64,000 bases of DNA from Limnohabitans sp. JirII-31 (GTDB lineage: Bacteria > Pseudomonadota > Gammaproteobacteria > Burkholderiales > Burkholderiaceae_C), in contig NZ_NESA01000013.1 in the NCBI RefSeq assembly GCF_002778315.1, forward strand, positions 1-64,000. The letters run 5' to 3'. Within the stretch, counting starts at the first letter, position 1. Each line of letters begins with the position of its first letter. The notes beneath the pieces were generated by a model, which saw only the letters and a program-made list of their open reading frames with translations, had not been told where the DNA came from and did not search any database. A program made the translations under genes and the position numbers. Of the stretch, positions 1 through 64,000 are shown in pieces.

Positions 1-2
1 TC

Positions 3-602
3 TCAGCCGGTGGCAAGACCGCCGTGGTGTCCACCATCAACGGTGACTCCAACGTGCCGTTCTACAAAGAACTGGGCAACGCAGGCTTGAAGGCCAAAGA
101 CGTGCCCGTGGTGGCATTCAGCGTGGGTGAAGAAGAGCTGCGTGGTGTGGACACCAAGCCTCTGGTGGGCCACTTGGCGGCATGGAACTACTTCATGAGC
201 ATCAAGAACCCGACCAACGATGCCTTCATCAAGAAGTGGAGCGACTACGCCAAGGCCAAGGGCATTGCGGGTCACAAGGACAAGCCACTGACCAACGACC
301 CGATGGAAGCCACCTACATCGGCATCAACATGTGGAAGCAAGCGGTCGAGAAGGCCAAGAGCACCGATGTGGACAAGGTGATTGCGGCCATGGCGGGCCA
401 GACCTTCACGGCACCGAGCGGCATCACCAGCAAGATGGATGAGAAGAACCATCACTTGCACAAGTCGGTGTTCATTGGCGAGATCAAGGCCGATGGCCAA
501 TTCAACGTGGTGTGGAAGACACCCGGTCCTGTCAAGGCCAAGCCATGGAGCCCGTTCATTGAAGGCAACGACAAGAAGCCTGATGAACCTGTGAAGAAGT
601 AA
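3..602 (+). CDS. urtA: Urea ABC transporter substrate-binding protein UrtA (3' part)
   Basis: Only the C-terminal 199 residues are present; the reading frame is open to the left edge. UrtA is the periplasmic receptor that delivers urea to the UrtBC permease. The visible part matches the Peripla_BP_6 fold of this family: a core with KDVPVVAFSVGEEEL, then NDPMEATYIGINMWKQAVEKA, then the C-terminal lobe ending KPWSPFIEGNDKKPDEPVKK. It is the first gene of the urtABCDE run. An intrinsic terminator directly follows the stop codon and should let UrtA be made in excess of the membrane and ATPase subunits, as is usual for binding proteins. Identification rests on sequence features plus the four downstream urt genes. 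Confidence 0.93.
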   Translation, partial: SAGGKTAVVSTINGDSNVPFYKELGNAGLKAKDVPVVAFSVGEEELRGVDTKPLVGHLAAWNYFMSIKNPTNDAFIKKWSDYAKAKGIAGHKDKPLTNDPMEATYIGINMWKQAVEKAKSTDVDKVIAAMAGQTFTAPSGITSKMDEKNHHLHKSVFIGEIKADGQFNVVWKTPGPVKAKPWSPFIEGNDKKPDEPVKK

Positions 603-626
603 GCGTTTTCCTAGGGATGAACTTTG

Positions 627-653
627 GGGGAGGGCGCTGCTCTCCCCTTTTTT
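627..653 (+). terminator. Intrinsic terminator/attenuator between urtA and urtB
   Basis: GGGGAGGG (627-634) pairs with CTCTCCCC (640-647), one G-U pair included, around the loop CGCTG, followed by six T (648-653). The hairpin lies 24 bases after the urtA stop and just before urtB. It probably ends most transcripts after urtA, with read-through feeding urtBCDE. It also argues against translation starting at 624, which would lie just ahead of the hairpin. Confidence 0.8.
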
Positions 654-665
654 ACTGGAATGTCG

Positions 666-2243
666 ATGAATCGATTGGCCTTTTTGGGAATTGCCTGTGG
701 ACTGCTGTGGGGGGCGCATGCCCATGCGTTGACCGCAGAGCAGGCACGTGCCTTGACAGTGGGCGAGACGGATGCACGCATCACCGCGTTGCAGCAGGCC
801 TTGGCCTCGCCCGATGAAAAAACAGCTGCTTTCTTGCAGGCCATGGCCGACGATGCGGTCAAGCTCCATGGCGCTCAGGTGTTGGTGGTGCGCGATGGCC
901 AAGCCACAGATCCGGTGACCGGCAACACCATGGCTTTGCCCGAGGGCGCGGAGGATGTGATCAACAACAACCGCATGCGCGGCGAGGTGGACTCCGCCTT
1001 GGCGGCCTTGCAGTTGCTCAGCCCCGACGCGGCCAAGCGCTTGGCTGCGGTGAATGCTTTGCTCAAAGAGCCAGACCCGACCAAGCTGGCCATGTTGGAA
1101 AAAGCCTTGGGCGCTGAAGCCGATGCCAAGGTCAAAACACAAATGTTGTTGGCCCGTGCCGCTGTGCTGCTCAACAGCGAGAAGGTGGCTGAGCGCTTGG
1201 CGTCTGCCAAGGCCTTGGCCGAGAGCCAAACCCCAGACACCCAGTTGCTGCTCAACCAGCGCTTGAGCCAAGAAGACGACAAGCAAGTGCGCGCGCAATT
1301 GGAGTCGTCGTTGCGCACCATCCAATCGGCGTTGAATTGGGGCGAGAAGCTGGGTGCTTTGTTCACCGGCATCAGCCTGGGTTCTATTTTGTTGCTGGTG
1401 GCCTTGGGGCTGGCCATCACCTACGGTTTGATGGGCGTGATCAACATGGCCCACGGCGAGTTGATGATGATTGGCGCGTATGCCACTTACGTGGTGCAAG
1501 GCTTGTTCCGTCAGTACCTGCCAGGCGCGTTTGATGCCTATTTGGTGGTGGCTGTGCCAGCCTCGTTCTTGGCGGCGGCTGTGGTGGGTGCCGTGCTGGA
1601 GCGTACCGTGCTGCGCCATTTGTATGGTCGCCCGCTAGAGACTTTGCTGGCCACCTGGGGCATCAGCTTGGTGTTGATGCAAGGGGTGCGCACGGTGTTT
1701 GGCGCGCAAAACGTGGGCGTGGAAAACCCATCGTGGATGAGTGGTGGCGTGCAGCTGCTGGCCAACTTGTCGCTGCCCTACAACCGCTTGGTCATCATTG
1801 CCTTTGCGCTGTGCGTGCTGGTGGGCATGACCTTGTTGATTGGCAAAACACGCCTGGGTTTGTTTGTGCGTGGTGTCACGCAAAACCGACCCATGGCATC
1901 AGCGCTGGGCGTGAACACGGCACGCATCGACACCTATGCGTTTTCGCTGGGTTGCGGCATTGCAGGTTTGGCGGGTTGCGCACTGAGCCAAATCGGCAAC
2001 GTGGGCCCAGACCTGGGACAGAGCTACATCGTGGACGCGTTCATGGTCGTGGTGCTCGGGGGTGTGGGCCAGCTGGCGGGTACGGTGTACGCCGCGATGG
2101 GCCTAGGTCTGATGAACAAATTGCTCGAAGGCCTGGCGGGGGCCGTGTTGGCCAAAATTGCGGTGCTGGTGTTCATCATCGTCTTCATCCAAAAACGACC
2201 GCAAGGCTTGTTTGCCATGAAGGGCCGCAGTGCGGAGGCTTGA
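666..2243 (+). CDS. urtB: Urea ABC transporter permease UrtB with periplasmic N-terminal extension
   Basis: Permease of the LivH/branched-chain class for urea uptake. The protein (about 525 residues) starts with a signal peptide (MNRLAFLGIACGLLWGAHAHA), followed by about 200 hydrophilic, helix-rich, Ala/Leu/Glu-rich residues, then the membrane part from GISLGSILLLVALGLAITYG. The LivH-like motifs NMAHGELMMIGAYATY and GVTQNRPMASALGVNT are visible. The long N-terminal extension is usual for proteobacterial UrtB. ATG codons at 660 and 666 are both possible; 666 has a GGA-containing Shine-Dalgarno at better spacing. An upstream in-frame codon at 624 is rejected because the terminator hairpin lies there. 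The stop is one base from the urtC start. Confidence 0.93.
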   Translation: MNRLAFLGIACGLLWGAHAHALTAEQARALTVGETDARITALQQALASPDEKTAAFLQAMADDAVKLHGAQVLVVRDGQATDPVTGNTMALPEGAEDVINNNRMRGEVDSALAALQLLSPDAAKRLAAVNALLKEPDPTKLAMLEKALGAEADAKVKTQMLLARAAVLLNSEKVAERLASAKALAESQTPDTQLLLNQRLSQEDDKQVRAQLESSLRTIQSALNWGEKLGALFTGISLGSILLLVALGLAITYGLMGVINMAHGELMMIGAYATYVVQGLFRQYLPGAFDAYLVVAVPASFLAAAVVGAVLERTVLRHLYGRPLETLLATWGISLVLMQGVRTVFGAQNVGVENPSWMSGGVQLLANLSLPYNRLVIIAFALCVLVGMTLLIGKTRLGLFVRGVTQNRPMASALGVNTARIDTYAFSLGCGIAGLAGCALSQIGNVGPDLGQSYIVDAFMVVVLGGVGQLAGTVYAAMGLGLMNKLLEGLAGAVLAKIAVLVFIIVFIQKRPQGLFAMKGRSAEA

Positions 2244-2244
2244 C

Positions 2245-3372
2245 ATGAACCACACCACTTCTATGAATGCAACTCCTGTGACTTTGCCTGGGGCCCCTGC
2301 GTTGCTGGGGCGCGTTGGATGGGCTTTTTTCTTGGCCGCTGTGGTGGCGCTGTGCGCGGTGGTGCCTGTGCTCAACCTGTGGGTGCCCGCTGACAGCGTG
2401 TTCCACATGAGCGACTACGCGGTGGGCTTGATCGGCAAGATCATGTGTTATGCCATCTGCGCCTTGGCGATGGATTTGATCTGGGGCTACACCGGTATTT
2501 TGTCGCTGGGGCACGGCTTGTTCTTTGCCTTGGGCGGCTATGTGATGGGCATGTACCTGATGCGCCAAATTGGCACCGACGGCAACTACAAAAGCAACTT
2601 GCCCGACTTCATGGTGTTTCTTGACTGGAAAACCTTGCCTTGGCACTGGACCTTCAGCGACAGCTTCATCGCCACTTTGATCTTGATCGTGGCCGTGCCC
2701 GGTGTGCTGGCCTGGGTGTTTGGTTACTTTGCCTTTCGCTCGCGCATCAAAGGCGTGTATTTCTCCATCATCACGCAGGCCTTGACGTTTGCCGCGATGC
2801 TGCTGTTCTTTCGCAACGAAACTGGATTCGGTGGCAACAACGGGTTCACCGATTTCAAACGCATCTTGGACTTGCCCATTGCCACCCCCGGCATGCGCAT
2901 GACTTTGTTTGTGCTGACCTCCGTCTTGCTGCTGGCTTGCTTCTTGTTTGCCCGCTGGTTGGTACAAAGCAAATTTGGCCGTGTGCTGCAAGCCATTCGC
3001 GATGCCGAGAGTCGGGTCATGTTCTCGGGCTATTCGCCCTTGCCCTACAAGCTGACCATCTGGGTTATCTCGGCTGTGATGTGTGGCATTGCAGGGGCTT
3101 TGTATGTGCCACAAGTGGGCATCATCAACCCGAGCGAGATGAGCCCCGCCAACTCCATCGAGATGGCAGTATGGGCCGCAGTGGGTGGACGTGCCACCTT
3201 GATTGGCCCCATCGTGGGAGCCTTCTTGGTCAACGGTGCCAAGAGCTGGTTGACGGTGACAGCCCCTGAGTTTTGGTTGTACTTTTTGGGTGCGCTGTTC
3301 ATTGTGGTGACGCTGTATTTGCCGCAAGGTGTGATGGGCTGGCTCAACAAGCGTGCAGGAGACAAAGCATGA
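2245..3372 (+). CDS. urtC: Urea ABC transporter permease UrtC
   Basis: Second permease of the urea importer, LivM-like, 375 residues with about ten hydrophobic segments. Characteristic stretches are AMDLIWGYTGILSLGHGLFFALGGY, IKGVYFSIITQALTF and the cytoplasmic coupling region LQAIRDAESRVMFSGYSP. The ATG at 2245 has GGAGG six bases upstream; an in-frame GTG at 2230 overlaps the urtB end and is less likely. The gene follows urtB after one base and its stop overlaps the urtD start (ATGA), so translation is coupled. Confidence 0.94.
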   Translation: MNHTTSMNATPVTLPGAPALLGRVGWAFFLAAVVALCAVVPVLNLWVPADSVFHMSDYAVGLIGKIMCYAICALAMDLIWGYTGILSLGHGLFFALGGYVMGMYLMRQIGTDGNYKSNLPDFMVFLDWKTLPWHWTFSDSFIATLILIVAVPGVLAWVFGYFAFRSRIKGVYFSIITQALTFAAMLLFFRNETGFGGNNGFTDFKRILDLPIATPGMRMTLFVLTSVLLLACFLFARWLVQSKFGRVLQAIRDAESRVMFSGYSPLPYKLTIWVISAVMCGIAGALYVPQVGIINPSEMSPANSIEMAVWAAVGGRATLIGPIVGAFLVNGAKSWLTVTAPEFWLYFLGALFIVVTLYLPQGVMGWLNKRAGDKA

Positions 3373-4241
3373 CCCCCGATCTGTTTGAACAAGGCTCTGA
3401 GCGCCTGGCTGCCCACCAAGCGCGTGTGACGCCTGAGGTGAATTCGGGCGACCGCAGCGCAGGTTATGGCCGTGTGCATGAGCCTGGCTCACTGGACGTG
3501 ACGCACGGCCGCATTTTGTATTTGGAAGATGTGAACGTGAGCTTCGATGGCTTCAAGGCCATCAACCATCTGTCACTCGACATCGCCCCGGGCGAGTTGC
3601 GCTGCATCATTGGCCCCAACGGTGCGGGCAAGACCACGATGATGGACATCATCACGGGCAAAACCAAGCCCGATTCGGGGCAGGTGTTTTTTGGCAGCAC
3701 CATCGACTTGCTGCGTCACAACGAGCCCGAAATTGCCCAGCTGGGCATTGGCCGCAAGTTTCAAAAGCCCACGGTGTTTGAACATCTGAGCGTGTTTGAA
3801 AACTTGGAGCTGGCCTTGAAGACGCACAAAGGCGTGGCGGCCTCCATGTTTTTCAAACTCAACGGCATTCAACGTGACCGCTTGAGTGAGGTGCTGCACA
3901 CCATCCATCTGGAAGACAGCGTCACGCGCCAAGCGGGCAACCTGAGCCACGGTCAAAAACAGTGGCTGGAGATTGGCATGCTGCTCATGCAAGACCCCAA
4001 GCTGTTGCTGCTCGACGAGCCGGTGGCGGGCATGACTGACTTTGAAACCGAACGTACTGCGGAGTTGTTCTTGACTCTCAAAGGCAAACATTCGCTGATG
4101 GTGGTGGAGCACGACATGAGCTTCATCAACACCATCTCGGACATCGTGACGGTGTTGTGCGACGGCTCGGTGCTGGCGCAGGGCACGCTCGATCAGGTGC
4201 AAGCCGATGAGCGTGTGATTGAGGTCTATTTGGGCCGATGA
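3369..4241 (+). CDS. urtD: Urea ABC transporter ATP-binding protein UrtD
   Basis: First ATPase of the urea importer (LivG-like), 290 residues. It shows Walker A GPNGAGKTT, the Q-loop region RKFQKPTVFEHLSVFENL, signature LSHGQKQWLEIG, Walker B LLLLDEPVAGM and switch His in VVEHDM. About 50 N-terminal residues precede the ATPase core; this tail has no recognisable domain and is longer than in most LivG proteins. The ATG overlaps the urtC stop by four bases, so the upstream in-frame start at 3273, deep inside urtC, is not needed. Confidence 0.94.
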   Translation: MTPDLFEQGSERLAAHQARVTPEVNSGDRSAGYGRVHEPGSLDVTHGRILYLEDVNVSFDGFKAINHLSLDIAPGELRCIIGPNGAGKTTMMDIITGKTKPDSGQVFFGSTIDLLRHNEPEIAQLGIGRKFQKPTVFEHLSVFENLELALKTHKGVAASMFFKLNGIQRDRLSEVLHTIHLEDSVTRQAGNLSHGQKQWLEIGMLLMQDPKLLLLDEPVAGMTDFETERTAELFLTLKGKHSLMVVEHDMSFINTISDIVTVLCDGSVLAQGTLDQVQADERVIEVYLGR

Positions 4242-4263
4242 ACAAAGTCGACGAACAGGGACG

Positions 4264-4986
4264 ATGAATTCAATGACCAACACACACCCGCCACTGCTCC
4301 AAGTGGCCAACGTCAACCAGTACTACGGCGGCTCACACATCTTGCGTGATGTGAGTTTTGAAGCCAACTTAGGCCGCATCACCGTGCTGCTAGGGCGCAA
4401 CGGCGTGGGTAAGACCACGCTGCTCAAATCGCTCATGGGTGCCGTGCCGATTCGCAATGGCAGCATTCAATTCAACGGCCAAGCGATTGAACGCGCCGCA
4501 CCCTATGAGCGTGCACGTGCGGGCATTGGTTACGTGCCCCAAGGGCGCGAAATTTTTGCCCGCTTGACGGTGGAAGACAACCTGCGCATGGGGCTGGCCA
4601 CGCAGCCCGCAGGCACCGACATTCCTGCCGAGTTGTTTGAACTGTTCCCGGTGCTCCAACAAATGTTGCACCGCCGGGGTGGCGACTTGTCGGGTGGGCA
4701 GCAACAACAGCTGGCGATTGCGCGTGCCCTGGCGTCTGGGCCCAAGCTGTTGGTGTTGGACGAACCGACGGAGGGCATTCAGCCCAGCATCATCAAAGAC
4801 ATTGGCCGCGTGATCCGCATGTTGGCAGGCCGTGGCGACATGGCCATCTTGTTGTGCGAGCAGTATTACGACTTTGCCGAAGAGCTGGCCGACGACTACT
4901 TGGTGATGGAGCGCGGTGAGGTGATTGCCCGTGGCGCGGGACGCGACATGCAAGCCAACGGGGTGCGCCAGTTGGTGGCCATTTAA
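4264..4986 (+). CDS. urtE: Urea ABC transporter ATP-binding protein UrtE
   Basis: Second ATPase of the urea importer (LivF-like), 240 residues. Motifs: Walker A GRNGVGKTT, QGREIFARLTVEDNLRMGL, signature LSGGQQQQLAIARAL, Walker B LLVLDEPTEGIQPSI. The switch region reads LLCEQYYDFAEELADDYLVMERGEVIARG, with Gln after CE as in other LivF/UrtE proteins. ATG at 4264 is preceded by AGGGA; the in-frame start at 4219 would lie inside urtD. It ends the urt run and faces ureD tail to tail with 27 bases between the stops. Confidence 0.94.
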   Translation: MNSMTNTHPPLLQVANVNQYYGGSHILRDVSFEANLGRITVLLGRNGVGKTTLLKSLMGAVPIRNGSIQFNGQAIERAAPYERARAGIGYVPQGREIFARLTVEDNLRMGLATQPAGTDIPAELFELFPVLQQMLHRRGGDLSGGQQQQLAIARALASGPKLLVLDEPTEGIQPSIIKDIGRVIRMLAGRGDMAILLCEQYYDFAEELADDYLVMERGEVIARGAGRDMQANGVRQLVAI

Positions 4987-5013
4987 GCCACCTTCCTGCT
5001 GTCGGATCAGTTG

Positions 5014-5847
5014 TTACATGGCCCAGATGCGTGGCGGTGTGTCACCCATCTGCCACAAGCTTTTGCGCCAAGCGGCCCACACGGCGCGTAGCAGCTGTTG
5101 CGCGGGCTCCACCAAGGGCGAGAGGGTGCGCAGCACCACCACACGCGGGTGCGGTGAGGTGACACCCGCTTGCACGCCAGGCACGGCCTCACCCAAGGCT
5201 TCGCGCGCCACACTCAGGGCCAGCTCACGCCGCTCGCGGTTCAAGTCAGCACCGCAGGCAAACACCAAGGTGGCCATGCAGCGCTGGCCTGCCAGCCCCA
5301 AGGGGCCGTTGAGCAAGCGCAGGTCTTGCGCGTCAATCAACCCACGCTCTAACCACACGCCTTTGATTTCCAGGTGCTGTTGCAGTTGTCCCTGCTCAAA
5401 CGGCAAATTGGCGTTGGGCAAGCCCAGCGCAGTGATGTCCCAAGCCATCAGCTCGGCGCTGGGGGCCATGTCAAACGTGGCTTGGTTGAGCCCATGGCAG
5501 CCGTTGTAGGCCAGGGTCTCTAGCGGCAGCCACTCCAGCCGGGTGTGTTCACCCAATTGCGCGTGAACTTGCTGGGTGGCCAAGCCGTTTTCGCTGCGGT
5601 AAAAGCGCGTGGCACCGGGGGTGGTGATAAGACCATGGCTGTGGGTGTCGAGTTGCACCTGGATGTCCAAGGTGTCGCCACCCACCAAACCGCCTGGGGG
5701 GTGTACCAACACGTTGTGGCACACGCGATCGCCTTCGGGATAGAGGCTTTGCAGCACGCGCAAAGGGCCTTGGTGCTCGAAGCGGACCACGGTGCGTGGG
5801 CCCGAGGTGGCATAAGCGAGAGAGAGTTTTGCGTGCCAACCGGTCAT
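5014..5847 (-). CDS. ureD: Urease accessory protein UreD
   Basis: Urease maturation chaperone that binds apo-urease and helps load nickel with UreF and UreG. The 277-residue protein has the hallmark HPPGGLVGGD and TPGATRFYRS segments and the family's usual length. ATG at 5847 begins MTGWHAKLSLAYA, the expected N terminus; an upstream in-frame start adds only nine residues. It stands without ureA, ureB, ureC or other accessory genes in the window and runs opposite to urtABCDE. It is the last gene of the minus-strand run that starts with the channel cassette, 57 bases after the nearest channel gene, so read-through from that cassette is possible. Confidence 0.92.
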   Translation of the reverse strand: MTGWHAKLSLAYATSGPRTVVRFEHQGPLRVLQSLYPEGDRVCHNVLVHPPGGLVGGDTLDIQVQLDTHSHGLITTPGATRFYRSENGLATQQVHAQLGEHTRLEWLPLETLAYNGCHGLNQATFDMAPSAELMAWDITALGLPNANLPFEQGQLQQHLEIKGVWLERGLIDAQDLRLLNGPLGLAGQRCMATLVFACGADLNRERRELALSVAREALGEAVPGVQAGVTSPHPRVVVLRTLSPLVEPAQQLLRAVWAAWRKSLWQMGDTPPRIWAM

Positions 5848-5904
5848 GCTGGGATGATACCCAAGCACGCACACACACCGGTGTGCGTGGCCTGTGACAC
5901 GCGC

Positions 5905-6867
5905 TTATTTGTTGACGTGGCTATCGGCCAGTCGGCGCTCTTCGTCCATCTGGTTGACGATGGATTCAACCTGGTCATCCGACATGCCAAATTTGGCCTG
6001 CATGGTTTTGAGCTTGGTCTTTTCTTCTTCGGTGATCACGCCGTCAGCCAAGACCGAGCGCACTTCCATTTCGTACAAAGCCTCGCGACGCTCCACCTGC
6101 GCGGTGTAGGCCGTGGCCACCACACCGGTCAAGATAGCGGCCAAGGCGATGGACAGCACCTGAGTGAGTATCACGAGGATGGTGCCGACAAACGTCACCG
6201 GGTCGACGTTGCCCCAGCCTGAGACGATGGTGATGACAAACCAATGCATGGCCGCAGGGATGGAGGGAAAGACATCGGGCTGGTCGTGGCCTTCGATGAT
6301 GTAGATCAGCGACGAGAACAACAAGCAGCTGATGAACAGCAAAAACACAGCCGACGAAAATGAATCGCGCTCCGCTTTGACCGCAGCCACCATGTCTTCG
6401 AAGGCGCTGTTGTAGCGCGAGAGTTTGAAGATTCGCATCAGGCGGAACATGCGCAGCACGCGCAAATCGGCACCTGGGAATAACAGTTGCAAGTAAAACG
6501 GCACGGTGCTGAAGAAGTCAACCAGGCCGTAGAAGCTGAACATGTACTCTTTGCGCCCGCGCCAAGGCGAGTCTTCTACCGCGTGGTATTTTTCGCTGTA
6601 CGACCAGACGCGTAGCACGTATTCGATGGAGAACACGGCAACGCTGAAGACGTCAAAGGCGTGGAAGATGTGTTCGAACTCTTCGTGGATGTGAGGCACC
6701 GACTCCAAGATGATGCCGATCACGTTGGCCACCACCAGCACGGCAATGAAGATTTCACAGAAATGGCTGGCCTTGTCGGGCACGGCACCTTCCAGAATTT
6801 CGTAGGTGCGACGCTTGATGCGTTTCAAAGCGCTGGTGTGGGTTGGGGGTGTGGAGACGGTCGTCAT
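5905..6867 (-). CDS. Voltage-gated-channel-like protein with variant filter SGWGN
   Basis: 320-residue six-helix protein of the voltage-gated ion channel superfamily. The N-terminal voltage-sensor part ends in an arginine-rich S4 (DLRVLRMFRLMRIFKLSRYN). S5, pore helix and S6 follow. Where potassium channels carry TVGYGD, this protein has ITIVSGWGNVDP, one residue shorter and with Asn for Asp. The cytoplasmic tail holds SVLADGVITEEEKTKL, a DGxxxxEE helix pair also found in the two upstream channel proteins. It lies eight bases after its closest paralogue. A channel role is family knowledge; the ion cannot be predicted, and a non-conducting subunit is possible. Confidence 0.85.
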   Translation of the reverse strand: MTTVSTPPTHTSALKRIKRRTYEILEGAVPDKASHFCEIFIAVLVVANVIGIILESVPHIHEEFEHIFHAFDVFSVAVFSIEYVLRVWSYSEKYHAVEDSPWRGRKEYMFSFYGLVDFFSTVPFYLQLLFPGADLRVLRMFRLMRIFKLSRYNSAFEDMVAAVKAERDSFSSAVFLLFISCLLFSSLIYIIEGHDQPDVFPSIPAAMHWFVITIVSGWGNVDPVTFVGTILVILTQVLSIALAAILTGVVATAYTAQVERREALYEMEVRSVLADGVITEEEKTKLKTMQAKFGMSDDQVESIVNQMDEERRLADSHVNK

Positions 6868-6875
6868 GGCAGGGC

Positions 6876-7787
6876 TCAGCCGTTTTTCAAAGTTTTGTTT
6901 TGTGCGCGCTGCAGCATGGCCTCCACCTGCTCGTCGGTCAGGCGGTAGTGGGCTTGCAAACGTTTCAGGCTGGCTTGTTCTTCGTCAGACATGTTGCCGT
7001 CAGAGAAGATTTCGCGCAGCTGTGCTTCAAACGCAGCTTTCTTGCGGGCCACTTGGTTGGAGAAGGCCGACGCCACGATACCGGTCATGATGGCGGCCAT
7101 ACACACGCCCAAGAAGCCGGTGATCAGCGCAATGGCTTCGCCGGCTTTGGTCATGGGTTCGACGTTGCCGTAGCCCGAGGTGATGGTGATGATGGACCAA
7201 TAAATCGAGTGTGGGATGGTGCCAAAAAACTCTGGCTGCTCATGACCCTCGGCAAAGTGCATCAGCGAGGCCGACACGATGGTGGCAATCGTCAGCAAGA
7301 AGACGGCAGAGCCGAAGGCTTGACGTTCGGAGTACACGGCATGAAACAAGTCTTGCAACGCGGTGTTGTATTTGGACAGCTTCAAGATTCGCAGCAGTCG
7401 CAAGACCCGCAAGATGCGCAAGTCCAGATACGGAAAGAACATGTGCATGTAATGCGGCATGGTGGCAAAGAAGTCGATCAGGCCAAACGAGCTGAAGATG
7501 TAGCCACGGCGACCCTTCCAGGCGCCGCCTTCTTCCGCAGAGAAGCGCACACCCAAAGACCAGACGCGTAGCACGTACTCGGCCGTGAAGAACATCACGC
7601 TCCAAAACTCCAATTCGTGGAAGAACTCTTTGAATTCGGCATGTACCTCGGGCACCGAGTCCAAGATCACCGCCGAGCAATTGACCAGCACGACGGTGGT
7701 GATGAGCCACTCCACATATCTGCTGAGCGTGTGCTTGGGCGATCCATCCAGGATCTCCATGAGGCTGCGTTGTAGGCCGGTGATCAT
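6876..7787 (-). CDS. Voltage-gated-channel-like protein with variant filter SGYGN
   Basis: 303-residue six-helix voltage-gated channel superfamily protein, paralogous to the next gene downstream. S4 reads DLRILRVLRLLRILKLSKYN. The filter region is IITITSGYGNVEP, one residue shorter than the canonical TVGYGD and with Asn for Asp. The tail contains EIFSDGNMSDEEQASL, matching the DGxxxxEE tail of the neighbours. ATG at 7787 is chosen over a TTG two codons earlier. The 83-base gap to the upstream two-sensor channel is the largest inside the cassette. It may form a heteromer with the neighbours; this is inference. Confidence 0.85.
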   Translation of the reverse strand: MITGLQRSLMEILDGSPKHTLSRYVEWLITTVVLVNCSAVILDSVPEVHAEFKEFFHELEFWSVMFFTAEYVLRVWSLGVRFSAEEGGAWKGRRGYIFSSFGLIDFFATMPHYMHMFFPYLDLRILRVLRLLRILKLSKYNTALQDLFHAVYSERQAFGSAVFLLTIATIVSASLMHFAEGHEQPEFFGTIPHSIYWSIITITSGYGNVEPMTKAGEAIALITGFLGVCMAAIMTGIVASAFSNQVARKKAAFEAQLREIFSDGNMSDEEQASLKRLQAHYRLTDEQVEAMLQRAQNKTLKNG

Positions 7788-7870
7788 CGTCAAAAATTTC
7801 TATACAAGGTCGTCAAGGTCAGAGCGGGCAGACCAAGCCCCGCTCTGTGTCACAGGTCAAGCGCGGTGTT

Positions 7871-9505
7871 TCAGCTTCGGTTTTGAATGCTTTGCCACAG
7901 CGCCATTTCTTTCTCGCTCAACGCGCCGGCTTGGGCCGTGGCTTCGAATTTGGCTGTGTCGGTGTGAATGCCCAGTTGTCGAATTTGGCCGAGCAGAGTT
8001 TTGAAATGCTCCACCGCAAGTGCCGGACTTTCGGCGATTTTGTGCACGGGCAGAGGGCTTCGTTCTTCCAGCTCATGCTCTTTGATCACTTGGTCGATCA
8101 GGGCATTGATCTCTTCGTTGGTCAGGTGCAGCCGCTTGGCTTCTGAGCGAATCAAAGCAGCTTCTTCATCGTCAATCTTGCCGTCTTTGAGGATGCTGAA
8201 CAGATTGGCTTTCAGGGCGTCACGTTCTTTGACCAATTCATCGCTGAAGGCGGAAGCTAACAAGGCTGCAGGGATGGCAAAAATACCAATGCCTAGCAAG
8301 GCCAAGATGATGGTCAGCGTGCGACCGATGGGGGTGATCGGCGAGATATCGCCATAGCCCACCGACGCCAAGGTGATGACGGCCCAGTAAATCGAGGTGG
8401 GAATGTTTTCAAACTTGTCGGGCTGTGCGTCGTGTTCAAACAGATAGCCCAAGCTGGCCGTCAAGATCACCAGCAGCAACATGATGAAGGCCGATGCGCT
8501 CATCACGGGCCATTCGCGCACCACGACTTTGAACAAGGTGGCAGTGGCATCACTGCCGCGAGTGAGTTTGAGCAGTCGTGCCAAACGGAACACCCGCAAG
8601 AAGCGCAAGTCGAACAGGTGATGCAAGAACACTTCCAGAAAGAAAGGCAGCACCGCCAAAAAGTCGATCACGGTCGAGGGCGTTTTGGCTTGTTTGATGC
8701 GCCCTGAGATGGCACCTTTGAAGCCAGGTTCTTCCACGCATGAGTAAATGCGCATGCAGTATTCCACGGTGAAGATGGCCACAGCCAAGGCGTCCAGCAC
8801 GACAAATTGCAAATTCAGGATGTACTGAATGCTTTGTACAGACTCCAGCACCACGGCCAATACAGACAGCAGCACCCACACGGCAATGAACACTTCAAAA
8901 ATGTTTTGCATGGTGCCGCCGTAAGGGCTGGGGTACACCAGTGCGTGGACTTTTTGGCGGAACGTGCGGTCTTTGTTGAGCTCTTTGAACTCTTGAATCG
9001 CAGGCACCACCACGCGAAACAGTTTCAAAATTCGCAGCAATCGCAAGAACCGTAGCACGCGCAGGTCAATCGGGATGAAGGCTTTCAAATAGAACGGTGC
9101 CACCGCCAAGAAGTCGATGATGGCAAACGGGCTGGTGATGAACCCAAAACGTGCGCTCTTTCTGTTTTTGAACTCTTCATCCTCGGGCGCGAGATACAAG
9201 CGCAAGGCATATTCAATGGTGAAGACGGCCACAGAAAAAATGTCGAAGAACTCAAACCAGTGCTTGTTGGGTTCAAACACCGCAGGCACGTGTTCGAACA
9301 TCAAGCTAAAGAGGTTGGCAATGATCAGGTAGCTGATCCATTTGTCGATGTCTTTTTGAAAGTTGCCAGGGATGTGCGGGTCCAGCAACCATGAATACAG
9401 CCATTTGCGCATGGGCAAGTGACGATCAATTTTTGCCTCGTCATCTTGGCCACCCAAGATGGCTTCAATGTTCAGGTTTTTGAGGAATTGGCTTTTGTTG
9501 TCCAT
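7871..9505 (-). CDS. Ion channel with two tandem voltage-sensor domains and one K+-type pore
   Basis: 544-residue protein with an unusual layout. Residues about 55-165 form a complete S1-S4 voltage sensor (S4 DLRVLRFLRLLRILKLFRVV) with no pore after it. Residues about 200-315 form a second sensor (S4 DLRFLRVFRLARLLKLTRG). S5, pore and S6 follow, with a canonical potassium filter SVGYGD at 381-386. A cytoplasmic tail from about 430 holds ILKDGKIDDEEAAL and a further helical extension. Ten membrane helices are expected instead of six. The gene begins eight bases after the anchored protein gene upstream, and the other two channel genes follow. Potassium selectivity is inferred from the filter. 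Confidence 0.88.
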   Translation of the reverse strand: MDNKSQFLKNLNIEAILGGQDDEAKIDRHLPMRKWLYSWLLDPHIPGNFQKDIDKWISYLIIANLFSLMFEHVPAVFEPNKHWFEFFDIFSVAVFTIEYALRLYLAPEDEEFKNRKSARFGFITSPFAIIDFLAVAPFYLKAFIPIDLRVLRFLRLLRILKLFRVVVPAIQEFKELNKDRTFRQKVHALVYPSPYGGTMQNIFEVFIAVWVLLSVLAVVLESVQSIQYILNLQFVVLDALAVAIFTVEYCMRIYSCVEEPGFKGAISGRIKQAKTPSTVIDFLAVLPFFLEVFLHHLFDLRFLRVFRLARLLKLTRGSDATATLFKVVVREWPVMSASAFIMLLLVILTASLGYLFEHDAQPDKFENIPTSIYWAVITLASVGYGDISPITPIGRTLTIILALLGIGIFAIPAALLASAFSDELVKERDALKANLFSILKDGKIDDEEAALIRSEAKRLHLTNEEINALIDQVIKEHELEERSPLPVHKIAESPALAVEHFKTLLGQIRQLGIHTDTAKFEATAQAGALSEKEMALWQSIQNRS

Positions 9506-9513
9506 GTCAAACC

Positions 9514-10089
9514 TCAGAATTCGAGTTCAGTAATTTTGATGGGGTAGCCACCTTTGTCGCAGACCGTGATGCGCAGTTGCATCTTGTAATCAATCGGGTC
9601 TGCTTCGACCAACTGACTCGCCACAAATGGCAAGGCGGAGCCTGCGGGTGTGGGCATCAAGTCTTCAATGACGATGGCACCCGGGGTGCTGCGGTCAGAA
9701 GGCACGCATTGCGCGATCAGTTTGGGTGGCTCTTTGAAGAAAGGGTTGACCAAGTCTTTCAACTCGGTCTCAGTCATCAAATACTTCAAACACGCGCCCC
9801 AGGTACCTGGTGCATCTGGCTTGGCATCTGCGCCGGGCTTGACGCCACCTTTGCAGGCCGGGTGTTTGGTGTTCTCATCAAAACGTGTGGTGCCCGCTTC
9901 GGTCATCCATGCGGCCCATGTTTCACCATTCAATTTGGAGGTTTCTGTTTTCAGGCCTTCGCCGTAGTTTTTGATGCCCAGCCACGTGACTGCGACGAGT
10001 ACCAAGGCTAAGAAAGCCAGGAAGAAATAGTCTGTGGTGGTGGGGCCCAGATGCGGGACCTGTGGCGTGTGATCGTTCGACGTTTTCAT
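9514..10089 (-). CDS. Membrane-anchored protein of unknown function, first gene of channel cassette
   Basis: 191 residues. One N-terminal membrane helix (DYFFLAFLALVLVAVTWLGI, residues about 20-40) with no signal peptidase site, then about 150 soluble residues, probably periplasmic. The soluble part has four cysteines (in HPACKGG, WGACLKY, AQCVPSD, TVCDKGG) that could form two disulfides. I recognise no family. It sits eight bases upstream of the two-sensor channel gene and is probably cotranscribed with all three channel genes, so it may be an auxiliary subunit or an external sensor for the channel. Confidence 0.75.
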   Translation of the reverse strand: MKTSNDHTPQVPHLGPTTTDYFFLAFLALVLVAVTWLGIKNYGEGLKTETSKLNGETWAAWMTEAGTTRFDENTKHPACKGGVKPGADAKPDAPGTWGACLKYLMTETELKDLVNPFFKEPPKLIAQCVPSDRSTPGAIVIEDLMPTPAGSALPFVASQLVEADPIDYKMQLRITVCDKGGYPIKITELEF

Positions 10090-10249
10090 ACTTCTGTGCC
10101 ATTGCGTTGAAAAAGCCGACAGCCTGTGCTAGGCACAGCCTCGGGCCAATGGGCGAGAATGATATTCGTAATTTTGTTAATTATTTTGAATATTTGTCGA
10201 GTTAATTGAACTTGTAACTTTTGATGACTTATAAAGTTCGCACCCTCGT
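10090..10249. promoter_or_regulatory. AT-rich promoter region of the channel cassette
   Basis: The stretch between the channel cassette and the terminator of the next operon is strikingly AT-rich around 10158-10232 in an otherwise GC-rich window. On the minus strand it must hold the cassette's promoter. I cannot assign one -35/-10 pair with confidence. Confidence 0.4.
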
Positions 10250-10275
10250 GAAAAGGGCACCACAAAGGGTGCCCT
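10250..10275 (-). terminator. Intrinsic terminator of the ABC transporter operon
   Basis: AGGGCACC (10254-10261) pairs with GGTGCCCT (10268-10275) around a six-base loop. On the minus strand the stem is followed by a short T run (complement of 10250-10253). It lies just after the stop of the minus-strand permease gene that ends at 10296. Confidence 0.7.
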
Positions 10276-10295
10276 GAGCATGTAAATACGAAGAC

Positions 10296-11063
10296 TTACT
10301 CGCCTTGTGAACCGCGATGTGCCCACCCCGTGGTGTGCTTTTCTACGTAGCTGAAAAGCTCGTACATCACCATGGCCATGGCACCCACAACAACCAACCC
10401 AGCGAACGCCAGACCCATTTGCATGGCTGATCCCGCAGAGATCAGCAAGTAGCCAATGCCCTCGTTGGCGGCTGTCATTTCAGACACGGTGGTGCCCACA
10501 AAGGCCAGGGTGATGGCGACTTTGAGTGAGCCGTAAAAGTAGGGCATGGAGCGTGGCAACCCCACTTTGACCAACACGTCCCAGCGCTTGGCACCAAGCA
10601 CGCGCAGCACGTCTTCCAGCTCTGGCTCCAAGGTGGCCAGGCCGGTGGCAATGTTCACCATGATGGGAAAGAAACTGATCAAGAACGCGGTCAAGATGGC
10701 CGGGCCCACACCAATGCCAAACCACACCACCAAGATCGGTACAAAGGCCGCTTTGGGCAAGGCATTGAAGCCCGTCATCAACGGATACACCGCGGCATAG
10801 GCGATGCGCGAGCTGCCGATGACAAAACCCAGCAACACACCCACCACGATGGCCAAAGCAAACCCGGCCATGGTCACCCAATACGTGCGCCAGGCGTGGG
10901 CGGCAATGACGTCGCGGAACTCCACCATTTGCTCCCAAATCCGCAGCGGACTTGGAAAGACAAATTCAGAGACAGAAAAAGCCGAGCACAGCCCTTGCCA
11001 CAGCAGCAAGGTGAGGACCAGCAGCGCCCAAGGCGACCAACGTTCGATTTGTTTTTGATTCAT
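10296..11063 (-). CDS. ABC transporter permease (SsuC/TauC/ThiX type)
   Basis: 255-residue inner-membrane permease of the nitrate/sulfonate/taurine/pyrimidine-precursor importer class. It has about six hydrophobic segments and the EAA-type coupling loop LEPELEDVLRVLGAKRWDVLVKVGLPRSMPYFYGSLK. Start ATG at 11063 (MNQKQIERWSPW); the longer in-frame extension upstream runs through the ATPase gene and is spurious. The start is five bases from the end of the ATPase gene. Substrate cannot be read from sequence; position beside a purine permease suggests a nucleobase-related or N-containing compound. Confidence 0.85.
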   Translation of the reverse strand: MNQKQIERWSPWALLVLTLLLWQGLCSAFSVSEFVFPSPLRIWEQMVEFRDVIAAHAWRTYWVTMAGFALAIVVGVLLGFVIGSSRIAYAAVYPLMTGFNALPKAAFVPILVVWFGIGVGPAILTAFLISFFPIMVNIATGLATLEPELEDVLRVLGAKRWDVLVKVGLPRSMPYFYGSLKVAITLAFVGTTVSEMTAANEGIGYLLISAGSAMQMGLAFAGLVVVGAMAMVMYELFSYVEKHTTGWAHRGSQGE

Positions 11064-11068
11064 GGTGC

Positions 11069-11893
11069 TTATTGCTGAATGACTGCGCCGGTTTTGCGGA
11101 TCGCGCCAATGTGGCCGCGTAGCTCGTGCACGATGTCGGTGAACTCGGGGGTGTAGGTCACTTCGAGATCGCGTGGACGCGGCAGGTCGATGTGGCGTTT
11201 GACCACAAAGCGGCCCGGGCTCTTGCTCATCACGTAGACCGTGTCGGCCAAGAACACCGACTCGCGCAAATCGTGTGTGACCAAGATGACGTTGAACTTT
11301 TGCTCCGTCCACAAGTCACGCAAGGTGCACCACAACTCTTCACGCGTGAAGGCATCGAGCGCGCCAAAAGGCTCGTCGAGCAACAGCATCTTGGGCTCAT
11401 GAATCAGCGCACGGCAAATGCTGGCGCGTTGCTGCATACCACCTGAGAGTTGCCATGGAAACTTGCGCTCGTAGCCACCCAAACCCACGGTCTGCAAGAG
11501 CTTGATGGCACGGGCTTCGTACTCGGCCTTTTTGGCTTTGAAGTTGGAACGGTAGGGCTCCACAATTTCCAGCGGCAACAGCACGTTGTCGAGCGTCGTG
11601 CGCCAAGGCAGCAGCGAAGACGCTTGAAACGCCATGCCACTGATCTTGAGGGGCCCGTTGACGGGCTGACCATCCACATGAATGCTGCCTCGGCTTGGTT
11701 TGCGCAAGCCAGTGGTGAGCTTCATGAAGGTGGACTTGCCACAGCCTGAAGGTCCAACGATGGCGATGAACTCGCCTTGTTTGACCTGCAGGTTGATGTC
11801 TTCCACTGCAAAGTGGTTTTGCGCCAGCAACTCGTCGTTGTAGGCCAGCCAGACGTTTTGAAAGTCGACGAAGTTGTCAGCAGGGGTAGTCAT
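11069..11893 (-). CDS. ABC transporter ATP-binding protein (SsuB/TauB/ThiZ type)
   Basis: 274-residue ATPase partner of the adjacent permease. Motifs: Walker A GPSGCGKST, Q-loop MAFQASSLLPWRTTLDNVLLPLEI, signature LSGGMQQRASICRAL, Walker B MLLLDEPFGALD, switch VTHDLRESVFLADTV. These match the NitT/TauT family, not the branched-chain family seen in Urt. It lies between the binding-protein and permease genes with small gaps (14 and 5 bases), so the three form one operon. Confidence 0.88.
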   Translation of the reverse strand: MTTPADNFVDFQNVWLAYNDELLAQNHFAVEDINLQVKQGEFIAIVGPSGCGKSTFMKLTTGLRKPSRGSIHVDGQPVNGPLKISGMAFQASSLLPWRTTLDNVLLPLEIVEPYRSNFKAKKAEYEARAIKLLQTVGLGGYERKFPWQLSGGMQQRASICRALIHEPKMLLLDEPFGALDAFTREELWCTLRDLWTEQKFNVILVTHDLRESVFLADTVYVMSKSPGRFVVKRHIDLPRPRDLEVTYTPEFTDIVHELRGHIGAIRKTGAVIQQ

Positions 11894-11907
11894 CTTGTCC
11901 GTGTCGC

Positions 11908-12942
11908 TTATTTCTTGGGCTTGGGCAAGATGTCGAGTTCTTTGGCTGTTGGCAAGAAGCTACCGTTCCAAATGGTGTCTGCATTGACGCGGTTTTTGGT
12001 GTTGAACGCATCAGACACTTGAGAGGCCATGAGTGACAAGCGTGGGCCTTTGACTTGGCCAAAACCTTCGGCACGTGCATCTGGGCTGTTGATCACGGTG
12101 TCAATGGCCAGTTGCAAACGGCGTGTTTCGAGTTCGCTGTTGATGATGCCGTCACGTGCGCGCACGGTTTCGATGGCTGCTTTGGGATCGGCGATCACGT
12201 CTTTCATGCCCTTGGTGAAGGCGCTCAAGAAAGCTTTGATGGCCGCTGGGTTTTCTTTGATCAGTTTGGGGCTAGCAATGATGGCGTTGCCATACAGCTT
12301 GACGCCGTAGTCGGGGTACTGCAACACCACCACGTCTTCGGCTTTCACGCCACGTGCTTCGATGTTGAGCAAGGAGGTGAAGGTGAAGCCTGTGATGGCA
12401 TCCACATCACCACGAACCAACATGGTTTCGCGCAAAGGAGGGTCCATGGCGGTCCAAGCCACGTTGGTCACGCTGTTGGCTTTGGCAAAAATCGGGAAGG
12501 CGCGACGGCCTGCGTCAAACACCGGAGCGCCGAGCTTTTTGCCGCTCAAGTCGGCAGGCGTTTTGATGCCTGATTTTTTGAGCGCCATCACCGAAGCGGG
12601 CGTGTTGTTGTAGACCATCATGACGGCCACTGGCTTGTTGGGCGCGTCGGGGTTGTTGGCGTTGAATTCCATCAAGGCTGCCAAGTCAGCAAAACCCATG
12701 TCGTAGGTGCCCGAAGCCACACGGGTCACGGCACCGCCAGAACCGTTGCCAGCATCCACGGTCACGTCGAGCTTGGCGTCTTTGAAATAGCCTTTGGCAG
12801 CAGGGACCAAAAACAAAGCGGCAGGGCCTTCAAAGCGCCAGTCGAGTTGGAACTTGATGGGCGTGGTTTGGGCTTGAGCCATGCCAAAGCCGGCCATCAA
12901 GGCCAAGCTCAGAGTGGTTTTAAAAAAGTCGCGTTTGATCAT
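11908..12942 (-). CDS. ABC transporter substrate-binding protein, NMT1/THI5-like
   Basis: 344-residue periplasmic binding protein. Signal peptide MIKRDFFKTTLSLALMAGFGMAQA, then TPIKFQLDWRFEGPAALFLVPAAKGYFKDA, the opening typical of NMT1/THI5-like (ThiY/RibY/SsuA) receptors. The DWRFEGPAA segment is close to pyrimidine- or riboflavin-type receptors, but substrate is unproven. ATG at 12942 has AGGAG seven bases upstream; the listed longer frame adds 19 residues and lacks such a site. First gene of the three-gene importer operon. A site resembling the GntR operator (TGTATGCA, 12980-12987) lies 38 bases upstream. Confidence 0.86.
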   Translation of the reverse strand: MIKRDFFKTTLSLALMAGFGMAQAQTTPIKFQLDWRFEGPAALFLVPAAKGYFKDAKLDVTVDAGNGSGGAVTRVASGTYDMGFADLAALMEFNANNPDAPNKPVAVMMVYNNTPASVMALKKSGIKTPADLSGKKLGAPVFDAGRRAFPIFAKANSVTNVAWTAMDPPLRETMLVRGDVDAITGFTFTSLLNIEARGVKAEDVVVLQYPDYGVKLYGNAIIASPKLIKENPAAIKAFLSAFTKGMKDVIADPKAAIETVRARDGIINSELETRRLQLAIDTVINSPDARAEGFGQVKGPRLSLMASQVSDAFNTKNRVNADTIWNGSFLPTAKELDILPKPKK

Positions 12943-13192
12943 GGGGGTGCTCCTGAAGGGCGAAAAGAGTGAACAAAGTTGTATGCAATGGTCTTGCAAT
13001 AAGGGTGCCAGTTACAAAACCACAGACCTACCATTCAGGGGCAAATTGTGCGCGAATTTGGGGCGCGAATGATTTGGGGTTCCCCGCGGGTGGGTCTACC
13101 CTTGGTTGCTTGCACTTGTCTGGTGCCAATCTTGCGCAAGGGGTGACCCATCGCAGGGCGCGCCAAACAATGTTGTTGCCAGGATGTTTGCC
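12943..13192. promoter_or_regulatory. Promoter region upstream of the ABC operon
   Basis: Non-coding. TGTATGCA at 12980-12987 is one base away from the TGTATACA core found elsewhere in the purine locus, and TTGCAATAAG follows closely. GCGCGAAT occurs twice near 13050-13068. I see no convincing small gene in this stretch. Confidence 0.35.
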
Positions 13193-13222
13193 AAAAAACA
13201 AAGGCCCGCAATGCGGGCCTTT
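13193..13222 (-). terminator. Intrinsic terminator after the NCS2 permease gene
   Basis: AAAGGCCCGC (13200-13209) pairs perfectly over ten bases with GCGGGCCTTT (13213-13222) around a three-base loop. On the minus strand it is followed by six T (complement of 13193-13198). It sits about 35 bases after the permease stop. A 14-base palindrome CGGTTGTGCAACCG (13233-13246) lies between stop and hairpin. Confidence 0.85.
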
Positions 13223-13257
13223 GAGAATGTAGCGGTTGTGCAACCGTTGCGCAGGGG

Positions 13258-14745
13258 TCAGTGGCTGTCGGCTTGGCGCGCTGCTTCGATGGCTGCTGAG
13301 TCGTCTTCGCTCACGCCATTGAAAAACAGATTCAGCAAGACTGCCGACAAGGATGCCAGCAAGATGCCTGACTCAATCAGCGGGTGCAGGTTGTGCGGCA
13401 TCCATTGCTTGAAGTTGGGTGCGATGAGTGGAATCATGCCGATGCCCACCGAGATCGCGACCACCAAGCTGTTGTAGCGGTTGTTCTTGAAGTCCACGCC
13501 ACCCAAGATGCGAATGCCGGTGGCCGCCACCATGCCAAACATCACCAAGCCTGCACCACCCAACACCACGGTGGGCAGTGACTCGACCAAGGCGGCCATT
13601 TTGGGAATCACGCCCAAGATGATCAAGATCATGCCGCCTGCCACGCAGACAAAACGGCTCTTCACACCAGTGACCGCTACCAGTCCCACGTTTTGCGAGA
13701 AGCTGGTGTAGGGGAAGGTGTTGAAGATGCCACCAATCAAGGTGCCCAGGCCATCGGTGCGCAAACCACGCGTCAAGGCGGCGCGGTCCACATGACGGTC
13801 GGTCATTTCGCCCAAGGCCAGGAACATGCCCGTGGATTCGATCATCACCACAATCATCACCAGCGTCATGGTCAAGATGAGCACGGGGTCAAACACAGGC
13901 ATGCCGAACTGGAAGGGCAGCACCACGTCAAACCAGGCAGCTTTGCCCACCTTGTCGAAATTCATCAGGCCCAAGGACGTGGCGACGATACCGCCAATGA
14001 TGATGCCCAACAGCACCGAAATATTGGCAATGAAGCCACGTGCGTACTTGGCGATCAACAAAATGGAGCCAAGCACCAGTGCGGCAATGCCCACGCCCGT
14101 GAGGTCGGCGTATTTGGGGTTGGGTATTTGCGCCACCAAGGCCAAGCCCTTAGGGACTGGGGGCACAACAGACCCGGGTGCTGAGGCAGCGGCGGCAGCG
14201 TCTGCCAGCCACTTGGCATGCTCAGGATTCACGATCGATGGTGCCGTGGGGCCAAAGGGGTTGCCAAAAATCCAGTTGATGCCAATGCGCATCAGACTGA
14301 TACCGATCACAGCAATGATGGTGCCTGTCACCACTGGCGGGAAAAACCGCAGCAGTCGGCTCACGACCGGTGCAATCAAGATGGAGATAACACCTGCGCC
14401 AATGATGGCACCAAAAATCAGTTGCGCGCCCGTGTCGCCCGGGTTGGCATTGGCCATCGACACCATCGGTGCCACAGCGGCAAAGGTCACGCCCATCATC
14501 ACCGGTAGGCGAATACCGAACCACTGTGTGGCACCCCACGACTGAATGAGTGTGACCAAGCCGCAAACAAACAAGTCGGCCGAGATCAACATCGCCACTT
14601 GCTCGGGGCTGAGCTTCAACGCTCGACCCACGATCAGAGGCACAGCCACAGCGCCGGCGTACATCACCAGCACGTGTTGAAGTCCTAACGCTGCCAGTTT
14701 GCTGTTGGGCAAGCGTTCATCGACGGGATGGGTGGATTGGGTCAT
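13258..14745 (-). CDS. NCS2-family purine (urate/xanthine) permease
   Basis: 495-residue inner-membrane transporter of the nucleobase-cation-symport-2 family. Family marks include LGLQHVLVMYAGAVAVPL near the N terminus, the substrate-binding stretch VMIESTGMFLALGEMTDR, and NTFPYTSFSQNVGLVAVTGVKSR. These resemble xanthine/urate carriers (PbuX, UacT) more than uracil carriers. A perfect palindrome AACTGTATACAGTT lies 32-45 bases upstream of the start and is shared with puuD and uraH/gntR, tying the permease to purine catabolism. Between residues about 145 and 170 there is an Ala-rich loop, probably periplasmic. Whether urate or xanthine is preferred is not decidable here. Confidence 0.9.
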   Translation of the reverse strand: MTQSTHPVDERLPNSKLAALGLQHVLVMYAGAVAVPLIVGRALKLSPEQVAMLISADLFVCGLVTLIQSWGATQWFGIRLPVMMGVTFAAVAPMVSMANANPGDTGAQLIFGAIIGAGVISILIAPVVSRLLRFFPPVVTGTIIAVIGISLMRIGINWIFGNPFGPTAPSIVNPEHAKWLADAAAAASAPGSVVPPVPKGLALVAQIPNPKYADLTGVGIAALVLGSILLIAKYARGFIANISVLLGIIIGGIVATSLGLMNFDKVGKAAWFDVVLPFQFGMPVFDPVLILTMTLVMIVVMIESTGMFLALGEMTDRHVDRAALTRGLRTDGLGTLIGGIFNTFPYTSFSQNVGLVAVTGVKSRFVCVAGGMILIILGVIPKMAALVESLPTVVLGGAGLVMFGMVAATGIRILGGVDFKNNRYNSLVVAISVGIGMIPLIAPNFKQWMPHNLHPLIESGILLASLSAVLLNLFFNGVSEDDSAAIEAARQADSH

Positions 14746-14776
14746 AGGGGGGTCCTTACAAGGTCGTTACGGGGCA

Positions 14777-14790
14777 AACTGTATACAGTT
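14777..14790. promoter_or_regulatory. Operator palindrome AACTGTATACAGTT upstream of the permease
   Basis: A perfect 14-base palindrome 32 bases before the NCS2 permease start. The core TGTATACA recurs at 20975-20982 and 33086-33093, always next to purine catabolic genes. Size and symmetry fit a GntR/FadR-type operator; the likely binder is the GntR protein encoded at 20253-20921. A weaker TGTATGTA lies directly after it at 14792-14799. Confidence 0.7.
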
Positions 14791-14883
14791 TTGTATGTAA
14801 GCTGCATAACGGGAAACCCTTACTGGACGATTTAATGAGCTAAAAGTAGTGCATCACGCCACGGGCAATCGTTGTTCGCTGGC

Positions 14884-15075
14884 TTGTTAACGCTGCAAAA
14901 GAGCGCCTTCCCCCGTGCCGACTTCGCGCCTGATCCCAACGCCAACAAAGCCGAACAACTCGCCGTGTTCAAAGCCTTCATTGCCGACAAAGAGGCCAGC
15001 TTGTTCAACACGCTCGACGCGCAAGCCGTTCGCGACGAAGTAGTACTCAAGTGTGGCTTTCAACTCGATGAGTAG
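14884..15075 (+). pseudogene. Remnant ORF, possibly of a DNA methyltransferase
   Basis: A short open stretch encodes [18 protein letters not shown], then [19 protein letters not shown] and [10 protein letters not shown] before a stop. The N- and C-terminal parts of any full protein are missing. The text faintly resembles the C-terminal region of type III Mod methyltransferases (EVLLKSG-like), but this is a weak recognition. It abuts the IS3-family fragment, which fits a gene destroyed by insertion and deletion. Confidence 0.35.
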
Positions 15076-15084
15076 CTCACGCCC

Positions 15085-15353
15085 ATTGCAGAGGTCACGC
15101 TCGCTGGTGCTCAGTCCCTCGCGTTGCCCACTGTCGACTTCCTCGCGCTTGACCCATTCCAGCAGCGTCTGGGGCAAACAGCCGATCTTGGGCGCAATCG
15201 ATTCAACAGCCGCCCACAGCGAGGGATATTCGCCTCGGTGCTCCTGCACCAGCCTCACCGCACGCTCCCGGACTTCGGGGGAAAACTTGTTTATCTTGTT
15301 CATGGCTCCACCTTCTCAAAGGTTGGAGCCTCCTCGGTTCCCGGGGCGGTTCA
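15085..15353 (-). mobile_element. IS3-family insertion sequence fragment (left end and orfA start)
   Basis: On the minus strand a terminal-repeat-like TGAACCGCCCCGGGAACC (complement of 15336-15353) is followed by a start codon at 15303. The frame reads [20 protein letters not shown], then [18 protein letters not shown] and [11 protein letters not shown], the helix-turn-helix part of IS3-group OrfA. The match stops at SERD; what follows is antisense to the neighbouring remnant. orfB and the right end are absent, so the element is dead. Confidence 0.75.
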
Positions 15354-15421
15354 CCCGCCACACGTCTTGGTCTCGGCCAAGGTTCTGCTGCAAAGCAGAC
15401 GTGCAAAAGACGGGTTTTCTT

Positions 15422-15733
15422 TTAGCTCGTACTTTTGAGCGTTGGGGTGAGCGGTTTGATGCGCTTGCGTTTCTTGGCAAGCTGCTGCGCGGTCCAAAGA
15501 TCGCGTTGCTGCTGCAAGGCCAGCCAGTGGCCAGGTGTAGTACCGAGGGCCTCGGATAAGCGCAAGTCCATATCGGCACTGATGGCCGAGCGCCCATTGA
15601 CCACCCGCGAGAGCATGACGCGGCTGGTGCCAATGTGAGACGCAAACAAAGTCACGCTCATATGCAGGTCTTTTAACCAGCCTGACAAAAGTTCACCAGG
15701 GGATGCGGGGTTGTGCATTTTTAAAGTTGCCAT
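15422..15733 (-). CDS. higA: HigA-type antitoxin (XRE/VapI helix-turn-helix)
   Basis: 103 residues. Opens NPASPGELLSGWLKDLHMSV, the HigA/VapI signature, followed by a helix-turn-helix (TLFASHIGTSRVMLSRVVNGRSAISADMDLRLSEALGTTPGHWLALQ shows the family's recognition helix and GTTPxxWLxLQ end). The antitoxin neutralises the toxin and represses the operon. Its start overlaps the toxin stop (ATGA), the usual toxin-first order of higBA. Confidence 0.88.
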   Translation of the reverse strand: MATLKMHNPASPGELLSGWLKDLHMSVTLFASHIGTSRVMLSRVVNGRSAISADMDLRLSEALGTTPGHWLALQQQRDLWTAQQLAKKRKRIKPLTPTLKSTS

Positions 15734-16011
15734 CAGTGATAGTCCAAGTAGTCGAGCAGTTCAACGTCTGTGTCTATGAATCGAAAAGTCAGTCGCCAAT
15801 TGGCTTGAACCCAAATTGCATAGAACCCCTTTCGGTCACCGCGCAATTGATGTATTCGCCAAGAAGGACGCTGTAAGTCTTCTGGTCCTTGTGCCACGTT
15901 CAACACAGTTAGCGCTTCACGCAATCGTTTGCGATGAATGGCTTGGATGCCAGCAACGCTGCCGGTGTGAAAAAAAGTTTCGAGGCCTTTATGTTTGAAG
16001 CTGATGATCAT
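15733..16011 (-). CDS. higB: HigB-type toxin (RelE/ParE superfamily mRNA interferase)
   Basis: 92 residues. The RelE-fold core shows FFHTGSVAGIQAIHRKRLRE, LNVAQGPEDLQRPSWRIHQL and NWRLTFRFIDTDVELLDYLDYH, all standard for HigB plasmid-maintenance killer proteins. It is a ribosome-dependent mRNA endonuclease in family knowledge. First gene of the pair. An inverted repeat TGTAAA-N7-TTTACA (16016-16034) sits directly upstream and is a plausible HigA operator. Confidence 0.88.
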   Translation of the reverse strand: MIISFKHKGLETFFHTGSVAGIQAIHRKRLREALTVLNVAQGPEDLQRPSWRIHQLRGDRKGFYAIWVQANWRLTFRFIDTDVELLDYLDYH

Positions 16012-16015
16012 AAAG

Positions 16016-16034
16016 TGTAAATCATGGGTTTACA
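16016..16034. promoter_or_regulatory. Inverted repeat upstream of higBA
   Basis: TGTAAA (16016-16021) and TTTACA (16029-16034) form an inverted repeat with a seven-base spacer, five bases before the higB start. Position and symmetry fit an autorepressor site. Confidence 0.5.
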
Positions 16035-16091
16035 AAATGTTTATGAATTCATCTTTGCATTCAAAAAGAATGGCGTGCAAATGTGGCGCTC

Positions 16092-16119
16092 AAAAAAATA
16101 CGGCCCATGAGGGCCGTAT
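16092..16119 (-). terminator. Intrinsic terminator of the gntR-puuE-uraD/allC-M20 operon
   Basis: ATACGGCCC (16098-16106) pairs with GGGCCGTAT (16111-16119) around ATGA. On the minus strand the stem is followed by a T run (complement of 16092-16097). It lies 23 bases after the M20 gene stop. Confidence 0.85.
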
Positions 16120-16141
16120 CCGCATTTATGTGCTGACTGCT

Positions 16142-17434
16142 TTAGCTGAGTAAATCCAACAACGTCCGCGCCACCACCTTCGTGGCGCGTCGCACGTCTT
16201 CCAGCATCACGCGTTCGTCGTTGCGCTTGGCGTGGCTCTCTAGCACGGTGCGCGGGCCTGCCCCGTAAATCACGCCGGGAATGCCACGCTCCACATACAA
16301 ACGCACATCGGTGTAGAGCGGGGTGCCCACAGCGGGGATAGGTTCGCCAAACAGTTGCTCGCCGTGTTTTTGAATGGCGTCCACCAAGGGCTGGTTACCC
16401 GCGAGTGGCACCATGGCTTTGGCCAGCAACAGGCGTTTGATGTCGACCTTGAGTTGCTTGCCGCCACGCGGTGGGTTGAATGAAGCGGCTGCGTCTTCGA
16501 TGGTGTTGCGAATCGACGCTTCCACCTCGACGGGGTTCTCTTCGGGAATCATGCGGCGGTCAAGTTTGAACACCACTTTGCCCGGCACCACGTTGGTGTT
16601 GGTGCCGCCGCTGATTTGGCCCACGTTGAGGTAAGGGTGGGTGATACCTTCCACCTTGGAGGTGGTTTTCAGGTAGTCCGCGTTGAGTGCGTGCAGCGCG
16701 TTCAAGATGTGCACGGCACCTTGCAACGCGTCGGTGCCACTGTCGGGAATGGCAGCGTGCGCCATTTCGCCTTGCACGGTGACTTCCATTTGCAGACAAC
16801 CGTTGTGTGCGGTCACCACCTGGTAGCTGAAGCCTGCGGCAATCATGAGGTCTGGCTTGGTGAGGCCTTGGGCCAGCAACCAGCCGGGGCCTTTTTCGCC
16901 GCCAAATTCTTCGTCGTAGGTGAAGTGCAGTTCCACGCCGCCACGCAGCTGCACCAGCGGCTGCCCTCCTGGTTCTTGAGGCAGGCCCAAAGATTCCAAG
17001 GCGCGTGTGGCAAAGGTGAAGGTTGAGAAGTCGCTTTTGCTCACGGCGGTGGCACGGCCATACATGGCGCCGTTGTCAATTTCGCCGCCGTAGGGGTTGT
17101 GGGTCCAGCCTTCGCCTGGAGGTACTACGTCCCCATGCGCGTTGAGGGCAATGGTTTTGCCGCCATCGGCAAACTTGCGGCGCACGATGAGGTTGGTGAT
17201 GCTCTCCAGGCCATAGGCCTTCACCTCGTCGCTGGGCACGGCGTGTTTCTCGGCAACGTAGCCAAAGTTTTTCAGCAATTCAGCGGTGCGCTCTGCATGG
17301 GGCGCGTTGTTGCCGGGTGGTGTGTCGGTGGGCACTTGCACCAAGGCTTGCAAGAACTTCACCTGTTCGTCAAAGTGGGCGTCGATCCAAGCATCGAGTT
17401 GGGCGTAGGCGGCGTTGTGGTTGTGGTCGGTCAT
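16142..17434 (-). CDS. M20-family metallohydrolase (ArgE/DapE class) in purine operon
   Basis: 430-residue zinc hydrolase of peptidase family M20. Metal-ligand motifs are visible: LNAHGDVVPPG, the bridging region around ATAVSKSD, the catalytic Glu pair in TYDEEFGG, and the C-terminal His in VLESHAKRNDE. The dimerisation insert contains VTVQGEMAHAAIPDSGTDAL. It is the last gene of the operon that also encodes the UraD-AllC fusion (27-base gap), so its substrate is probably a carbamoyl or ureido compound late in allantoate breakdown. This is inference: classical ureidoglycolate amidohydrolases belong to the AllC family, not this branch. Confidence 0.82.
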   Translation of the reverse strand: MTDHNHNAAYAQLDAWIDAHFDEQVKFLQALVQVPTDTPPGNNAPHAERTAELLKNFGYVAEKHAVPSDEVKAYGLESITNLIVRRKFADGGKTIALNAHGDVVPPGEGWTHNPYGGEIDNGAMYGRATAVSKSDFSTFTFATRALESLGLPQEPGGQPLVQLRGGVELHFTYDEEFGGEKGPGWLLAQGLTKPDLMIAAGFSYQVVTAHNGCLQMEVTVQGEMAHAAIPDSGTDALQGAVHILNALHALNADYLKTTSKVEGITHPYLNVGQISGGTNTNVVPGKVVFKLDRRMIPEENPVEVEASIRNTIEDAAASFNPPRGGKQLKVDIKRLLLAKAMVPLAGNQPLVDAIQKHGEQLFGEPIPAVGTPLYTDVRLYVERGIPGVIYGAGPRTVLESHAKRNDERVMLEDVRRATKVVARTLLDLLS

Positions 17435-17461
17435 GGGTGTCTCGTGGTGGGGTGCGCAGGT

Positions 17462-19243
17462 TCAAGCGTGGGTGTTGTGCAGCAAGTGCATGAAGGCGTC
17501 GATGGCCAACTGCATGTCGTCGCTGGTGGTGCTCTCTAACGGGTTGTGGCTGATGCCTGCGTTTTGGCCACGCACAAACAGCATGGCCTGGGGCATCACC
17601 TCATGCAACTTCATGGCGTCGTGCCCGGCGCCGCTGGGCAGGTGAAACAAGGGCACGCCCAGGGCTTGCACGGCGGCTTCCCAGCGCGCTTGCCACTGCG
17701 GTGCGCTGGGGGCGGCGCTGGCACGCATGGTTTCTTCCAGCGTGTAGTGCACGCCACGGCGGGTGCAAATGGTTTGCAGAGCATTGAGCACATCGCGCAT
17801 CAACAGGTCGCGCTGTCCGTTGGTGGGAGCGCGTAAATCCAGGCTGAACTGGCAGCGCCCTGGCACCACGTTGATCGAACCATTTGGCACCGTCAGCAAA
17901 CCCACTGTGCCCACGGCGTTGCATTGGCCGTCAGCACCGCGGTCGCGCAAAGCGCGTTGCTCCACATACAAGGCCAGTTCGGCCACGGTTGCTGCTGCAT
18001 CGCGGCGGCGGTCCATGGGGGTGGTGCCTGCGTGGCTGGCCATGCCCCTGACTTCACCCACAAAGCGCACGCTGCCGTTGATCGAGGTCACCACGCCCAG
18101 CGGCAGATCGCGCTCGTTGAGCACCGGCCCCTGCTCGATGTGCACTTCCACAAACCCCAGGTACTTGGATGCATCGCGGGCCAGCTTGGGGATGTCGGCC
18201 AGTTTCAAGCCCGCTTGTTGCATGGCTTGGCGCATGGTCACGCCGTCGGCATCGGCTTGGTCCAGCCATTCGTGTTTGAAGTCGCCCACCAAAGCGCCCG
18301 ATCCCAAGAAGGTGGCTTTGTAACGCTGGCCTTCTTCTTCTGCAAAGGCCACCACTTCCAGGTTGAAGGGCAAACGCTGGTTAGCGCGGGCCAGTTCACG
18401 CACGCAGGCCATGGGCACAAAAATGCCCAGGCGTCCGTCGTACTTGCCGCCGTTGCGCACCGTGTCGTAGTGCGAGCCGGTCATCAAGGTTTTGGCGTTC
18501 TCGGTGGCTGCTTTGTAGATGCCCACCACGTTGCCCACCGCGTCAATGCGCACATCGTCAAAGCCGCAGGCTTGAAGCCCCAGTTCAATCGTGCGGGCGC
18601 ATTTCTGGTGGGCATCGGTCAGATAGGTCACGGTCAGCGCGTCGTCTGCATCGCTGAATTGGGCCAGCCATTCGTGCCAGTCCCACACCTCGTGGCCCAG
18701 TGTGGGTTGGTAGCCAAGTTTGTCGTTGAGGCGAATCTCCACAATGCGGTGGATGTTGCGCAAGCACTCAGCCAATTCGTAGTCGGGGTGGTTGTCCAGA
18801 CGACGTTCGAAAGTTTGAATGATTTGTTGGCGCGTCAAGCCCGCACCGCGTGGGCCACGCACCGCCAGGATGAAGGGAAACCCAAATTTGGCGTTGTAGC
18901 TGGCGTTGAGCTGTTGGATGTGAGCAAATTCTTGGGGGGTGCAGTCGGTCAACCCCGCTTTGCTTTGCTCATTCGTTGATTCAGCGGTGAGGCTTTTTGT
19001 CACCATGGCTTTGCCAGCCAATTCAGGGTGGGCACGTACCAGGGCCACTTGGGCGTCACGGCCCGCACGGTTGAGCACCTCGACCATGGCGTGTTTGAGA
19101 GCGGCAGCAGACGCAAAAGGGCGCGCGTCAAGCGCTTGCTCGGCAATCCAATCCGAGTGTTCGTACAAGCCTGTGAGCAAGGCTGCGGCCTCTGCGCGGG
19201 GCAGGGTGTTGATCTGGTTCAGCGTGATGTGCGTGGTGCTCAT
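17462..19243 (-). CDS. Bifunctional OHCU decarboxylase / allantoate amidohydrolase (UraD-AllC fusion)
   Basis: 593 residues carrying two enzymes. Residues 1 to about 170 are OHCU decarboxylase, which makes S-allantoin from the product of UraH; the catalytic-His segment VRAHPELAGK and the signature LNASYNAKFGFPFILAVRG are intact. Residues about 185-593 are allantoate amidohydrolase, with metal motifs GSHYDTVRNGGKYDGRLG, AFAEEEGQR and HIEQGPVLNE, and C-terminal GAGHDA. It releases ammonia and ureidoglycine in family knowledge. PuuE, which supplies the intermediate step, is the adjacent upstream gene (21-base gap), so three consecutive reactions are encoded by two genes. Both halves look complete. 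Confidence 0.93.
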   Translation of the reverse strand: MSTTHITLNQINTLPRAEAAALLTGLYEHSDWIAEQALDARPFASAAALKHAMVEVLNRAGRDAQVALVRAHPELAGKAMVTKSLTAESTNEQSKAGLTDCTPQEFAHIQQLNASYNAKFGFPFILAVRGPRGAGLTRQQIIQTFERRLDNHPDYELAECLRNIHRIVEIRLNDKLGYQPTLGHEVWDWHEWLAQFSDADDALTVTYLTDAHQKCARTIELGLQACGFDDVRIDAVGNVVGIYKAATENAKTLMTGSHYDTVRNGGKYDGRLGIFVPMACVRELARANQRLPFNLEVVAFAEEEGQRYKATFLGSGALVGDFKHEWLDQADADGVTMRQAMQQAGLKLADIPKLARDASKYLGFVEVHIEQGPVLNERDLPLGVVTSINGSVRFVGEVRGMASHAGTTPMDRRRDAAATVAELALYVEQRALRDRGADGQCNAVGTVGLLTVPNGSINVVPGRCQFSLDLRAPTNGQRDLLMRDVLNALQTICTRRGVHYTLEETMRASAAPSAPQWQARWEAAVQALGVPLFHLPSGAGHDAMKLHEVMPQAMLFVRGQNAGISHNPLESTTSDDMQLAIDAFMHLLHNTHA

Positions 19244-19264
19244 GGCGGTGTCCTGCGGAGGCGG

Positions 19265-20239
19265 TTAGACGTTGGCTGGGTAGGGATGCACTTGCTTCCA
19301 GTGGCGGGCAATGTCAATGCGCCGCGCCACCCACACACGGTCGTGTTTGGCGATGTGGTCTAAAAACTTTTGCAGCGCCACGATGCGTCCGGGCTTGCCC
19401 AGCAAGCGGCAGTGCATGCCCACGCTCATCATCTTTGGGGCGTCTTCGCCTTCGGCGTAGAGCGCATCAAAGGTGTCGCGCAAGTAGATGAAGAAGTCTT
19501 CTGCCTGGCTAAAGCCTTGTGGCAAGGCAAAGCGCATGTCGTTGCAGTCCAGCGTGTAGGGCACCACCAAGTGCGGCGCGATGTCGCCATTGCTTTTTTG
19601 CACTTGCATCCAAAAGGGCAGGTCTTCGCCGTAGTAGTCGCTGTCGTACTCAAAGCCGCCATGGTCGAGCACCAGCCGGCGTGTGTTGGGGCTGTCGCGT
19701 CCGGTGTACCAACCCGCGCCGTGGATCGAGTTGCCGTGGGTGGTGTGCGTCAAACGCTCGATGATCTCAATGCCGCGTTCCAGATGCGCCCGCTCTGTCG
19801 CCTCATCGATGGTTTGATAGTTGATCCAGCGCAAGCCATGGCAGGCAATCTCGTGCTCCATCTCGACCAATGCAGCCGTGAGTTCGGGGTGGCGATCTAA
19901 CGCCATGCTGACACCAAACACGGTCAAGGGCAGGCCGCGTTTTTCAAACTCGCGCAAGATGCGCCACACGCCCACGCGCGAACCGTATTCGTAAATACCT
20001 TCCATGCTCAAGTGGCGGTCGGGAAAGCTCGGTGGGTTGAACATCTCGCTCAAGAACATCTCACTGCCCGCGTCGCCGTGCAGCGTGGCGTTCTCGCCGC
20101 CTTCTTCGTAATTCAACACAAACTGCACCGCCACGCGGGCCTGGCCTGGCCATTGAGCATGCGGGGGGGTGCGGCCATAGCCCACCAAGTCGCGCGGGTA
20201 GGGGGCGGTGCTGTTGTAAATGGCGTGGGGGTTAGACAT
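19265..20239 (-). CDS. puuE: Allantoinase PuuE (polysaccharide-deacetylase fold)
   Basis: 324-residue metal-independent-type allantoinase that hydrolyses allantoin to allantoate. PuuE features: YPRDLVGYGRTPPHAQWPG at the start, QFVLNYEEGGENATLHGDAGSE, EYGSRVGVWRILREFEKRGL, HEIACHGLRWI and GWYTGRDSPNTRRL. ATG at 20239 (MSNPHAIYNSTAPYPRDL) fits the family; a longer frame upstream overlaps gntR and is rejected. It lies 13 bases after gntR and precedes the UraD-AllC fusion in the same operon. Confidence 0.93.
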   Translation of the reverse strand: MSNPHAIYNSTAPYPRDLVGYGRTPPHAQWPGQARVAVQFVLNYEEGGENATLHGDAGSEMFLSEMFNPPSFPDRHLSMEGIYEYGSRVGVWRILREFEKRGLPLTVFGVSMALDRHPELTAALVEMEHEIACHGLRWINYQTIDEATERAHLERGIEIIERLTHTTHGNSIHGAGWYTGRDSPNTRRLVLDHGGFEYDSDYYGEDLPFWMQVQKSNGDIAPHLVVPYTLDCNDMRFALPQGFSQAEDFFIYLRDTFDALYAEGEDAPKMMSVGMHCRLLGKPGRIVALQKFLDHIAKHDRVWVARRIDIARHWKQVHPYPANV

Positions 20240-20252
20240 GGGGTGTTCCGGT

Positions 20253-20921
20253 TCAGGCCAAGGCCATGGCAATGTCGTTGCTGGGCACTTTGCGGTCGAG
20301 GGTGAGGTTTTCTTCCACATGGCGCAGGTGCTCGTCCATCAAGCGCACAGCCAACTTCTCGTCCTTGGCGGCAATGGCTTTGATGATGTCGGCGTGCTCT
20401 TCTGCCGAGTGTTCCGCGGCATGGGTGCTTTGGTACATCAGCGTGATCAGCGCGCAGCGTGAAATCAACTCGCCCAGCATTTGGGCCAGCACCTGGTTGT
20501 TCATCAATTCGGCGATGCGCACATGAAAGTCGCCCAACAAGTCGGTGCGGCCTGGCACATCGCCGCTGCTCACCGCGGCTTTTTCTTGCGCCACGTGTTC
20601 TTTGAGGGCTTTGATTTGGGCTGGCGTGACGTGACGCACAAAGTTGCGCGTCATTTCGGCTTCGAGCATGCGGCGCACGGCAAACACTTGGCGCGCTTCG
20701 TCGGAAGAGGGGGTGGCCACAAAGGCGCCGCGTGCGGGCTCCATGCGAATCAGGCGTTTTTGTGCCAACTGAAACAAGGCCTGGCGCACCAAGGTGCGTG
20801 ACACGCCAAAGTGATCGGCTAGTTTTTGCTCGGCCAGTTTGGTGCCTGGGTGCAGGCGGTGTTCCACGATGGCCTTGGTCATCGCATCCACAATGCTTCG
20901 GGTGGCGGTTGAGCTGTCCAT
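20253..20921 (-). CDS. GntR/FadR-family transcriptional regulator of purine catabolism
   Basis: 222 residues. N-terminal winged helix with GTKLAEQKLADHFGVSRTLVRQALFQL, C-terminal FCD all-helical domain with the metal-site residues seen as DFHVRIAELMNN and EEHADIIKAIAAKD. ATG at 20921 has GGAGA upstream; a TTG at 20936 is an inferior alternative. First gene of the minus-strand operon gntR-puuE-uraD/allC-M20. A TGTATACA palindrome lies 54 bases upstream between it and the divergent uraH, so autoregulation and control of uraH from one site is likely. FadR-type FCD regulators usually bind such short palindromes; the effector could be a purine breakdown product. Confidence 0.88.
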   Translation of the reverse strand: MDSSTATRSIVDAMTKAIVEHRLHPGTKLAEQKLADHFGVSRTLVRQALFQLAQKRLIRMEPARGAFVATPSSDEARQVFAVRRMLEAEMTRNFVRHVTPAQIKALKEHVAQEKAAVSSGDVPGRTDLLGDFHVRIAELMNNQVLAQMLGELISRCALITLMYQSTHAAEHSAEEHADIIKAIAAKDEKLAVRLMDEHLRHVEENLTLDRKVPSNDIAMALA

Positions 20922-20965
20922 GAGAGTCTCCGGCAAGGTCGTTATTGTTCAATGATAGCTTCAAA

Positions 20966-20985
20966 TACAAAAACTGTATACACTT
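20966..20985. promoter_or_regulatory. Operator TGTATACA between gntR operon and uraH
   Basis: TGTATACA at 20975-20982 lies between divergent gntR and uraH. The surrounding 19 bases ACAAAAACTGTATACACTT are identical to those upstream of puuD (33078-33096). Shared sequence this long in non-coding DNA points to a common regulator. Confidence 0.72.
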
Positions 20986-21028
20986 TCAGTCAACCGTTTT
21001 GGTTGCCATCTCTTTTTTGGAGCGACAC

Positions 21029-21382
21029 ATGGGATTGAGCACACACGTTTTAGACACCATGCACGGTGGCCCCGCCGCAGGCATGCAGGTGTCTTTGTTC
21101 ACCACAGCCAATGGCCAAGCCAGCTTGGTCAAATCGTTCACCCTGAACCACGATGGTCGCAACCCAGATGGCCTGCTGTATGACAACGACAGCCTGAAGA
21201 AGGGCACCTACCGACTGGTGTTTGACGTGAAGGGTTACTTCGCCTCCAAGGGCGTGGCTTTGCCAGAACCTAACTTCCTAGACCAAGTGATCCTGGACTT
21301 CGGCGTGGCCCATACCGACCAGCATTACCACGTGCCTTTGCTGGTCAGCCCCTGGAGTTATTCGACCTATCGGGGGTCTTGA
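21029..21382 (+). CDS. uraH: 5-hydroxyisourate hydrolase (transthyretin-related)
   Basis: 117 residues. Hydrolyses 5-hydroxyisourate, the product of PuuD, to OHCU, the substrate of UraD. Both family signatures are intact: LSTHVLDTMHGGPAAGM at the N terminus and the terminal YRGS motif (SYSTYRGS). ATG at 21029 is preceded by GGAGC; the upstream extension is not conserved in character. No signal peptide, so it is cytoplasmic. Divergent from gntR with the shared operator between. Confidence 0.95.
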   Translation: MGLSTHVLDTMHGGPAAGMQVSLFTTANGQASLVKSFTLNHDGRNPDGLLYDNDSLKKGTYRLVFDVKGYFASKGVALPEPNFLDQVILDFGVAHTDQHYHVPLLVSPWSYSTYRGS

Positions 21383-21407
21383 GTTTTAGGTGCTCTATGC
21401 GTTGAAG

Positions 21408-21443
21408 CTTGAAATGCTGTCTTGGTATTTCAAGTGGCTTTTT
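21408..21443 (+). terminator. Probable terminator after uraH
   Basis: CTTGAAAT (21408-21415) pairs with ATTTCAAG (21427-21434) around an 11-base loop; TTTTT ends the element five bases later. The stem is AT-rich and the T run is not immediately adjacent, so it is weaker than others in the window. Confidence 0.5.
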
Positions 21444-21697
21444 CAGACAGCTGAGGTCAGTCCACCTTAATGATGGTCTTTTGAATCCAGTCCCGCTTAC
21501 GTTTAACCGGCGGGAAATATAGGTATTGGTAAAGCACTTAAGTGTGATGTCGTGTGAATACGGCTTATGAAGTTTCAGAGTGCGACACCGACAACGATTT
21601 TCCTGGCATCAAGAAAATGGTCAGCGGTGTTCTTGCGTTGCGCAAGTCCATCTGCGTCAGGGTTAACAGGGAGACGACGATGCTCAAGCCCCGTGTG
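21444..21697. other. Non-coding stretch between uraH and the NYN gene leader
   Basis: No gene supported. An open frame at 21554-21811 (85 codons) has no recognisable protein content and overlaps the structured leader and the NYN start, so I do not call it. Base composition is lower in GC than the flanks. Confidence 0.4.
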
Positions 21698-21703
21698 TAC
21701 AAT

Positions 21704-21778
21704 TCAAAGCACATTCGCCCCTTGGCAGTACGCCCTCTCATTTATCCTGAGAGTGTGCCGAACCCCTGGGGCTTCTTC
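21704..21778 (+). ncRNA. Candidate structured small RNA or leader upstream of NYN gene
   Basis: Downstream of a possible -10 box TACAAT (21698-21703) the RNA can fold into one long hairpin: GCCCC/GGGGC (21717-21721 with 21768-21772), TTGGCA/TGCCGA (21722-21727 with 21756-21761) and CTCTCA/TGAGAG (21735-21740 with 21748-21753). AAGCCCC at 21686-21692 could compete for GGGGCTT if transcription starts further upstream. It ends with TTCTTC, a poor terminator. It may be an sRNA or a leader of the NYN gene; no family recognised. Confidence 0.4.
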
Positions 21779-21807
21779 ATTTCAGGCTTCCAATGCAAGG
21801 TGGTGGC

Positions 21808-22674
21808 ATGAGTAGCCAGCAAATTGCCATTCTCATTGACGGTGGTTTCTTTCTTAAACGTTTAGGAAAATTGGTTTCCGCTCATCGATGCGACACGCCA
21901 GAGAACATTGCACGCTGTGTCCGTCAGCTTTGTTTTACTCATGTGATGCGTCTGAAAGGAGGTAGTGGCAAGCTATGGCAGCAGCACCTTTATCGCGTTT
22001 TCTTTTATGACGCCCAACCCTATGACGGTAAAGCCCACCATCCTGTCGATAACAAATTAATTGACTTCGGTAAGTCGGATGTTGCGCTAAATAGACATCA
22101 GCTTTTCGAGCAGTTGCGTAAAGAACGAAAACTGGCGTTGCGCCTTGGCAAAGTCAATCGTGAACACGATTGGATGCTGTCTCCGCGACTGACCAAATCG
22201 GCACTGAAAACTCGGGTGCAATTAGCCCCGCTTCAATGTCTGACAGGGCAACTACAACAAGTCGTGGACCCCGCTGAGCCTGTGCAATTGCAACTCAGTA
22301 CTGAGCAAGCGCGACAGCTCTTGAGTGCCCATGACTTTTGGCAAAGCTTGCGGGCGGGTGATGTGGCTCTTGGCCTGCGTCAAAAAGGCGTGGACATGCG
22401 CATTGCCATCGACATCGCCAGCCTGACCTTGAAGCAACAAGTCAGCACCATCGTGTTGGTGGCAGGTGATAGCGACTTTGTGCCTGCAGCCAAACTCGCT
22501 CGCCGTGAAGGCATGGAGTTCATCCTCGATCCTCTTTGGCAAAAGGTGAACGATGATTTGTTTGAACACATTGATGCTTTGCAATCAGGTCTCAAACGAC
22601 CGACTCGTGAAGACCATTTACTTGTTACCAGCGTAAAACCAGCACCTGAGTTTTTAGATGACTTGCAGGGCTGA
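21808..22674 (+). CDS. NYN-domain protein (LabA/DUF88-like, PIN-fold)
   Basis: 288 residues. The NYN fold shows ILIDGGFFLKRLGKL at the start, with the first catalytic Asp, and the late motif IVLVAGDSDFVPAAKLARREG with two acidic residues. Between them lies a long insert (about residues 60-190) with DKLIDFGKSD-like and REHDW segments. NYN proteins are predicted metal-dependent RNases. ATG at 21808 gives MSSQQIAILIDGG; five residues upstream are unnecessary. Codon use is less GC-biased than the flanking purine genes, suggesting acquisition. A structured leader precedes it. It stands alone between uraH and ppk2; a link to purine metabolism is not evident. Confidence 0.8.
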   Translation: MSSQQIAILIDGGFFLKRLGKLVSAHRCDTPENIARCVRQLCFTHVMRLKGGSGKLWQQHLYRVFFYDAQPYDGKAHHPVDNKLIDFGKSDVALNRHQLFEQLRKERKLALRLGKVNREHDWMLSPRLTKSALKTRVQLAPLQCLTGQLQQVVDPAEPVQLQLSTEQARQLLSAHDFWQSLRAGDVALGLRQKGVDMRIAIDIASLTLKQQVSTIVLVAGDSDFVPAAKLARREGMEFILDPLWQKVNDDLFEHIDALQSGLKRPTREDHLLVTSVKPAPEFLDDLQG

Positions 22675-22754
22675 GAGTCTTCAACTTGGGTGTAGCGCTG
22701 CTACCGCGCGTGGCCCAGGGGTGTGTCGGCAACCTTTAACCATGTTTTTATCGC

Positions 22755-23573
22755 TCAGTCCAGCTTGACTTTTGACAAGTCAAACAAAGGCTTGGGCATC
22801 TCCAGCTTCATGCTTTCCAAGGTTTGCACCAACAGGTCTGCCACAAACAAGTCGCGGTAGGGTTTGGAGTCGGCAGGCACCACATACCAAGGTGCGTCGG
22901 GTGTGCTGGTGGCCGACAGCGCGTCTTCATAGGCCTCGGCAAACTTGGGCCACAGTTGACGGTCTTCAAAGTCTGAGGGCTGCAACTTCCAGTGTTTGTG
23001 GGGGTCGTCTAGGCGCGCTTGCAAACGCTTTTTTTGTTCGGCTTTGGAGATGTGTAAATAGCATTTGAGAACGGTGATGCCCGAATCAGACAACAGGCTC
23101 TCAAAGTGCTTGATGTCATCAAACCGTTTTTCGCAGGTGTCTTTTTTCACCCAGCCGCGCACACGCGTGACCAGCACATCTTCGTAATGGCTGCGGTTGA
23201 AAATCACCATTTCCCCCAACACAGGCGTCTTCTGGTGGATGCGCCACAAAAAGTCGTGACTTTTTTCTAAGTCGCTGGGCGCACCAAAGGCCTCGGCACG
23301 CACGCCCAAAGGACTGATGTGGGTGAAGACGCTGCGAATCACCCCGTCTTTGCCCGCAGTGTCCATGCCTTGCAAGACCAGCAGCAAGCCCTTGCTTTTG
23401 CCTGCATGCAAAGTGCCTTGTAGCTTGTTGAGCTTGTCGCCGAGTTTGTGCATGCTGCTTTGCCATGCCTCATCGGTGGGCAAGTCTTTGGGCGAGGGCA
23501 AAGTCTCGATATCGCGCAGCTTGAGGCTGCTGTTGGATTTGACGCGCCAAGGAGAATAGTCTTTGTGTTCCAT
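22755..23573 (-). CDS. ppk2: Polyphosphate kinase 2 family phosphotransferase
   Basis: 272 residues. Transfers phosphate between polyphosphate and nucleotides. Walker A GMDTAGKDG, the lid/arm region HDFLWRIHQKTPVLGEM, and the Walker B region VIFNRSHYEDVLVTRV are all present, as are the lid lysines and arginines in KKRLQARLDDPHKHWK. Length matches single-domain PPK2 of the AMP/ADP-phosphorylating classes; the class cannot be fixed without alignment. Divergent from xdhA. It may replenish nucleotides but no direct link to the purine pathway is shown. Confidence 0.9.
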   Translation of the reverse strand: MEHKDYSPWRVKSNSSLKLRDIETLPSPKDLPTDEAWQSSMHKLGDKLNKLQGTLHAGKSKGLLLVLQGMDTAGKDGVIRSVFTHISPLGVRAEAFGAPSDLEKSHDFLWRIHQKTPVLGEMVIFNRSHYEDVLVTRVRGWVKKDTCEKRFDDIKHFESLLSDSGITVLKCYLHISKAEQKKRLQARLDDPHKHWKLQPSDFEDRQLWPKFAEAYEDALSATSTPDAPWYVVPADSKPYRDLFVADLLVQTLESMKLEMPKPLFDLSKVKLD

Positions 23574-23624
23574 AGGCTCAGTGTAGGGCGGTCGATTTAG
23601 CTATTTAGTGCGCTGTAGACCTGA

Positions 23625-23650
23625 TTTATTTGTATACCAAGTGGCATACC
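23625..23650. promoter_or_regulatory. Weak GntR-type site upstream of xdhA
   Basis: TGTATACC (23631-23638) differs by one base from the TGTATACA core, and GGCATACC (23643-23650) follows as a degenerate repeat. It lies about 80 bases before the xdhA start between ppk2 and xdhA. Confidence 0.45.
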
Positions 23651-23718
23651 TGCCCCGAATTCGGGGAGCAAGTCATTAAAATCCTGTGATATTTTTCTCT
23701 AGCTTTTCAGCCCCCACC

Positions 23719-25194
23719 ATGACCCAAGTCACCAACACTGTGCGATTTGTGCTCGACGGCCAAATCGTTGAAGCCCAAGGTGTGCGCCGCACCACCACTG
23801 TCCTTGATTACCTGCGTGAGCAACTGCACCGCAAGGGCACCAAAGAGGGCTGCGCCGAAGGCGATTGCGGTGCGTGTGTGGTGATGGTGGGTGAGCTCAA
23901 TGCTGCTGGCACTGGCGTGAACTACGTGCCCGTGAACAGCTGCATCCAGTTGTTGCCTGCTTTGGATGGCAAGTCAGTCAAGACCGTGGAAAGCCTGAAA
24001 AAAGCCGATGGCTCCCTGCACCCGGTGCAAGAAGCCATGGTGGGCTGTCACGGTTCGCAATGCGGGTTCTGTACCCCTGGCATCGTGATGAGCTTGGTCA
24101 ACCTGGTGCAAACCAACACCAGCCCCAAACGCCAAGAGATCACCGATGCCCTGAGCGGCAACCTGTGCCGCTGCACAGGCTACACCCCCATCATCGACGC
24201 CACGGTCAAAGCCTGCGAAAAGAAAACCGCTTTGAAAGTGGACGACAGCGCCGATGTGCCGCTGTTGCAAGAGATCAAGCGCGCTGCCACACCCACCCTG
24301 AGCCTGGACGGCGACATCATCGTCCAGCCCGTGGTGCGTACCAAAAAGGGCAACGAGTTCGTCTCGCCCGCCACGCTCGCCGAAGTGGCCGATTACCTGG
24401 TGAAGCACCCCACCACTACGCTGCTCGCGGGCAGCACCGAGGTGGGTTTGCAGGTGAACAAACAGTTCAGCCGTCCTGACCACATCATGTACCTGGGCAA
24501 CGTGCAAGAGCTGCGCCAAGTGGCCGACACCCCCAAGGCCTGGCGCATTGGCGCTGCGGTGTCGCTGACACAGGTTGAAACCCTGGTGGCCCATGCCTAC
24601 CCCGACTTTGCCGAGGTGCTGCGCCGCTTTGGCTCGCCCCCCATTCGCTCCACCGCCACCTTGGCGGGCAACATTGCCAACGGCTCACCCATTGGCGACA
24701 CCATGCCGTGCTTGATGGCGCTGGGTGCCAGCTTGGTGCTGCGCCGTGGTGACAAAACCCGCACCATGGCGCTGGACCAGTTCTACACCGGTCAAAAGCA
24801 AAACGTGTTGCAAGCCGGTGAATTCATCGAAGCCATTGAACTGCCCAAACCGGCAGCGGGCGCGGTGTTCCGTGCCCACAAGGTGAGCAAGCGTTTTGAG
24901 CAAGATATTTCGGCCACCTGCGCCGCCATCAGCTACAGCCTCAAAGACGGCAAGCTCAGCGGTGTCAAGCTGGCCTACAACGGTTTGGCACCATCGCCTT
25001 GCCGTGCACCCAAGCTCGAAGCGGTGTTGGAAGGCAAAACACCGGCTGGCGTCAGCGCGGCTGAGCTGGATGCTGCCATTGCAGCCAGCTTTGTGGCGCG
25101 TGACGGCTTGCGGGCCACCTGGGCTTACCGCTCGCTGGTGGCGCGCAACCTGGTGCTGGATTTCATCGAAGAACAAACCTCGGAGGTGGCGTAA
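23719..25194 (+). CDS. xdhA: Xanthine dehydrogenase small subunit (2Fe-2S and FAD)
   Basis: 491 residues. Oxidises hypoxanthine and xanthine to urate with XdhB. The N-terminal plant-type 2Fe-2S domain has EGCAEGDCGACVV; the second 2Fe-2S cluster binds GCHGSQCGFCTPG and LSGNLCRCTGYTPI. From about residue 190 the FAD-binding domain shows LLAGSTEVGLQVNKQ and the TLAGNIANGSPIGDTMPCLMALGA motif. ATG at 23719 (MTQVTNTVRFVL); an 11-residue in-frame extension is unlikely. The stop codon abuts the xdhB start. A possible GntR site lies upstream. Confidence 0.95.
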   Translation: MTQVTNTVRFVLDGQIVEAQGVRRTTTVLDYLREQLHRKGTKEGCAEGDCGACVVMVGELNAAGTGVNYVPVNSCIQLLPALDGKSVKTVESLKKADGSLHPVQEAMVGCHGSQCGFCTPGIVMSLVNLVQTNTSPKRQEITDALSGNLCRCTGYTPIIDATVKACEKKTALKVDDSADVPLLQEIKRAATPTLSLDGDIIVQPVVRTKKGNEFVSPATLAEVADYLVKHPTTTLLAGSTEVGLQVNKQFSRPDHIMYLGNVQELRQVADTPKAWRIGAAVSLTQVETLVAHAYPDFAEVLRRFGSPPIRSTATLAGNIANGSPIGDTMPCLMALGASLVLRRGDKTRTMALDQFYTGQKQNVLQAGEFIEAIELPKPAAGAVFRAHKVSKRFEQDISATCAAISYSLKDGKLSGVKLAYNGLAPSPCRAPKLEAVLEGKTPAGVSAAELDAAIAASFVARDGLRATWAYRSLVARNLVLDFIEEQTSEVA

Positions 25195-27552
25195 ATGAAT
25201 GCTCCTATCAACCTCAAAAACTTGTTGCCCGCCTCGGGTGTGCAACAAGGTACCGACGTGATTCACGAGTCGGCACACCTGCACGTCACCGGCTCAGCCA
25301 CCTACACCGACGACATTCCTGAGTTGGCTGGCACCTTGTACGCCGCCCTCATTTTGTCGCCCGTGGCGCATGGCGAGTTGATCGGCGACGGCATTGACCG
25401 CGCCGCCATTCTGAAAGAACACGGCGTGGTGGCGGTCTACACCTCCAAAGACATTCCGGGTGAAAACAACTGCGGCCCCATCAACCACGACGATCCGTTC
25501 TTGGCCGTGGGTAAGGTCGAGTTCATCGGACAAGCCGTGGCGGTGGTGGTGGCGCGCGACATGTTGTACGCACGCGAAGCCGCCAAAAAAGCCAAGGTGC
25601 AAGTGAAAGAACTCACGCCCATCTTGACCATCGACGAGGCCATGGCCGCACAAAGCTTTGTCATGCCCCCCAAAGGCATCACCCGTGGCAACGCAGCGGA
25701 TGCGATTGCCAAGGCCCCGCACCAGCTCAAAGGCAGCACCGAGACCGGCCAGCAAGAACAGTTCTACCTGGAAGGCCACATCACCTACGCGGTGCCCCGT
25801 GAAGACGGTCAGCTCACCCTGTACTCGTCAACCCAACACCCCGATGGCAATCAGCGCGAAGCCGCTGCGGCACTGAACCTCACCACCAACGACGTCGAAG
25901 TGATTTGCCGTCGCATGGGCGGAGCGTTTGGTGGCAAAGAGGGCAATGCCAGCATCTTCAGCCAGAGCGCTGCGCTGGCGGCCCATTTGCTGCAAAAGCC
26001 GGTCAAGCTGCGCGTCAACCGCGACGATGACATGACCATCACCGGCAAGCGTCACGACTTCCGCATTGATTACAACGTGGGCTTTGACAACGACGGCCGC
26101 ATCTTGGGTGCCGACATTGCCTTGCTGTCACGCTGCGGCTACAGCACCGACTACTCGGGCCCGGTGAACGACCGTGCCTGCTTGCACATCGACAACTGCT
26201 ACTACATCCCCAACCTGCAACTCATCAGCCACCGTTGCAAAACCAACACCCAAAGCGCCACCGCTTTCCGTGGTTTTGGTGGCCCACAGGGCATGTTTGG
26301 CATTGAGACCGTGATTGAGCAAATCGCCAACACCTTGGGCAAAGACCCGCTGGATGTGCGCAAGCTCAACATGTACCAAGACCCCGCCATCTCGGGCAAT
26401 CCCGCCACCATGACCACGCAGTACAACCAGTTGATCGAAGACTGGGTGGGCGACCAAGTGGTCAACCAAGTCGAAGCCGAGTCCAAGTACCGCGAGCGTC
26501 GCGCCAGTGTGAACGCCTTCAACCAGGCCAACACCAAGCGCAAGCGCGGCCTGGCTTTGGTGCCCTTGAAGTTTGGCATCAGCTTCACCGCCACCATGCT
26601 CAACCAAGGCGGTGCCTTGCTCAACATCTACATGGACGGCTCCATCAGTGTCAACCACGGTGGCACAGAAATGGGCCAAGGCCTCAACACCAAGATGGCT
26701 CAGGTGTGTGCCGACGGTTTGGGCGTGTCTTTGCAGTACGTGCGCGTCACAGGCACCGACACCCAGAAGGTGCCCAATGCATCGGCCACCTCGGCCTCTA
26801 GTGGTGCCGACATCAACGGTGCCGCCATCATGAACGCCACCGCACAAATGCGTGAGCGCTTGAAACCCGTGGCCGCCCGCATGTTGGGTTGCGACGCTTC
26901 CGCCGTCACCTTTGCCGACAGCCAAGCCCATGGGGGTGGCAAGTCGGTGGCTTGGTCTGCGTTGGCCAAGCAAGCCTGGCTCGACCGTGTGGGCTTGTCG
27001 GTGACGGGCTTTTACATGACCCCCGAAATTGCGTACGACTTCACCACCTTGAATGGCCGTGCGTTTTATTACTACTGCTACGGCGCTGCGGTGACCGAGG
27101 TTGAAATCGACACCCGCACCGGCGAGTGGTGGCTCAAAGCGGTGGACATCGTGCACGACGCGGGCAAGAGCATCAACCCGGCCATCGACAAAGGCCAAAT
27201 CGAAGGCGGCTACGTGCAAGGCATGGGCTGGCTCACGATGGAAGAGTGCATTTGGGACAAAAAAGGCAAGCTGCTCACCCATGGTCCGAGCACCTACAAA
27301 ATCCCGGTGGCTGGTGACATCCCTGAGCACCTCAACATCACCTTGTTCGATGGCAGCAACGTCAAGCCGACGCCGTTCAACAGCAAGGCTGTGGGCGAGC
27401 CGCCGCTGATGTTGGCCCTGTCCACCTACTTTGCCTTGCGCGATGCGGTGAGTGCCAGTGCCGACCACAAAACCGTGGTCCACATGAATGCACCGGCCAC
27501 GCCCGAGCGCATCTTGATGGCCTGCGAACGCGCCAAAGCCGCTGCACACTGA
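25195..27552 (+). CDS. xdhB: Xanthine dehydrogenase molybdenum-binding subunit
   Basis: 785 residues, the catalytic molybdopterin subunit. It shows TYTDDIPELAGTLYAALI at the start, RRMGGAFGGKEGNAS, TAFRGFGGPQGMFGIETVIE with the conserved Arg, GTEMGQGLNTKMAQV and the C-terminal catalytic-Glu region SKAVGEPPLMLALS. Length is usual for bacterial XdhB. Start is directly at the xdhA stop, so the pair is cotranslated; xdhC follows five bases later. Confidence 0.95.
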   Translation: MNAPINLKNLLPASGVQQGTDVIHESAHLHVTGSATYTDDIPELAGTLYAALILSPVAHGELIGDGIDRAAILKEHGVVAVYTSKDIPGENNCGPINHDDPFLAVGKVEFIGQAVAVVVARDMLYAREAAKKAKVQVKELTPILTIDEAMAAQSFVMPPKGITRGNAADAIAKAPHQLKGSTETGQQEQFYLEGHITYAVPREDGQLTLYSSTQHPDGNQREAAAALNLTTNDVEVICRRMGGAFGGKEGNASIFSQSAALAAHLLQKPVKLRVNRDDDMTITGKRHDFRIDYNVGFDNDGRILGADIALLSRCGYSTDYSGPVNDRACLHIDNCYYIPNLQLISHRCKTNTQSATAFRGFGGPQGMFGIETVIEQIANTLGKDPLDVRKLNMYQDPAISGNPATMTTQYNQLIEDWVGDQVVNQVEAESKYRERRASVNAFNQANTKRKRGLALVPLKFGISFTATMLNQGGALLNIYMDGSISVNHGGTEMGQGLNTKMAQVCADGLGVSLQYVRVTGTDTQKVPNASATSASSGADINGAAIMNATAQMRERLKPVAARMLGCDASAVTFADSQAHGGGKSVAWSALAKQAWLDRVGLSVTGFYMTPEIAYDFTTLNGRAFYYYCYGAAVTEVEIDTRTGEWWLKAVDIVHDAGKSINPAIDKGQIEGGYVQGMGWLTMEECIWDKKGKLLTHGPSTYKIPVAGDIPEHLNITLFDGSNVKPTPFNSKAVGEPPLMLALSTYFALRDAVSASADHKTVVHMNAPATPERILMACERAKAAAH

Positions 27553-27556
27553 GCTT

Positions 27557-28408
27557 GTGCCGCGACACACCGCTGAACTGTTGAACCAACTCCAGCACGC
27601 CGACGGCGTGCTGGTGACGGTGCACAGCGTCGAGGGCTCAGGTCCACGTGATGTGGGGGCTTGGATGGCGGTTTTTCCGCACACCTTGGTCAACACCATT
27701 GGCGGTGGCCACCTGGAGTTTCAGGCCATCGACGAAGCGCGCGCCTTGCTCCACAAGCGCGCCAATGCCTCTGCCGAGGCGCCAGCCAGCCACGAAGACC
27801 ACATCTTCACCTTGCGTTACGCGCTGGGGCCGGCGCTGGGCCAATGCTGTGGCGGTGTGGTGCATCTGCGGTTTGAACCCGTTGGCGTTGCCGACGCTCC
27901 AGCGTTGCAGCAGCGCTTGCTCGCCAATGGTCAACCGCTGGCCTTGTTTGGTGGGGGTCACGTAGGGCGTGCCCTGATTCATGTGTTGGGAAATTTGCCG
28001 TTTGTGGTGCGCTGGATCGACAGCCGAGACGAAATTTTTCCGGCGCAAGTGCCCCTGAATGTGGTGACAGAGCACTCCGACCCCGTGCACGCTGCGGTGG
28101 CCGATTTGGCACCCAACTCAGCCGTGCTCATCATGAGTTTCAGCCACGCTGAAGACCTGGATGTGGTGGCGGCCTGCTTGAAGCGTCAGCGCGCCTTGGG
28201 CGACATAGGCTTCATTGGCCTGATTGGCAGCAAAACCAAATGGGCCACCTTTCGTCACCGCTTGGAAGCACGCGGATTCAGCGCCGACGAGCTGGCGCGG
28301 GTGACCTGCCCCATCGGCATTGAAGGCATCACCGGCAAAGAGCCCGAGGTGATTGCGGTGGCGGTGGCTGCACAGCTGCTGCAGCGCGCAGTGCCTTCAG
28401 CTCTTTGA
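27557..28408 (+). CDS. xdhC: Xanthine dehydrogenase accessory protein XdhC
   Basis: 283 residues. Binds and sulfurates the molybdenum cofactor for XdhB. Typical features: GSGPRDVGAWMAVFP, TIGGGHLEFQAID near the N terminus, ALGPALGQCCGGVVHLRF with a Cys pair, and the Rossmann-like LALFGGGHVGRALIHVL, ending with HADLD-like MSFSHAEDLD and GLIGSKTKWATFRHRL. GTG start five bases after xdhB. Its 3' end overlaps the convergent lysR gene by 12 bases. Confidence 0.93.
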   Translation: MPRHTAELLNQLQHADGVLVTVHSVEGSGPRDVGAWMAVFPHTLVNTIGGGHLEFQAIDEARALLHKRANASAEAPASHEDHIFTLRYALGPALGQCCGGVVHLRFEPVGVADAPALQQRLLANGQPLALFGGGHVGRALIHVLGNLPFVVRWIDSRDEIFPAQVPLNVVTEHSDPVHAAVADLAPNSAVLIMSFSHAEDLDVVAACLKRQRALGDIGFIGLIGSKTKWATFRHRLEARGFSADELARVTCPIGIEGITGKEPEVIAVAVAAQLLQRAVPSAL

Positions 28409-29284
28409 CTGCAACAACACGTCGTAGAACAGCTGCGCCGCAGCAGACAAGGCGCGGCCACGCCGCTTGATCAGCCCCAGCGTTCGGGTGATGGGCGGAT
28501 CGGTCAATGGCACGCTGGCCAGCGTGGCATGGTCGCTGCGCGGCATGGCCAGTTTGGGCACTACGCCCACGCCCACGCCGGCTTCCACCAAGCTCACCAA
28601 GGCGGTGACGTGTTGAACCTCGCAAAACCAACGTGGCAGGGCCGTGCTCTTAGCCAAGGCCAGGTCAATCAGCATGCGGTTGCCGCTGCCTTGCGCCACC
28701 GACACGTAGTCGTACTGCGCCAACTCAGCCCAACGCACGCGGCGTTTTTTGGCCAGCGGATGCTGGCGCGCACAGGCCAGCACAAAAGGGTCTTCAATCA
28801 AGGGCTCAAACTCGATGTCAGGTTCTTGCGTGCCAATGTAGGTGAGCCCAAAGTCGGCTTCGCTGTGCGCCACGCTCAGCAAAATTTCAGCCGACGTTTC
28901 GTCTTGAATGCGCAACTTGATGTTGGGGTATTTGTCGTGATACGCCTTGATCACACCCGGCAGAAAGTACGCCACGGCCGAGGGCACGCAGGCGATGGTG
29001 ACCTCGCCCGACAAACGCGCGGCCACGTCGTGTGTGCCCAACAGGGCGTTGTCGAGTTCGTTCAGCACATGACGCGCCTTGTTCACAAAGCCACGGCCTG
29101 CCGTGGTGAGCGACATCTGGCGGGTGGTGCGCTCAAACAAGCGCACGCCCAACGCACCTTCTAGCTTGTCAATGCGTCGGCTCAGGGCCGATTGCGAGAT
29201 GCACAACACATCGGCAGCGGCTCGAAAGCTGCCGTGGTCGCTGGCGGCCACAAAGGCACGCAGGTCGGAGAGGTCGAAATTCAT
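28397..29284 (-). CDS. LysR-family transcriptional regulator
   Basis: 295 residues. N-terminal helix-turn-helix FVAASDHGSFRAAADVLCISQSALSRRIDKLEGALGVRLFERTTR, then a LysR effector domain beginning GEVTIACVPSAVAYFLPGVI. ATG at 29284; the longer upstream frame runs antisense through the next gene and is rejected. Divergent from the Ldh2-family gene with about 90 bases between, so it probably controls that gene and its followers. Effector unknown. Confidence 0.88.
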   Translation of the reverse strand: MNFDLSDLRAFVAASDHGSFRAAADVLCISQSALSRRIDKLEGALGVRLFERTTRQMSLTTAGRGFVNKARHVLNELDNALLGTHDVAARLSGEVTIACVPSAVAYFLPGVIKAYHDKYPNIKLRIQDETSAEILLSVAHSEADFGLTYIGTQEPDIEFEPLIEDPFVLACARQHPLAKKRRVRWAELAQYDYVSVAQGSGNRMLIDLALAKSTALPRWFCEVQHVTALVSLVEAGVGVGVVPKLAMPRSDHATLASVPLTDPPITRTLGLIKRRGRALSAAAQLFYDVLLQSKS

Positions 29285-29374
29285 GCGTGTAACGCACCAA
29301 TGATTGAGATATTTGCACTTTACTCGACTCTTGGGCGCTTTCATAATTCGCCCCAACCAAGAAAGGCGCCTCCC

Positions 29375-30424
29375 ATGAACGATGTGAAAAAACCAAGCAC
29401 TGCATTGCACGAAGCAGAACTCACCACCCTCGGCACACGTGCCTTCCAAGGCTTGGGCTTGCCTCTGGCCGACGCCCAAGAAGTAGCCCGCGTGTTGGTG
29501 ATGGCCGACTTGTTTGGCCTGTCTACCCATGGTTTGAGCCGCGTGGAGTCGTATGGCGAGCGTTTGCTGCTCAAAGGCATCAAGGCCGAACCCCACATCA
29601 CGGTCGAGCGCGTGGCGCCTGCCATGGTGCGGGTGGATGGCGACAACGGCGTGGGCCCGGTGGTGGGCATGCGCTCGCTCAAGGCGGCCATGGAAGTGGC
29701 CCGCGAATGTGGCGTGGGCATTGCATTCGCTCGCGGCAGCAACCACTTTGGCCCCATTTCACCGTATTCGTTGATTGCCGCTGAAGCAGGTTTCGCCAGC
29801 ATCATCGGCAGCAACGCCACCACCACGATTGCGCCTTGGGGCGGCAGCGATGCACGCCTGGGCAATAGCCCGATTGGTTTTGGCGTGCCGCATCCGGGTG
29901 GCCAACCCTTCTTGCTCGACATGGCCATGAGCGTGGTGGCGCGTGCCAAGATTCGCAATGCGTTCAAGCGTGGCGAGTCGATTCCCGACACCTGGGCCAC
30001 CGACAAAGAAGGCCGTGCCACCACCGATCCCAAAGCCGCATTGGACGGTTTCTTGCAGCCCGTGGGTGGGCACAAAGGCTACGGTCTGGCGCTGTTGGTG
30101 GACTTGTTTGCAGGTCTGCTCTCCAACGCGGCTTACTTGACGCATGTGAAGTCGTGGGTCGATGCGCCCGACGAGCCGCAGAACCTGGGCCATTTCTTCA
30201 TCCTGATCGACACCCAGCGCTTGGGCTCGAGCGAGTGGCTGGCCCAGCGCATGAGCGACTTTGCCGCCATCTTGCATGACAGCCCACCGGTCGAAGCCGA
30301 CAAGCCCGTGCTGGTGCCCGGCCAAATTGAACTGGCCAAAATGGAACGCCAGCGTCGCGAGGGTGTGGTGCTTGACCCGGCTGTGTTGGCCTTGCTCTAC
30401 AAGTACGCTGCTGTGGCCCCTTGA
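29375..30424 (+). CDS. Ldh2-family malate/lactate/ureidoglycolate dehydrogenase
   Basis: 349 residues, NAD(P)-dependent oxidoreductase of the type 2 malate/L-lactate dehydrogenase family that also contains ureidoglycolate dehydrogenase AllD. Family motifs: ADLFGLSTHGLSRVESY, the catalytic-His segment ARGSNHFGPISPYS, and IGFGVPHPGGQPFLLDMAMS with AKIRNAFKRGESIP. The length equals that of E. coli AllD. Location in a purine/allantoate locus allows AllD function, but the downstream Bug receptor suggests an organic-acid role instead. Start ATG at 29375, preceded by AAGG. Confidence 0.82.
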   Translation: MNDVKKPSTALHEAELTTLGTRAFQGLGLPLADAQEVARVLVMADLFGLSTHGLSRVESYGERLLLKGIKAEPHITVERVAPAMVRVDGDNGVGPVVGMRSLKAAMEVARECGVGIAFARGSNHFGPISPYSLIAAEAGFASIIGSNATTTIAPWGGSDARLGNSPIGFGVPHPGGQPFLLDMAMSVVARAKIRNAFKRGESIPDTWATDKEGRATTDPKAALDGFLQPVGGHKGYGLALLVDLFAGLLSNAAYLTHVKSWVDAPDEPQNLGHFFILIDTQRLGSSEWLAQRMSDFAAILHDSPPVEADKPVLVPGQIELAKMERQRREGVVLDPAVLALLYKYAAVAP

Positions 30425-30463
30425 GTCATCCGCCCGAAAACAACAACCCAGAAAGAGACAAAC

Positions 30464-31432
30464 ATGAAACGCTTCGTTCCTGTGTTGACATCGTTGCTCG
30501 CCTTGATCGGTGCAGCCCACGCGCAATCGGACTACCCCAACAAACCCATTCGCATGGTCGTGCCTTATGTGGCTGGAGGTGCGGCAGACATCACGGCACG
30601 TGTAATTGGGCAAAAAATGTCCGAAAGTTTGGGCCAGTCGGTGATCATCGACAACAAGCCCGGTGCCAACGGCATGCTGGGGACAGACTTTGTGGCCAAG
30701 GCTGCGCCCGATGGTTACACCTTGTTGCTCACGGCCAGCGGGCCCATCGTGGTCAACCCTGTGCTCTATGCCAAGGTGCCTTATGACGCCGTGAATGACT
30801 TGGCGCCTGTGAGCCAAATCACCAGCTACCAATATGCGGTGGCGGTGCCTGCCGCGTCACCGATTCAAAACATGCGCGATCTGGTGGCCCTGGCCAAAGC
30901 CAAACCCAAAGAAGTCAGCTACGGCTCCACGGGCATTGGTGGCGGTGGTCACTTGGCGGGTGAGCTGCTGAGTCAAATCACGGGCACGCAAATGATCCAC
31001 GTTCCCTACAAAGGCGCAGCACCGGCCCTGGCCGATTTGTTGGGTGGGCAACTCACCTTCACCTTCGAGCCTGTGGTCACCGCAGGACCGATGGTCAAAG
31101 CCGGCAAGCTGCGAGCCTTTGCGGTGTCCGGCCCCCGACGTGCGGCCAGCCTGCCGCAGTTGCCCACGCTCAACGAGCTGGGGTTCACGGGCTTCAACAT
31201 CACCCAGTTCCAGGGGGTGTTTGCACCTGCCAAAACCGACCCCGCCATCATTGCGCGCTTGCACCAAGAAATTGTCAAAGCCAGCAAGTCCATCGACGCC
31301 AATCGTCGTCTCGTGGACGAGGGAGGCAACGAAATCATTGCCAGCTCGCCGGCCGAGTTTGCGCGTCTGGTCAAATCTGACTTGGCCTTGTATGGCAAGC
31401 TGATCAAAGACGCGGGCATCAAGCCCGAGTGA
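30464..31432 (+). CDS. Bug/TctC-family tripartite tricarboxylate receptor
   Basis: 322 residues. Signal peptide MKRFVPVLTSLLALIGAAHA, then SDYPNKPIRMVVPYVAGGAADITARVI, the standard opening of Bug periplasmic receptors, and later KPGANGMLGTDFVAKAAPDGYTLLL and HVPYKGAAPALADLLGGQ. Binds a carboxylate in family knowledge; ligand unknown. Third gene-neighbour of LysR and the dehydrogenase, followed closely by an MBL hydrolase. No TctA/TctB membrane genes nearby. Confidence 0.9.
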   Translation: MKRFVPVLTSLLALIGAAHAQSDYPNKPIRMVVPYVAGGAADITARVIGQKMSESLGQSVIIDNKPGANGMLGTDFVAKAAPDGYTLLLTASGPIVVNPVLYAKVPYDAVNDLAPVSQITSYQYAVAVPAASPIQNMRDLVALAKAKPKEVSYGSTGIGGGGHLAGELLSQITGTQMIHVPYKGAAPALADLLGGQLTFTFEPVVTAGPMVKAGKLRAFAVSGPRRAASLPQLPTLNELGFTGFNITQFQGVFAPAKTDPAIIARLHQEIVKASKSIDANRRLVDEGGNEIIASSPAEFARLVKSDLALYGKLIKDAGIKPE

Positions 31433-31459
31433 GACCCTAGATATGTGTAGGAGTGCGAG

Positions 31460-32245
31460 ATGTACCAAGTCGATGTGTTGATTCAAGGCTTTCCCGGCCG
31501 CGCCGTGTGCCACGGTGGCTTGGGCTGGAGCACCATCACGTTGTTGCGTGGCGAAGGCCGTGTGATCTTGTTGGATGTGGGCGCCTTTGGCGTGCGCAAG
31601 CCCTTGGCCAAACAACTGCAAGCGCACGGTGTGCGCGCCCAAGACGTGACCGATGTGGTGCTGACCCACGCCCACTACGACCATGCGGTCAACTTCACCT
31701 TGTTTCCCAATGCCACCGTGTGGATTGGCGACGCCGAGCTCACCTGGGCGGCCAGCGAACCGGCAGGCTTCAACCCCTTGCCCGAGTTGTATGTGCGCGA
31801 GTTGTGCCAGTCGCCACGCGTCCAACGCATCCAAGCGGGCGACGCCTTTTTGCCGGGCTTTGAAGCCTTGGCAGCGCCAGGTCACACCCCCGGGCATTTG
31901 ATTTTTGTCTTGCATGGCAACCAGGTGCCCATTGTGTTCACGGGCGACGCGGCGAAGAACCGTGCCGAGTTGTTGTCGCGCAGCGTCGCCGACAGCGACG
32001 ACATGGCCGACAGCATCAGCACCCTGAACCTCATTTGGGATTGCTGGCGCGCCAAGCCCGGCACGCTGCTCATCCCCGGTCACGACCTCACCATGGTGCT
32101 CGACGCTTCGGGCGAGCCGCAGTACATCGGCCAGCGTGAAGCCTCCATTGCTGCTTGGTTTTCCGAGACTCTTGAGCAGTCCACCACCATCGACTTGTGC
32201 GCCAATGCGGGCACCGGTTTGTTCACCGATTTGGTGGCGCGTTGA
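31460..32245 (+). CDS. MBL-fold metallohydrolase
   Basis: 261 residues, metallo-beta-lactamase fold. Metal motif THAHYDHAVN, then APGHTPGHLIFVL, FTGDAAKNRAEL and IPGHDLTMVL. No signal peptide, so cytoplasmic. The fold covers lactonases, thioesterases and glyoxalase-like enzymes; the specific reaction is not evident. It lies 27 bases after the Bug receptor gene and 47 before a binding-protein-like gene, probably one operon. Confidence 0.87.
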   Translation: MYQVDVLIQGFPGRAVCHGGLGWSTITLLRGEGRVILLDVGAFGVRKPLAKQLQAHGVRAQDVTDVVLTHAHYDHAVNFTLFPNATVWIGDAELTWAASEPAGFNPLPELYVRELCQSPRVQRIQAGDAFLPGFEALAAPGHTPGHLIFVLHGNQVPIVFTGDAAKNRAELLSRSVADSDDMADSISTLNLIWDCWRAKPGTLLIPGHDLTMVLDASGEPQYIGQREASIAAWFSETLEQSTTIDLCANAGTGLFTDLVAR

Positions 32246-32292
32246 GCGCTGCCTGACTTCCTTCTTTCACGGCCATCACCACCACCACTACC

Positions 32293-33024
32293 ATGTCTTA
32301 CAGCCCCGCTTTGCTTGCTGAATTTGCACCCACCGGCGTCTTGCGCGCCTCCATCAATCTGGGCAATCCCATCCTGGCCAATGCTGGCGCAGACGGTCAA
32401 CCCTTTGGCGTGTCCATTGACTTGGCGCGTGGCTTTGCCAAGCACCTGGGCCTTCCCCTTGACCTCGTGGTGTTTGACGCCGCAGGCAAGTCGGTCGATG
32501 CCGTGACGAACGAGCAAGCCGACTTTGGTTTCTTTGCGGTCGATCCGGTGCGGGGTGCCGGTATCCACTTCACCGCCCCCTATGTGTTGATCGAAGGCAG
32601 CTACATGGTGCCCGAGGCATCGGCCATTCACAGCAACAACCAAGTGGACAACGCGGGTGTGCGCGTGGTGGTGGGCAAGGGCAGTGCGTATGACCTGTAC
32701 CTCACGCGTGAGTTGAAGAACGCCAGCATCGTGCGTGCGCCCACCTCGCCCACCGTGGTGGACACCTTTTTAGCGCAAGGCTGCGAGGTGGCGGCAGGCG
32801 TCAAACAGCAACTCGAAGCCGATGCACTGCGTGTGCCTGGCATGCGCTTGTTGCCCGGTCGCTTCATGGTGATTCAGCAGGCCATGGGCTTGCCCAAGAG
32901 CCGCAGCCCCGAAGCCGTGGCCGTGTTGCGCGCCTATGTGGAAGATATGAAGCAAAGCGGCTTTGTGGCCGACGCCCTCAAACGCCACAACATTCAGGGC
33001 GCTTCGGTGGCCCCTGCGGCCTGA
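32293..33024 (+). CDS. Solute-binding protein family 3-like protein without signal peptide
   Basis: 243 residues. The SBP_bac_3 fold is visible in TGVLRASINLGNPILANAG, QPFGVSIDLARGFAKHLGL, QADFGFFAVDPVRGAGIHFTAPYVLIEGSYMVPE and VVVGKGSAYDLYLTREL. The protein begins MSYSPALLAEFAPTG with no hydrophobic leader, so it should stay in the cytoplasm. It could be a cytosolic ligand sensor or an enzyme such as the cyclohexadienyl-dehydratase relatives of this fold. No permease or ATPase gene accompanies it. No clear Shine-Dalgarno precedes the ATG. Confidence 0.8.
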   Translation: MSYSPALLAEFAPTGVLRASINLGNPILANAGADGQPFGVSIDLARGFAKHLGLPLDLVVFDAAGKSVDAVTNEQADFGFFAVDPVRGAGIHFTAPYVLIEGSYMVPEASAIHSNNQVDNAGVRVVVGKGSAYDLYLTRELKNASIVRAPTSPTVVDTFLAQGCEVAAGVKQQLEADALRVPGMRLLPGRFMVIQQAMGLPKSRSPEAVAVLRAYVEDMKQSGFVADALKRHNIQGASVAPAA

Positions 33025-33077
33025 CACCGTCTGGCGTGGGGTGATCAAAAAGGGCTCGCCACCCGCTTGGCTTGGTG

Positions 33078-33096
33078 ACAAAAACTGTATACACTT
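33078..33096. promoter_or_regulatory. Operator TGTATACA upstream of puuD
   Basis: ACAAAAACTGTATACACTT here is a 19-base exact copy of the sequence between gntR and uraH. It lies about 130 bases before the puuD start, after the end of the binding-protein-like gene. Probable GntR operator. Confidence 0.7.
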
Positions 33097-33226
33097 CGTG
33101 CCACCTGTCGCAGCGGAGCAGGGCACAGCATGTAGCGCACATGCAGGCCCCTTGTTCGCGACCCTTGCTTCATTCACAGTGCCCGCGGTGGTGAATGATC
33201 TCTTCTAGCCAATGGACGGGTGTGAC

Positions 33227-34441
33227 ATGGATGCGTACTTACTCGATTGGGCCAACCTGCTGCTGCGCTGGGTGCATGTGATCACCGCCATCGCTTGGAT
33301 TGGCTCTTCGTTTTATTTTGTTTTTCTCGACAACAACCTGATCAAGCCCAACTCACCGGACTTGTTGGAAAAAGGTGTGGACGGTGCCATGTGGGCGGTG
33401 CACGGCGGGGGGTTTTACAACCCCCAAAAGTACATGGTGGCGCCCAAGAAGATCCATACCAAACTGCATTGGTTTTACTGGGAGGCCTACACCACGTGGT
33501 TGACCGGCTTCTCGCTGTTCACCGTGCTGTACCTCTGGAATGCAGGCACCTTTTTGATCGACAAGTCCTTGATGGACTGGTCACCTGCCCAAGCCATCAC
33601 CGCTGCGTTGAGCTTCTTGGTGGTGTTCTGGTTGATCTACGACACCGTGAGTCGTGTGTTTGGTTTTCGTGAGAACGGTGAACGCATCGTCGGCGCCATC
33701 ATGATGGGGGTGGTGGCGTTTGCAGCCTGGGCGGCATGCCACTTGTTTGCAGGCCGTGCGGCCTTCTTGCTGGTGGGGGCCATGATTGCCACGGCCATGA
33801 GCGCCAACGTGTTCTTTTGGATCATCCCCGGCCAACGCAAGGTGGTGGCCGCCATGACCTCTGGCGTGGCGATGGACCCCAAAGAGTTGGCCATGCATGG
33901 CAAGCGCGGCAAGCAACGCAGCGTGCACAACACCTATTTCACGCTGCCGGTGATTTTTGCCATGCTGAGCAACCACTACAGCTTCTTGTACACCCACGAA
34001 TACCACTGGGTGGTGTTGGTGTTGATGATGTTGGCAGGTGCCTTGATTCGCCAGTTCTTTGTGCAACGTCACGGCTACCACTTGGGCCGAGCCAGCAACC
34101 CCTTGCCCTTCGCCATCGCTGGTGTGGTGGTGCTGTTGGGCGTGATTGTGTGGTTGCGTCCAGCACCCACGGCCAACGCCAGCGCAGCCTCGGCTGCTCC
34201 TGTGACATTTGCCCAAGTCAGCCAAGTGTTTGAGCAACGCTGCTACATGTGCCACGGAGCCCAGGTGCAAATGAAAAACGTACGCTTTGACACCGCCGAC
34301 GGTGTGAAACAGCACGCACTCAACATTTACCAACAAGCCGTGGTGTTGCGGGTGATGCCCATGAACAACGCCACCGGCATCACCGAAGGAGAGCGCGGCT
34401 TGATCAAGCGTTGGTACGAGGCGGGTGCCAAGACTGAGTGA
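33227..34441 (+). CDS. puuD: Membrane-bound urate hydroxylase/oxidase PuuD with cytochrome c domain
   Basis: 404 residues. Converts urate to 5-hydroxyisourate at the inner membrane without uricase. The N-terminal membrane part opens MDAYLLDWANLLLRWVHVITAIAWIGSSFYFVFLDNNL, with several conserved His, and has about eight hydrophobic segments. The C-terminal domain carries CYMCHG (heme c motif CxxCH) and VLRVMPMNNATGITEGERGLI, the Met ligand region. Start MDAYLLDW at 33227 fits the family; ATG at 33212 is also possible. Product goes to UraH. The GntR-type operator lies about 130 bases upstream. Confidence 0.93.
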   Translation: MDAYLLDWANLLLRWVHVITAIAWIGSSFYFVFLDNNLIKPNSPDLLEKGVDGAMWAVHGGGFYNPQKYMVAPKKIHTKLHWFYWEAYTTWLTGFSLFTVLYLWNAGTFLIDKSLMDWSPAQAITAALSFLVVFWLIYDTVSRVFGFRENGERIVGAIMMGVVAFAAWAACHLFAGRAAFLLVGAMIATAMSANVFFWIIPGQRKVVAAMTSGVAMDPKELAMHGKRGKQRSVHNTYFTLPVIFAMLSNHYSFLYTHEYHWVVLVLMMLAGALIRQFFVQRHGYHLGRASNPLPFAIAGVVVLLGVIVWLRPAPTANASAASAAPVTFAQVSQVFEQRCYMCHGAQVQMKNVRFDTADGVKQHALNIYQQAVVLRVMPMNNATGITEGERGLIKRWYEAGAKTE

Positions 34442-34497
34442 GTTTGGTCTAGGCTGGCTTTTGACCGTTTCATACGCGGGTCTTCTTTTTATACAAC

Positions 34498-34540
34498 GCT
34501 CCAAAGTATTACTCTGTAGAATTCGGTAACACTTTGGAGC
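34498..34540. promoter_or_regulatory. Inverted repeat operator upstream of AbrB/PIN toxin-antitoxin genes
   Basis: GCTCCAAAGT (34498-34507) and ACTTTGGAGC (34531-34540) are perfect inverted copies; allowing one mismatch the arms extend to 15 bases (34498-34512 and 34526-34540). The right arm contains the GGAG ribosome-binding site of the antitoxin gene. Fits autoregulation by an AbrB-type antitoxin. Confidence 0.72.
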
Positions 34541-34547
34541 AAAGTCC

Positions 34548-34787
34548 ATGTCCACCACCCTGACCGTCAAAGGCCAAGTCACTATTCCTAAGCAAATTCG
34601 CGATGCGCTGAATTTGCAGCCTGGCAGCTTGGTCGACTTCGCCGTCAACCGCGATGGCGAGGTGGTGTTGCACAAAGCCCCGCAAAAAAACAAACGCAAG
34701 CTTGACCGGTTCGAAGCGGCTCGCGGCAAAGCCGATGTGGCTTGGCGCACCCAAGACCTGATGGCTTTGTTGCGCGGCGACGCCTGA
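34548..34787 (+). CDS. vapB: AbrB/SpoVT-type antitoxin (VapB)
   Basis: 79 residues. Swapped-hairpin AbrB DNA-binding domain: TTLTVKGQVTIPKQIRDALNLQPGSLVDFAV. The basic middle KNKRKLDRFEAARGKAD and the tail (DLMALLRGDA) should bind the toxin. GGAG precedes the ATG and lies inside the inverted repeat. Directly followed by the PIN gene. Confidence 0.88.
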   Translation: MSTTLTVKGQVTIPKQIRDALNLQPGSLVDFAVNRDGEVVLHKAPQKNKRKLDRFEAARGKADVAWRTQDLMALLRGDA

Positions 34788-35192
34788 ATGCTGGTTGATA
34801 CCAACGTCTTGGTCGACGTGTTGCAAAACGACCCGGATTGGGTGGACTGGTCCATTGCTCAGTTGCGCGCACAGTCGCAGATCCATCGCCTGATCATCAA
34901 CCCGATCATTTATGCCGAGCTGTCGTTGACGTTTTCAAGCGTCGAAGCCCTGGACCGCGTGCTGGCCGATATGGTGTTGCCCGTGGTCGAAGTTCCCAAG
35001 CCCGCCTTGTTTTTGGCGGGCAAAGCGTTTGTACAGTACCGTCGCAGTGGTGGACAAAAAAGCAATGTGCTGGCTGATTTTTTCATTGGCGCGCATGCAG
35101 CGGTGGCCCGACTGCCCATGCTCACCCGAGACGCGCAGCGCTACCAAAGTTACTTTCCAAGCGTTCGCTTGGTGATGCCGGAGATGAAGTGA
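34788..35192 (+). CDS. vapC: PIN-domain toxin (VapC)
   Basis: 134 residues. PIN-domain ribonuclease: MLVDTNVLVDVLQ with the first Asp, IINPIIYAELSL with the Glu, and LADFFIGAHAAVARLPMLTRDAQRYQSYFP with the late acidic residues. VapC toxins cleave tRNA or rRNA in family knowledge. It starts right after the antitoxin stop and its own stop overlaps the modA start by one base, coupling toxin and molybdate transport genes. Confidence 0.9.
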   Translation: MLVDTNVLVDVLQNDPDWVDWSIAQLRAQSQIHRLIINPIIYAELSLTFSSVEALDRVLADMVLPVVEVPKPALFLAGKAFVQYRRSGGQKSNVLADFFIGAHAAVARLPMLTRDAQRYQSYFPSVRLVMPEMK

Positions 35193-35956
35193 TGCGCTTG
35201 TGGCAACGTGCCGTCCTGGCAGTTTTTCTGTATGGGTCTCTGGCGCTTGTTCATGCAGGCAAAGTGAACGTGGCCGTGGCGGCCAACTTCGCCGCCCCGA
35301 TGCAAAAAATTGCACAAGCCTTCGCACAAGACACGGGGCACACCGCCTTGCTGGCGTTTGGTGCCACGGGCAAGTTCTACGCGCAAATCAAAAACGGTGC
35401 GCCGTTTCAGGTGCTGCTGGCGGCTGACGACGAAATACCCGCCAAGCTGGTGGCCGAGGGTAGAGGCCAAGCAGGCACTGTGTTCACCTATGCCACCGGG
35501 CGCTTGGCCTTGTGGAGCAAACAGGCTGGCGTGGTCGACGATCAGGGCCGGGTCTTGCATGGGCCCTTGTCGCAGCAGCCCCAAGTCAAGCTGGCCCTGG
35601 CCGATCCGAGGTTGGCACCCTATGGTGCAGCCGCTGTGCAAACCTTGACCCAGCTCGGTGCCTGGCCCCGCTGGCAAAGCCACGTGGTGCAGGGCGAGAA
35701 CATCGCCCAAGCCTTTCAGTTTGTGGCCACAGAAAACGCGCTGCTCGGTTTTGTGGCCTTGTCGCAGGTGTGGGCCGATGGCCGTGTGAGCCAAGGCTCA
35801 GCGTGGGTTGTGCCACAGCAACTGCATGAACCGCTGCGCCAAGACGCGGTGCTGTTGCAAGGGGGCAAAGACCACCCCGTAGCGCTGGCCTTGATGGCGT
35901 ATTTGAAGGGCGAACGGGCCAAGGCCATCATTCGCGCTTACGGGTACGAGGTCTGA
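35192..35956 (+). CDS. modA: Molybdate ABC transporter substrate-binding protein ModA
   Basis: 254 residues. Signal peptide [22 protein letters not shown], then [62 protein letters not shown], the ModA signature. It ends with the [27 protein letters not shown] typical C terminus. ATG at 35192 overlaps the vapC stop. Supplies molybdate for molybdopterin enzymes such as XdhAB in this window. No separate promoter is evident. Confidence 0.93.
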
Positions 35957-35981
35957 AGCGCATGAGGTTGAAAGCATCGCC

Positions 35982-36665
35982 ATGAATTTCTCCCCCGACG
36001 ATTACAAGGCCGTGTGGCTCACGCTGCAGCTCGCCACAGCCACCATGCTGTTGCTGTTGCTGTTGGCCACGCCGCTGGCGTGGTGGTTGGCGCGTAGCCG
36101 TTCGGTGTGGCGCACACCGGTCAGTGCGGTGGTGGCCTTGCCCTTGGTCTTGCCACCCACGGTGCTGGGTTTTTATTTGCTGGTGGCTTTGGGGCCGCAC
36201 GGGCCGGTGGGGCAGTTCACGCAGTGGGCAGGTTGGGGCAGCTTGGCCTTTAGTTTCACGGGCTTGTTGTTGGGCTCGGTGATTTATTCTTTGCCGTTTG
36301 CGGTGCAGCCTTTGCAACATGCTTTTGAGGCCATGGGCACGAGGCCCATGGAAGTGGCGGCCACCTTGCGCGCCAGTCCGTGGGATGCGTTCTTCAGTGT
36401 CGCCGTGCCTCTGGCGCGCCCTGGCTTTGTCACGGCGGCCATTCTGAGTTTTGCCCACACGGTGGGTGAATTTGGCGTGGTGTTGATGATTGGCGGCAAC
36501 ATTCCCGACAAAACCCGCGTTGTCTCCACGCAAATCTATGGTCACGTCGAAGCCATGCAGTACGACCAAGCGCACAGTCTGGCAGGGCTCATGCTGGTGT
36601 TCTCGTTCGTGGTGTTGATGGCCGTGGCGTGGTTCAACCAACGTGGCAGTCGGGTGACACCATGA
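35982..36665 (+). CDS. modB: Molybdate ABC transporter permease ModB
   Basis: 227 residues, five to six membrane segments. [26 protein letters not shown] at the start, [19 protein letters not shown], and the coupling loop [59 protein letters not shown], a ModB hallmark. Overlaps modC by four bases (ATGA). Confidence 0.94.
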
Positions 36666-37738
36666 GCCCACAGCTTCACTTGTGCGTGCAATTGCCGCGT
36701 GTTGATTTTTCGCTGGATGTGGATGTTCGCTTGCCCGCGCATGGCATCACGGCGGTGTATGGCGTCTCGGGATCGGGCAAAACCAGTTTGTTGCGCGCGG
36801 TGGCGGGCCTGGAGCCTCAGGCGCGTGGTCGCGTGGATCTGGCCGGCCAGGTGTGGCAAGACGATGCACAAGGCATTCGTTTGCCTACCCACCAACGCCC
36901 AGTGGGCTATGTGTTTCAAGAGGCCAGCTTGTTTGACCACTTGGATGTGCAGGGCAACCTGAGCTTTGGCCTGCGCCGCAGCGCGGGTCAACCACACACC
37001 CTGGATGCCGCCATTGCCTTGCTGGGCATTGGCGGTTTGCTCCAGCGCCGTGTGCAACAACTCTCAGGCGGTGAGCGCCAGCGTGTGGCCATTGCCCGTG
37101 CTTTGGCGACGCAGCCTGCCTTGCTGTTGCTGGATGAACCCTTGGCTGCGCTCGACGCTGCCAGACGACAAGACATCTTGCCGTGGCTGGAAAAGTTACG
37201 CGACGAGTTGCAACTGCCCATGTTGTATGTGACCCATGCCATGGACGAAGTAGCGCGTTTGGCCGACACCATGCTGCTGATGCAACAAGGTCGTGTGCAG
37301 GCGGTGGGGCCCGTGTCTGACGTGCTCGCAGGCAGTGATGCGGCGCTGATGTTGGGTGACGATGTGGGCGCTTTGTTAGACGCCCACGTGCAAGCCTTGG
37401 ATATCACGTGGCACTTGGCGCAAGTCGGCTTTGACGGTGGGGCCATGTGGTTGCGCGATACCGGCTTGGTGCTGGGACAACGGGTGCGCCTGCGTGTGTT
37501 GGCGCGCGACGTGAGCATCAACGTGCAGGCCGCCACAGGCACCAGCATTCAAAACCATGTGCCGGGCGTGGTGCAGTCGTTGACGCCAGACCTCCACCCC
37601 TCTCAGGTCTTGGTACGCGTGGCCTGCGGACCGTCGGTGTTGGTGGCGCGGGTCACCGCACGGGCAGTGCACGAGCTGGGACTGACCGCTGGGCAAACTG
37701 TGTGGGCGCAGGTCAAGTCGGTGGCCTTGGTCAAGTAG
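36662..37738 (+). CDS. modC: Molybdate ABC transporter ATP-binding protein ModC
   Basis: 358 residues. Walker [17 protein letters not shown], signature [15 protein letters not shown], Walker [13 protein letters not shown], switch [16 protein letters not shown]-terminal Mop/TOBE domain (about 290-358; [20 protein letters not shown] and [18 protein letters not shown]) binds molybdate. Length is standard. The 3' end overlaps the convergent lysR gene by eight bases. Confidence 0.94.
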
Positions 37739-38645
37739 CGCGACCAGACGCAGCGCGTGCGCGGGGTGCCTGCACGATCTCTTGAAACATCTGTTTGAGT
37801 TGCGCGCTCAGCGGCGACTCGGTGCGCGACTTCATGGTGACCCAACCAAAGCGTGCTTTGGCGTTGAGCGCTGGCGTCATGGGCAACTCCACCAAGTCGG
37901 GGGCTGCTGCGCGAATGGCTAGCACCACGGCATCGCTGTGACGGGCCACGTCCAGCAGGCTTGAAATTTCTTCGCAGCGCAAATTCACCAGTGCATCGGG
38001 ATGCGCCTGCGGACCGTAGCGCTCCATCAAGATGCGGGCCACTTCATCGCTCAAGGGGGTAGACGCCACGGGGTAACCGCGCACCATGTCAAGCGTCACC
38101 TTGCGTCGCTTGGCAAGCGGATGCCCTTTGCGACACATGAAGGCGCCGTCGATTTCTTGCACCAGCTCAACGTGCAGGTCGGTGGCGGGTTTGAGTGACC
38201 GTATGTCAATCACCAGTGCATCCAAGCGGCGTTCGCGCAAGGACTGAATCAATAACTCCGTGCTGCCGCGTGAAATATCGATCTGCGCTTTGGGGTGTTC
38301 ACGCGCCATGTGCATGAGCAGTGGTGTCATCAACAACGCGCCCGGGCCAGACCCCAAGCCAATGCGCACCTGGCCGATCTCACCCTTGAGCAAGCGTTGT
38401 CCGGTTTGGCGCAGCTCATGCGCGCCATCGACCAAGTGTTGTGCATGCCGCACGATGTGTTGGCCAAAGGCGGTCAGCTCGTTCTTTCGGCCAATGCGGT
38501 CGAACAAAGCTTGCCCCAGTTCGTCCTCCAGCGACTTGATGCTGCGACTCAGCGCAGGTTGCGTCAGGTGCAGCTTGTCGGCGGTTTTGCTGAACGAGCC
38601 TTGGCGGGCCAGCTCGATCAAGTGTTTGAGTTGAACCAGGGTCAT
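37731..38645 (-). CDS. LysR-family transcriptional regulator
   Basis: 304 residues. Helix-turn-helix HLIELARQGSFSKTADKLHLTQPALSRSIKSLEDELGQALFDRIGRK followed by a LysR effector-binding domain starting GEIGQVRIGLGSGPGALLM. ATG at 38645 (MTLVQLKHL); four extra residues upstream are possible. Divergent from a Bug receptor and an amidohydrolase with a 123-base spacer rich in ATGCATT-like repeats; it probably regulates them. Confidence 0.88.
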   Translation of the reverse strand: MTLVQLKHLIELARQGSFSKTADKLHLTQPALSRSIKSLEDELGQALFDRIGRKNELTAFGQHIVRHAQHLVDGAHELRQTGQRLLKGEIGQVRIGLGSGPGALLMTPLLMHMAREHPKAQIDISRGSTELLIQSLRERRLDALVIDIRSLKPATDLHVELVQEIDGAFMCRKGHPLAKRRKVTLDMVRGYPVASTPLSDEVARILMERYGPQAHPDALVNLRCEEISSLLDVARHSDAVVLAIRAAAPDLVELPMTPALNAKARFGWVTMKSRTESPLSAQLKQMFQEIVQAPRARAASGRAT

Positions 38646-38695
38646 GGTTGCATCCATTCATGCATTTAAATTATGGAAATCAATACAACAATGCA

Positions 38696-38725
38696 TTGGA
38701 CATTATATTTTTGCATTTCTACGAT
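38696..38725 (+). promoter_or_regulatory. Candidate promoter of the Bug-amidohydrolase operon
   Basis: TTGGAC (38696-38701) and TACGAT (38720-38725) are 18 bases apart. ATGCATT occurs just upstream at 38660-38666 (within CATGCATTTA) and at 38691-38697, and TGCATTT at 38712-38718, as expected for a LysR-controlled divergent region. Confidence 0.45.
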
Positions 38726-38768
38726 CAGCCCATCACACCACCCATGTCACCACCCAAGGAGTTGACAC

Positions 38769-39755
38769 ATGCCTTTCACACTTCGCCGTTTGTTTCCGCT
38801 GTTGGCCAGTTTGTTGATGAGTGGCGCCGTGTTGGCGCAGACCTACCCCAGCAAGCCCGTGACCTTGATGGTGCCGTACCCGGCGGGCGGTTTGTCAGAC
38901 GTGATCGCACGCACGGTCAACACCACCTTGGCGAAAAACTTTGGTCAACCCGTGATCGTGGAAAACTTAGGCGGCGTGAGCGGTGCCATTGCAGCCCAGA
39001 AGGTATTGAACTCACCGTCTGACGGGCAAATCATTTTTCAGGGCTCGCCCAACGAACTGATCTTGTCGCCTCTGGCCAATGCGGCGGTGAAGTTCAAGAG
39101 CGAAGACTTCCGCCTGGTGCAAATGATTGCCACCGCACAAATTGCCTTTTTGGCGCGCAAAGATTTGCCCGTCAACAACGTGGATGAATTTGTGGACTAC
39201 GCCCGAAAAATGGCCAAAGAAGGCAAGCCCATCACCTACGCCAGCGTGGGGCCGGGTTCGTTTTATCACCTGCTGGGTGAGCATTTGTCCAAGGTCACCC
39301 ACATCGAGATGACCCATGTGCCCTACAAAGGCGCGGCACCTGCCAACCAAGATTTGTTGGGCGGCCAGGTGGATATCTTTTTGGCACCCTTTGGCAAGTC
39401 GTATGACGAGTTGGCCAAACAAGGCAAGCTGAAAATTTTGGCCATGCTCAACACCGAGCGCTTGGAGGGGGTCAAAGACTATCCCGCCATCACCGAGAGC
39501 AAAGCGCTCAAGACCTTCACCTTCACCATCTGGACCGGTTACTTTGTGAAAAAAGACACGCCAGAGCCCATCGTCCAAACCATCCACAAAGCCATCACCG
39601 ATTCATTGACCGACCCAGCCGTGCGCAGCGGCTTAGAAGCCAACAGCCAACTCGTGGCTAAGCCTTTGTCACTGGTGGCGGTAGACAAGGCCTATGTGGA
39701 TGGCACGGCACAGTTCCGCGCCATCGCCAAGTCCATCAACTTGCAGCCACAGTGA
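38769..39755 (+). CDS. Bug/TctC-family tripartite tricarboxylate receptor
   Basis: 328 residues. Signal peptide MPFTLRRLFPLLASLLMSGAVLA, then TYPSKPVTLMVPYPAGGLSDVIARTVN and later THVPYKGAAPANQDLLGGQVDIF, the Bug fold. Ligand unknown; the next gene encodes an amidohydrolase, so the ligand may be an N-acyl amino acid. AGGAG lies upstream of the ATG. Divergent from a LysR gene. Confidence 0.9.
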   Translation: MPFTLRRLFPLLASLLMSGAVLAQTYPSKPVTLMVPYPAGGLSDVIARTVNTTLAKNFGQPVIVENLGGVSGAIAAQKVLNSPSDGQIIFQGSPNELILSPLANAAVKFKSEDFRLVQMIATAQIAFLARKDLPVNNVDEFVDYARKMAKEGKPITYASVGPGSFYHLLGEHLSKVTHIEMTHVPYKGAAPANQDLLGGQVDIFLAPFGKSYDELAKQGKLKILAMLNTERLEGVKDYPAITESKALKTFTFTIWTGYFVKKDTPEPIVQTIHKAITDSLTDPAVRSGLEANSQLVAKPLSLVAVDKAYVDGTAQFRAIAKSINLQPQ

Positions 39756-39756
39756 C

Positions 39757-40932
39757 ATGAGCTATTTGCGTGATGCCTTGGTGGACCGCGTGGGTGAGTT
39801 CATCCAGATGCGGCGCGACATCCACCGCCACCCCGAACTGGCCTACGCCGAGCACCGAACCGCTGACCTGGTGGCCAGCAAGCTCAAGAGCTGGGGCTAC
39901 GCGGTACATCGTGGCTTGGGCGGCACAGGCGTGGTGGGCACCTTGCAGCGTGGACACAGTGCGCGCCGCTTGGGTCTGCGTGCCGACATGGATGCCTTGC
40001 CCATCGAAGAAGCCACTGGGCTGGCCTGGGCCAGTGCCAACCCGGGCGTGATGCACGCCTGCGGCCACGATGGTCACACGGCCATCTTGCTGGCGGCGGC
40101 CAAAACAATTGCAGACGATGTGAACTTTGACGGCACTTTGCATTTGATTTTTCAACCCGCAGAAGAAGGCGGTGGCGGCGCCTTGCGCATGATCGAAGAC
40201 GGTTTGTTTGAACAACACCCGTGTGATGCGGTGTTTGCCATGCACAACATGCCGGGTGTGCCCACAGGCCACTTGGTGCTGCGTGACGGACCCGCCATGG
40301 CGTCGAGCGACTACGTGACCATCCGCGTCAACGGACAAGGTGGCCACGGTGCCATGCCGCACCGCGCCGCAGACCCGCTGGTGGCCGCATCGTCCATCGT
40401 CATGGCTTTGCAAACCGTGGTGTCGCGCAATGTGGACCCGCAGCACACCGCCGTGGTCACGGTGGGCGCGTTTCACGCAGGAGTCGCCAACAACGTCATA
40501 CCCGCTCTAGCCACGCTGGAGTTGAGTGTGCGTGCGCTCGATCCGCAGGTGCGCCAATTGCTGGAGCAGCGCATCAAAGCTTTGGTGATAGCCCAAGCTG
40601 AGAGCTTTGGCGTACACGCCGAGGTGGACTGGAAGCCCGGCTACTGCGTGTTGGTCAACACCGAAGCAGAAACCCAGTTTGCGCGTCGTGTGGCACTCAA
40701 GCTGCGCGGTGAGGCCGGTGTCACTCTCAATGGCCCCGCGTTGACCGGCAGCGAAGACTTTGCCTTCATGCTGCAACGCGTGCCTGGCAGCTATGTGCTG
40801 ATTGGCAATGGCGACGGTGACTCTGCGGGCGCGTGCATGGTGCACAACCCAGCGTATGACTTCAACGACGACAACATTGCCATTGGCGCTTCTTATTGGG
40901 CATTGCTTGTTCAGGAGTTTTTTGCCCACTAG
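39757..40932 (+). CDS. M20D amidohydrolase (hippurate/IAA-amino acid hydrolase class)
   Basis: 391 residues. M20D zinc hydrolase: MRRDIHRHPELAYAEHRTADLV, RADMDALPIEE, the metal motif HACGHDGHTAILLAAAK, catalytic FQPAEEGGGGA, VNGQGGHGAMPH and GSEDFAFMLQRVPG. These enzymes cleave N-acyl amino acids. Starts one base after the Bug receptor gene, so uptake and hydrolysis are probably coupled. A longer upstream frame overlaps the receptor gene and is rejected. Confidence 0.9.
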   Translation: MSYLRDALVDRVGEFIQMRRDIHRHPELAYAEHRTADLVASKLKSWGYAVHRGLGGTGVVGTLQRGHSARRLGLRADMDALPIEEATGLAWASANPGVMHACGHDGHTAILLAAAKTIADDVNFDGTLHLIFQPAEEGGGGALRMIEDGLFEQHPCDAVFAMHNMPGVPTGHLVLRDGPAMASSDYVTIRVNGQGGHGAMPHRAADPLVAASSIVMALQTVVSRNVDPQHTAVVTVGAFHAGVANNVIPALATLELSVRALDPQVRQLLEQRIKALVIAQAESFGVHAEVDWKPGYCVLVNTEAETQFARRVALKLRGEAGVTLNGPALTGSEDFAFMLQRVPGSYVLIGNGDGDSAGACMVHNPAYDFNDDNIAIGASYWALLVQEFFAH

Positions 40933-40963
40933 AATGAATTAACCATCGACCTTGTGTCGACGT

Positions 40964-41152
40964 GTCATCGGGAGAGACTGCCCCTGTTTCACAGGGCAGC
41001 GCCGAAGGAGCAACCGCCCCGGAAACTCTCAGGCAAAAGGACCGATGACATGCAAATCTCTGAAGAGCGTTTGGCGTATTCGTCCGCCAATCCACCGAAG
41101 GAGCAAACCAGCACCGCGCGTGCTGCGTGAATCTCTCAGGTTCAAGACAGAG
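40964..41152 (+). promoter_or_regulatory. Tandem glycine riboswitch (gcvT motif)
   Basis: Two glycine aptamers in series. Aptamer 1 is closed by GTCATCGG/CCGATGAC (40964-40971 with 41042-41049) and contains GCCGAAGGAGCAA and GGAAACTCTCAGG. Aptamer 2 runs about 41058-41152, closed by CTCTG/CAGAG, with ACCGAAGGAGCAAA and AATCTCTCAGG. The order and spacing match the classic cooperative gcvT riboswitch. It precedes the DadA-like oxidase gene by about 60 bases; whether it turns on or off is not evident, though glycine riboswitches mostly activate. Confidence 0.95.
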
Positions 41153-41213
41153 GGGGCGCCTGATGGCATGTTGCCGTTGGGCCCAACCCTCGACGTTTTG
41201 AAAGCTCATTCCT

Positions 41214-42488
41214 ATGACTTCGATTGCCATCATCGGCGGCGGTATCACCGGCGTCACCTCGGCCTACGCGTTGGCCAAACGCGGTTTCTCGGTCACCTTG
41301 TTCGAACGCCACCGCTACGCGGCCATGGAAACTTCGTTTGCCAATGGCGGCCAACTCTCTGCCTCCAATGCCGAGGTGTGGAACTACACCGGCACCATCC
41401 TCAAAGGCTTGAAGTGGATGCTCAAAAGCGATGCGCCGCTGCTGGTCAACCCCAAGCCCAGCTGGCACAAGCTGTCGTGGTTTGCCGAATTCATCGCGGC
41501 CATCCCGCACTACGAACGCAACACGGTGCAGACCGCACGCATGGCCGTGGCGGCACGTGCGCACTTGTTTGCTTGGGCACAAGAAGAGGGCATTGATTTC
41601 GATCTCAAGCGCGAAGGCATCTTGCACATCTACCGCGACAAACAAGGCTTTGAGCACGCGGGCGAGGTGTCCAAGCTGTTGGCCCAAGGCGGTTTGCCAC
41701 GTCGTGCCGTGACACCACAAGAAATGAAAGCCATTGAACCCACGCTGGCTGGCAATTACTACGGAGGTTATTTCACCGAAAGCGATTCAACCGGCGACAT
41801 CCACAAATTCACCAATGGTTTGGCTGCTGCCGCTCAACGTTTGGGCGTGCGCATTCTGTACGGCCAAGACGTGACCTCGGTCAGCAGCAATGGCACCCAG
41901 GCCGTGGTCAAGGTGGCCTCACAAGATGGGCAGCCCTGCGTGCACACGTTCGACAGCTTGGTCATCTGCGCCGGTACGGCCAGCCGTGAATTGGCCGCAC
42001 AGCTGGGCGACCGCGTCAACGTCTACCCCGTCAAAGGCTACTCGATCACGGTCAACCTCAACGATGCCGCCAGCCAAGCCGGCGCGCCTGTGGTGAGCCT
42101 GCTCGACGACGAAACCAAACTGGTCACCAGCCGTTTAGGCGTGGACCGTTTCCGCGTGGCAGGTACGGCCGAGTTCAACGGCTTCAACCGTGACATCCGT
42201 GCTGACCGCATCCGTCCTTTGGTGGCATGGGTGGAGCAGTGCTTTCCCAAAATCGATACCCGCTCGGTGGTGCCATGGGCCGGGCTGCGCCCCATGATGC
42301 CCAACATGATGCCGCGTGTGGGTCGAGGCAAAGCGGCCAACGTGTTCTACAACACAGGCCACGGCCATTTGGGCTGGACTTTGTCTGCCGTGACCGCTGA
42401 CATGGTGGGTGATGTGGTGGCCGATGCCATGCGGGCACAAACACCTTCGCCCATTTCGGTGTCTGGCGCTAAGGCTGTTGCCGCTTGA
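41214..42488 (+). CDS. dadA: DadA-like FAD-dependent D-amino acid dehydrogenase/oxidase
   Basis: 424 residues. N-terminal FAD motif IAIIGGGITGVTSAYALAKRGFSVTLFERH, ETSFANGGQLSASNAEVW (DadA-like), middle substrate domain, and C-terminal FYNTGHGHLGWTLSAVTADMVG. DadA oxidises D-amino acids to keto acids at the membrane with quinone as acceptor. A glycine riboswitch directly upstream makes glycine or a glycine-related substrate likely, so a glycine oxidase role is possible. ATG at 41214 follows the riboswitch; no terminator is clear between them. A UUCG-loop terminator follows. Confidence 0.88.
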   Translation: MTSIAIIGGGITGVTSAYALAKRGFSVTLFERHRYAAMETSFANGGQLSASNAEVWNYTGTILKGLKWMLKSDAPLLVNPKPSWHKLSWFAEFIAAIPHYERNTVQTARMAVAARAHLFAWAQEEGIDFDLKREGILHIYRDKQGFEHAGEVSKLLAQGGLPRRAVTPQEMKAIEPTLAGNYYGGYFTESDSTGDIHKFTNGLAAAAQRLGVRILYGQDVTSVSSNGTQAVVKVASQDGQPCVHTFDSLVICAGTASRELAAQLGDRVNVYPVKGYSITVNLNDAASQAGAPVVSLLDDETKLVTSRLGVDRFRVAGTAEFNGFNRDIRADRIRPLVAWVEQCFPKIDTRSVVPWAGLRPMMPNMMPRVGRGKAANVFYNTGHGHLGWTLSAVTADMVGDVVADAMRAQTPSPISVSGAKAVAA

Positions 42489-42542
42489 TACATCGTGTGC
42501 GGCCTAAGCATTTGACCGCGCATATGCACTGGCAAAATACCC

Positions 42543-42564
42543 ACGGGCCTTCGGGCCCGTTTTT
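42543..42564 (+). terminator. Intrinsic terminator with UUCG tetraloop after dadA-like gene
   Basis: ACGGGCC (42543-42549) and GGCCCGT (42554-42560) close a TTCG loop, followed by TTTT. It lies 54 bases after the oxidase stop and just before the Gfo/Idh/MocA gene. Confidence 0.88.
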
Positions 42565-42593
42565 CATCGGCCCTACTTTTTCTAGAACACACC

Positions 42594-43640
42594 ATGACTC
42601 CCACACGCATTGCCGTGGCCGGTGCCGGTTACATCGGTCAAGCCCACATGCACGCGGCTCAACACAGTGCCACGGTCACGTTGACCGCGGTGGTTGACCC
42701 ATCGCCTGTGGCCAAAGAGGTTGCGGCCAAAGCCGGAGTGCCTTGTTACGCCTCCTTGGCCGAGTTATTTGCCAACGACCGTCCCGATGGCGTGGTGTTG
42801 GCCACGCCCAACGCCCTGCATGTGGCCCACGCGCTGGAATGCATGCAAGCGGGTGTTCCTTGTTTGCTAGAAAAGCCCATTGCACCCACCGTGGCCGAAG
42901 CGCAAACCCTGGTGGACCAGGTGGAGGCTACAGGTGCCAAAGTGCTGATTGGCCACCACCGCGCGCACAGCCCCATCATGGCCAAAGCCAAAGCCGTGGT
43001 GCAAAGCGGAGAACTGGGCCAGTTGGTGGCGGTGATGGGCAGCGCCACCTTTTACAAGCCCGACCAGTACTACGCCGATGGCCCGTGGCGATGTGAGGTG
43101 GGTGGCGGGCCCATCTTGCTCAATATGATTCACGAGGTGCACAACCTGCGCATGCTGTGTGGCGATATCGTGGCGGTGCAAGCGTTTGCCTCGAATGCCA
43201 TCCGCGGCTTTGCGGTGGAAGACACGGTCTCCATCAACCTGCGGTTTGCCAACGGCGTGCTGGGCACCTTCTTGTTGTCTGACACCGCAGCGTGTGCGCG
43301 CAGTTGGGAACAAACCTCGCAAGAAAACAAGGCCTACACCAGCTACGACGACGAAGACTGTTATGTGATCACAGGCACCAATGGCAGTTTGTCGGTGCCC
43401 ACCATGCGCTTGAAAACCTACCCCCGTCCCGAGGACCGCTCGTGGTGGAAACCGTTTGACGTCAGCACGGTCGAGATGGTGCGCACCGATCCGATTGCGC
43501 AACAAATGGAACACTTCGGTGCCGTGGTGCGAGGCGAAGCGACACCGTTGGTCACCGCACGCGATGGCTTGGCCAATTTGCGCGTCACCGAAGCCATTGT
43601 CGAAGCTGCCAAAACCGGCAGCACCATCGCTTTGGTGTGA
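42594..43640 (+). CDS. Gfo/Idh/MocA-family oxidoreductase
   Basis: 348 residues. N-terminal Rossmann domain IAVAGAGYIGQAHMHAA, then VLATPNALHVAHALECMQAGVPCLLEKPIAPTVAEA with the family's EKP motif, and the C-terminal dimerisation sheet with GGGPILLNMIHEVHNLRMLCGD and PRPEDRSWWKPF. NAD(P)-dependent dehydrogenase of a polyol, sugar or similar alcohol; substrate unknown. Separated from the riboswitch gene by a terminator, so it is transcribed on its own. Confidence 0.9.
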   Translation: MTPTRIAVAGAGYIGQAHMHAAQHSATVTLTAVVDPSPVAKEVAAKAGVPCYASLAELFANDRPDGVVLATPNALHVAHALECMQAGVPCLLEKPIAPTVAEAQTLVDQVEATGAKVLIGHHRAHSPIMAKAKAVVQSGELGQLVAVMGSATFYKPDQYYADGPWRCEVGGGPILLNMIHEVHNLRMLCGDIVAVQAFASNAIRGFAVEDTVSINLRFANGVLGTFLLSDTAACARSWEQTSQENKAYTSYDDEDCYVITGTNGSLSVPTMRLKTYPRPEDRSWWKPFDVSTVEMVRTDPIAQQMEHFGAVVRGEATPLVTARDGLANLRVTEAIVEAAKTGSTIALV

Positions 43641-43789
43641 GTCAACGCCTCAAAACCAAGCGGTTGCGCTAGAGCGTTGACTGCAAGTTGTGGAATGCAA
43701 AATTTTGTGCAGTTGTTCTCAACATTGCGATAAAATTCGATTCATACAATCCCTTCGCGGTGTCATTAAGTTGGCTCATGCTTAGGGCG

Positions 43790-43815
43790 AAAAAGCCACC
43801 GCAAGGTGGCTTTTT
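43790..43815 (+). terminator. Terminator-like hairpin in the leader of the second NYN gene
   Basis: AAAAAGCCACC (43790-43800) pairs with GGTGGCTTTTT (43805-43815) around a GCAA tetraloop: an eleven-base perfect stem, ending in five T. It lies between a possible -10 TACAAT (43745-43750) and the NYN reading frame, immediately before the first in-frame ATG. It should terminate short transcripts of about 60-70 bases, so it acts as an attenuator or ends a small RNA. Confidence 0.75.
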
Positions 43816-43831
43816 CATGGGTGAGGTTAAC

Positions 43832-44521
43832 TTGCTGAGAACAATTGTTTATGTAGATGGCTACAACCTCTACTACTCGCGGTTGAAGGGAACCCCATAC
43901 AAGTGGCTGGATATCCCCGCACTTTTTCGTGATCGCATTGTGACGCCACAAAACCCAGCTTCTGAAGTTGTGAAGGTCAAGTACTTCACATCTCCAGTCA
44001 TGGCTTCATATGCCAGACACGGCAAAGCATCGGAAGAAGCACAAACGCAATATTTACGTGCTTTGCTTGCTCGTTCTGCGGGCTTCATGGAGGTCATCAA
44101 GGGCTTTCATGTATTTCAGCCGACGCACCTGCCAGCATACCGTGTGGGTGCCTCTCCAAATAAAGATGATCTCTCATCTGTGTGGATGATTGAGGAAAAG
44201 CAAACAGATGTGAATATTGCGCTTGAGGTTTACCGCGATTCAATTCAAGGTTCTTGCGATCAAATCGTCGTTTGCTCAAACGACAGTGATATTGAGACAG
44301 CTTTCCGATGCATTCGTACAGATGCTCCGCACGTCCAAATCGGCTTGGTGATGCCGCTGCGAGAGGTGATGGGTGAAAACTTGAATCGTCCAAACCAACG
44401 ATTGGTACAACACGCACATTGGGTTCGCCATCACATCCGGGATGAAGAGTTGGCCGCTTGTCAGTTACCCCAAAACGTTCAAACCAAAAAGAAACCAGCT
44501 TCAAAGCCTGCGCACTGGTGA
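43832..44521 (+). CDS. NYN-domain protein, predicted ribonuclease
   Basis: 229 residues from a TTG start at 43832, which has GGTGAGG five bases upstream and gives the usual N terminus LLRTIVYVDGYNLYYSRLKGT. An ATG at 43817 adds five residues but touches the hairpin above. NYN marks: IVYVDGYNLYY with the catalytic Asp, KQTDVNIALEVYRDS, and IVVCSNDSDIETAFRCI. It ends in a basic tail KKKPASKPAHW. Predicted metal-dependent RNase. AT-richer than neighbours. Its stop is five bases from the convergent lrgB stop. Confidence 0.83.
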   Translation: MLRTIVYVDGYNLYYSRLKGTPYKWLDIPALFRDRIVTPQNPASEVVKVKYFTSPVMASYARHGKASEEAQTQYLRALLARSAGFMEVIKGFHVFQPTHLPAYRVGASPNKDDLSSVWMIEEKQTDVNIALEVYRDSIQGSCDQIVVCSNDSDIETAFRCIRTDAPHVQIGLVMPLREVMGENLNRPNQRLVQHAHWVRHHIRDEELAACQLPQNVQTKKKPASKPAHW

Positions 44522-44526
44522 GGCTC

Positions 44527-45255
44527 TCAAAACCAAGCGGCCACCGCGTAAGGAATCAACAGCGCGCCCGCGATGCCGTGCAGCCCCATGCCTAAGCTGG
44601 CATACGCGCCTGCTTCGGCGTTCACGCTGAACGCACGTGAGGTGCCAATGCCGTGGGCGGCCACACCCAGCGCAAAGCCGCGTTGCCACCAAGCTGTGAT
44701 GCGCAGTGCATCCAACACATAGCGACCGAGCACGGCCCCCAAGATGCCGGTGCTCACGGCAAAGATGGCGGTCAAGGTGGGCGATGCTTGCACCCGTTCG
44801 GCAATGCCCATGGCGATAGGCGCTGTGACTGACTTGGCCACCAGCCCACGCACCAGGGCTTCGTCCACGCCCAGCCAACGGGCCATGCCCACGGCGGTGA
44901 ACGCCGAGGTCAAGCCGCCCGCCACCAACGACAACAGCAACACACCCATGCGTCCTTTCAAAGACGCCAAGCCTTTGTAAATCGGGATCGCCAAAGCCAC
45001 GGTGGCAGTTCCTAGCAAGAAGTGCACAAACTGCGCGCCTTCAAAATATTTGGCATAGGGCATCTTCAGCCCGCTGATGCTCAAGGTCACCAACACCACC
45101 GCAATCAACACCGGGTTGGCCAGTGGGTTGCGTTGGCTGCGTTCGTAAATGGTCAGGCCCAGCCAGTAAGCGCTGAGCGTCAACACCAAGGCGAGCAGCG
45201 GACTGCCTGAGAGGTAGACCCAAATGTCAGAGATCGGGGGCAGGGTGGTGGTCAT
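44527..45255 (-). CDS. lrgB: LrgB-family membrane protein
   Basis: 242 residues, eight or so membrane segments. The LrgB/YohK motif region GMGLHGIAGALLIPYA near the C terminus and VTAPIAMGIAERVQASPTLTAIFAVSTGILGAVLG are visible. Works with LrgA in control of murein hydrolase activity or export of small organic acids; mechanism is debated. Starts one base after lrgA. Confidence 0.9.
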   Translation of the reverse strand: MTTTLPPISDIWVYLSGSPLLALVLTLSAYWLGLTIYERSQRNPLANPVLIAVVLVTLSISGLKMPYAKYFEGAQFVHFLLGTATVALAIPIYKGLASLKGRMGVLLLSLVAGGLTSAFTAVGMARWLGVDEALVRGLVAKSVTAPIAMGIAERVQASPTLTAIFAVSTGILGAVLGRYVLDALRITAWWQRGFALGVAAHGIGTSRAFSVNAEAGAYASLGMGLHGIAGALLIPYAVAAWF

Positions 45256-45256
45256 G

Positions 45257-45595
45257 TCAGTCTTTCTTGGCCAGCACTTTGAGCAAGCCCGCCGTCACCG
45301 CCACCGTGGCCACCACACTCACCACCAAGGCCGCGCTGATGGCCCATGCGTTGGCTTGCAGCAAGGGCAAGTACAACACCACGCCCACCGATGCGGGGAT
45401 AAACAACAAGCCCAAGTGCTGCAAGATGCCGCTGCCCACTAAGTCGATGGATGCAGGCACTCTCCCACGCACACTGAGAAACACCAGCAACAACACCAAG
45501 CCCAGCACAGGCCCAGGAATAAACGGCAGTGCAAACTTAGAGACCAGCTCGCCCAGCGCTTGAAAGATGAAGAGTTGAACCAGGCCTTGAATCAT
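45257..45595 (-). CDS. lrgA: LrgA/CidA-family holin-like protein
   Basis: 112 residues with four membrane helices and the family motif GELVSKFALPFIPGPVLGLVLLLVFL. Holin-like partner of LrgB, cotranscribed as lrgAB with a one-base gap. Confidence 0.9.
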   Translation of the reverse strand: MIQGLVQLFIFQALGELVSKFALPFIPGPVLGLVLLLVFLSVRGRVPASIDLVGSGILQHLGLLFIPASVGVVLYLPLLQANAWAISAALVVSVVATVAVTAGLLKVLAKKD

Positions 45596-45622
45596 GCAAC
45601 CAGTGTAGACAAGTGCATGGCA

Positions 45623-47149
45623 TCAAAAGTCAAAGCCCAGCTGTTGCTTGGCGGCTTGACTTGTTGTGGGTTTGGTTTTTCGTGCGGACAAGGTTTTTCT
45701 GGAGGCATGCTTGTCCACCACAGACTTTTTGCCCGCCTTGACTTCTGGCGTTTGACGTCGGCTGTGCAGTTGTTGCTTGCCTTCACGTGTGGCTTGTGCC
45801 AGATCGACCACAGGCTGCGCGACGTCCACCCCCAGTTGCACGCCTGCGTGGGTTTGTACCGGCTGAGGCATCAACCAAGGCTCGAACAGCCAGCTGTCTG
45901 GCACGCGGCGCATGGCGGGTAGCCAGCGTCTGACAAACACACCGTGCGGGTCGTGGTCTTGTGCCTGCTTGATGGGGTTGTACACACGCGTGGTGTTGAT
46001 GCCTGTGGTGCCTGATTGCATTTGCAATTGGCTCCAGTGAATGCCGGGTTCGTAATCGAGAAATTGCGTCGCTAACCACTCGCCCACCGGACGCCAGTGC
46101 AGCCACAAAGGGTAGGCCGCGACTGACACCAACATGGCGCGCATGCGAAAGTTCAGCCATCCTGTCTCGCGCAGCATGACCACGCAGGCGTCCACCATGG
46201 GCCAGCCGGTGCGGGCGGCTTTCAAGGCTTCAAAGTACGCCGCATTGAAGTCTTCCTCGCGCAACCCGTCGTAGCCACGGTGCATATTGCGCCATTCAAT
46301 CTCGGGCTCACTCTCGAGTTTTTGAATGAAGTGACAGTGCCAATACAAGCGGCTGATGAACGCAGTCAGCCCCGCCCGGTGGCGTGTTGCCGAAGGTGGC
46401 AATTGCGCGATGTGTGCCCGGGTGTGTTGCACCACCTCGCGCATGCTGATGCAGCCCCAGGCCAGATACGCCGACAGGCGCGAACACGCATCGGGTGCCG
46501 TCAAGGGAGAGGAAATACCTCCGCGATAACCCAAGCTGCGCGCATTCAAAAAGCTCTGCAAGGTGGCCAGTGCCAAGGGGCGTCCGCCCCGCTGGCGCAA
46601 CGGAGGGTTGTGTTGCAAGTGCGCGGGTGCGTCCATCACAAAAGCTGGCGCTGGCACACGTGACCAAAACCTGAGTGGACCCACCTGTTGCAGCGGTGCC
46701 GCCATGTGTTTCTCCCAAGCGGCTTGCCACAGGTTTCTGTTCTTCAAACCACGCACCACACCAAACTGCGCCTGCTCTTGCCAAGCCACGCCGTGCGATC
46801 GGCACCAAGCCGCTACCCGCAGGTCGCGGGCGTAGGTCCATCCGTTGCCTGTTTCCTGGTGTGAATGCAGTCTCTCAAATGGATGGTCTTGCCAAATGCG
46901 AGACAGCACTTCCAGCAACTCGCCGACGTGTATTTCCAACCACCCACCTTGGGCACGCAATGCCTGATCGAGTGCTTGCAGCGATTCACGGACAAATTCA
47001 AAGTGTTGCAGAGCGGCGTCAGGCTGCAACCACAGTTCAGGCTCCACCACGTAAATGCAGCGCACGGGTCCACGCCTGCCTGCTTCGGCAAGTGCTGCAT
47101 GGTCTTGCCAGCGCAAGTCACGCTTGAACCAAACCAGTTCATAGCTCAT
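45623..47149 (-). CDS. Cryptochrome/deoxyribodipyrimidine photolyase-family protein
   Basis: 508 residues. N-terminal photolyase antenna domain (VWFKRDLRWQDHAALAEA), C-terminal FAD domain with TGWPMVDACVVMLRETGWLNFRMRAMLVSVAAYPL, then DYEPGIHWSQLQMQSGTTGINTTRVYNPIKQAQDHDP, close to the iron-sulfur-free photolyase/cryptochrome core. About 50 C-terminal residues are rich in Lys, Ser and Thr and extend past the usual end. Light-driven DNA repair or blue-light sensing; the data do not separate these. Minus strand, 27 bases from lrgA. Confidence 0.88.
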   Translation of the reverse strand: MSYELVWFKRDLRWQDHAALAEAGRRGPVRCIYVVEPELWLQPDAALQHFEFVRESLQALDQALRAQGGWLEIHVGELLEVLSRIWQDHPFERLHSHQETGNGWTYARDLRVAAWCRSHGVAWQEQAQFGVVRGLKNRNLWQAAWEKHMAAPLQQVGPLRFWSRVPAPAFVMDAPAHLQHNPPLRQRGGRPLALATLQSFLNARSLGYRGGISSPLTAPDACSRLSAYLAWGCISMREVVQHTRAHIAQLPPSATRHRAGLTAFISRLYWHCHFIQKLESEPEIEWRNMHRGYDGLREEDFNAAYFEALKAARTGWPMVDACVVMLRETGWLNFRMRAMLVSVAAYPLWLHWRPVGEWLATQFLDYEPGIHWSQLQMQSGTTGINTTRVYNPIKQAQDHDPHGVFVRRWLPAMRRVPDSWLFEPWLMPQPVQTHAGVQLGVDVAQPVVDLAQATREGKQQLHSRRQTPEVKAGKKSVVDKHASRKTLSARKTKPTTSQAAKQQLGFDF

Positions 47150-47183
47150 GTGTGCGGTGTGTGGCTGGGGTTGACCACTTGCG

Positions 47184-47765
47184 TCAGCGCTGGGTGGCGT
47201 TCGGTCTGGGAATGACTTGGTAGGACGTCATTTTCCCTTGTGCATCGACTTTGGCCAGCACCATGTCCCCCGAGGCGATGTTCTCGCCCATGAAGGCATG
47301 GATGTTGACGTGGTGCGTCACCAAGATGAGTGCCTTGTTGCCTTTGGTTTTGACCCTCTCAGCAATGAATTGCTCAAGCGCTTGCGTGCGAGCCTTGGCT
47401 AGGTGCATCTCATCAAAAAAAGAGGCCAAGGCAGGCGCCACCTTGAAGCCGCTGAAGTGCAGCAGCTCCGCCGTGTCCTTGCAGCGGCACCACGCGCTGC
47501 TGTGCACGTCAGCCGTTGTCACGCCTTGCTTGCGTAGCCACTGGCCCACCACCACGGCTTGTTGGCGTCCCTCTGCGCTCAGGTTGCGCTGGGTTTTGCA
47601 GTCTTCCAGTGTGTAACCCGTGGGGTCTCCGACACCAGGGGCCAGGGTATGGCGTATCAGCAAGACGTAGTCAGGCGACTGAAGTTTCTCTGACAAGTCG
47701 CTGGCCAGTGCGCACACCGACAGCATGAAACAACAAGCAGTGAAGGCAATTTTTTTCAGATTCAT
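47184..47765 (-). CDS. Periplasmic histidine phosphatase family protein
   Basis: 193 residues. Signal peptide MNLKKIAFTACCFMLSVCALAS. The phosphohistidine motif reads LLIRHTLAPG (RH with T in place of G), followed by RNLSAEGRQQAVVVGQWL, SSAWCRCKDTAE and LVTHHVNIHAFMGENIASG. Histidine phosphatase (phosphoglycerate-mutase fold), substrate unknown. ATG at 47765; a TTG nine bases earlier is less likely. Confidence 0.85.
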   Translation of the reverse strand: MNLKKIAFTACCFMLSVCALASDLSEKLQSPDYVLLIRHTLAPGVGDPTGYTLEDCKTQRNLSAEGRQQAVVVGQWLRKQGVTTADVHSSAWCRCKDTAELLHFSGFKVAPALASFFDEMHLAKARTQALEQFIAERVKTKGNKALILVTHHVNIHAFMGENIASGDMVLAKVDAQGKMTSYQVIPRPNATQR

Positions 47766-47859
47766 GTCACTCAATCTCGCAAAGCTTGTGTAGGGGAGGC
47801 TAGCTATTGAAGCCCTGCATGGCAGGCATTTTCAGTGAACAAGACGCACCAGAAACTTG

Positions 47860-47997
47860 TTCTACAAAAAAACATTAAAAATAATAAAAACAATACTAAA
47901 ATACCTAATAAATTTAAACTTAAAAATTTTGATAAACGTAAATATCTATTGATCCAAATTCATATTCAGACGACCAATTTTTAAACAGGAACAGATC
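47860..47997 (+). promoter_or_regulatory. AT-rich upstream region of the TonB-YfiR-kinase operon
   Basis: About 130 bases almost free of G and C, unlike anything else in the window, with many A and T tracts. It must carry the promoter of the TonB receptor gene and looks like an UP-element or a nucleoid-protein target. AACAGGAACAG supplies the ribosome-binding site. Confidence 0.5.
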
Positions 47998-50112
47998 ATG
48001 AGAACTTATGTGCGCAACGCTTGCCCCTTTTTGATGTTGAGCCTGTTTCATTTATGTTCCGGCGCACAAGTTCAGGAGCCTTTCTTAGAGCTGGGACTGC
48101 AAGAGGTGCTGCAGCTTGAAATCACCTCAGTGTCGAAGAAACCACAGACGATCTCGCAAGCCGCTGCGGCTGTTTTTGTGATCACGGGCGACGACATCCG
48201 CCGAGCCGGTGCGCAAAACATTCCAGATGCGCTTCGATTGGCACCAGGGATCAATGTGGCGCAAATCAGCTCGAATGCATGGGCCATCAGCGCGCGTGGT
48301 TCGAATGGCCGTTTTGCCAACAAACTCTTGGTCATGATTGACGGACGCTCTGTGTATTCGCCCTTGTTTTCGGGCGTTTTTTGGGACACACAAGACACCG
48401 TGTTGGCAGACATTGATCGCATTGAGGTCATCCGTGGTCCTGGTGCCTCGCTGTGGGGGGCGAATGCCGTGAACGGTGTGATCAACATCATCACCAAATC
48501 TGCTGCCGCCACGCAAGGCAGCTTGATCGACGTCAGCGTTGGCACCACCACCCAAGGCAATGTGTCGATGCGTTATGGCGGTGAATGGCAAGGCGTGGGG
48601 CATTGGCGCATTTACGGCAAAACATTTGAGAACAAAGCGCTCGACCTTGCGAATGGACTGGGCAAAGGCATGGACAGCTGGCGCCAGCAACGCGTTGGCT
48701 GGCGTGCAGACCTCAACCCCAGCGGACAAGATGCGGTCACCGTACAGGGTGAACTCCATCAGGGCTCGTACGGCGAGTCGGCACTGCTCAACAGTTTGTC
48801 ACCGCCGGGCAACGTGCTGCAAGGCACCACCCAATCCGATTCTGGCGGCCATCTGTTGGCGCGCTGGCAGCGCGACTTGCCTAGCAACAACTCGCTGACC
48901 GTACAGAGCTACTTTGAACACACCCGGCGCGATTGGCCGGCCCACCCCTATTACCGTCTCGACACCTGGGACGTGGACGCGCAATACCGCCACCGAGAGA
49001 TCAAGTCGCATGACATCGTATTGGGCGCCTCCTTTCGGCAAAACAGCGATGAAGTTCGCACCTCAACCACAGGCTTGCCCTCAGGCATCGAGCAATACCA
49101 AACATTCAGCGCCGACCACCTGCGCACACGCATGTGGAGCATGCTGGCGCAAGACGACATCAGCCTCATTGCAGACAAGCTGATCCTCACGGTGGGAAGC
49201 AAATTTGAAAAGTACGAGGAAGAATCGCTCAAGCCGTTGCCCAACGTGCGCTTGATGTGGATGCCCGATGACAACCAAACATTTTGGACATCGGCCAGCA
49301 AAGCCATTCGCACACCCAGTCGCATAGACCGCAATGGCACCACACGGTCTCTCTTGCCGTCAGAGTTCACCTTGAACGGGAGCAGTTTGCCCCGTCCCGG
49401 CTTCATGGATGTCTCAGGTAAAACGACTTCAGAGGAGTTGTGGGCCTACGAAGTGGGATGGAAGCATCGCTTGGCGCAGGGTCTCACGCTGGATACCTCG
49501 GTGTATTACAACGATTACAAGAAGTTGCGCTCGGGCAGTTTCAGCACGAACAACATGCAGTGCCTGCCTGCCTACGGCATTATCTCGAGCCCCGCCTATG
49601 CCGAGTGTTTTGTGCCAGCACTGGCGTCGCTCAACCAATACTTGCTGTTGCAAGCCACCCTGCTCAACGAATACACGGGGCACAGCCAGGGCATCGAAGC
49701 CTGGCTGGACTGGCAAGCCTCGCGCGAGCATCGTTTGCAAGCCAGTGCGAGTCGCTACAGCATGAAGGTCAACACCACGGCGGCCAACGCCTACAGCTTG
49801 GAATCAACCGGTAGCAGCCCCAAATGGACGGGATCGTTGCGTTGGTCCTACACGCCCAGCAAACGTTCTGAGACAGATGTGATCGTGCGCTACGTTGGCG
49901 CGTTGAACGATGTGCTCTTTGGTCAGTCCATTCCCAGTTACACCACCGCTGATATGCGCTGGGCCTGGCACAGCTCACCCGAGGTGCAGTGGAGCGTCAC
50001 AGGGCGAAACCTTTTGATGTCACGTCACTTGGAGTTCACTTCGGAACTGTCTGACACAGCGCGCTCTTTGATTGGACCTTCTGTGATTTTTGGTGTGCGC
50101 GTTCAGTATTGA
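47998..50112 (+). CDS. TonB-dependent outer-membrane receptor
   Basis: 704 residues. Signal region MRTYVRNACPFLMLSLFHLCSGA, TonB-box-like ITSVSKKPQTISQAAAAVF, plug domain (VITGDDIRRAGAQNIPDALRLAPGINVAQI, ARGSNGRFANKLLVMIDGR, RIEVIRGPGASLWGANAVNGVINIITK) and a 22-strand-type barrel ending VIFGVRVQY. Its nearest type is the Cir/BtuB group. Substrate unknown. The following genes are YfiR-like and a hybrid histidine kinase, so it may act as a signalling receptor. Confidence 0.9.
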   Translation: MRTYVRNACPFLMLSLFHLCSGAQVQEPFLELGLQEVLQLEITSVSKKPQTISQAAAAVFVITGDDIRRAGAQNIPDALRLAPGINVAQISSNAWAISARGSNGRFANKLLVMIDGRSVYSPLFSGVFWDTQDTVLADIDRIEVIRGPGASLWGANAVNGVINIITKSAAATQGSLIDVSVGTTTQGNVSMRYGGEWQGVGHWRIYGKTFENKALDLANGLGKGMDSWRQQRVGWRADLNPSGQDAVTVQGELHQGSYGESALLNSLSPPGNVLQGTTQSDSGGHLLARWQRDLPSNNSLTVQSYFEHTRRDWPAHPYYRLDTWDVDAQYRHREIKSHDIVLGASFRQNSDEVRTSTTGLPSGIEQYQTFSADHLRTRMWSMLAQDDISLIADKLILTVGSKFEKYEEESLKPLPNVRLMWMPDDNQTFWTSASKAIRTPSRIDRNGTTRSLLPSEFTLNGSSLPRPGFMDVSGKTTSEELWAYEVGWKHRLAQGLTLDTSVYYNDYKKLRSGSFSTNNMQCLPAYGIISSPAYAECFVPALASLNQYLLLQATLLNEYTGHSQGIEAWLDWQASREHRLQASASRYSMKVNTTAANAYSLESTGSSPKWTGSLRWSYTPSKRSETDVIVRYVGALNDVLFGQSIPSYTTADMRWAWHSSPEVQWSVTGRNLLMSRHLEFTSELSDTARSLIGPSVIFGVRVQY

Positions 50113-50133
50113 CCGGTTACACCTCAGACACAC

Positions 50134-50685
50134 ATGCGCACTTGCATGCTTCAACGCATCGCGGCACTGCTTGGGTTCAGTGTTGTCGTGCTGTGTGCGT
50201 CGCTGGGCACAAGTCATGCTCAAACCGATTTGTCGCGAGAAGCACGCATCCAAGCGGTACTCATCCTGCGCTTGATCAAATTTGTGGAGTGGCCAGCTGA
50301 CAGCATGACACGCACAGAAAGTCTGCAAGTGTGTATCTGGGGTGAGTCACCCACTGAGATCGCACTGCAAAGCCTGCAAAACCAAAAAATACGTGAACGA
50401 GACATCCGCTTCAAGAAACTGACGTTGCCACTCGACACCCGTGGCTGCCATGTTCTCTACGTCAGCAATACCGTTCGAGATGTCAGCCCTGCACTGCTCT
50501 ATGGCTCGGGCAGCAACGCCTTGTTAACGATCAGTGACATGCCTGATTTCAACAAGCGCGGCGGCATCATTGCCTTGGTTCGCAAAGACAACCGCATTGG
50601 TTTTGAAATTCAGCTGCGCTATGCCCGCGAGCATGGCTTGCAAATTGGTGCGCCGCTCCTTGAGTTGGCACGCGTCGTGGACTGA
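50134..50685 (+). CDS. YfiR-family (DUF4154) periplasmic protein
   Basis: 183 residues. Signal peptide [25 protein letters not shown] from an internal Met; the ORF starts at MRTC. YfiR-type motif: [101 protein letters not shown]. YfiR inhibits the CHASE8 sensor protein YfiN in the Pseudomonas system. It lies between the receptor (21 bases) and a CHASE8-like kinase gene (14 bases). Confidence 0.87.
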
Positions 50686-50699
50686 ACAGGCAGGCTCAT

Positions 50700-52685
50700 A
50701 TGCGCAAACCAGATCTCATCAAAAACAAACTCAACAGCTTGATGCTGCGCACGGTCACCCTTGCGCTGAGCGCGGCGACTGTGCTTTTGTTGCTCTACCA
50801 AGGTTGGACCTTCCAGCAAAACATGTTCGATCGGCTCGCGGTGGTGTCGCAAATGGCGGGCAGCAACCTCACGGCTGCGCTGGAGTTTGAAGATGCACGT
50901 CAAGCGCAGTTGCTGCTTCAATCGGTGCAAGCCGAGCCAGACATCGTGGCCGTGACGGTCTATGACCGCGAGCGCCAACGCTTTGCGAGCTACAGCGCGC
51001 AAGGACGAGCAGCCTCAGTTCATCCCGAACAGCTGACCAGCGAAGATGCCCACCAACACAGTGGCTACGTGTTTCGCGTCAACTTGATGGAGCACACAGC
51101 GCCCGTGTTGCTGCACGACGAAACCGTGGGCTACATCTTGATCAGCGCCAGCCCCAACCGTTTGCTGCAACAGTGGGGGGTCAGCTTGCTGTTCATCATG
51201 CTGATTTCAATCGTCTCTGGTTGGTTGGCCATGCGCGCGGCAGCTGCTTTGCAGCAGCGCTTGGTCGAGCCCATCACCGGGCTGGCTCAGTCCATGCGCC
51301 AGTTCACGCAAGAGCAAGATTTCGGCATCCGCGTGCACAGCCAATCCGATGATGAGATTGGACAACTGACCCGTGGCTTCAACGACATGTTGACGCACTT
51401 GCAAGAGCGAGAGGTCGCGCTCGATGACCGCAATCGACAATTGGCACACAGCAACCAAGAGCTTGAACAAGCTGTCAAAGAGGCCACACAGGCTCGCCTC
51501 GTGGCTGAGCAAGCGGCCTACGTCAAGTCCATGTTTCTGGCCAACATGAGCCATGAAATTCGAACCCCCATGAGCGGTATTTTGGGCATGACCGAGTTGT
51601 TGCTCGACAGCCCTTTGCAAACCGAACAACGCAGCCAGGTAGAAACCGTACTCAGCTCTGGCCGTGCGCTGTTGAGCATCATCAATGACATCTTGGATTT
51701 TTCAAAAATCGAAGCCAACAAGATGGTGCTCAGTCCTTCGACCGTGGAGATACGCAGTCTGCTGCAAGATCTGATTCAACTGTTTCAGCGCAGTGCGCAA
51801 CTCAAAAACCTATCTCTGCGCTTGACCGTCGACCCCGAGGTCGTCAATTGGTGCCGTGTCGATGCGGGGCGCTTGCGCCAAATTTTGGCCAATCTGTTGG
51901 GCAATGCCATCAAGTTCACCAATGCCGGCGAAGTGCATCTGCATGTGTCACAAGCGCAGGCGTCTGACACACGTGTGCAATTGTGCTTTGAAGTCAGTGA
52001 CACAGGCATTGGAATTTCGCCCCAACAACAAGACCATATCTTTGACGAGTTCAACCAAGGCGACATCAGCACTGCGCGACGCCACAGCGGCACCGGTTTG
52101 GGTTTGGCCATCGCGCAGCGCTTGGTGCAGCTCATGGGCGGCAACATACAAGTCCAGAGCCAAGTTGGCCAAGGCAGCACGTTTTGGTTCTTAGTCGATT
52201 TGGACATGGAATCTGCCGTCACACCCACAGGCACTGCCCAGCCACACCAGGTCATGCCCAACAACCCCATCGGGCATCCCGTGTTGGGCTACAGCTGCCG
52301 CGTCTTGGTGGTGGAGGACCATCCCGTCAATCAAATCTTGGCCCGCACAGCCTTGCAGCGTTTAGGCTGCGTGGTTGATGTTGTGAACGGCGGTGCAGAG
52401 GGCGTCGAGGCAGCCACGGCCAAGACTTACGACCTGATACTGATGGACTGTCAAATGCCCGATGTGGATGGCTACGAGGCCACGCGCCAGATTCGGTTAT
52501 GGGAGAGCCAGCAAACCAGCCCTGAGCGCATACCCATCGTGGCACTCACGGCCTACGCCATGCAAGGCGACCGCGAGAAGTGCGAAGCCGCCGGCATGGA
52601 TGACTATCTCACCAAACCTTTCACAGGCCACAGCTTGCTCGACGTGCTGCGGCGCTGGACGCGCGATCCGCAATCAAAAGCTTGA
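50700..52685 (+). CDS. CHASE8-like hybrid sensor histidine kinase
   Basis: 661 residues. One membrane helix near residue 20, a CHASE8-like periplasmic region ([50 protein letters not shown]), a second helix about 160-180, HAMP, coiled coil, HisKA ([24 protein letters not shown], with the phospho-His), HATPase_c ([22 protein letters not shown]) and a REC domain ([24 protein letters not shown] with the phospho-Asp, KPF). No separate output domain. The same sensor domain is found in YfiN diguanylate cyclases, where YfiR controls it; the YfiR-like gene next door fits such control. Confidence 0.9.
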
Positions 52686-52748
52686 GCTTCGAAAGTTAGC
52701 GCGCTGTTGCACACACCGTCGCTGGGCGGGCACTGGTCGCGACAGGCA

Positions 52749-53063
52749 TCAACTGCTAAACAGTTCTGAGTGGGTGCCCGCACGCACAAAATGAACTGTG
52801 TTGTCGCCCACTTGGTAAATCAATAAAAAGTCGCCGCCGATATGGCATTCACGGTGGTCAGCCCAATTGCCTTTGAGCGCATGGTCTAACCATTCGGGCC
52901 CGAGAGGCATGTCGTTCGCAATGAGCTGCACCATGACCTCTTTGAGGCGCACCATGTCATAGCGCCCCGAGTGCGACAAACGTTGCCAGTCTTTGAGAAA
53001 CGTCTTGGTGTAGTCAGACGCACGCGGCAGTGCAGCGCGTTTACTTGCGGCTGTTTTTTTCAA
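52749..53063 (-). CDS. YafQ-type toxin (RelE superfamily)
   Basis: 104 residues from a TTG at 53063; an ATG at 53102 adds 13 residues and overlaps the antitoxin gene by 62 bases. The start is uncertain. Core motifs: SDYTKTFLKDWQRL, LGPEWLDHALKGNWADHRECHIGGDFLLIYQV and VHFVRAGTHSELF, with the catalytic His, Asp and final His of YafQ. It overlaps the antitoxin stop, usual for such pairs. Confidence 0.85.
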   Translation of the reverse strand: MKKTAASKRAALPRASDYTKTFLKDWQRLSHSGRYDMVRLKEVMVQLIANDMPLGPEWLDHALKGNWADHRECHIGGDFLLIYQVGDNTVHFVRAGTHSELFSS

Positions 53064-53322
53064 GATCAGTGAACAGTTCGTCAGCCGTTGCAAAGCGTGC
53101 ACGGCGTTTGGCCATCATGGCGCGGGACTCTTGCATCGCAGCCAGTGTTTCGGCATTGGGCACTTTGAGTTCGAGAGGAAAGGCTTGGTCAATCACCACG
53201 CGGCGTAAAAACAAACGCACAGCATCTGACACAGACAAGCCCATGGCTGAGAGGGCCTCTGTGGCTTGCTCTTTGGTGTCGTCATCCACACGAATGTGGA
53301 GCATGGAGGTTTGTGCCGTCAC
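53041..53322 (-). CDS. RelB/DinJ-type antitoxin
   Basis: 93 residues. Ribbon-helix-helix N terminus HIRVDDDTKEQATEALSAMGLSVSDAVRLFLRRVV, then the toxin-binding tail. GTG start at 53322 with AGGAG seven bases upstream. The operator TATCTCAATTGAGATA lies in the promoter spacer, 38-54 bases upstream. Confidence 0.88.
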   Translation of the reverse strand: MTAQTSMLHIRVDDDTKEQATEALSAMGLSVSDAVRLFLRRVVIDQAFPLELKVPNAETLAAMQESRAMMAKRRARFATADELFTDLEKNSRK

Positions 53323-53354
53323 TGCGGACTCCTGCGAAATTTAGAATGGATCGC

Positions 53355-53383
53355 ATTTTGTATCTCAATTGAGATATTGTCAA
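53355..53383 (-). promoter_or_regulatory. Promoter with nested palindromic operator for the DinJ/YafQ pair
   Basis: On the minus strand TTGACA (53383-53378) and CAAAAT (53360-53355) are 17 bases apart. The spacer contains the perfect 16-base palindrome TATCTCAATTGAGATA (53361-53376). A repressor bound there would block RNA polymerase, fitting an autoregulating RHH antitoxin. Confidence 0.75.
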
Positions 53384-53396
53384 TCGCCCACGTCTG

Positions 53397-54806
53397 TCAA
53401 CGACTTGCCAGCGCCAACTGCAAGGCCAACTGGTTGTGCCGTTCAATCAGCGGCCTCATGTCGACTGTGGCAATCTGTCCTTGCCGCACCACCACACGGC
53501 CATTCACGAGGGTGTAGTCCGCTTGACCACTGGCGCACAGCAGCAGCGCGCCCACCGGGTCGTGCACCGCAGCGCCGGCCATGCTGAGGGTGTCGGTGCG
53601 AAACATGGCAATGTCCGCGCAGTAGCCGGGGCTGAGTTGCCCCAGTTCGTGTGCGCGGCCCAGCACCTGGGCACCCCCGCGTGTGGCCAAGCGTAGGGCG
53701 TCACGCGGTGTCATCTCAGCCGGGCCGTGGTCGCACCCAAAACTCTCCAGGGCACGGCCCACGCGGGCCAGCAGCATGGCTTGGCGCGCTTCGTTGAGCA
53801 GGTGCGCCCCGTCGTTGCTGGCACAGCCGTCTACACCCAGGCCCACGGGCACGCCCGCGTCCAGCATCTTGCGCAAGGGCAAGATGCCGCTGGCCAAACG
53901 CATGTTGCTACACGGGCAGTGGGCAATGCCGGTGCGGGTTTTGGCAAACAGGTAGGTGCCCGCTTCGTCGAGCTTCACCCCGTGGGCGTGCCACACGTCG
54001 TCGCCCACCCAGCCCAGGTCTTGGGCGTACTCGGCGGGCGTGCAGTTGAACTTTTCTCGCGTGTAGGCAATGTCGTGGTCGTTCTCGGCTAGGTGCGTGT
54101 GCAGCCGCACCTTGTAGGCGCGCGCCAACTCGGCCGAGCTGCGCATCAGGTCTTGGCTCACACTGAAGGGTGAGCATGGGGCCACGGCCACATGCGTCAT
54201 GGCACCAAAGCTGGCGTCGTGCCAAGTCTCGATCAGGCGTTGTGTTTCTTTCAGAATGAAAGGCTCTTCTTCCACCACGCGGTCGGGCGGCAGCCCGCCT
54301 TGGGACTGACCCACGCTCATGCTGCCGCGTGTGGCCGTAAAGCGCATGCCCATGGTGTGGGCCGCTTCAATGCTGTCGTCCAGCCGCACCCCGTTGGGGT
54401 AGATGTACAGGTGATCGCTGCTGGTGGTGCAGCCACTCAGCAGCAACTCGGCCATGGCCACTTGGGTTGACACCTTCACCATCTCTGGCGTGAGCCCCGC
54501 CCATATGGGGTACAGCCCTTGCAGCCAACTGAACAGCTCGGCGTTTTGCACCTGTGGCACCGCCCGCGTGAGCGACTGGTACATGTGGTGGTGTGTGTTG
54601 ATCAAGCCAGGCACCACCACGTGGTGGCGGGCGTCAATCACTTCGTCCACGGCACCAGGGGCCAGCCAGGCATCCACCGGTTCATCGGACTTGAAGATGC
54701 GGTCAATGCGCCCATCGCGTATCAGCAGCGAGGTGTGATGGAGTTCGGTGTTGGCATCGTCAAGTAACGCGATGCAGCGGGCGCGGTGAATCAGCAGGGT
54801 GGTCAT
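53397..54806 (-). CDS. 8-oxoguanine deaminase (amidohydrolase superfamily)
   Basis: 469 residues. Metal-binding GLINTHHHMYQSLTRAVPQV, LHTHLAEND, HAHGVKLDEAG and GLGVDGCASNDGAHLLNEAR, the signature of the 8-oxoguanine deaminase/AtzA-like clade. The enzyme deaminates 8-oxoguanine to urate, feeding PuuD. The specific call (not guanine deaminase or a triazine hydrolase) rests on these motifs and on the purine context elsewhere in the window. ATG at 54806; two residues upstream would need a TTG. No GntR operator is seen before it. Confidence 0.82.
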   Translation of the reverse strand: MTTLLIHRARCIALLDDANTELHHTSLLIRDGRIDRIFKSDEPVDAWLAPGAVDEVIDARHHVVVPGLINTHHHMYQSLTRAVPQVQNAELFSWLQGLYPIWAGLTPEMVKVSTQVAMAELLLSGCTTSSDHLYIYPNGVRLDDSIEAAHTMGMRFTATRGSMSVGQSQGGLPPDRVVEEEPFILKETQRLIETWHDASFGAMTHVAVAPCSPFSVSQDLMRSSAELARAYKVRLHTHLAENDHDIAYTREKFNCTPAEYAQDLGWVGDDVWHAHGVKLDEAGTYLFAKTRTGIAHCPCSNMRLASGILPLRKMLDAGVPVGLGVDGCASNDGAHLLNEARQAMLLARVGRALESFGCDHGPAEMTPRDALRLATRGGAQVLGRAHELGQLSPGYCADIAMFRTDTLSMAGAAVHDPVGALLLCASGQADYTLVNGRVVVRQGQIATVDMRPLIERHNQLALQLALASR

Positions 54807-54916
54807 GCGCAAACTTTAACTGCTCTATGTCCCGAGTTTTCTGACCGAGGTTGCATCGGGAATGTCCCATGTGTTGAGGGCTTGCCCCGTGCGGCATCGG
54901 TTTCTAAACTGAAGCG

Positions 54917-55981
54917 ATGAAAACCTACAACATCGCATGCATTCCCGGAGACGGCATTGGCCAAGAAGTAGTTCCAGCAGGCCAGCAAGTGCTGGCAGCC
55001 CTGGCCTCGGGCAGCCAAGCATTCACCTTCAACTTCACCAGCTTTGGCTGGGGTGGCAACTGGTACCGCGCACACGGCGAGATGATGCCCAAAGACGGCC
55101 TTGATGCTTTGCGCCACATGGACGCCATATTGTTTGGCTCGGCAGGTGACCCACACATTCCCGACCACATTACGCTGTGGGGCTTGCGCCTAAAAATTTG
55201 CCAGGGCTTTGACCAATACGCCAACGTGCGCCCCACCCGCATCTTGCCCGGCATCGATGCGCCCCTGAAGCGTTGCGCTCCAAAAGACCTGGACTGGGTG
55301 ATCGTGCGAGAAAACTCAGAAGGCGAGTATTCGGGGGTGGGCGGTCGCGCCCACCAAGGGCATCCCATCGAGGTGGCCACTGACGTGTCCATGATGACGC
55401 GTGCGGGTGTCGAGCGCATCATGCGCTACGCCTTCAAGCTCGCGCAGTCGCGCCCGCGCAAGTTGCTGACCGTGGTGACCAAGTCCAACGCACAACGCCA
55501 CGCCATGGTGATGTGGGACGAAATTGCCGTGCAAATCAGCCGCGAATTTCCCGATGTCACCTGGGACAAAGAGTTGGTCGATGCCGCCACCGCCCGCATG
55601 GTCAACCGTCCCGCCAGCTTGGCCACTTTGGTGGCCACCAATTTGCACGCCGACATCTTGAGCGACTTGGCGGCTGCGCTGGCAGGCAGCCTGGGCATTG
55701 CGCCCACAGGCAACATCGACCCCGAGCGCCGCTACCCCAGCATGTTCGAGCCCATCCATGGCTCGGCCTTTGACATCATGGGCCAAGGCCTGGCCAACCC
55801 CGTGGGCACGTTTTGGAGTTGCGTCATGCTGCTCGACCACTTGGGCGAACACGCTGCTGCAAAAAAATTGATGCACGCCATCGAACAAGTCACGGCCAAC
55901 CCCGCCCTTCACACGCGTGACTTAGGCGGCAGCGCCACCACCGCGCAAGTGACCGATGCGGTGTGTGCGTTGATTCGTTGA
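54917..55981 (+). CDS. Tartrate dehydrogenase/decarboxylase (isocitrate/isopropylmalate dehydrogenase family)
   Basis: 354 residues. IACIPGDGIGQEVVPAGQQVL at the N terminus, RENSEGEYSGVGGR in the substrate region, ATNLHADILSDLAAALAGSLGIAPTGNI with metal-binding Asp residues, FEPIHGSAFDIMGQGLANPVG. The NSEGEYSG loop and length match the TtuC-type tartrate/D-malate dehydrogenases better than LeuB. Followed by a Bug receptor gene 20 bases on, suggesting uptake of the same hydroxy acid. Confidence 0.87.
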   Translation: MKTYNIACIPGDGIGQEVVPAGQQVLAALASGSQAFTFNFTSFGWGGNWYRAHGEMMPKDGLDALRHMDAILFGSAGDPHIPDHITLWGLRLKICQGFDQYANVRPTRILPGIDAPLKRCAPKDLDWVIVRENSEGEYSGVGGRAHQGHPIEVATDVSMMTRAGVERIMRYAFKLAQSRPRKLLTVVTKSNAQRHAMVMWDEIAVQISREFPDVTWDKELVDAATARMVNRPASLATLVATNLHADILSDLAAALAGSLGIAPTGNIDPERRYPSMFEPIHGSAFDIMGQGLANPVGTFWSCVMLLDHLGEHAAAKKLMHAIEQVTANPALHTRDLGGSATTAQVTDAVCALIR

Positions 55982-56000
55982 TTCATCAGGAGACAACATC

Positions 56001-56966
56001 ATGAGCTTGCAATTTTCTTGGCGTGTATGGGGCGCTGGCTTGGCGGCTGCTGTGTTGTCAACGCTGGCATGGGCTCAGCCTTGCCCCGACAAAAACGTGC
56101 AGTATTGGCAAGCCTTTCCGCCGGGGGGCGAGTCTGACTTGTCGGCCCGCCATCAGCAACTGGTGTTGAAGAAGAAGTGCGCCGCCATTGAAACCATCGT
56201 GCAATACAAAGCGGGGGCAGGTGGCGCGCTGATGTGGACGCAAATGAACGCCTTGCCCGCAGACGGTGTCAACGTGGTGGGCATCAACCTGCCGCACATC
56301 GTGTTTCAGCCCATTGAGGGGCAAGTGCAATACAAAACAGCAGACGTCACACCCGTGTATTGGTTTCACTACACGCCAGACATTTTGGTGGTGCCCCTGG
56401 CCAGCCCCATCAAAACCTTTGCCGACTTTTTAGTGGCTGCCAAAAAAGATCCGGGCAAGCTCTCGCTGGGTGGTTCCGGTTTGAACTCGGCCAACCACGC
56501 CGCGCACGAGCGACTCAACGCCGCCTTCAACATCAAGACCATTTACATCCCCTTCAAAGGCACGGGCGACATGACCACGGCAGTGCTGGGCAGCCAAGTG
56601 GATGGGGCCATGACCTACACCCCATTTGCCATTGCCAACAAAGCGCGTGTGCGCCCGCTGGCCGTGGCCATGGAGCAGCGCCATGCGCTCATGCCTGACG
56701 TGCCCACGTTCAAAGAGCTGGGGGTCAACTGGGTGGACGGTGCGTACCGCGGCATTGGTGTGCCCAAAGCCACCACGCCAGAACAGCGCAAACGTTTGTC
56801 TGAGCTGTGGGCCAATTTGAACAACGACCCCGAGATGAAAGAACTCGCCGCCAAGAACGGCTTTGAGTTGGTCAACATCGGTGTCGACCAAATGGACGCC
56901 TTCATGAAAGAACGCACAGAAATTTATACCGAGGGTGCTGCGCGTTTGGGACTGGGCAAAAAGTAA
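56001..56966 (+). CDS. Bug/TctC-family tripartite tricarboxylate receptor
   Basis: 321 residues. Signal peptide up to AWA in MSLQFSWRVWGAGLAAAVLSTLAWA, then a divergent Bug domain: VQYWQAFPPGGESDLSARHQQL and later VPLASPIKTFADFLVAAKKDPGKLSLGGSGLNSANHAAHERLNAAF and IPFKGTGDMTTAVLGSQVDGAM. The sequence differs from the other two receptors in the window (two Cys near the start), so a distinct ligand, perhaps tartrate or malate, is likely. 20 bases after the dehydrogenase gene. Confidence 0.85.
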   Translation: MSLQFSWRVWGAGLAAAVLSTLAWAQPCPDKNVQYWQAFPPGGESDLSARHQQLVLKKKCAAIETIVQYKAGAGGALMWTQMNALPADGVNVVGINLPHIVFQPIEGQVQYKTADVTPVYWFHYTPDILVVPLASPIKTFADFLVAAKKDPGKLSLGGSGLNSANHAAHERLNAAFNIKTIYIPFKGTGDMTTAVLGSQVDGAMTYTPFAIANKARVRPLAVAMEQRHALMPDVPTFKELGVNWVDGAYRGIGVPKATTPEQRKRLSELWANLNNDPEMKELAAKNGFELVNIGVDQMDAFMKERTEIYTEGAARLGLGKK

Positions 56967-57008
56967 AGCGCTGTGACTGGCCTCTAGCTGGGGGCTCATG
57001 CGGGTTGC

Positions 57009-57101
57009 GACAAAAAGGCTTTGTCTTGCGACACAATATGCGACACTTATGACGACAAAATGGCGTTAAATAGTGTCGCGATAAGTGTCTCAATAAGTGC
57101 C
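57009..57101 (+). promoter_or_regulatory. Cluster of TGCGACAC/GTGTCGC half-sites upstream of the Fic gene
   Basis: TGCGACAC occurs at 57027-57034 and 57039-57046, GTGTCGCG at 57073-57080, ATAAGTGTC at 57081-57089 and ATAAGTGCC at 57093-57101, in inverted orientation to the first pair. GACAAA-N5-TTTGTC (57009-57025) adds a palindrome. Looks like an operator array, possibly for the N-terminal winged helix of the Fic protein. Confidence 0.6.
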
Positions 57102-57129
57102 TCAATACGACAGACAGAAAGGCCCAGCC

Positions 57130-58548
57130 ATGCCACGCACCACCCCCAGCGAAGAACTTCAGTGGATCGAGTCCATCGTGTTGGCCCACCCCCAAGGTAT
57201 ACGCATCTCGGACATTGAGGCCCAAATGGCACAGCGCCAAGCGGGGCAGCTCCACCGCCGCACCTTGCAGCGGCGCTTGCAACGGCTGATTGAGATGCAA
57301 CGCCTGCGTGCCGAAGGCCCTGGCATTTCTATGCTCTACAAACCCAATTTGCATGCCAAAACAATGGCACGCGAACCCACCACCTCTGCATTTGTGGGTG
57401 GCGCGCAGGCAGAGCCGTGCATCTCGGTGTCGCTCGCTGGTGCGCGCATTCGTGATCAAGTGCGCTTGCCTTTGATGCACCGCCGCCCGGTGGGCTATCG
57501 ACGCGAGTTTTTGGAGGCGTACCTGCCCGGCAACACCTTTTACCTGAGCGAATCGCTGCGCAAGCAGTTGCACCAGATGGGCCGCACATCGGCCAGTGAG
57601 CGACCCGCAGGCACCTACGCCCGCGACATCTTGAGCCGTTTGCTGGTGGATTTGTCGTGGGCTTCGTCCAAGCTGGAAGGCAACACCTACAGCCGACTCG
57701 ACACCCAAAACCTTATTGAGCTAGGGCAAGTGGCCCAAGGCAAAGACGCGATTGAAACGCAGATGATCTTGAACCACAAATCAGCCATTGAGATGCTGAT
57801 TGAAGACGCACACGACGTGGGCTTTGACGCCTTCACCTTCAAGAACCTGCACGCCGTGCTGTCGCAAGACTTGATGCGCGACCCACTGGCCAGCGGTCGC
57901 TTGCGTTGGCGGGTGGTGGACATTGCGGGCACCGTGTACCACCCCGCTGCTTTGCCGCAAGTCATTGAAGACGGCTTTGCACTCATGCTTGACAAAGCGG
58001 CAGCCATTGCCGACCCGTTTGAACAGGCGTTTTTTTTGATGGTGCAGCTGCCCTATTTGCAACCCTTTGAAGACGTCAACAAACGCGTCTCGCGCATTGG
58101 GGCCAACATACCGCTTATCAAACACAACCTTTGCCCTTTGTCGTTTGTTGATGTGCCTGAACGCGCCTACATCGAAGGCACCTTGGGTGTTTATGAACTC
58201 AACGAAGTCGATTTGCTGCGCGATGTGTTTGTGTGGGCCTACGAGCGTTCATGCCAGCGTTACTTGGCCATCACGCAAACCATGGTTGAACCTCATCCAC
58301 TGAAAATCAAATACCGCGAGGCTTTGATTCAGGCCGTGCAAACCGTGGTCAAAAACCTGCGCAAACCACAGCCCGCCGTGCTGGCCAAGCTGGCACGCCA
58401 AGCCGCTGATGCTGCTGACCGCGAGCTCTTCAAGCAAATGCTGACCGACGCATTGCAACAACTGCACGAAGGCAACATCGCCCGCTACCGCCTGCGCCGC
58501 GCTGAGTACTTGGCTTGGCAGCAAAAGTGTGTGGGGCGCGTTGCTTGA
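57130..58548 (+). CDS. Fic-family protein with winged-helix domain and His-less catalytic motif
   Basis: 472 residues. Residues about 10-60 look like a winged helix (ESIVLAHPQGIRISDIEAQMAQRQAG, RTLQRRLQRLIEMQRLRAEG). The Fic core spans about 165-330. The inhibitory motif (S/T)xxxE(G/N) is present as SSKLEG (179-184). The catalytic motif, HPFxDGNGR in active enzymes, reads QPFEDVNKRVSR (311-322): Gln replaces the catalytic His and Val the first Gly. A C-terminal helical region follows. ATG at 57130 has AGAAAGG upstream. AMPylation activity is therefore doubtful. The gene stands just before the SMC operon. Confidence 0.85.
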   Translation: MPRTTPSEELQWIESIVLAHPQGIRISDIEAQMAQRQAGQLHRRTLQRRLQRLIEMQRLRAEGPGISMLYKPNLHAKTMAREPTTSAFVGGAQAEPCISVSLAGARIRDQVRLPLMHRRPVGYRREFLEAYLPGNTFYLSESLRKQLHQMGRTSASERPAGTYARDILSRLLVDLSWASSKLEGNTYSRLDTQNLIELGQVAQGKDAIETQMILNHKSAIEMLIEDAHDVGFDAFTFKNLHAVLSQDLMRDPLASGRLRWRVVDIAGTVYHPAALPQVIEDGFALMLDKAAAIADPFEQAFFLMVQLPYLQPFEDVNKRVSRIGANIPLIKHNLCPLSFVDVPERAYIEGTLGVYELNEVDLLRDVFVWAYERSCQRYLAITQTMVEPHPLKIKYREALIQAVQTVVKNLRKPQPAVLAKLARQAADAADRELFKQMLTDALQQLHEGNIARYRLRRAEYLAWQQKCVGRVA

Positions 58549-58749
58549 CTCGCTTGAAGAACAACTCGACCTGCCAGCACTTGTTGGCGGTGCATTCATG
58601 GCGCGGATTTTTGCGAACCTGATAGATGAAGACTAGCGATGGCTATTCAGGGTTTGTTGCGTCTGTTTCGAGGTGTCTTTCACAGTAACATAAAGTTAGA
58701 AGTCCGATACCAAACTCCAGTCACGGGCCATTCAAAGACAGGGAAGAAT
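58549..58749. other. Intergenic between Fic gene and SMC operon
   Basis: Non-coding; an upstream in-frame ATG at 58639 exists but lacks a ribosome-binding site and would add 37 residues not like SMC N termini. The promoter of the operon is presumably here. No terminator seen. Confidence 0.4.
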
Positions 58750-61700
58750 ATGGGAGACAAGATTACAAAGTACCAGTTGTGCCGAATGATTCTTGTCAAC
58801 GCCGGGACAAACAAGCATGTCGCCAGCGCAAGGATCACAGCGATTGACCCACGTGGCGGTGCCGCTGTTATCGGTGACAACGGTGTTGGGAAAACCACCA
58901 CACTCCGAATTCTCCCCCTGTTTTTTGGACACCTTCCAAGCCATATCGTTGCCGCCGGACATGGGAATGAGGCGATGGTGAGGTTCATCCTTCCTACAGA
59001 TGCCAGCGCGATCGTTTTTGAATATCAACGCGGTTCGGATTCGGACGAAGACCTTCGCCTTGCTGTGATTCGTAGGCGCGCCGACGACCCAGACGTTCCT
59101 TTCTATCGCCTCTATCGCAGTGGATTTCGTAAAGAAATTTTTGTCAGTGATGGACGGTTCCTGAGCGATGACGAAACACAGGTCAAAGCCACAGAACTCG
59201 GAATTCAAACAACAAGCAAGCTGACCACAGCGGAATATCGATCTGTGATCTTGCGAACAACAGCAAGCTCAAAGGACAAAGACAAGCTTCGACGCTACGC
59301 ACTGGAATGGTCTTTCGGGCCAAAGCAGCTCGACAATCTGGATCGTGTTGTGGCTGCCATGGTCAAGAAGCACATCAATTTCGCCGACATCATTCAGGTA
59401 GCCATCGGCTTGGTGCAACACGATCTCGGGTTAGGCGCAGAGCGCGCAAAACTGACTTTCAAGCAGGGACGTGGGCCAATCGAGCGTTGGTTGAACAACC
59501 GCGATGCATGCGTTGTGGCCTTCAAACTGGCCCCAACATTTGCGGAGCTTGAGTCTGACCTTCGAGACCACCGCAATACAGAAGCCCGATTTCGGGCATG
59601 TCGCGCAGATGTTGCCTCACTGACACAGGCACGAAGGCATGAAACCTCCACGATTCAGAACAAGCTTGAAGCCATGGCTGCTTCTAGAGAAACCGTGTTG
59701 GAAGAAGAGAAAGAAAAGCGGGCAAAGTTGACAGAGGCTGCTCGTTCGGTAGAGCAAATTGCGGCGAGTTCTCGTGCGGAGTTCAATGAAGCCCGTGATG
59801 AGGCCAAGCGCTTCGAAGACGAAAAAGCACCGCACTGGGAACAGAAGATTCAAGAGCTTCCTACCATTCGCGCTCAAATCACAGCCCTGAAGGGCCAAAT
59901 CTCTGCGGCAGAAAAAGTTCAGGGTGCTGCGACAGCCGAATACGAAAGGTTAGTTTCTGAGGCCAAGACAAAGGCGTCAGATCTATGCCTTACCCAAGAA
60001 GGTGGAAAAGAACCACATCGACTCCGCCATTCCAATACTCTTTCGGACATTGCAAAAGCAGAGGAAGATGCTCTAGAGGCATGCAATGCCGTGATTGAAG
60101 CGCGCCGTGTAGAAATAGATGAGGCATTGGGACCTTTGCAGGAATCGCAGGGCACGTGGGACAACCGACGAGCGAACCCCACCGCCTCCGACGATGTCCT
60201 GCAGGCTGTACAGGATGCAAACGAGCGCCAAGCCAAACATAGTGACAGCCTCCTACAGGCGCAAGAGACTGCCGCAAAGGCAAAAGCAGAGACACAGGCC
60301 GCTCAACACGCATTTGCACAGCAAGAGCTTGAGATTTGTAAAGCCAGATCGGATGTAGCAAACGCACAATCTGCACGCGATCAAGCACAAGAAAGATTAT
60401 CCCCTCCTGACGGAACAGTGCTTGCGGCCTTGCGCTCCAATTTGTCCGATGGCTGGAAACGCAACTTAGCCAAACTCATCAATCCAGAGCTTCTTAGCCG
60501 CGAAGACCTTGAACCCGCATTCATTGAAGATTTTTCTGAGACCGCATACGGATGGCAATTCAATGTTGGCCTGATCAACGCACCCGATTGGGCAGACGAC
60601 TCCACCGCGCGACAAACTCTAGATTTAGCGCTGGAGAAAGATGCAAAAGCGCAGGCTCACCTGAACACCCAAGTTCAGTTGCTCAAGCGATGCGGCCAAC
60701 TCAGAGATGAAACAAGCACGACGTTTAATTCGGCCGAGGCCCAACTTAACGTATTGCGCCAGCAGACTGCGGATGTCACGAATCAGCTCGATGCAGCCAA
60801 ACAGCGTGTCGCAAACGAAAAACGCTTTTTTGCAGAGCAGGCCGGCGCTGAGGCATCAAAGATCCGATCCTCTATTGGGGAACTGAAAAGGCAGCGTGAT
60901 TCGCTTCAAGCAGATCTGAAAGCCGATCGACAAAAAGTCCGCACAGCACATCAATTGCAGCGAGATGCTGCCAAGACACTTTGCGACGACGCCATCCGGG
61001 CCATTGATGTTCATATCGAATCCATAAAGTCCGACCTGCAGCGCACCTTGAAGTCTCTGAAAGATCAGATGAATGCGCACCTCAGCAACGCAGGCATAGA
61101 TGTCGATCGCCTTGAAAAGCTACGAGAACGCTTGAGCTCGTTCAAGGCGAATGCCCAAACCCTTGAAGACCGTCAGGCATTGGTTGCAAGTTGGAATCGT
61201 TGGTTGCAGGCTGGTGGACCGACACGTCTAGAGACCTTGAAATCAGCAAGCGCTAAAGCAGCCACAGATGTGGGCATTGCAGCCGGCAAGCTGACTGCGT
61301 TCATTCAAGCGGCAGAACTACTCGAAAACCAGTACAAAGCAGACATCAAGAAATTGGAAGACCGTCATTCCGACGTTGAGCGTGACCTCAAAATTCTTGC
61401 TGACCTTGATGGGGAGTTTGGCGACTACCTTGCTGTCGGCATGGCTACGGTTGGCCCAGATACAAGCGCCAAGGAGCTGCGATCAGCAGTTCACTCGGTT
61501 CAGCAGGAATTGAGAATGCTGGAGGAGACCATCAATAGGAGGTCCTCGACACTCCGGCAGGCACTTACTGCCAAGAACAGCGCGGTCAAAGATTTTGTTG
61601 AAGCCAGCATTGGTACTGACGTGCACGACGCGGTCACCAGCGATGTCATTGGACGCGCGGCAGCGCTCTCCATTTGCTTTAAGCAAATAGGGCCGCAAGT

Positions 61701-62463
61701 GGCCAACGATGTGAATCTCACGTTGAAGACTCTGCTGGCCAACATTGGGGCCTTTCATAAGGCCATCAAATCTTTCGAAAAGCAAGTTTCAGACTTCAAT
61801 GATCGACTGAAGGCAGGACTTTCTGGCGTTCAATGTTTTGAGCGGGTCAAGGATTTGCGCTTGGACATTGTGACGAAATTTGAGGACCTTGGCTTCTACA
61901 AGAAGCTGAGCCGGATGGAAGACGTTGTTCGCCAGCATGCAAATGAAGTCGGCAAAGATTACACCCGAGATTTGCCACCAGACGAAACTGCACGCGCTCT
62001 GGGTGACTTCATGAGCGTCCTGGGAAGTGACGGCAATGTAGAAGTAAACCTTTCCCAGCACATCACGCTGAAAGGTAGCGTCGTGGACAACGGACGACTG
62101 AAGGAGTTTCGTCGTGCCAATGAGCTCCAGGAGATTTCTTCTGAAGGTTTGACCTCGTTGATTCTCATAACCTTGATGACCGCGCTTTTGAACACGATCC
62201 GCGGGTCCGAGCCGGTACATGTGCCTTGGGTCACCGACGAGGTCGGCAAGTTTGACCCAACAAACTTCAAAGCACTTATGCAAAGACTCAAGGACAACCG
62301 CATTGACGTTGTCACAGCGTCACCTGAACTTGGTCCGGCCCAGCAGGCTATGTTCGCCAAACGGTACATGTTTGAGGATCGGGGTCGCATACGGGAGTAC
62401 AGGCCACTGGAAACAGTTCTTAACGGAAGTTCATCGTCGCCTGATGCGGAGGTCCTGCCATGA
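58750..62463 (+). CDS. SMC/MukB/JetC-like ATPase of a Wadjet/MksBEF-type system
   Basis: 1237 residues from ATG 58750 (AGGGA seven bases upstream). N-terminal ATPase half: Walker A GDNGVGKTT (42-50) after CRMILVNAGTNKHVASARITAIDPRGG. Long central coiled-coil-prone regions rich in Ala, Lys, Glu and Gln run from about 280 to 500 and 680 to 930, separated by a hinge-like segment. C-terminal half: signature-like EISSEGLTSL (1128-1137), Walker B-like VPWVTDEVGKFD with DE at 1163-1164. Sequence resembles JetC/MksB more than canonical SMC or MukB. First of three overlapping genes; in such systems these proteins recognise and cut circular DNA with JetD/MksG, here beyond the window. Confidence 0.83.
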   Translation: MGDKITKYQLCRMILVNAGTNKHVASARITAIDPRGGAAVIGDNGVGKTTTLRILPLFFGHLPSHIVAAGHGNEAMVRFILPTDASAIVFEYQRGSDSDEDLRLAVIRRRADDPDVPFYRLYRSGFRKEIFVSDGRFLSDDETQVKATELGIQTTSKLTTAEYRSVILRTTASSKDKDKLRRYALEWSFGPKQLDNLDRVVAAMVKKHINFADIIQVAIGLVQHDLGLGAERAKLTFKQGRGPIERWLNNRDACVVAFKLAPTFAELESDLRDHRNTEARFRACRADVASLTQARRHETSTIQNKLEAMAASRETVLEEEKEKRAKLTEAARSVEQIAASSRAEFNEARDEAKRFEDEKAPHWEQKIQELPTIRAQITALKGQISAAEKVQGAATAEYERLVSEAKTKASDLCLTQEGGKEPHRLRHSNTLSDIAKAEEDALEACNAVIEARRVEIDEALGPLQESQGTWDNRRANPTASDDVLQAVQDANERQAKHSDSLLQAQETAAKAKAETQAAQHAFAQQELEICKARSDVANAQSARDQAQERLSPPDGTVLAALRSNLSDGWKRNLAKLINPELLSREDLEPAFIEDFSETAYGWQFNVGLINAPDWADDSTARQTLDLALEKDAKAQAHLNTQVQLLKRCGQLRDETSTTFNSAEAQLNVLRQQTADVTNQLDAAKQRVANEKRFFAEQAGAEASKIRSSIGELKRQRDSLQADLKADRQKVRTAHQLQRDAAKTLCDDAIRAIDVHIESIKSDLQRTLKSLKDQMNAHLSNAGIDVDRLEKLRERLSSFKANAQTLEDRQALVASWNRWLQAGGPTRLETLKSASAKAATDVGIAAGKLTAFIQAAELLENQYKADIKKLEDRHSDVERDLKILADLDGEFGDYLAVGMATVGPDTSAKELRSAVHSVQQELRMLEETINRRSSTLRQALTAKNSAVKDFVEASIGTDVHDAVTSDVIGRAAALSICFKQIGPQVANDVNLTLKTLLANIGAFHKAIKSFEKQVSDFNDRLKAGLSGVQCFERVKDLRLDIVTKFEDLGFYKKLSRMEDVVRQHANEVGKDYTRDLPPDETARALGDFMSVLGSDGNVEVNLSQHITLKGSVVDNGRLKEFRRANELQEISSEGLTSLILITLMTALLNTIRGSEPVHVPWVTDEVGKFDPTNFKALMQRLKDNRIDVVTASPELGPAQQAMFAKRYMFEDRGRIREYRPLETVLNGSSSSPDAEVLP

Positions 62464-63122
62464 ATGCCGCGGTATTGAAGCTGCTACTCGCAGGCGAATA
62501 CATTTGCTCCATTCGCTACCGTGACGAATACGCAATTCTTGATGATGACGAAGAGCAAGAGGCGGTCACAAATTGGCTTTCGCCCTTGAATATGCGTCTT
62601 GCACGCTTGGGTGATAGCGGTGCATTCTTTATGGCGCCTTCCTATATCGGGCAGAAAGACATCTCCCAGGTAAAGAATGAACTGTTGAAGTTCCGGGATG
62701 AATACGGCCCTGCGGTACTACTTCTGGATTTCATTCGACAGACTGATGTTGGGCGATTCACCATGAGCCCTGGCGAGCACATCGCACTGTACGAACTCGA
62801 AGGGGCTGTCTCGCATTCAACAATGTTGGAAACGCAGCTCAAAGGGCTACTCAGTGTCATCAGCAATGCCGCACAGCGTAACTCCAACCATGAAAACTTG
62901 AGGCGTCTGTTGGAACAGCTTGTCAAGGATGGCTACGCAGTCTTGGTCAACAAGGACTCTGGCACCTATCAGATCACCGGAAAAATCGAACAGCTCTATG
63001 CCGTCCTCCAGTTTCTGGATGAGAACAAGGTCATCCCGGATGCAGAAGTCGACGATCGCGAGGCTGACGACGCCCCAGATCTCGTCGATGCAGCGCAATC
63101 CGATGACGGGGCGGCCTCATGA
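62460..63122 (+). CDS. KITE-like subunit (JetB/MksE-type)
   Basis: 220 residues. The start overlaps the ATPase stop by four bases (ATGA). It is acidic, with two probable winged-helix-like halves: VLKLLLAGEYICSIRYRDEYAIL and LLEQLVKDGYAVLVNKDSGTYQITGKIEQLY, the size and order of MukE/MksE/JetB subunits. A C-terminal Asp/Glu-rich tail follows. I assign it by position and architecture; primary similarity is weak. Confidence 0.7.
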   Translation: MNAAVLKLLLAGEYICSIRYRDEYAILDDDEEQEAVTNWLSPLNMRLARLGDSGAFFMAPSYIGQKDISQVKNELLKFRDEYGPAVLLLDFIRQTDVGRFTMSPGEHIALYELEGAVSHSTMLETQLKGLLSVISNAAQRNSNHENLRRLLEQLVKDGYAVLVNKDSGTYQITGKIEQLYAVLQFLDENKVIPDAEVDDREADDAPDLVDAAQSDDGAAS

Positions 63123-64000
63123 CAGAGAGTGGCGCTCAAGTCCAAAAGTTGCTTGCTGCGCTTTCCAAGCACTCGGACCTCGTCGCCGAGGCGTTTGAGG
63201 GATCGGTGCATGGAGGCGACCGCCAGCGCAACGCTGCAGTTGGGACCCTGTTTGGGCTTGGAGTGCTCAAGCCCTATGACGAAGACTCCTATCGCCTGAA
63301 CCCGCGGTTGCGAGAATTTTTAGCTGACCATTTCTCCAGCTACCACGCCTTCCAGGCACTGCGCCGGGTTTTCGGAACCATGCAGCAGGCGCAGGAGCAA
63401 TGGCGTGAATTACGTCAGTTGAAGGCCACGGGTGCGACCAGGGATGCGCTTCGGTTGTACGCGGCACTGGATGACTCCATCGTTGAGATCGCGTACTCCA
63501 TCGAACATAACCTGAGCATGTTGCACTCGTTACTTTCGACGCAGTATGGCAACGTTGATGACCTGAACTCCAAACTCCGGCAGAACCGCTATTACGCCCG
63601 CCAGGTCGTTCAGTTTCTGCGTGATGTTGAAGGCATTGACGCCTTTGCTGAACGTGTCGCCGAGGAGGCGATCGCATCAGGCATGCCCGACGTCAGGCAA
63701 TTGGTGACTAGGCGTCTCGGAGCTCGATGTCTCAACTGGACGTCGCAGATCAAAGACGCGCAATCCGTCATCAGCAAGCGACTCTTTGAAGCCAAGCTGA
63801 TGGAGACTCGTCTTAAACGCTTGTCTCGCTTCTCCCTCTGGCTAACGCGGCACAGGACGGCTGACGGATGGGATCTCGCAGTGGATGAGTCTGCGAATCC
63901 ATCACTTTTCCGGCCGGAACGCATTGAGCTTAGGCTCCAGCCTGATGTCACCGACACCGATCCCGTGGTTTGGGACAGCCTGCTCATTGCCGTGAGCCGG
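63119..64000 (+). CDS. Kleisin-like subunit (JetA/MksF-type), 5' part
   Basis: Starts with an ATGA overlap to the previous stop and stays open to the window end: 294 residues seen. N-terminal winged-helix-like MTESGAQVQKLLAALSKHSDLVAEAFEG and TLFGLGVLKPYDEDSYRLNPRLREFLADHF, then a helical stretch (LYAALDDSIVEIAYSIEHNLSMLHSLLS, KLRQNRYYARQVVQFLRDVE). This fits the kleisin-type JetA/MksF/MukF N-terminal half. The expected nuclease subunit (JetD/MksG, TOPRIM-like) would follow outside the window. Confidence 0.7.
   Translation, partial: MTESGAQVQKLLAALSKHSDLVAEAFEGSVHGGDRQRNAAVGTLFGLGVLKPYDEDSYRLNPRLREFLADHFSSYHAFQALRRVFGTMQQAQEQWRELRQLKATGATRDALRLYAALDDSIVEIAYSIEHNLSMLHSLLSTQYGNVDDLNSKLRQNRYYARQVVQFLRDVEGIDAFAERVAEEAIASGMPDVRQLVTRRLGARCLNWTSQIKDAQSVISKRLFEAKLMETRLKRLSRFSLWLTRHRTADGWDLAVDESANPSLFRPERIELRLQPDVTDTDPVVWDSLLIAVSR

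Follow-up and report, generated by a model that had tools for sequence, protein, structure and literature searches.

A four-gene cassette encoding a predicted double-sensor potassium channel, an anchored protein and two shortened-filter channel subunits in Limnohabitans

The locus and its four genes

The cassette described here is a run of four minus-strand genes in Limnohabitans sp. JirII-31, extending from 10089 to 5905 of the window, that is, of the whole stretch of 64,000 nucleotides that was analysed. In reading order the genes are anc, kch, cis2 and cis1, and their open reading frames (ORFs) are separated by gaps of 8, 83 and 8 bases, as given in a preliminary description of this DNA and confirmed with the starts chosen here. 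For cis2 the ATG was taken as the start, rather than the upstream TTG at 7793 where the ORF list begins, and this gives a length equal to that of most orthologues.

9514..10089, minus strand: anc, 191 aa; single-pass protein with a putative periplasmic domain and four invariant cysteines, proposed partner subunit of kch
7871..9505, minus strand: kch, 544 aa; predicted 4+6 transmembrane helices and a canonical K+ filter
6876..7787, minus strand: cis2, 303 aa from the ATG; six-helix Kv-like subunit with a shortened filter, Pfam Ion_trans
5905..6867, minus strand: cis1, 320 aa; six-helix Kv-like subunit with a shortened filter, Pfam Ion_trans

The products of kch, cis2 and cis1 all exceed the Pfam Ion_trans cut-off, and the earlier assignment of three proteins to the channel superfamily stands. 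Downstream of the cassette lies ureD (Pfam UreD), 57 bases away if an ATG start is used, and upstream there is an ABC transporter-like set, judged by eye. Scans for promoters (2 sites, versus 2.3 in shuffled sequences) and terminators (7 versus 5.7) gave no excess, so it is from the gene spacing that we infer transcription of the cassette as one unit. Apart from the cassette, an Ion_trans search of the 3.48 Mb genome (E 0.001 or better) returned one channel only, a kch relative with a single sensor, located on contig C12. Two further genes that accompany the cassette in some relatives, a NaChBac-type gene (NaV) and a second double-sensor K+ channel gene (kch2), were not found in this genome by the same search, which kch2 would also have matched.

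The anc product has no match in Pfam or NCBIfam, and its AF2 model (mean pLDDT 91.6) consists of a 51-residue helix followed by a small four-strand domain.

9886..10038, minus strand: anc long helix, residues 18-68 (AF2), the first half being the predicted membrane anchor (a hydrophobic stretch in the sequence)

The preliminary description had seen an anchored protein with four cysteines; the long N-terminal helix of the model bears this out, and the four Cys columns are invariant in 30/30 aligned members, which suggests a periplasmic position for the domain, with disulfides. A fold search of the PDB gave no match at E 0.001 or better, and VIA-align 2, applied to Foldseek's best chains, gave no score above Z 3.6, so the role proposed for anc is read from its gene neighbourhood alone. 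Among candidates for a type IV pilin-like fold, in which a long N-terminal helix packs on an antiparallel sheet, the pilin FimA reached Z 3.3 with an rmsd of 4.6 over 97 residues; unrelated folds scored equally, and the tie among pilin, Fn3 and Ig-like rows proves none of these folds. A sequence profile found one match in the PDB, at E 0.44, and Pfam searches over 30 members gave two families, one member each, at E 0.04 and 0.08. KCNE and Nav beta subunits are single-pass partners with an outside domain, and anc, as a proposed partner of this kind, resembles them in that respect, but no sequence or fold relation to them was found in the PDB sequence-profile and fold searches.

Voltage sensors and selectivity filters

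The match of kch to Pfam Ion_trans amounts to 156.1 bits over two stretches, and the protein also passes the cut-off for Ion_trans_2 (63 bits). Its features are as follows.

8978..9358, minus strand: first predicted voltage-sensor domain (VSD1), residues 50-176; AF2 helices and a separate Ion_trans match at 9008-9340
8561..8917, minus strand: second predicted voltage-sensor domain (VSD2), residues 197-315; AF2 helices and an Ion_trans match
8348..8365, minus strand: filter SVGYGD, residues 381-386, from sequence; Trp-to-Gly spacing of 9
8060..8206, minus strand: helical tail with a DG..EE motif, residues 434-482; AF2 helices 446-458 and 463-482

In the AF2 model (mean pLDDT 73.4) the helices of the first sensor are 50-71, 81-108, 126-143 and 148-176, a region also covered by the extra Ion_trans match of the genome search (residues about 56-166), and those of the second are 197-221, 224-258, 276-294 and 301-315. 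VSD2 is followed by a linker helix, 332-357, the pore helix at 368-381 and then 392-439, the monomer model being unreliable at the pore (pLDDT <50 at 364-389). An alignment of 32 sequences, including four kch2 paralogues, showed the charges R301, R304, R307, R310, K313 and R316 of VSD2 to be invariant; in VSD1, R155, R158, K161 and R164 do not vary, and R149 and R152 are nearly invariant. Also invariant in this alignment are E98, D131, E248 and D281, interpreted as the Glu of S2 and the Asp of S3 in both sensors, and D441, G442 and E448 of the tail. Conservation beyond the alignment was followed in 80 named loci, which are the best 80 of 379 relatives and lie close to the query; among these, the S4 motif occurs twice in 73/80 kch and once in 7/80. 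A single S1-S4 sensor per subunit is the rule for voltage-gated K+ channels, and kch departs from it by having two. Sequence and model together indicate a full voltage sensor preceding a full six-helix channel.

The filter of kch reads TLASVGYGD in the window and is SVGYGD or SIGYGD, both of the form [ST]-x-G-[YF]-G, in 80/80 loci, with a Trp-to-Gly spacing of 9 in every one and the Val position kept. The best PDB fold matches of its C-terminal part are Kv4.2, Kv1.3 and KCNQ, headed by Kv4.2 (Z 15.6, rmsd 6.0 over 208 residues), and the best PDB sequence matches are KCNQ4 and Kv2.1. Kv4.2, Kv1.3 and KCNQ are alike kch in VSD2, pore and filter, but their chains align only from about kch residue 177, and kch adds a complete sensor in front. 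By its filter, then, kch is predicted to be a canonical K+ channel, with a second voltage sensor ahead of it. Tandem Kv-like channels of protists, as presented in PMC7576140, also have more than one voltage sensor per chain, but they repeat whole units, each with a pore, whereas kch repeats the sensor only. In open-access PMC, the titles and abstract starts of the best-ranked matches contained neither the cassette nor a bacterial channel combining a sensor domain with a six-helix channel. A viral origin of kch was considered and rejected, the search of viral contigs giving 5 pattern matches with no relative among them. Among plasmids, 4 records matched at E 1e-20 or better and none spans 80% of kch; the best, from Gemmobacter aquarius, aligns with residues 40-433 (33% identity) and carries the annotation 'ion transporter' only.

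According to the preliminary description, the cassette has one K+ filter and two altered ones, and this was upheld, the window sequences being TITSGYGN in cis2 and TIVSGWGN in cis1 as against SVGYGD in kch. What it had not reported is that the two altered filters share a one-residue deletion, nor that kch has a second full voltage sensor.

7164..7181, minus strand: cis2 filter TSGYGN, one residue shorter than TTVGYGD; spacing 8
6208..6225, minus strand: cis1 filter VSGWGN, with the same one-residue deletion as cis2; spacing 8

The pore-helix Trp is 8 steps from the first Gly of GYG/GWG in 55/55 cis1 and 58/58 cis2, versus 9 in kch, and so all readable members of both groups lack a residue of the full-length T-x-G-Y-G filter (one cis1 and one cis2, truncated at a contig end and unmatched by the pattern, are left out of these counts). 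The missing residue is the Val of TVGYG, where MAFFT placed the gap, and HMMER, aligning cis2 with the Kv1.2-2.1 chimera, agreed in placing it immediately before GYG. The full-length TTVGYGD is kept in the Kv relatives of seven loci (L048-L053, L055) and in a cis-like gene of L176. In a tree, cis1 forms one group (100/100), as does cis2 (100/98), and the two are sisters (100/99), with the canonical TTVGYGD channels outside them and long branches among the outgroups. Since both sister groups have the deletion, it most simply predates the duplication, and cis1 and cis2 are sisters derived from ordinary Kv channels. Like NaChBac-type sodium channels, they are six-helix voltage-gated subunits, but the TLESW-like filter of NaChBac is absent from them, their SGWGN and SGYGN (in the window, with close variants elsewhere) being related to TTVGYGD.

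The shortened filter could make the pore non-conducting, and silent Kv subunits are a precedent for non-conducting regulatory subunits. On this explanation cis1 and cis2 would be voltage-sensing regulators that modulate kch or other channels, or that signal without a pore, and it would fit the loss of a filter residue in both while the sensor is retained: the S4 motif occurs once in 55/55 cis1 and 57/58 cis2, the S2 motif in 55/55 and 58/58, and both proteins combine the Ion_trans domain with the S4 charges of voltage-gated K+ channels. However, the pore helix, the G[YWF]G, the next Asn and S6 are strongly conserved, which would be unexpected for a dead pore, and the pair is also found without anc-kch, so that we consider a regulatory role of this kind rather unlikely.

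A helical DGxxxxEE tail had been attributed to all three channel proteins. It is present in all three in the window but is looser as a family trait, the exact motif occurring in 28/80 kch, 14/58 cis2 and 50/55 cis1, and the relaxed form [DN]Gx(4-5)E in 79/80, 56/58 and 53/55, respectively. The tail of cis1 has a weak likeness to TerB (E 0.014, 16.1 bits, versus a Pfam cut-off of 24.4), and Pfam TerB gave no match for kch or cis2.

Distribution of the cassette and of its gene pairs

The preliminary description had suggested looking for the same gene order in other genomes, its absence counting as a refutation, and the outcome speaks for the description: anc-kch-cis2-cis1 was found in 54/80 named loci, one of them with a split cis2; as these loci were chosen for closeness to the query, this is not a frequency in nature. 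In the remainder there are 19 with anc-kch and no cis match (11 of which have at least 5 kb downstream, while some stop soon after kch), 4 that end at or within cis2 or cis1, and 3 that begin at kch. The anc gene is immediately upstream of kch in 77/80 loci, once as a 75-aa piece at a contig end, and in the other 3 kch starts within 120 bases of the contig start. With gene starts in the relatives set by rule, the anc-kch gap is exactly 8 bases in 69/76 loci, cis2 and cis1 overlap in 44/54, and the kch-cis2 gap has a median of 91 and a range of -4 to 119 (58 loci).

Median pN/pS was 0.19 for kch, 0.16 for cis2, 0.19 for cis1 and 0.32 for anc, from 7 chosen sequences and 21 pairs per gene, with synonymous sites nearly saturated. 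All four genes are under purifying selection, and from these values the cis genes are not decaying. Filter decay, or pseudogenes, was rejected on the same ratios and on the fixed motif. The conserved order, the low ratios and the 8-base gap together indicate that the cassette is not a chance run.

Within the genus (84 genomes) anc was found in 71 and cis1 in at least 56, and in 45/57 cis1 places, among the matches listed, cis1 lies 2.55-2.74 kb downstream of anc on the same strand. Eight of the 12 other places were inspected (G211, G155, G220 and G200 being left out): G228 and G174 have a piece of kch upstream of cis1 at the contig end, the cis1 region of G172 and G224 is cut by the contig end, and G152, G156, the second copy of G166 and G206 (with 1.7 kb upstream) have no kch or anc upstream of cis1. 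Outside the genus the cassette is rare. Of 299 genomes in one family sample, 5 have anc, three being of the window's genus, and of 399 in a family sample, 9 have a kch that contains both sensors and is at least 63% identical; four of these nine lie outside the genus (G460, G344, G406 and G390), and the copy of G259 is split. A kch with both sensors was also found in 4/399 genomes of the order sample (G000, G686, G810 and G835) and 2/398 of the phylum sample.

The cis2-cis1 pair without anc-kch was seen in G152, G156 and G166 (loci L186, L187 and L193), in a different ion-transport block that reads DUF1538, a PII-like protein, two proteins of no recognised family, cis2 and cis1, a ClC chloride channel, and a 374-aa protein matching part of Ion_trans (the families are those given by Pfam for L186, to which the blocks of L187 and L193 were matched by eye). 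The pair of G156 adjoins ureD, as does the cassette of the window, and could thus be what is left of a joint locus after loss of anc-kch, and not an independent module. In L176 (G686) the order is cis0-anc-kch, and the filter of cis0 is an intact TTVGYGD.

NaChBac-type genes with the filter TLESW occur in 9/80 named loci, and in 5/36 of the cis1-bearing loci that have at least 4.5 kb downstream. The kch2 gene is present in 6/80 named loci, with NaV in 4 of the 6; NaV and kch2 overlap by four bases in the 4 loci with both, and the same overlap is found in L067, L082 and L190. In L186 a NaV-like gene (filter TGDGW) adjoins that of a 484-aa double-sensor channel. In the loci read, neither kch2 nor this 484-aa channel has an adjoining anc match; anc is thus not required by every double-sensor channel.

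Some loci have motility genes nearby. The anc-kch pair lies about 5-6 kb after fliG on the same strand in L070, L146, L150 and L157, and near motAB in L177 and L178. These neighbours would suit an ordinary set for K+ homeostasis, or one associated with motility, with no special electrical role and with the duplication and filter change merely incidental. In the genus, however, FliG was matched in 56/71 genomes with anc, leaving 15 without a match, and in 7/13 without anc, and although many genus genomes are incomplete, the presence of the cassette is not tied to flagella; motility was dropped as its function because presence within the genus does not follow FliG. Purifying selection and the fixed deletion also speak against drift, and an ordinary set is, in our estimate, improbable.

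Two channels or one complex

The explanation we prefer, although we give it slightly less than an even chance, is that the cassette specifies two voltage-gated channels, one from each of its gene pairs, that jointly shape the membrane potential. The kch product would assemble as a K+-selective tetramer of subunits with two complete voltage sensors apiece, and anc would be its single-pass, periplasm-facing partner, while cis2 and cis1, from duplication of a Kv subunit, would co-assemble into a second voltage-gated pore. The first conductance would draw the membrane voltage to the K+ potential, the second to a different value, and together they could let the cell shape or limit swings of its membrane potential. 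We infer the tetramers, partner contacts, selectivity and physiological role from sequence.

Two channels are preferred over one complex because the pairs are found apart and because gaps are short within the pairs and not between them. The preliminary description had proposed a single dedicated complex of the four proteins. In such a complex kch would give K+ selectivity and the cis subunits alter it. This explanation has in its favour the fixed four-gene order, the related tail of all three channel proteins, the cis-like gene of L176 that accompanies anc-kch although its filter is canonical, and the position of the G156 pair next to ureD; linkage in many genomes would be expected of one four-protein complex too, and to that extent it counts against two channels. 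It is unsupported, however, by the 11 loci in which anc-kch stands without cis over at least 5 kb downstream and by the three in which cis2-cis1 stands alone, so that each pair occurs without the other, and by the long and variable kch-cis2 gap in comparison with those within the pairs. On balance we regard a single complex as unlikely.

If there are two channels, the cis pore, without the Val of TVGYG, would have fewer K+ sites, and may lack selectivity, select some other cation, or be silent alone. NaK, which is not known to have a voltage sensor, has the filter TVGDGN, whereas the cis proteins lack one residue. As set out in the abstract of PMC9822992, NaK is non-selective and has a K+-channel-like filter with fewer ion sites, and selectivity is set by the number of filter sites, four in K+ channels and two in NaK; it is for this reason that a changed selectivity may be expected of the cis pore.

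A more active role may be speculated upon, in which the cassette is an excitability module: the double-sensor K+ channel with its partner would repolarise, an obligate cis1/cis2 heteromer with its shortened filter would depolarise, and voltage-driven swings would result. In some relatives such a module would be extended by the NaChBac-type gene that overlaps kch2. We think it rather unlikely. Excitability in partnership with NaV was rejected as a general explanation, as NaV is in 9/80 loci only and kch2 is present with no NaV match in L066, L080, L081 and L191.

Freshwater bacteria with the cassette may control their membrane voltage in a manner not yet described. Two questions are opened by it, namely how a K+ channel profits from carrying another complete voltage sensor within one subunit, and how a K+ filter behaves when a selected one-residue deletion is carried by two paired subunits. 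Should the two pairs act together, and with the neighbouring sodium channels of some relatives, free-living freshwater bacteria would have in them a genetically compact candidate for electrical signalling. The record titles of the named loci include Limnohabitans, Rhodoferax, Polaromonas and Comamonas metagenome bins, and several isolate names among them refer to lakes and reservoirs.

Sodium channel genes beside the cassette

In several relatives, a NaChBac-type sodium channel gene (NaV, filter TLESW) overlaps kch2, a second double-sensor K+ channel gene, by 4 bases. This pair is found 3' of the cassette at the following loci:

L092:15793-18263, NaV and kch2, 4-base overlap
L090:9202-11606, NaV and kch2, 4-base overlap
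L094:9615-12019, NaV and kch2, 4-base overlap
L096:15795-18220, NaV and kch2, 4-base overlap

The same overlap occurs in L067, L082 and L190. Two NaChBac-type genes lie 5' of anc in L105, L106 and L107, on the strand opposite to anc-kch, and in the latter two loci they are separated by what we take to be a pair of chromate-transporter halves.

The cis2-cis1 pair and its surroundings

In L186, L187 and L193, cis2-cis1 occurs without anc-kch and sits in a block of ion-transport genes:

L186:4495-16820, ion-transport block holding cis2-cis1 (comparable blocks in L187 and L193)

Members of the three blocks include genes for a DUF1538 protein, a PII-like protein, cis2, cis1, a ClC chloride channel and a protein of 374 aa that Ion_trans matches in part. 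L186 additionally carries two more K+ channels, a NaV-like gene and, judging by resemblance, presumably a Na+/H+ antiporter. In the window, the gap between cis1 and ureD (5848-5904) contains an inverted repeat, detected by eye, whose 9-base arms flank a loop of 6 bases; it lacks a T-run on its strand and is possibly a terminator or operator.

Flagellar neighbors and relatives of kch

In L070, L146, L150 and L157, a flagellar block with fliG is followed by anc-kch. The gene between them in L070 encodes a protein in which Pfam recognizes a carbonic anhydrase domain of the eukaryotic type, and the other three have proteins of similar appearance at the same place. Two further kch relatives were located:

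L077:9355-10560 (genome G000, contig C12), kch3, single-sensor relative of kch
L202:4842-6317 (Gemmobacter aquarius plasmid), 491-aa protein annotated merely as 'ion transporter'

The single-sensor kch3 retains the inter-sensor linker of kch, and lies about 24 kb from fliG in the genome of the window. The alignment of the 491-aa protein, from an alphaproteobacterial host, spans both kch sensors (kch residues 40-433). The anc-kch pair of L075 (genome G259) is broken, with kch split between two frames and an internal stop in anc.
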